A stretch of 12,926 bases of DNA, taken from the NCBI GenBank assembly GCA_002841685.1, contig PHAM01000052.1, positions 1 through 12,926 of the forward strand, given 5' to 3'. Below, piece after piece: positions 1 to 12,926 of the stretch (within the stretch, counting starts at the first letter, position 1; each line of letters opens with the position of its first letter). The position numbers were made by a program, and so were the translations under genes. Under the pieces are notes generated by a model. That model was not told the DNA's origin and made no database searches. It saw only the letters and a program-made list of their open reading frames with translations. Source of the stretch: Elusimicrobia bacterium HGW-Elusimicrobia-2. Lineage in GTDB: Bacteria > CG03.

Positions 1-426
1 GGGATTCTGGGCGAATGCGTTGAGATGTTCAAGCAGGAATACAAACTCATTGATTTTGAACTGGCTGTGAAAAAAAATCTCCGGGCTCAGGCCGACGCGT
101 CGGAAATAAGGCAGGTCTTCGCCAACATTATCAAAAATGCCTGCGAGGCTATAACGCCTCCCGGAGAAATCAAAATATCGGCTTCTGCCGATAAGAATTC
201 CATCAGGATCAGATTCGCCGATAGCGGATGCGGAATCCCGGCCGATAAGCTGAAAGAGATATGGGAACCTTTTATTTCCACAAAAAGTTCCGGTATGGGA
301 TTCGGTCTGGCGACGGTTAAAAAGATAGTGGAAGAAAGGCATAAAGGGACGATCTCGCTCACAAGCAGGGAGGGGGAGGGCACGAAAATGACGGTGTACC
401 TGCCTTGTGAGCAGCAACAGTTATGA
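1..426 (+). CDS. Sensor histidine kinase, C-terminal ATPase fragment (partial)
   Basis: This is the 3' end of a gene that begins before the window; the frame is open from base 1, so the ATG at 25 is an internal methionine and not a start. The visible 141 residues form a GHKL-type HATPase_c domain. Seen directly are an N box (RQVFANIIKNACEAI), a G1 box (DSGCGIP), an F box (WEPFISTKSS) and a G2 box (GMGFGLATV), in the order typical of NtrB-like histidine kinases. The domain binds ATP and phosphorylates a histidine in the missing dimerisation domain; the sensor part is also outside the window. The gene overlaps the following receiver gene by ATGA (423-426), so the two are very probably cognate partners in a two-component system. 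The input signal cannot be told from here. Confidence 0.93.
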   Translation, partial: GILGECVEMFKQEYKLIDFELAVKKNLRAQADASEIRQVFANIIKNACEAITPPGEIKISASADKNSIRIRFADSGCGIPADKLKEIWEPFISTKSSGMGFGLATVKKIVEERHKGTISLTSREGEGTKMTVYLPCEQQQL

Positions 427-785
427 AAAAAAGAATTCTTGTGGTCGATGACGATTTCAGCGTCAGAGAGACACTCGCCGATATCCTGCGCAGCCGCGAT
501 TATGAGGTCGTGGAAGCCTCATCCGGCGCCGAGGCCGTGGTGAATGCCGCGGCCGGAAAATATGATTGCGTTATAATAGACCTGCGGTTGCCCGATACCA
601 CGGGGCTTGAAGTCATTGAAAAAATATCCGGCGATGTGCCGAAAAACAAAATAATAGTCATCACCGGTTACGCGTCTTCCGATATGCTGGCGAAAACTCT
701 TGAGGAGGCCGAGTTTTTTCTTTTGCTCAAGCCGGTTGACACGGAGCAGATGCTTCAAATGGTTACAAAAATTATCGCGCAATGA
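423..785 (+). CDS. Stand-alone response regulator receiver domain (CheY-like)
   Basis: A 120-residue single receiver domain with no DNA-binding or enzymatic output domain. Key positions are visible: the acidic pocket D9-D10-D11, the phosphoacceptor D53 in the motif IIDLRLPD, the switch residue T81 in VITGYAS, and K103 followed by P104. It should be phosphorylated by the kinase encoded just upstream, with which it shares an ATGA overlap. Its stop overlaps the next start in the same way (782-785). Because it lacks an output domain, it probably acts by binding a partner protein. The translationally coupled MotB/OmpA-like protein downstream is one candidate, but that is inference. There is no clear Shine-Dalgarno sequence, so translation probably relies on coupling. 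Confidence 0.94.
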   Translation: MKKRILVVDDDFSVRETLADILRSRDYEVVEASSGAEAVVNAAAGKYDCVIIDLRLPDTTGLEVIEKISGDVPKNKIIVITGYASSDMLAKTLEEAEFFLLLKPVDTEQMLQMVTKIIAQ

Positions 786-1579
786 ACGACGAATCCGCCT
801 GGATTGTTCCTTATGGAAATCTCATGACCATCCTTATGATATTTTTTCTGCTGCTCTACGCTTACACATATCTGACGGGCCAGGTGCGCTATGAAAAAGT
901 CGTCGCCTCACTCACCGAGGGTTTCGGCCGTTCCGCTCCGATAAAGGAGGTGGAGCTGGCGGAATATCTTGAGGATTATTTTTCCACAAGAGAAGAATAT
1001 CTCAAAAACATGAACATGGCTTCGGACAGGATAACGCTGATGTTCAATCTTCCCGTTTTTTTTGAGAAAGACAGCATAGAGATCAAAGAATCGGCTTTAG
1101 CCGTATTAGATGACATATTCAGGATAATGTATGATCTGCCCAATGAGATAGTGATCTCCGGTTTCGCCGCCCCGGATTCCCGCAGGGATAAGATGCCGGT
1201 CGCGGCCGGGCGGGCGCTCAACATCGGACAGTTTTTTATAAAAAAAGGCATTGACCCCCAGCGGCTTATACTGAAGGGGTGGGGCGCGGCCCTGGGAGGC
1301 GCTGCTCCTTCCGGGTCGGAAGCGCTGGAAGACAGGGTCGAGATCAGCATAATGAGGGAGGTGTCGCCGCCAGATATACCCGTCAGCGAGAAGCTGATAA
1401 AGATGAAAGAGAATTATTTTTACGGTGATTATTATTATAAAAATGGCGACTTGAAAAAAGCCGAAATTTTCTTCGGCTATATCCTGGATCTTGACCCGAG
1501 CCATTGGAAGGCCCGCCGCATGATAAAAAGGATACAGAGAGAAAGGGCACTGTCTAAAAGCCCCGTAACAGCCGGATAA
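782..1579 (+). CDS. MotB/OmpA-like envelope protein with C-terminal TPR-like tail
   Basis: A 265-residue protein. A short N-terminus leads into one transmembrane helix (about residues 7-30) that aligns with the MotB plug/TM motif W-x3-Y-x-D-x-M-T, here W7...Y11-G12-N13-L14-M15-T16. The Asp that binds the proton in MotB is therefore Asn13. Residues 83-192 form an OmpA C-terminal-like peptidoglycan-binding domain (starting ITLMFNLPVFF, ending DRVEISI). It keeps the Arg of the AxRAL helix (R144), but the usual GHTD/GYTD turn is GFAAPD. Residues 208-245 look like one TPR-type helical pair (NGDLKKAEIFFGYILDLDP). It is probably anchored in the inner membrane with the OmpA-like part in the periplasm. 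No MotA/ExbB-like partner lies in the window. It is translationally coupled to the receiver gene, and its last 26 bases overlap the convergent glycosyltransferase gene. A true stator role is doubtful given Asn13. Confidence 0.85.
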   Translation: MNDESAWIVPYGNLMTILMIFFLLLYAYTYLTGQVRYEKVVASLTEGFGRSAPIKEVELAEYLEDYFSTREEYLKNMNMASDRITLMFNLPVFFEKDSIEIKESALAVLDDIFRIMYDLPNEIVISGFAAPDSRRDKMPVAAGRALNIGQFFIKKGIDPQRLILKGWGAALGGAAPSGSEALEDRVEISIMREVSPPDIPVSEKLIKMKENYFYGDYYYKNGDLKKAEIFFGYILDLDPSHWKARRMIKRIQRERALSKSPVTAG

Positions 1580-2261
1580 AAAAAACAAAAGAATCTTTTA
1601 CAGGGTTTACTCTTGAATCAGGGGAGTTCCTCCATTTCACCGGCATTTCCCTGACGCTGAAACCGAGTTTTTCGGCGAGTACCAGCGTTTCAACATCAAA
1701 AGCGAATCCGTCGGTTTTAAGGCGGGAGAATATTGCCCGGGCGGCTTTTCTCTTGTAGAGCTTAAAACCGCACTGGGTGTCTTTGTATCCTTTAACCGCC
1801 AGAAAATGCACCATTATCCGGCAGAAAGCCCCTATCGCGCGCCTGATAAAAGACTGCGGCGGTTCAAGCGAGCTGCCCGGCAGGCTCCTTGAGGCGATGA
1901 CGATATCGCTGCCTTTTTCGCATTCCATCAGGAAATTATCCAGTTCGCTTATGTCGGTGGAGAAATCGGCGTCGGTAAAAAGAACATAATCTCCGGAGGA
2001 TTCAAGGATGCCTTTGCGCACAGCCGCTCCCTTTCCGAGATTCCGGCCGAGTTTTATCACGGTCAGCCGGTTTGCTCCGGAGATCGCGGTTTTTTCAGCG
2101 TTTTCGGCGGTCATGTCCGCACTGCCGTCGTCAACAACTATGATCTCGCCGGATAGTTTTTTTTTAGCCAGATAAGCATCAGTCAGCTGCACCGCCCGGA
2201 CGATATTCTTTTCCTCATTGAGGCAGGGTATCACCACCGAAAGCTTGATGTTGTTTTCCAT
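1554..2261 (-). CDS. Family 2 glycosyltransferase, dolichyl-/polyprenyl-phosphate sugar synthase type
   Basis: A 235-residue GT-A-fold enzyme, expected to move a sugar from a nucleotide donor to a polyprenyl-phosphate carrier on the cytoplasmic face of the membrane. Seen are the N-terminal strand LSVVIPCLNEE, the nucleotide-binding DDGS (44-47), GRNLGKGAAVRKG, the metal-binding DAD (97-99, in FTDADFST), and the acceptor-side motif DTQCGFKLY (161-169) typical of the ALG5/DPM1-like group. There is no C-terminal transmembrane pair, so it resembles the short soluble or peripheral forms. The start at 2261 sits six bases after an extended -10 promoter and has no Shine-Dalgarno sequence. The 3' end overlaps the convergent MotB/OmpA-like gene by 26 bases. 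The donor sugar cannot be assigned. Confidence 0.92.
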   Translation of the reverse strand: MENNIKLSVVIPCLNEEKNIVRAVQLTDAYLAKKKLSGEIIVVDDGSADMTAENAEKTAISGANRLTVIKLGRNLGKGAAVRKGILESSGDYVLFTDADFSTDISELDNFLMECEKGSDIVIASRSLPGSSLEPPQSFIRRAIGAFCRIMVHFLAVKGYKDTQCGFKLYKRKAARAIFSRLKTDGFAFDVETLVLAEKLGFSVREMPVKWRNSPDSRVNPVKDSFVFFIRLLRGF

Positions 2262-2267
2262 TAAGCG

Positions 2268-2276
2268 ATTATAGCA
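2268..2276 (-). promoter_or_regulatory. Extended -10 promoter of the glycosyltransferase gene
   Basis: Read on the - strand the bases are TGCTATAAT, a perfect extended -10 (TGnTATAAT). Its last base lies six bases before the ATG at 2261, so transcription should start at or next to the start codon. No good -35 is seen; the hexamer 16-17 bases upstream is only TTTATG-like, which an extended -10 can tolerate. The 98-base gap between comF and this gene holds nothing else recognisable. Confidence 0.6.
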
Positions 2277-2359
2277 AAAATGCCCGGCGCATAAAACACA
2301 ACTTTGGCGGCAGCAGGGTAATCCCCGAAGAGATGTTTTAGCCCGCTGAATAGAAGGAT

Positions 2360-2992
2360 TCAGGTTTTGGCGAAGGTGAGGGCGATAACGCGTTTTGCGC
2401 CGCCCTTAAGCAGCGCGGCCGCGCATTCGTTGACGGTGGCGCCTGTTGTGGCGACATCATCTATGAGGATAATATTCGCCGGAAGTTTGCCCCGCACGGC
2501 AAAAGCGCCTTTTACATTTTTTATTCTCTCGCCGGGGTGCAGGCCCCGCTGGGAAGGGGTGTTGCGAACGCGCCGCAGCTTTGAAGCGGAAAAGGGCAGC
2601 TTCAGGATTTTACAAACGCTTTTCGCTATGAGTGATGCCTGGTTGTAGCCCCTTTCGTTTTTTCTGGTTCTGTGCAGGGGGACGGGTATGATGATATCGG
2701 GCAGGAAGCTTCCACCGTGTTTTATGAGGCTGTCCGTCATCACGCGCGCGGCTGTCCGGGCGCACGAGCGGCCGTTGCGGAATTTCATTTCCTTTATCAG
2801 CTTTTTCGCCGCGCCCCTGTAGAGCGCGGAGCTTATCAGCGCGCAGTTGCCGTATTCCACGGGAGGCAGCTCGTGGGAGCTTATTTCGTCCAGGCATCGG
2901 AGGCAAACGGGTTCGCGCGCGCTGAGGGGAAGGAATTCCCCGCATCCCGAGCATCGCGGCGGGAAAATAAAATTTATCAGTCGCAGGAACAT
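2360..2992 (-). CDS. comF: ComF-family phosphoribosyltransferase-like protein
   Basis: A 210-residue ComF-type protein, close to the usual family length. The N-terminus carries a zinc-ribbon-like set of cysteines, C14-x2-C17 and C30-x2-C33. The rest is a type I phosphoribosyltransferase fold: PVPLH (103-107), RGYNQA (114-119), the TPSQRGL...R..N segment (145-159) and the PRPP loop IILIDDVATTGAT (174-186). ComF proteins are needed for inward transport of single-stranded DNA in several naturally transformable bacteria, but they are also found in species with no known competence. The start codon shares one base with the stop of the large barrel gene upstream (TGATG, 2990-2994), so its expression is coupled to that gene. 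No terminator is obvious after its stop. Confidence 0.93.
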   Translation of the reverse strand: MFLRLINFIFPPRCSGCGEFLPLSAREPVCLRCLDEISSHELPPVEYGNCALISSALYRGAAKKLIKEMKFRNGRSCARTAARVMTDSLIKHGGSFLPDIIIPVPLHRTRKNERGYNQASLIAKSVCKILKLPFSASKLRRVRNTPSQRGLHPGERIKNVKGAFAVRGKLPANIILIDDVATTGATVNECAAALLKGGAKRVIALTFAKT

Positions 2993-5900
2993 CAGAAAAT
3001 TATTTCAAGTTTTGTGCTGATCTGAACAGCCATATAATTGTTCTCGCGGCGTTTTGTGTAATCGGCATAGGAGAGCCCGCCCCCCAGACTCCAGCGGAAA
3101 TTGGAAGACATGTCGAAGTCCATGGAAAAATTACTCGCGTAGAGCTGATAATTTGTGCTTGTGACATTCAGGCTGCTGCGTTTCATCGTGCCGGAAAAAT
3201 CAATATTGTATCTGACATTCTGGTCTATCTCAATTTTTTTTGAACTGAAAGGCATCTGAAGGCTCTTTCTCATTTTCATGGTGTCCGAATGGAGTTTCGC
3301 GTTCACGGCGTGCGAACGGTCGTCCTTGGACATAACTCCTCCGGCGGAATGGCCGACATTATTGGCTCCGGTGTAAGTGAAGTTGGAATGCCATTTTTGC
3401 CACAGGTCAAAATTAACGCTGGCGTTCCATGATTTGTCCGTGCTTTGAGCGGACACGGCGTTCTGCTGGATGTCCTTGTTTTCCGTCTCACTTATTTTGA
3501 ATCCGGTGCCGATGGTGAATTTCTGCCATTTAAAATTGAGCGTCAGCCCCTGTCTGGCTGTCGCGGCGAGAGAAAGATTTTTCTGCTCGGTTTCGGAATT
3601 GTATATTTCTATGAGTGTGTTCATCGCGGAAAAATTTTTCCCGAAGATCGGTATTTTTTCAAGTGAGGATATCCTTATGCGCGCGTCGGGAAATGTGAGA
3701 GTGAAAGATTCGGACGGAGTGCCGGTCAGCTCCGTCCGCGCGAGATTGGATGTGTAATTCAGCTGTATGTCGGTGGTGCCGATCGGTGTCCAGGCGCCGG
3801 CAAGATCCAGGAAAGCAAAAGGTTTGTATGATGTGGACAGCGTATCGGACCGGGAAGTGGAGTAGGAATAAAGTTCGGCCTCGGGATTGTTCCGGTCAAA
3901 GGTCAGTCCGGTGTAAACGAAGCCGCTGTCGCGGAGAAAAAGTTTGTTCAGCGTGTTGAAATCCTTGTCCACATTTTTGTAAACGTCCGCGTCCGTTACC
4001 TTCAGATTGTAGTTGAAAGTGAGGCTGTTGGTGGGGCCGAAATTTATCAGGCTCCCCATGCTGAGAGGTATGCCGAATCCGGCGGAACTTGTTCTGTTGA
4101 TGTCTTTCAGCGTGAGGCCGATGCTTTTCCATGCGTCGGTGCTCGCGGGCATGGCATAGTTTTCGGTAACGGCCGCACTGTAATTGAAGCTGGTGTTGAG
4201 CCATTTGAAGGGCCTGAGGTTTCCGCTCACGCCGGCGGCGACATTCTGGCTGTTGAGAAGGCGCGCCATGCTGTCTTCTCCGATCTTTTTCCCGGAAGTG
4301 TTTCTCGTCAGTTTGTAGTTGCCGTTAAAATTGAGCAGTTTCAGGGGGTAGAACTGCGCGTCGCCGTAAAAGGTTTCGGTCTCGTTTTCCGTGTCCACAT
4401 TGCTGATCTGTCTGTTGTATTCCACAGCCGACACCGAACGGGAATAGTCAGCCGTGATGTTTTTCGGGAGTATGATGAGATTGGGCAGGGTGTAGGTCAT
4501 ACGCCCGTGAACGGTTTCGGCGGTGTCCGTTTTCCCGGCCAAAGTGTTTGATGTGACGGAGTGGCTGTAATCGCCTGAAAACTGAGGCAGGAGCTTTATG
4601 TTCAGGGCGCCTTTCACGGAATAAAGATTTTTTTCGATCCGGCCTTCATCCCATGTGCTGAGATACTGCGCCATGGGCGCGTCGGAGAGGTTGACTTTCT
4701 CCCGCGGAGTGGTGACGACGGATCTTTCAATATGTCCGGAAAGGGGCATCCACCTGATGCGGTTGAGGCTGAGGTCGCCGGTTTTGAACTCCTGGTCGCT
4801 GGAACTTTCAAAGGTCATGCTCTTGAAATTGGAATCTATTTCCTTGTGTGTGCCTCCGATGGTAAACCAGCCGGGGAGCTCCACGGAACCCTGCGCTTTT
4901 TTCGCGCTGCCTGTTTCTTTCCTGACGCCGTCCACATAAAAATCATTGATCCACAATTCATAATTCCCGGTCGAACCGTCGTCGCTCCTGACGCCGGCGA
5001 ATATCCTGGTGATGTTGTTTATGTTAACGCTGCCTGTCCGGGTCTGGAAGCCGTCGGGGATGGAATCGTAGTCCGCGTCCAGGAGGGACAGGCTGAAATG
5101 CTTCCATCCCGTAAAATCATCGGTAAAGGAATGCTCATAATAATTTGTTATGTCATTGCCTATCCTGATAAAAGCGCTGTTCCCGGAATTTTCCCCGTAA
5201 ACGAAAAAGTTCAGGTTTTTGTATATGGACAGGTCCATGCGGGAATAAGACGCGTAGGTATAAGCAGTGGCGTTGGGCGAAAGGCTGTAATTTATCCGCA
5301 GGGCCTGTTCCCGTATCTCAACATCGCTGTTGTCATAAAGATCGTTGTAATAAGGGGTGTAAAGGAGCGATTTTCCGGCGTATTCAGGATCTGTTTCGTT
5401 GTTTATCGCGGATACGTCAAAATCATCCCCGTCGGCGTCTATGTCTATTTCTATGCCGTTGCGAATAAGCGTGGGCTTTTGCCATCTGTTGCCCACGAGG
5501 CCGACCCCTGCTATTTTTATCTCACCCGCTGAGGCGCCTCCCGTCGCCATGCCGAGCGTCAAGGATATCTGTTTCACCGACCGCCACGCGTCTTTGTTGG
5601 TCGCGGTAATGGGCAGTTCGTATCTGAATTTCTGCCATCCCGACCACGAGACTGTCACGGCGGTTGAATAAATGATGTTTTCATCTGTTGACAGCTCGCC
5701 GTCGCCGTCAAGGTCCTCCGTGTTAAGCCGGCCGTTGTCTTTTCCCCAGACAAACCATGTGTTGGCGCTTCCGGGGAGATTGAATTTAACTCCGGTGTCC
5801 TCGCCGTCGTTCAAAAAGTGATCGCTGTTCGGGTCTTCGTTGTCAAGGACGCCGTCGGCATCGGCGTCCTCGTTAAAACGGCCGAGTTCTATTGTGACGG

Positions 5901-8133
5901 TTTCGTTTTTCCCGCTGCCCCATATATATCCCTCTATATATTTTTTCAGGCTGTAATCCGCTCCCTCGCTTGATATGGCATACACGAGCGCTGTCTGGCC
6001 CCCGGCGGGCATGAGCGAATAATTCAGGGCGAGAGCGCTGGTTTCATCTTCGCTGCTGTAATAAACGGGATTGAGTTCCCGCATGTTTATACCGTCGATC
6101 TCACTCCACACGAGCATTCCGCGTTTGTAGGGATCCTGTATGGCGGCGGGTTTCCATTGTTCCTCATAGGTGGAAACGGTATCTTCCTGTTTAATGTTCT
6201 CCATGTTCTCAACGATAGCTTTTCCGGCTTTGTTCGGGTCGTTTTCACTCCTTGCCGCCTCCCCTGAAATATTCACCCTGAAAGGAAAATGTCTTTTCGG
6301 GTTCAATGACAGCTTAGTGTTCACGTCAAACAGGAGCGTGGAGGGAGATGTCTGGTAGATACTGGGGATATCTCCCGCCGACGGGGCGAAATTATACAGT
6401 ATTGTGCCCCCGGCGAAAAAATTAGCGCTGGGTTTGTATTCGATCCTTGTCCCCGCGAGGGTTTGTTCCTGTCCGCCGACAAAGGGATAATATTCATAGG
6501 ATGCTTCAATAGACGAATCGTCTTTTATATCTTCTGTGTTGAGGAAGGTGATCCATCCCGAGTAGTAATCCAGCATATAGTCCCTGTCTTTGTCCAGAAT
6601 TTTCCCGTCCATGGAGATCCTTTCGGAATCTTTGACGATACTGGGCCGCAGAAGGTAGGTGTTGAGCTTCACGCGGTATTCCGCGTAAACGGCGAAATGA
6701 AGCCTCTCGCCGTGACGGGAAGGGTCGTAGATGTCGCTGTAGTCGTAGCCCAGTTGCGCGCCGATGTCCTCAAAAGGCCTCTCCCGTGAGAATTCTATTA
6801 TCCCGAGGTCATAATCCACGGTGAAAGACGCGGATGAAAAATCCACATAACGGACACCGCCCGCGGCGGTCTCGCTGTTGGAATTATCCAGTATTTTTAT
6901 GACGAATTTTTCGCCGAGCGAGTCGCGTATGATGTTGGTCGCTCCGAGGGAATAGCGGTTCTTTATCTCATAATGATCTTCAGCGGGAGAGGAGCGGCCG
7001 GCACGCGCGGCGTCATCTTTTATAACGACGTTGTAGAGGCCGCCGTTGGGGTCCGAAAACTTGTTGCCGTCGGTGTCAGTCCAGTCGCAGGCGATAACGG
7101 CGTCTTTTGATACGGATTTATAGAATGTGACAATACCGCGTGAATGGTCCACAATGTAATCTATGCCGGGTTTGAGGAGGTCAAAATTCCCCGTGAAGGT
7201 CTGCGTGGACCACATGACCGTCATGGGCTGTGTTATCCCGACGAGGTTGTTTTCTCCTATCCTGTCATCCAGCCAGATCTTTACGGAGCCTCTGGTCAGC
7301 GGCAGAGAGGCCGTTGAATTATAGATCTCGTAGTATTTTCGGCTCATATAAGAGGCGTCATTGATTATGGGTTTTCTGAATTCCGTGGATCCGGTGAAGC
7401 GTTTTATCTCGTTCAGCCCTTTCGTCTGGGATCCGACAAAATAAAGCGATAAACTTTTGTATTTCGCCGAACCCATAAAACCGAACAGGTTTTTGTCCAG
7501 GCCGGCTTTTCCCGAATAGCCGACGAATTCCGTCCCTGGCAGTGACAGGGTGATGTCTCCGAATTCCACCTTCTGGACGATCTCATTGGGGTCGCCGGTA
7601 TATTTGATCTGGATGTTACGTCTGTTGAGGTCGCCCTGGTTGTCGTCGTAGTTTATATCCACGTTTATTTTTCGTCCGACTTTTCCTTTGATCTTGATCT
7701 GCAGCTGCTGGTCCATGCTCATGTCAAAGCCGTCAGTTCCGCCGGCGCTGACGGTTCTTTTGGATGCGTCCTTTTCCTTATAAAACGCTTTTCCGAATTT
7801 CATTGAGATGGATTTTCGGCCGGCCACGTCGAGTTCTCCGCCGCTTTCCGCCGGCAGGTCTATATCAAATGACGCTTTGGGGAGGATGGCCCCTGTGGGT
7901 TCTGCCGCCTTGCTTTTTCCCGGAGCCGTTTCTTCAGCTATTTTTTCAAAGCTTTTTTCCTCAAAGTCGAAGACCTCTTTCTGATGCCTTATTTCCTGCC
8001 AGAGATCATGATCAAAAGGCAGTTCCTCGGCGCGGGCGGTATTAATGGGGAGTGTCAGGCACAGCGCTGCTGCGCAGACGAGCGGCGAAAATTTCAAAAC
8101 ATGCCTGTTCATAGAATTACATTTTTGCTCCAT
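2992..8133 (-). CDS. SprA/Sov-like giant outer-membrane beta-barrel protein
   Basis: A 1713-residue exported protein. An N-terminal signal peptide is visible (basic n-region around R10-K14, hydrophobic core about 15-30, likely cleavage after ARA at 35). Residues 145-203 hold KIKGKVGRKINVDINYDD..., ...NIQIKYTGDPNEIVQKVEFGD... and LSLPGTEFVGY, which match my memory of the SprA N-terminal domain, the type IX secretion translocon of Bacteroidetes. The middle has two acidic Ca-binding-like segments (about 752-767 and 805-817, EDLDGDGELSTDE) and two jelly-roll-like segments (about 850-910 and 990-1085). From about 1150 on, alternating polar/aromatic strands suggest a barrel, and the protein ends in Phe (AVQISTKLEIIF), like an outer-membrane beta-signal. 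SprA/Sov are about 2400-2500 residues, so this is a shorter relative. ATG 8133 is favoured by the promoter; an internal ATG at 8112 is the alternative start. The gene is followed by comF. Confidence 0.82.
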   Translation of the reverse strand: MEQKCNSMNRHVLKFSPLVCAAALCLTLPINTARAEELPFDHDLWQEIRHQKEVFDFEEKSFEKIAEETAPGKSKAAEPTGAILPKASFDIDLPAESGGELDVAGRKSISMKFGKAFYKEKDASKRTVSAGGTDGFDMSMDQQLQIKIKGKVGRKINVDINYDDNQGDLNRRNIQIKYTGDPNEIVQKVEFGDITLSLPGTEFVGYSGKAGLDKNLFGFMGSAKYKSLSLYFVGSQTKGLNEIKRFTGSTEFRKPIINDASYMSRKYYEIYNSTASLPLTRGSVKIWLDDRIGENNLVGITQPMTVMWSTQTFTGNFDLLKPGIDYIVDHSRGIVTFYKSVSKDAVIACDWTDTDGNKFSDPNGGLYNVVIKDDAARAGRSSPAEDHYEIKNRYSLGATNIIRDSLGEKFVIKILDNSNSETAAGGVRYVDFSSASFTVDYDLGIIEFSRERPFEDIGAQLGYDYSDIYDPSRHGERLHFAVYAEYRVKLNTYLLRPSIVKDSERISMDGKILDKDRDYMLDYYSGWITFLNTEDIKDDSSIEASYEYYPFVGGQEQTLAGTRIEYKPSANFFAGGTILYNFAPSAGDIPSIYQTSPSTLLFDVNTKLSLNPKRHFPFRVNISGEAARSENDPNKAGKAIVENMENIKQEDTVSTYEEQWKPAAIQDPYKRGMLVWSEIDGINMRELNPVYYSSEDETSALALNYSLMPAGGQTALVYAISSEGADYSLKKYIEGYIWGSGKNETVTIELGRFNEDADADGVLDNEDPNSDHFLNDGEDTGVKFNLPGSANTWFVWGKDNGRLNTEDLDGDGELSTDENIIYSTAVTVSWSGWQKFRYELPITATNKDAWRSVKQISLTLGMATGGASAGEIKIAGVGLVGNRWQKPTLIRNGIEIDIDADGDDFDVSAINNETDPEYAGKSLLYTPYYNDLYDNSDVEIREQALRINYSLSPNATAYTYASYSRMDLSIYKNLNFFVYGENSGNSAFIRIGNDITNYYEHSFTDDFTGWKHFSLSLLDADYDSIPDGFQTRTGSVNINNITRIFAGVRSDDGSTGNYELWINDFYVDGVRKETGSAKKAQGSVELPGWFTIGGTHKEIDSNFKSMTFESSSDQEFKTGDLSLNRIRWMPLSGHIERSVVTTPREKVNLSDAPMAQYLSTWDEGRIEKNLYSVKGALNIKLLPQFSGDYSHSVTSNTLAGKTDTAETVHGRMTYTLPNLIILPKNITADYSRSVSAVEYNRQISNVDTENETETFYGDAQFYPLKLLNFNGNYKLTRNTSGKKIGEDSMARLLNSQNVAAGVSGNLRPFKWLNTSFNYSAAVTENYAMPASTDAWKSIGLTLKDINRTSSAGFGIPLSMGSLINFGPTNSLTFNYNLKVTDADVYKNVDKDFNTLNKLFLRDSGFVYTGLTFDRNNPEAELYSYSTSRSDTLSTSYKPFAFLDLAGAWTPIGTTDIQLNYTSNLARTELTGTPSESFTLTFPDARIRISSLEKIPIFGKNFSAMNTLIEIYNSETEQKNLSLAATARQGLTLNFKWQKFTIGTGFKISETENKDIQQNAVSAQSTDKSWNASVNFDLWQKWHSNFTYTGANNVGHSAGGVMSKDDRSHAVNAKLHSDTMKMRKSLQMPFSSKKIEIDQNVRYNIDFSGTMKRSSLNVTSTNYQLYASNFSMDFDMSSNFRWSLGGGLSYADYTKRRENNYMAVQISTKLEIIF

Positions 8134-8139
8134 AATACA

Positions 8140-8168
8140 ATTTTAGTAGGAAATCAGCGGGATTTCAA
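8140..8168 (-). promoter_or_regulatory. Promoter of the SprA-like/comF operon
   Basis: On the - strand, TTGAAA (8168-8163) and TAAAAT (8145-8140) are separated by 17 bases, a good sigma-70-type promoter. The -10 ends six bases before the ATG at 8133 and no Shine-Dalgarno sequence precedes that ATG. This suggests a leaderless or near-leaderless mRNA and supports the upstream of the two candidate starts. Confidence 0.7.
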
Positions 8169-8188
8169 CAAATTCTGAGTATTATAAT

Positions 8189-8221
8189 AAAAAAAGCCCC
8201 TTTATGCGAGGGAGGGGGGGC
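8189..8221 (-). terminator. Possible minus-strand rho-independent terminator upstream of the SprA-like gene
   Basis: On the - strand, GCCCC (8221-8217) can pair with GGGGC (8200-8196), and this is followed directly by seven T residues (8195-8189). The loop is long (16 bases), so the hairpin is not ideal. It lies upstream of the SprA-like promoter, so it could stop antisense or upstream transcription from entering that gene. It overlaps a competing inverted repeat at 8216-8233. Confidence 0.35.
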
Positions 8222-8233
8222 AGACCTGCCCCC
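8216..8233. repeat. Perfect inverted repeat in the divergent regulatory region
   Basis: GGGGGCA (8216-8222) and TGCCCCC (8227-8233) form a perfect seven-base stem with loop GACC. It sits between the divergent promoters. On the - strand its 3' arm is the same G/C run needed by the terminator-like hairpin at 8189-8221, so the two structures exclude each other. It could equally be a protein-binding palindrome or a remnant of a REP-like element. Confidence 0.6.
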
Positions 8234-8250
8234 AAAGCCTGTCCCCAAAG
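8225..8250 (+). repeat. 13-bp tandem repeat abutting the pilin promoter
   Basis: Two adjacent copies, CCTGCCCCCAAAG (8225-8237) and CCTGTCCCCAAAG (8238-8250), differ at one base. The second copy ends three bases before the -35 of the pilin operon, so the copies are centred at about -60 and -47 relative to the expected transcription start. That is where an activator would bind. A mobile REP-type repeat remnant is the main alternative. Confidence 0.75.
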
Positions 8251-8253
8251 CAC

Positions 8254-8283
8254 TTGACAAAGACAGCTTCATAAAGATACAAT
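8254..8283 (+). promoter_or_regulatory. Promoter of the pilin operon
   Basis: TTGACA (8254-8259), a perfect -35, and TACAAT (8278-8283) are separated by 18 bases. The -10 ends eight bases before the GTG start at 8292, so the mRNA should begin at or within a few bases of that codon. No Shine-Dalgarno sequence is present for the first gene. Confidence 0.8.
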
Positions 8284-8291
8284 TCAAAAGT

Positions 8292-8501
8292 GTGAAAGCT
8301 ATTAAGACAAGCGAAAGCGCGGGATTTTTGTCCGCGGCGTGCGGACCCGGCGGTTGGCTGGTTTCGGAAGACGGCCAGGGCGGGAGCGAATATATATTGA
8401 TGGTTTTCTGTTTATCGGTGGTTATTTTTGGTTTGAAAATTTTTAATCTGGTTTTGAACAAGGCCTATTTGGATGCCGTGAATAACATAAGCAAATGGTG
8501 A
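8292..8501 (+). CDS. Flp-like pilin 1 (first gene of pilin operon)
   Basis: A 69-residue prepilin-like protein starting with GTG. It has a 28-residue leader ending in SEDG28, then the mature N-terminus QGGSEY with Glu at +5 and Tyr at +6, the signature recognised by TadV/FppA-type prepilin peptidases, and then a hydrophobic helix (ILMVFCLSVVIFGLKIF). The mature part would be 41 residues, the shortest of the six. It has GG at +2/+3 where the others have GM or AM, so it may be a minor or tip subunit; that is inference. The GTG start is chosen because the promoter ends just before it and no ATG precedes the leader. The gene overlaps the next one by 7 bases. Confidence 0.82.
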   Translation: MKAIKTSESAGFLSAACGPGGWLVSEDGQGGSEYILMVFCLSVVIFGLKIFNLVLNKAYLDAVNNISKW

Positions 8502-8683
8502 GATCCGGCGGAAAATCTTTTCTCGGGCGCGAAGACGGCCAGGCGATGACCGAATACATCCTGATGATGTTTCTCATCGTTCTTTCCGCCGCGCAGGCGC
8601 TGAAGGCATTTGGTTTGTGTTTGGATATCGCGCTTATACAGTCGGCGAGAAAGCTCGGCGGCTTCGGAGGCACCATAAAATGA
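8495..8683 (+). CDS. Flp-like pilin 2
   Basis: A 62-residue prepilin-like protein. Its leader of 15 residues ends in REDG15, followed by QAMTEY (Glu +5, Tyr +6) and the helix ILMMFLIVLSAAQALKAF. The predicted mature subunit is 47 residues, and its C-terminal tail has several glycines (LGGFGGTIK). The start ATG at 8495 lies inside the end of the previous gene; a GTG at 8498, overlapping that gene's stop as GTGA, is an alternative that removes only one residue. The stop overlaps the next gene's ATG (ATGA, 8680-8683), so translation is coupled on both sides. The shared EDGQ segment relates it most closely to pilin 1. Confidence 0.85.
   Translation: MVRSGGKSFLGREDGQAMTEYILMMFLIVLSAAQALKAFGLCLDIALIQSARKLGGFGGTIK
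8666..8670 (+). promoter_or_regulatory. Shine-Dalgarno site setting the start of pilin 3
   Basis: GGAGG lies nine bases before the ATG at 8680. It favours that ATG over an upstream in-frame ATG at 8617, which would put 21 extra arginine-rich residues before the leader and run deep inside pilin 2. Confidence 0.65.
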
Positions 8684-8862
8684 GGAAACCGGATTTTGTT
8701 TGGAATTTTAAAAGCGCCAGAGGGGCGGGTATGACGGAATATATTCTTATCGTGTTTTTAATAGCGCTTCTCGCTTATGTTGCCGTGCAGGAATATGGCA
8801 AAGTGGTATCCGGCAGATTTATAGGCGCCGGGAATAAAGTGGAAGCCGCGTGGGGCGATTGA
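8680..8862 (+). CDS. Flp-like pilin 3
   Basis: A 60-residue prepilin-like protein. Its 15-residue leader ends in KSARG15, followed by AGMTEY (Glu +5, Tyr +6) and the helix ILIVFLIALLAYVAV. Alone among the nine products of this cluster it has Ala rather than Gln at +1. The mature subunit would be 45 residues and its sequence is close to pilins 4 and 5, indicating tandem duplication. The ATG at 8680 overlaps the stop of pilin 2 (ATGA) and has a GGAGG nine bases upstream. A 70-base gap follows, holding a separate promoter for pilin 4. Confidence 0.88.
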   Translation: MRKPDFVWNFKSARGAGMTEYILIVFLIALLAYVAVQEYGKVVSGRFIGAGNKVEAAWGD

Positions 8863-8876
8863 AAGATTGCAAAATG

Positions 8877-8905
8877 TTGAAAGGGTATCCGGCATTCAAT
8901 AAAAA
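8877..8905 (+). promoter_or_regulatory. Internal promoter before pilin 4
   Basis: TTGAAA (8877-8882) and TAAAAA (8900-8905) are separated by 17 bases in the only sizeable gap of the pilin operon. A transcript from here would have a 5' leader of about 20 bases containing the AGGAGG at 8922-8927. The -10 is imperfect, so this is a moderate call. Confidence 0.5.
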
Positions 8906-8921
8906 TAATGCGCGGATATAC

Positions 8922-8927
8922 AGGAGG
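8922..8927 (+). promoter_or_regulatory. Strong Shine-Dalgarno site of pilin 4
   Basis: AGGAGG lies five bases before the ATG at 8933. It is the best ribosome-binding site of the six pilin genes and suggests that pilin 4 is the most highly translated subunit. Confidence 0.8.
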
Positions 8928-8932
8928 TTGTT

Positions 8933-9094
8933 ATGAATTTTTTGAGAGATGAAAGAGGGCAGGGCATGACAGAGTACATTCTTTTGGTTTTCCTTATCGC
9001 CCTTCTGGCCTACGCGATGGTTCAGGTATTCGGCAACACCGTAAAGAATGCGTTTAATACAGGCGCATCAAAACTTAGAAACGCCGCGAGATAA
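8933..9094 (+). CDS. Flp-like pilin 4, probable major pilin
   Basis: A 53-residue prepilin-like protein with the shortest leader of the set (MNFLRDERG, 9 residues), then QGMTEY (Glu +5, Tyr +6), the helix ILLVFLIALLAYAMV and a short amphipathic tail ending NAAR. The mature subunit would be 44 residues. It is the most canonical Flp-type pilin here. It also has its own likely promoter (8877-8905) and a full AGGAGG Shine-Dalgarno sequence, which no other gene in the operon has. I therefore infer that it is the major filament subunit. It is easily missed in automated annotation because of its length. Confidence 0.9.
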   Translation: MNFLRDERGQGMTEYILLVFLIALLAYAMVQVFGNTVKNAFNTGASKLRNAAR

Positions 9095-9105
9095 AAGAGC
9101 AATCA

Positions 9106-9333
9106 ATGTCTGTCCTTTGCGAAGCTGAAGGGCGGAGTGTATCGGGCGGGTGTTCCGGGGGCCGTTTTTTGCGCGCATTGGGAAAAGATGAGTGCGGTCA
9201 GGGCATGACCGAATATATCCTGCTCATTTTTCTTGTCGCGCTCGCCTGTATATTCGGCATTAGAATGTACGGCGGCAAAATAAAAAAGGGTTACACCAAA
9301 GGCGCCGAGACTTTGGGGAACATAGCCAGGTAA
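9106..9333 (+). CDS. Flp-like pilin 5
   Basis: A 75-residue prepilin-like protein. The mature part QGMTEY... (Glu +5, Tyr +6) with helix ILLIFLVALACIFGI is 44 residues and closely resembles pilin 4, including a tail ending NIAR. The leader from the ATG at 9106 is unusually long (31 residues) and rich in Gly and Cys. A TTG at 9169, with a G-rich stretch just upstream, would give an 11-residue start-to-Gly leader more like that of pilin 4. I keep the ATG but regard the start as open. It lies 11 bases after pilin 4 and 11 bases before pilin 6. Confidence 0.82.
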   Translation: MSVLCEAEGRSVSGGCSGGRFLRALGKDECGQGMTEYILLIFLVALACIFGIRMYGGKIKKGYTKGAETLGNIAR

Positions 9334-9344
9334 GGCGGCGCAGT

Positions 9345-9539
9345 ATGGAAAAGCCGCTCACCGCTTGTTCCGGACGCCTCCGGTTTTGTTCCGGCCAGGC
9401 GATGGCTGAATATGTTATCGCGCTTTTTCTCTGCGCGATGTTTGCCGTCGGCACTTTCAAAACTTATCAACACGCTATGCGTGTACATTACAACCGCGTC
9501 GCCAAAGCCCGCACGGGTTCCACAGGTATGAGACCGTGA
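9345..9539 (+). CDS. Flp-like pilin 6
   Basis: A 64-residue prepilin-like protein. The leader ends in FCSG17, followed by QAMAEY (Glu +5, Tyr +6) and a helix (VIALFLCAMFAVGTF) that differs from those of pilins 3-5. The mature subunit is 47 residues with a basic tail (HYNRVAKAR). Having Ala at +4 (QAMAE) makes its N-terminus resemble the last TadE-like protein of the operon (QAMAEM), so it may be intermediate between the pilins and the pseudopilins. The stop overlaps the GTG start of the next gene (GTGA, 9536-9539). Confidence 0.83.
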   Translation: MEKPLTACSGRLRFCSGQAMAEYVIALFLCAMFAVGTFKTYQHAMRVHYNRVAKARTGSTGMRP

Positions 9540-9988
9540 AAAGCAAAAAAGGGCCCCGCAAAGCGGGACAGTCCCTCGTCGAGGTGGTGATGGTGTTTCC
9601 CATACTTGTAACGCTGCTGTTCGGAATAATGCAGCTGGCCATGATAGCCGAAACGATGTTTGTCCTTAACGACGCCGCTAATTCCGCCGCGCGCGCGGCT
9701 TCCGTCGGCAGGTCCGCGAATCTCGCCGCCGCCTATGTCGTGCAGAAAACCATCGGCCTGACCAGTTACGGTTATTTCGGGGGCGTGTCAACGAACAACA
9801 GCACAGTGAATTCACGCCGTCCGGTGGGAATTCCCGGCACTATAGGCAGCTCCAGCCAAAGAAGAATTAAAATAGTGGAATGCACCGTGAGATATTTTTT
9901 CAAACCCATGTTCATGAAAACGGCTGTTATACCGCTGTCCGCCTCGGCGCGGGCCATGGTGCATGAGCTTCCGGAGGGCGTTGAATGA
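9536..9988 (+). CDS. TadE-like pseudopilin
   Basis: A 150-residue protein starting with GTG. It has an 11-residue leader ending KAG11, then QSLVEVVMVFPILVTLLFGIMQ, the classic TadE N-terminus with Glu at +5 and Pro in the helix. A segment follows (LNDAANSAARAASVGR) that matches the conserved N-A-A-x2-A-A-R-A-A pattern after the TadE membrane helix. The remainder is a periplasmic beta-rich domain. TadE-type pseudopilins are processed by the prepilin peptidase and are needed for Flp pilus assembly. The GTG is coupled to the stop of pilin 6; the gene overlaps the next by ATGA (9985-9988). Confidence 0.9.
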   Translation: MKSKKGPRKAGQSLVEVVMVFPILVTLLFGIMQLAMIAETMFVLNDAANSAARAASVGRSANLAAAYVVQKTIGLTSYGYFGGVSTNNSTVNSRRPVGIPGTIGSSSQRRIKIVECTVRYFFKPMFMKTAVIPLSASARAMVHELPEGVE

Positions 9989-10845
9989 AAAAAGAAAGCG
10001 GACAGGCCATCGTCCTCACGGCGCTGACGATGCTGGTGATGTGCCTTTTTACATTCATGGTCATAAACACGGGGGTCGTTATTTACCGCAGGATACAGAT
10101 GCAGAACGCCGCCGATTGCGCGGCTCTGAGCTCCACGAGAATTCTGGCCCGTTCGCTGAATGTGGTTGCAAACATAAATAACGTCATAGGCATAGAGCAG
10201 GTTCCCTGCGTCGGAGGTTTTTTGCCGATGCTATTTGGTACACTCTCGCCTATGATGATGAAGAATATGAAAAGCGCTTATGAGTCGCTCCGCTCGATTG
10301 AAACAGCCTGGGTGAGAGCGGGCGCCGGACAGGCGGCGGCGGTGGGCTATCAGGTGGCGAAACTGAACGGCGCCAAGGCGGGAATACCGACGGGTTCGTT
10401 TTCGCTCAAGCTTAAAGGCAGGAAAATAAAAGTCTTATTTTGGAAATGCATTAAAATACCGACTCCTTCCGGAACGATAGAGGTGCCGATACCCATGGGT
10501 ATGAAAACATACAATCCCGCTTATTACAGACGCGCGTGGGCGACGGATGAGCAGAAGGCCCAGCCGACGCATAAAATAAAATGGCGCGTGTATAAGGACG
10601 CTTATCAGCCCTTCGCCGGTTCTCTCTTCGGCAGTTTGTCGGCGGCAAAACCGACATGGGCTTCCGCTCAGGCGAAGCTTTTTTATGACTGCAGAAAAAA
10701 CTATGCGCTTCATTACGGCGGTTTCCCCCGCTCACGGAACGCTTCGCTGGAAGAAAAGATGTTTATTCCGCAACCCTTATCGTTGGCGAATCCAGCTCAG
10801 TTTAACGCTTACCTTGTACCTTACGGCGTGAGCTATCTGCACTGA
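9985..10845 (+). CDS. TadG-like pilus-assembly protein (Tad N-terminal domain)
   Basis: A 286-residue protein. Leader MKKESG6 is followed by QAIVLTALTMLVMCLFTFMVINTGVV and then YRRIQMQNAADCAALSSTR. This order (GQ, hydrophobic helix, NxG, RxxxQNAADxAAL) is the mark of the TadE/G-like N-terminal family. Unlike its neighbours it has Leu at +5 instead of Glu, as is usual for TadG-like proteins. The large C-terminal part is lysine- and proline-containing, with no domain that I recognise; typical TadG proteins have a von Willebrand factor A domain, and I see no MIDAS motif (DxSxS) here. It is preceded by GGAGG seven bases before its ATG. The stop shares one base with the next ATG (TGATG). Confidence 0.85.
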   Translation: MKKESGQAIVLTALTMLVMCLFTFMVINTGVVIYRRIQMQNAADCAALSSTRILARSLNVVANINNVIGIEQVPCVGGFLPMLFGTLSPMMMKNMKSAYESLRSIETAWVRAGAGQAAAVGYQVAKLNGAKAGIPTGSFSLKLKGRKIKVLFWKCIKIPTPSGTIEVPIPMGMKTYNPAYYRRAWATDEQKAQPTHKIKWRVYKDAYQPFAGSLFGSLSAAKPTWASAQAKLFYDCRKNYALHYGGFPRSRNASLEEKMFIPQPLSLANPAQFNAYLVPYGVSYLH

Positions 10846-11312
10846 TGAAAAAGAATTTGAAATCACCTCGTTCGGGCCAGGCGATGGCGGAGATGGTGAT
10901 ATGCCTTATTGTCCTGCCTCTTTTCATAATGGCCATCGTCCGTTTCGGCCAGACTCTGATAATCCAGCAGCGGCTTCTTATGGCGGCAAAACACGGCGTG
11001 ATACTCAGGTCAACCAATCTGGTGGCTGACACTTATGTAACGAGTGAGGTGAGACGGTTCCTCGCTGAAGGCACGCCAAAACTGGAAAGCGGAAAGATAA
11101 CAATATCTCTGGCGAAAACGAGCTATTTCGGAAACCCCATATCCCATGTCACCGTGGGTTATAGGATAAGGGTCCCGGTATTTGGCGGAAGCAGTGGGGG
11201 AAATTTTTTTCAGCCGTTTCGAAGCGAGGAAATAACATTAAGAGAAGAAGCATACTGCGCTGATTTCAGGCGTTTACCGGGAAAGCTTTATTCTCTGCCG
11301 CCTGATATTTAA
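10845..11312 (+). CDS. TadE-like pseudopilin, second copy
   Basis: A 155-residue protein. Leader MKKNLKSPRSG11 is followed by QAMAEMVICLIVLPLFIMAIVRFGQ, with Glu at +5 and a proline in the helix as in TadE. The next segment (IIQQRLLMAAKHGVIL) matches the post-helix pattern of the family. The C-terminal domain has short beta-type segments. It is translationally coupled to the TadG-like gene. Its stop codon TAA (11310-11312) overlaps the TAA of the opposite-strand gene through the palindrome TTAA, so there is no intergenic space and no intrinsic terminator at the end of this operon. Confidence 0.85.
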   Translation: MKKNLKSPRSGQAMAEMVICLIVLPLFIMAIVRFGQTLIIQQRLLMAAKHGVILRSTNLVADTYVTSEVRRFLAEGTPKLESGKITISLAKTSYFGNPISHVTVGYRIRVPVFGGSSGGNFFQPFRSEEITLREEAYCADFRRLPGKLYSLPPDI

Positions 11313-12838
11313 GAACGCTGTTTTTTTCTTTTATAGATCACAGAAATTTCGTCTGACCGCGTCAATTCCCAGTCCTCTGAATTGCTGAGGTAAAACGATA
11401 AAGGGGCATTTTTTTCCCAGAGAATAAGATCAAAATTGTTTTTTTCAAGAAACCCGCCGGGATCTTTCATAAGTTCGGTTGACTGAAAAAAATCCTCAAG
11501 AAATTCTCCCGGATAAAAATCGGCTCTCCCGTCTATGAAAACTTTGACGCCGCTGTATATCAGATAGCCGCCCCAATGATAGGGGTGCAAAAGCCGGACC
11601 GGATTAAGCGCCGCTATTTCTTTCGCGGAGCTTCGCGGCAGTTGGTTATCCTGCAGATAACCGTCTCGGAAATTTTTTCTGAAGGTCATAATAATTATCA
11701 GCAGGGCTGCGGCGATAAGTAAATAATTCAGGGCGCATAGCGCTTTTGACTTTATGACCGCGGGAGAAGTTTTATCTGAAACCCGCTTCAAAAAAGGCGC
11801 TAAACAAAGCGCTATGTGTTTCGCGGCGGCGGGGGATGATATAATCATAAAAAGCGGCAGGTTTCTTACCGAATAAAGAGCGCCCGCCAAAAAAAATAAA
11901 TAAAGAAAAATATCCCGCGCGGCGGGTTTTTCAGGAGAGAAAATGAACGAAGAGAGTGAGATGAAAATATAAATGAGCAGGCCTTTGCCGTAAACCGAAT
12001 GGAAATCGGGGCTCATCCATTCCATTATGTAATTCATGTGAAGGTGCGTGGAGCCGGCAAGATATTTAAAAGGATGAATAACGGCGCGAAAGCCGTAGGG
12101 GTTGATAAGAAGCGCGAAGGCCGTTATGAGCGTTATGATTCCCAGTGTGGATAATTTCCGCTTGAGCAGTGTTTCTTCCACGGCGAAAACAGCCAGTACG
12201 GATAGCCCTATAACAAACATTCCGTGCAGATTAATCCATAAAACAAAAAGAAAAGGGATAACGCGGAGAAGGCGTGATTGTTTTTCTTTTTCATATAAAA
12301 TCATGAGCAGCGCGGCAAGCAGAAAAAAAGAAAAGAGCTGCGGGCGCACGGAATAAGTGATGGAAGAGAGCGCCCCTCCGAGGGCGGTGACAAAAACGGA
12401 AGTTTCAAAAGCTGGAAGTCCGCCGCTGAAAGTCTGCCGTGGCGGATGGCGGGAAGAGCTTGTTTTGAGGCAGACAAGAAATACCATGAAAAAAGCCCCT
12501 GTTATAACGGCCGCTTTAAGCAGTATGAGTCCCGCGAAACCGGTGTGTTCGAAAACGGTATAAAAAACCAGCTGCGACAGCCATTCGTGGTCAAGCCATT
12601 TTTGCCCGGCATGCGTCCATGAAAAGCCGTCCTGCGACGGCGCGCCGGAAGAGGCTATGATTTCTCCTGTTTTGAGGTGCCAGAAAAAATCAGGGTCGGA
12701 TATTTTCGTGAGATTGAGAATAAAAACAATACTCAGAAGGAACACGATTAAAACGGTTCTGATATTAAATTTTCCCTGCATGCTTTTATGATAATTTAAT
12801 TCAAGTTTCTTTGCAATATGGTTTGTGTCATTTGTCAT
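11309..12838 (-). CDS. Polytopic membrane protein, GT-C glycosyltransferase-like (function unknown)
   Basis: A 509-residue protein with a first transmembrane helix at about 27-45, roughly ten further hydrophobic segments, and a soluble C-terminal region. Visible motifs are SDPDFFWHLKTGE (47-59), D70-G-F-S-W-T, W81-LDHEWL (to 87), RPQLFSF (165-171), W201-INLHG (to 206), NPYG (246-249) and, in the C-terminal part, HWGGYLIYSG...FIDGRADFY. I recall this pattern from a widespread family of uncharacterised bacterial membrane proteins; the acidic DPD motif in the first outer loop and the overall layout resemble GT-C enzymes that use polyprenyl-linked sugars. That role is inferred. The start at 12838 has no Shine-Dalgarno sequence. 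It is convergent with the pilin operon, with overlapping stops. A role in glycosylating surface proteins is only a guess. Confidence 0.75.
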   Translation of the reverse strand: MTNDTNHIAKKLELNYHKSMQGKFNIRTVLIVFLLSIVFILNLTKISDPDFFWHLKTGEIIASSGAPSQDGFSWTHAGQKWLDHEWLSQLVFYTVFEHTGFAGLILLKAAVITGAFFMVFLVCLKTSSSRHPPRQTFSGGLPAFETSVFVTALGGALSSITYSVRPQLFSFFLLAALLMILYEKEKQSRLLRVIPFLFVLWINLHGMFVIGLSVLAVFAVEETLLKRKLSTLGIITLITAFALLINPYGFRAVIHPFKYLAGSTHLHMNYIMEWMSPDFHSVYGKGLLIYIFISLSSFIFSPEKPAARDIFLYLFFLAGALYSVRNLPLFMIISSPAAAKHIALCLAPFLKRVSDKTSPAVIKSKALCALNYLLIAAALLIIIMTFRKNFRDGYLQDNQLPRSSAKEIAALNPVRLLHPYHWGGYLIYSGVKVFIDGRADFYPGEFLEDFFQSTELMKDPGGFLEKNNFDLILWEKNAPLSFYLSNSEDWELTRSDEISVIYKRKKQRS

Positions 12839-12890
12839 TTAAAAATCAAAAGTGAACCGTTTTTGTTAGATTTAAGAATCAAAAGTGAAC
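12838..12890. repeat. 20-bp direct repeat pair, 33-bp period
   Basis: TTTAARAATCAAAAGTGAAC occurs at 12838-12857 and 12871-12890 with one mismatch (R is A, then G). The copies start 33 bases apart, about three helical turns. The first copy touches the start codon of the - strand membrane-protein gene. They could be operator sites for that gene or subterminal repeats of a mobile element lying past the window edge. Confidence 0.75.
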
Positions 12891-12897
12891 TCTTTAT

Positions 12898-12925
12898 TTT
12901 CCCCCTTTTTGATAAAAGGGGGAAA
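12898..12925. repeat. Perfect 12-bp inverted repeat (hairpin) at the right edge
   Basis: TTTCCCCCTTTT (12898-12909) and AAAAGGGGGAAA (12914-12925) form a perfect 12-base stem with loop TGAT. No T-run follows on either strand, so it is not a classic terminator. CCCCCTTT/AAAGGGGG hairpins are familiar as dispersed intergenic repeats in several environmental bacterial phyla; that is from memory and not checked here. Confidence 0.8.
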
Positions 12926-12926
12926 C

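Follow-up and report, generated by a model that had tools for sequence, protein, structure and literature searches.

The question raised by this locus is whether its giant open reading frame (ORF) encodes a real translocon of the SprA/Sov kind, and what such a channel could serve in its host. The analysed DNA, hereafter the window, is a single complete contig, 12,926 nt (12.9 kb) long, from the 1.78-Mb, 96% complete genome of Elusimicrobia bacterium HGW-Elusimicrobia-2. Its closest named relative is 'Elusimicrobia bacterium CG03_land_8_20_14_0_80_50_18' (PEUP01000043.1, 82% identity; Elusimicrobiota at NCBI), and GTDB names the phylum around it 'CG03'; 16 genomes made up the phylum set used here. 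Type IX secretion genes have been described as absent outside the Bacteroidota/FCB phyla (PMC11285876; PMC4793230), and the presence in Poribacteria of sorting domains lacking a known Por apparatus was left unexplained (PMC3909097).

The window encodes a short homologue of SprA

The ORF at 2992-8133 on the (-) strand is intact: it starts with ATG, contains no internal stop, encodes 1713 residues with a signal-peptide-like N-terminus (MNRHVLKFSPLVCAAALCLTLPINTARAEE) and ends in KLEIIF, with Phe as the terminal residue. The features of the gene, its product and the adjoining comF are as follows.

2360..2992, (-): comF (TIGR00201, 115 bits), overlapping the sprA stop by 1 nt; a role in secretion is not known
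2992..8133, (-): short sprA, for a putative SprA-type outer-membrane translocon of 1713 aa (TIGR04189, PDB profile match, hhalign, Foldseek of the model halves)
7339..7839, (-): N-terminal conserved SprA block, residues 99-265 (KVGRKINVDINYDD ... GDPNEIVQKVEFGDITLSLPGTEFVGY), the best TIGR04189 stretch (profile positions 95-251)
4900..6237, (-): predicted jelly-roll (CBM11-like fold) region, discontinuous, residues about 633-1078, from VIA-align to CBM11 6r31; within the SprA-homologous region and containing the acidic loops
2995..4962, (-): predicted series of long antiparallel strands at the C-terminus (barrel part), residues about 1058-1713, from DSSP of the model and the SprA alignment

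The SprA profile TIGR04189 matched the product in four stretches with an E value of 8.5e-44 and 149 bits, and profile positions 1143-1335 fell at 5104-5637, inside the jelly-roll region. Because 149 bits lies below the curated equivalog cut-off of 200 bits, which was reached by none of the 16 phylum genomes, the protein (hereafter the short SprA) is, as judged from sequence, an SprA homologue outside the TIGR04189 equivalog membership. The Pfam scan returned a weak CBM_11 match alone and no SprA_N match at E<=1, and single-sequence phmmer against the PDB found no match. Thus, of the two profiles by which the first-pass annotation had proposed to verify its SprA/Sov reading, TIGR04189 gave a highly significant, if sub-threshold, match and Pfam SprA_N gave none. 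With a profile built from 13 orthologs, the PDB search retrieved the Flavobacterium johnsoniae SprA structure 6h3i (E 4.9e-23), aligned in four stretches of the same order, and hhalign of the ortholog profile with 17 long SprAs gave E 1.6e-132 over 1492 columns; these two comparisons establish collinear, near-full-length homology with SprA.

The short SprA has 1713 residues vs 2403 for 6h3i, so that the shortfall of about 700 residues claimed at first reading is real, and it is conserved, as complete orthologs across the phylum measure 1646-1729 aa. Because the N-terminal block, the jelly roll and the C-terminal strands are all retained, the ~690 missing residues must have been trimmed at many places rather than lost as one domain. 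The acidic loops DADADGVLDNEDPNSD and DLDGDGELSTDENI are present and have similar counterparts in the long-SprA consensus; together with the C-terminal barrel part ending in Phe, they bear out the remaining sequence hallmarks noted initially.

A short module, SERxxLDGxxLxRDxDYxIDYxSGxxTFL, lies at residues 481-548 (window about 6490-6693, (-) strand). It also occurs in other proteins of 380-3000 residues from genomes without a clear SprA (e.g. G115, G253, G381 and G363), and it weakly matches a phage tail tube model.

Both halves of the short SprA are predicted to adopt the SprA fold

The short SprA was modelled by AlphaFold2 as two overlapping halves, residues 25-1190 and 545-1713, with mean pLDDT values of 76.5 and 82.7, respectively. 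Using Foldseek, the top four matches of each half were SprA entries, with best E values of 1.2e-48 for the first and 2.3e-42 for the second half, and the next-best non-SprA matches of both stood near 1e-6. Structural alignment by VIA-align placed 680 residues of the first half onto SprA 130-1667 (Z 20.1, 8.5 A) and 1010 residues of the second half onto SprA 746-2401 (Z 17.1, 7.3 A); the alignment to CBM11 6r31 covered 154 residues at 2.8 A (Z 15.0). DSSP assignment on the model of residues 545-1713 showed long antiparallel strands from about residue 1058 to the C-terminus. In the models, then, the SprA fold is found in both halves, no fold contradicting a large barrel was predicted, and the short SprA is a predicted SprA-type barrel protein as seen from half-models.

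Compared with SprA/Sov (F. johnsoniae 6h3i and 8gl6; TIGR04189), the short SprA is collinear over nearly the whole chain, has the same predicted fold in both halves and shares the acidic loops, the jelly-roll region and the terminal Phe, but is about 690 residues smaller, trimmed in many places, below the equivalog cut-off and found without GldL/GldM. The initial assignment of the ORF as an SprA/Sov-like giant barrel is accordingly upheld by TIGR04189, the PDB profile, hhalign and both model halves, and its product is well supported as a real SprA-type translocon.

Short SprAs occur in several bacterial lineages

An sprA ortholog was found in 15 of the 16 phylum genomes, at one locus each, and the sixteenth genome is 63% complete. 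A contig scan with one protein had retrieved two close relatives only. TIGR04189 matched in 159 of 386 genomes sampled over the bacterial domain, and a search with the ortholog profile turned up full-length relatives, about 1650-1770 residues long, in several further lineages. In a FastTree phylogeny of 53 sequences, a branch with support 100 separated 20 long SprAs from the short and middle-length SprAs, including that of the window; the long SprAs of the tree were picked by high score, so this long/short split partly reflects sampling.

Most of the CTD genes sampled lie directly upstream of a PorV-family carrier gene

C-terminal sorting domains (CTDs) above the TIGR04183 cut-off were found in 16/16 phylum genomes, with 4-33 in each and 11 in the host genome; individual calls may be wrong, as TIGR04183 overlaps the FlgD Ig-like fold. 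The CTDs sit at the extreme C-terminus of the cargo proteins, which in the host carry fn3, Ig-like, beta-helix and MBL-like regions, and the CTDs of the phylum match the type A model best. PorV was detected in 12/16 phylum genomes with the Pfam model and in 16/16 with NF033709, and the host genome encodes at least three PorV/PorQ-family carriers (NF033709 179, 164 and 121 bits; cut-off 90). The type IX features found in the host are thus CTD cargo and PorV-family carriers. The statement that no other type IX gene is present holds for the window, and fails for the genome; the window is misleading in this respect because carriers and CTD cargo are dispersed through the genome. The genome-wide search for partners correspondingly succeeded for CTD proteins and PorV carriers and failed for GldL and GldM (TIGR03513, TIGR03517).

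We then considered 52 CTD genes of the phylum chosen by CTD score and downstream room, several of which are orthologs from related genomes and thus represent fewer independent cases. A same-strand gene lay directly downstream in 48/52, and this gene belonged to the PorV/PorQ family in 38/48 (38/52 of all CTD genes) and weakly matched PorP/SprF in 3/48. The junction was a 4-nt overlap in 29 cases and fell within -60 to +20 nt in 43. Some carriers bear extra TPR, CsgG or OmpA domains. One fused carrier of 793 residues in the host genome combines PorV, FlgO, CsgG and OmpA (L130, 1825-4206, (+)). In G014, a MotA/MotB-like pair, named by sequence reading, is convergent with a CTD-carrier pair (L144, 6597-8332, (-)).

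The idea that this cargo-carrier pairing is special to the phylum was rejected, since CTD genes also lie upstream of PorV-family genes in other lineages, namely in 6/8 short-SprA and 10/11 long-SprA cases having an upstream ORF. The difference between short- and long-SprA genomes is the carrier-to-cargo ratio, not the pairing: in crude first-look counts, the ratio of candidates was 1.22 in the phylum, 0.92 in other short-SprA genomes and 0.24 in long-SprA genomes.

The arrangement resembles that of type B cargo and its SprF/PorP carrier (F. johnsoniae SprB-SprF; PMC12618676) in having the cargo gene followed directly by the carrier gene, an order that implies stoichiometric pairs, and differs from it in that the CTDs of the phylum are type A-like and the carriers are of the PorV/PorQ family, not PorP/SprF. 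Like PorV, the general type A carrier, these proteins belong to the PorV/PorQ family; unlike PorV, there are many per genome instead of one.

SprA co-occurs with CTDs and carriers

The joint distribution of the components was assessed in 370 genomes outside the phylum, scoring SprA at E<=1e-9 and requiring at least 3 CTDs. SprA and CTDs were both found in 118 genomes, SprA only in 7, CTDs only in 10 and neither in 235 (odds ratio 396); SprA and strong PorV-family matches were both found in 120, SprA only in 5, PorV only in 13 and neither in 232 (odds ratio 428). The p values of these associations are inflated by shared ancestry, and the pattern covers many families. This co-occurrence constitutes the main evidence that the short SprA barrel would act in CTD export. 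Along with the homology and predicted fold, it supports the suggestion of an outer-membrane secretion or surface-display channel made at first reading.

Motor and sortase components

GldL (TIGR03513) and GldM (TIGR03517), for which the models were trained on Bacteroidota, were not found in the whole phylum, nor in 45 other SprA-positive genomes outside it that were tested for both. Matches were obtained only in G218 and G348, Bacteroidota-like positive controls that carry the two highest-scoring SprAs. A C25 peptidase occurred once each in G000, G003, G004, G005 and G007 (all of family f1) and was not found in the 11 other phylum genomes or in most other short-SprA genomes. These f1 proteins resemble the PorU sortase, a C25 peptidase with a CTD, in that the copy in L159 carries a CTD. 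They differ in that C25 is absent from the other phylum families and in that the PorU model gave the L159 copy 56 bits vs a cut-off of 420.

Gene neighbourhood of sprA

The comF gene stands beside sprA in every phylum locus that was read past the sprA end, and in other lineages too. Beyond the genus, the neighbours of sprA in the phylum are comF and, in families f3-f6, lptF/lptG-like genes on the other side, followed by LolC/E- and LolD-like genes, most of these names coming from sequence reading. In other lineages, too, genes resembling lptF adjoin sprA, one of them confirmed with TIGR04407 at 212 bits (cut-off 230). Loci with sprA beside lptF/lptG-like genes and, for some of the loci, Lol-like transporter genes come from several lineages and are L040, L041, L043, L048, L049, L097, L098 and L105. 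This suggests that sprA lies in an old outer-membrane-biogenesis neighbourhood.

In the window itself, a tandem array of six small ORFs carrying prepilin motifs of the Flp type (TEYIL or AEYVI) occupies 8292-9539 (+), and three TadE/TadG-like genes follow to 11312. At 11309-12838 (-), a 509-residue multi-pass membrane protein, whose place next to the Tad genes is conserved in the genus, gave no convincing Pfam or NCBIfam match. One overlapping run at 1-1579 (+) encodes a histidine kinase fragment, a lone receiver protein and a MotB-plug/OmpA/TPR protein, and adjoins sprA within the genus only. The Rfam scan of the window found no family. A functional link between the Tad pilin operon and sprA, raised by the first-pass annotation, was discarded, as Tad genes flank sprA at the genus level only (L035, L037).

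Proposed mechanism and alternatives

On the evidence of homology, predicted fold and co-occurrence, the short SprA probably serves a reduced type IX-like secretion system as its outer-membrane translocon. For F. johnsoniae it is known that the CTD of the cargo is bound both in the SprA cavity and by the carrier, which sits at the lateral opening, and that pulling the cargo-carrier pair off SprA requires energy (PMC10994853). Type A cargo there has one PorV in common, and a dedicated carrier, encoded just downstream and produced in stoichiometric amounts, is common for type B cargo (PMC12618676). On the F. johnsoniae model, cargo of the phylum would be moved across the inner membrane by Sec; the cargo CTD would be bound inside the SprA barrel and then taken over by a carrier at the lateral opening, and the pair would exit sideways, leaving the cargo outward-facing. 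The carrier would probably be made one-to-one with its cargo and be kept as a surface anchor, in place of one recycled PorV. We infer the one-to-one production from the cargo genes being mostly followed directly by a carrier gene, often with a stop/start overlap, and the type B gene order together with the carrier-to-cargo ratio suggests that carriers are for the most part not reused and retain their cargo. The TPR, CsgG or OmpA domains of some carriers might tether the pair within the periplasm.

A further-reaching proposal would be a type IX system that lacks a motor (no GldKLMN), is widespread outside the Bacteroidota group and exports each cargo with a translationally coupled carrier as its permanent anchor, so that fresh carrier synthesis, not a motor, clears the SprA channel; we regard this as unlikely. 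Somewhat more plausible, while still short of an even chance, is a complete motor-driven type IX system in which GldK/L/M/N, SprE and other periplasmic parts have diverged beyond the reach of Bacteroidota-trained models. Three genomes with SprAs over 1100 bits (G243, G103 and G371) likewise gave no GldL/GldM match, a result compatible both with models of limited reach and with a true absence; against divergence stands the failure to detect GldL/GldM in the 45 SprA-positive genomes and the whole phylum, though most of these genomes did yield SprA, PorV and CTDs. The channel-carrier mechanism would be the same under a diverged motor, and only the reduced, motor-poor part of the claim would fall.

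Two alternatives would instead place the barrel outside protein secretion by CTDs. Recruitment to lipopolysaccharide or general outer-membrane assembly, in an LptD-like role, would account for the lptF/lptG and Lol neighbours, since lptF/lptG adjoin sprA in f3-f6 and lptF does so in other lineages, and LptD does appear among the weak Foldseek matches of the C-terminal half. We consider it very improbable, given that SprA structures outscore LptD by about 35 orders of magnitude and that the presence of sprA shows a nearly one-to-one correspondence with that of CTDs and PorV carriers. Still harder to credit is a surface channel serving the neighbouring Tad pilus: the divergent arrangement is seen in the window and two same-genus genomes, yet no Tad genes lie beside sprA in six loci of other families (L039, L040, L041, L043, L048 and L049), and a Tad system ordinarily has a secretin of its own.

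With the short SprA as the probable translocon of a reduced type IX-like system, the lack of a detected motor raises the question of the power source for cargo release, for which a motor is thought to be needed (PMC10994853). A short SprA scoring under the usual cut-off is also a testable kind of answer to the orphan CTDs of Poribacteria (PMC3909097). Earlier notice of a short SprA elsewhere is possible, as the literature covered lacks preprints and most subscription journals. Collectively, type IX secretion, so far reported only for Bacteroidota and their relatives, appears to have a wider distribution and a simpler make-up than those accounts hold, and the short form may display its minimal core of channel and carrier.

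Follow-up and report, generated by a model that had tools for sequence, protein, structure and literature searches.

The flp array

Six consecutive small genes on the forward strand of an Elusimicrobia contig (positions 8292-9539) encode a fixed, position-specific set of Flp-type prepilins with invariant mature lengths. One product, Flp4, is probably the major pilin of a Tad pilus in which the other five would be low-abundance Flps. The window analysed here, a stretch of 12,926 nucleotides, is the entire contig C93 of a 1.78 Mb genome (94 contigs, 96% complete) and carries the pilin-encoding half of a Tad (type IVc) pilus locus. Named relatives are assemblies from metagenomes, catalogued under Elusimicrobia or as unclassified bacteria, and the phylum set comprises 16 genomes.

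Each of the six open reading frames carries a Gly|(Gln/Ala)-x3-Glu-Tyr site. From flp1 to flp6, the leaders span 28, 15, 15, 9, 31 and 17 residues and the mature chains 41, 47, 45, 44, 44 and 47 residues, reproducing exactly the sites and lengths given for these tandem genes in the preliminary description. The mature chain of Flp1 (8292..8501) begins with QGGSEYIL, and its orthologs in five other genomes are all 41 residues long when mature. Flp2 (8495..8683) ends in GGTIK, and Flp3 (8680..8862) has Ala at +1. These are followed by flp4 (8933..9094), flp5 (9106..9333) and flp6 (9345..9539), the last being the most divergent member and ending in MRP. The genes are closely packed, with flp1 overlapping flp2 by 7 nt and flp2 overlapping flp3 by 4 nt, as in most of the genomes, and the 3′ end of flp6 overlaps a tadE-like gene in the window. 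All the elements of Flp anatomy are present: a hydrophilic leader ending in G/A, Glu at +5, Tyr at +6, about 20 hydrophobic residues and a mature chain of roughly 40-50 residues. The six also share the N-terminal core MTEYIL-FLIAL.

Outside the array, the pattern G[QASG]xxxEY has a single match in the six frames of the window, and it occurs once in 117 kb of strand from other contigs of the same lineage. About 0.01 matches would be expected per 1.25 kb, against the six observed, and the rarity of the motif in both settings rules out a chance run. Two start codons are ambiguous from the window alone: flp1 may begin at GTG 8292 or TTG 8328, and flp5 at ATG 9106 or at TTG 9169 or 9178. In G002 an ATG stands opposite the GTG of flp1, and G003 retains the ATG of flp5; the relatives thus favour the long start of both genes.

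Conservation and origin of the six pilins

A profile of the six pilins detects the array in five further genomes: three belong to the same genus, and two to other genera of the family. Every array-bearing genome holds exactly six copies, the array of G003 being split across two contigs. In every complete ortholog the same six mature lengths recur by position, which is a stronger argument for the predicted cleavage sites than the preliminary description had offered. The leaders behave differently from the mature parts. Ortholog leaders range from 4 to 31 residues (from 4 to about 25 at position 6 alone) and are 21-40% identical at five of the six positions, against 71-94% for the mature parts.

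Paralogs within a genome are about 31% identical; orthologs are far closer, at 73-94%, and form their own clade at each position. All six positions are monophyletic, with support of 0.96-1.0, except for 0.78 at position 5, and dN/dS of the mature parts is 0.03-0.09 at all six, indicating purifying selection. The flp4 of G003 is cut by a contig end and was left out of the ortholog and tree set, giving rise to five "non-positional" best matches; the partial gene is present at L054:1-132 and is 98% identical to flp4. Because of this positional monophyly, the low paralog identity and the low dN/dS, the six must have separated before these genomes diverged from their ancestor and have been retained since: they are old, distinct and conserved subunits. 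The preliminary description had spoken of six distinct pilins, and the positional orthologs kept across the family bear this out. That relatives retain the six in an unchanged order suggests a surface fibre built from several specialised parts instead of copies of one. In tblastn at 1e-4, flp6 retrieves none of the other flp genes; its ties to the other five are confined to motif, length, position and the array's own profile.

Among the 16 genomes, the other families of the phylum carry single flp genes only, in G007 and G013, where the gene immediately precedes cpaB and tadZA. In G003 and G005, a one-flp locus exists as a second system. Within this set of 16 genomes, to which the comparison is limited, the distribution suggests that the array grew from a single flp. 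A search of plasmids with Flp4 returned single weak Flp matches (<60% identity) at no more than two places in any record, and no array of this kind. In G006, a 95% complete genome of the same family, no flp is detectable anywhere, and cpaB-tadZA-tadB is present (L113, G006:C45); either the array falls in an assembly gap or the Tad core does not need it.

Relationship to known Flp pilins

Three of the six match the Pfam Flp_Fap profile (PF04964): Flp4 (E 2.4e-5, 24.5 bits), Flp3 (E 0.0087) and Flp5 (E 0.059). None reaches the gathering cut-off of 32.2 bits, a strict threshold passed by one of six matching control genomes. Flp1, Flp2 and Flp6 receive no family assignment from Pfam or NCBIfam. 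The profile check proposed in the preliminary description thus gives matches for Flp3 to Flp5, all below the cut-off, and none for the other three. Against PDB sequences, the array profile retrieves two solved Tad pilins at E 1e-6: 8u2b ("Flp family type IVb pilin") and 8u1k (PilA). Each has 45 residues and so equals the mature chains of the array in size. The entry 8u1k is cited as a PilA filament structure (PMC12607857).

The surrounding Tad locus

Three genes follow flp6 in near-overlap. A tadE-like minor pilin gene (9536..9988, forward strand; Pfam TadE, E 6.4e-10) is the one that overlaps flp6. Next comes a TadG-like minor pilin gene (9985..10845, forward; Pfam Tad, E 6.7e-7), whose product has no Glu at +5 and is conserved in four relatives; its AlphaFold model has a pLDDT of 34 and was left out of use. 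A second TadE-like minor pilin gene (10845..11312, forward; Pfam TadE, E 2.8e-4) falls just under the cut-off in hmmscan and scores 23.8 bits, over the cut-off, in the genome search.

The assembly machinery is encoded on another contig of the same genome, C71, which carries cpaB, a TadZ-TadA fusion, tadB, tadC, a Cache-HAMP-PAS protein, a PorV-family/TPR protein, a TPR protein and tadV. The assignments include CpaB/RcpC (TIGR03177, E 2e-43, above cut-off), the TadA-type ATPase (TIGR03819, E 2e-100), the platform proteins TadB and TadC (T2SSF twice) and TadV (Peptidase_A24, 182 aa). In the 718-residue fusion (L015:963-3116), a MinD/ParA-like domain is N-terminal to TadA; the fusion is matched in 9 of the 16 phylum genomes, mostly over near-full length. 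Farther along C71 lies a candidate RcpA/CpaC, a short secretin of 287 residues in which the CpaC N-domains are not seen. It is 32-44% identical to the secretins beside tadZA in G013 and G010.

In G002 and G004 a single contig carries the array, then the tadE/G genes, a convergent membrane gene and cpaB-tadZA-tadB-tadC; in G004, tadV is also on the array contig. From this synteny, C93 and C71 are very probably neighbours. The preliminary description had taken the six products for Flp-type pilins of a Tad system and proposed a look for tad genes elsewhere in the genome. The cpaB, tadZ-tadA, tadB, tadC, tadV and secretin genes are all there, so that its refuting case of a genome devoid of tad assembly genes does not arise, and in relatives cpaB-tadZA-tadB-tadC are contiguous downstream of the array.

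Promoter and translation signals

Upstream of flp1 is a strong sigma-70-like promoter, TTGACA-18-TACAAT (8254..8283, forward strand), with 11 of 12 matches; its TTGACA element is recognisable in five of the six genomes. The promoter puts the predicted transcript start at about the first codon of flp1, whose message may therefore be leaderless. An identical promoter-to-flp1 layout (window positions 8254-8292) is seen in G002 and G004. The best Shine-Dalgarno sequence among the six belongs to flp4 (AGGAGG, 8922..8927, forward strand), held in a spacer of 50-70 nt that precedes the gene, and AGGAGG or AAGGAGG is found there in all five readable genomes. That of flp3, GGAGG, is also good and sits within the coding end of flp2.

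Proposed division of labour among the pilins

Flp4 is the candidate major pilin because it combines the best Shine-Dalgarno sequence, the highest identity between genomes, the lowest pN and the best Flp_Fap score. It is the most conserved member, at 91-98% between genomes (mean identity 94%), and is predicted to fold as one long helix (pLDDT 82). Shine-Dalgarno strength and conservation speak to abundance only indirectly, however; flp3 has a good GGAGG as well, and the high identity of Flp4 could also reflect other constraints. In the proposed mechanism, a TadV-type prepilin peptidase would cleave the six prepilins after Gly (or Ala), and the mature helices of 41-47 residues would be assembled into one fibre by TadA, TadB and TadC via a CpaB/secretin channel. 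Flp4 would most likely build the shaft, and Flp1, Flp2, Flp3, Flp5 and Flp6 would most likely initiate the fibre or link the shaft to a TadE/TadG/TadE2 tip.

Several or all of the six could instead co-polymerise substantially into a mixed or ordered multi-subunit filament. All six keep Glu at +5 and a mature length like that of Tad pilins, all are under strong purifying selection, and their overlapping genes form a single tightly packed cluster. However, the paralogs share just about 31% identity, have C-terminal halves that end differently and are unlike in charge, and carry unequal translation signals; such a shaft seems unlikely.

The six might also be alternative pilins, expressed in different conditions or swapped to alter the properties of the fibre, a use that has been suggested for the six flp genes of 'Candidatus Liberibacter asiaticus'. 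Expression of the flp genes in that bacterium does differ between psyllid and citrus (PMC8312247), and flp4 has a spacer and a Shine-Dalgarno sequence of its own. Against this, flp1, flp2 and flp3 overlap or lie end to end and, in the window, flp6 overlaps tadE, an arrangement that suggests co-expression; order and sequence are moreover stable family-wide, showing none of the turnover that antigenic or conditional variants would be expected to undergo. This use of the array is judged quite improbable.

A further extension, in which the pilus needs six non-interchangeable Flps in a defined order and the gene order mirrors the order from tip to shaft, is highly doubtful; if true, it would depart from the design of known Tad pili, which have a single major pilin. 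Recent tandem duplication yielding redundant copies with no functional division would suit the tandem arrangement and the common N-terminal core, but it has a negligible probability and is ruled out by positional monophyly across genomes, the positional clades having arisen before at least three genera diverged and every copy being conserved with its exact length.

Comparison with other Tad systems

The usual model of a Tad pilus has a single Flp together with TadE/F/G. With the Tad/Flp loci of Caulobacter (cpa/pilA) and Aggregatibacter (flp-tad), the present system shares short Flp prepilins with G/A-x4-E sites, TadA, TadB, TadC, CpaB, TadV, a candidate RcpA/CpaC secretin and TadE/TadG minor pilins. 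It differs from them in having six Flps rather than one or two, in the fusion of TadZ to TadA, in the short and displaced secretin, and in the sensor gene and PorV/TPR genes within the locus.

Six consecutive flp genes have already been reported in 'Ca. Liberibacter asiaticus' (PMC8312247), and the rarity implied by the preliminary description was overstated. That array is alphaproteobacterial and reportedly differentially expressed, and is likened to the present one by gene count. In the Myxococcus Kil pilus, KilK and KilO are low-expressed Flp minor pilins that act as tip adapters (PMC12075869). Both systems have more than one Flp-size pilin for one Tad-type pilus, together with larger tip pilins. 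In Kil, however, the Flps come from separate gene clusters and there are two adapters, whereas here five extra Flps lie in one array. By analogy, a KilK/KilO-like adapter role is probably the best model for Flp1, Flp2, Flp3, Flp5 and Flp6, and the array supports extending the adapter idea beyond Myxococcus.

Tad systems have been noted previously in Elusimicrobia (PMC6668835). What is new is a fixed, position-specific six-pilin set whose mature lengths do not vary, shown in a distant lineage; it is a well-supported variant of a known system. A conserved, differentiated set in a non-proteobacterial lineage shows that pilins of Flp size can be partitioned stably, and it provides an ordered natural set for asking what residues a shaft subunit needs and what residues a tip adapter needs.

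Other genes of the window

On the reverse strand, positions 2995-8133 encode a SprA/Sov-like protein of 1713 residues (TIGR04189, E 8.5e-44; its 149 bits fall short of the cut-off of 200). The gene adjoins the flp array divergently in G000, G002, G003 and G004. The type A sorting tail of the type IX secretion system has 14 matches in the genome, 10 of them marked over the cut-off. Together with the SprA/Sov-like protein and the PorV-family protein of C71, these matches suggest a type IX secretion system in the lineage. At 782-1576 (forward strand), a gene that follows those for a response regulator and a histidine-kinase ATPase domain encodes a protein with MotB_plug, OmpA and TPR domains, possibly an envelope-anchored signalling or motor part.
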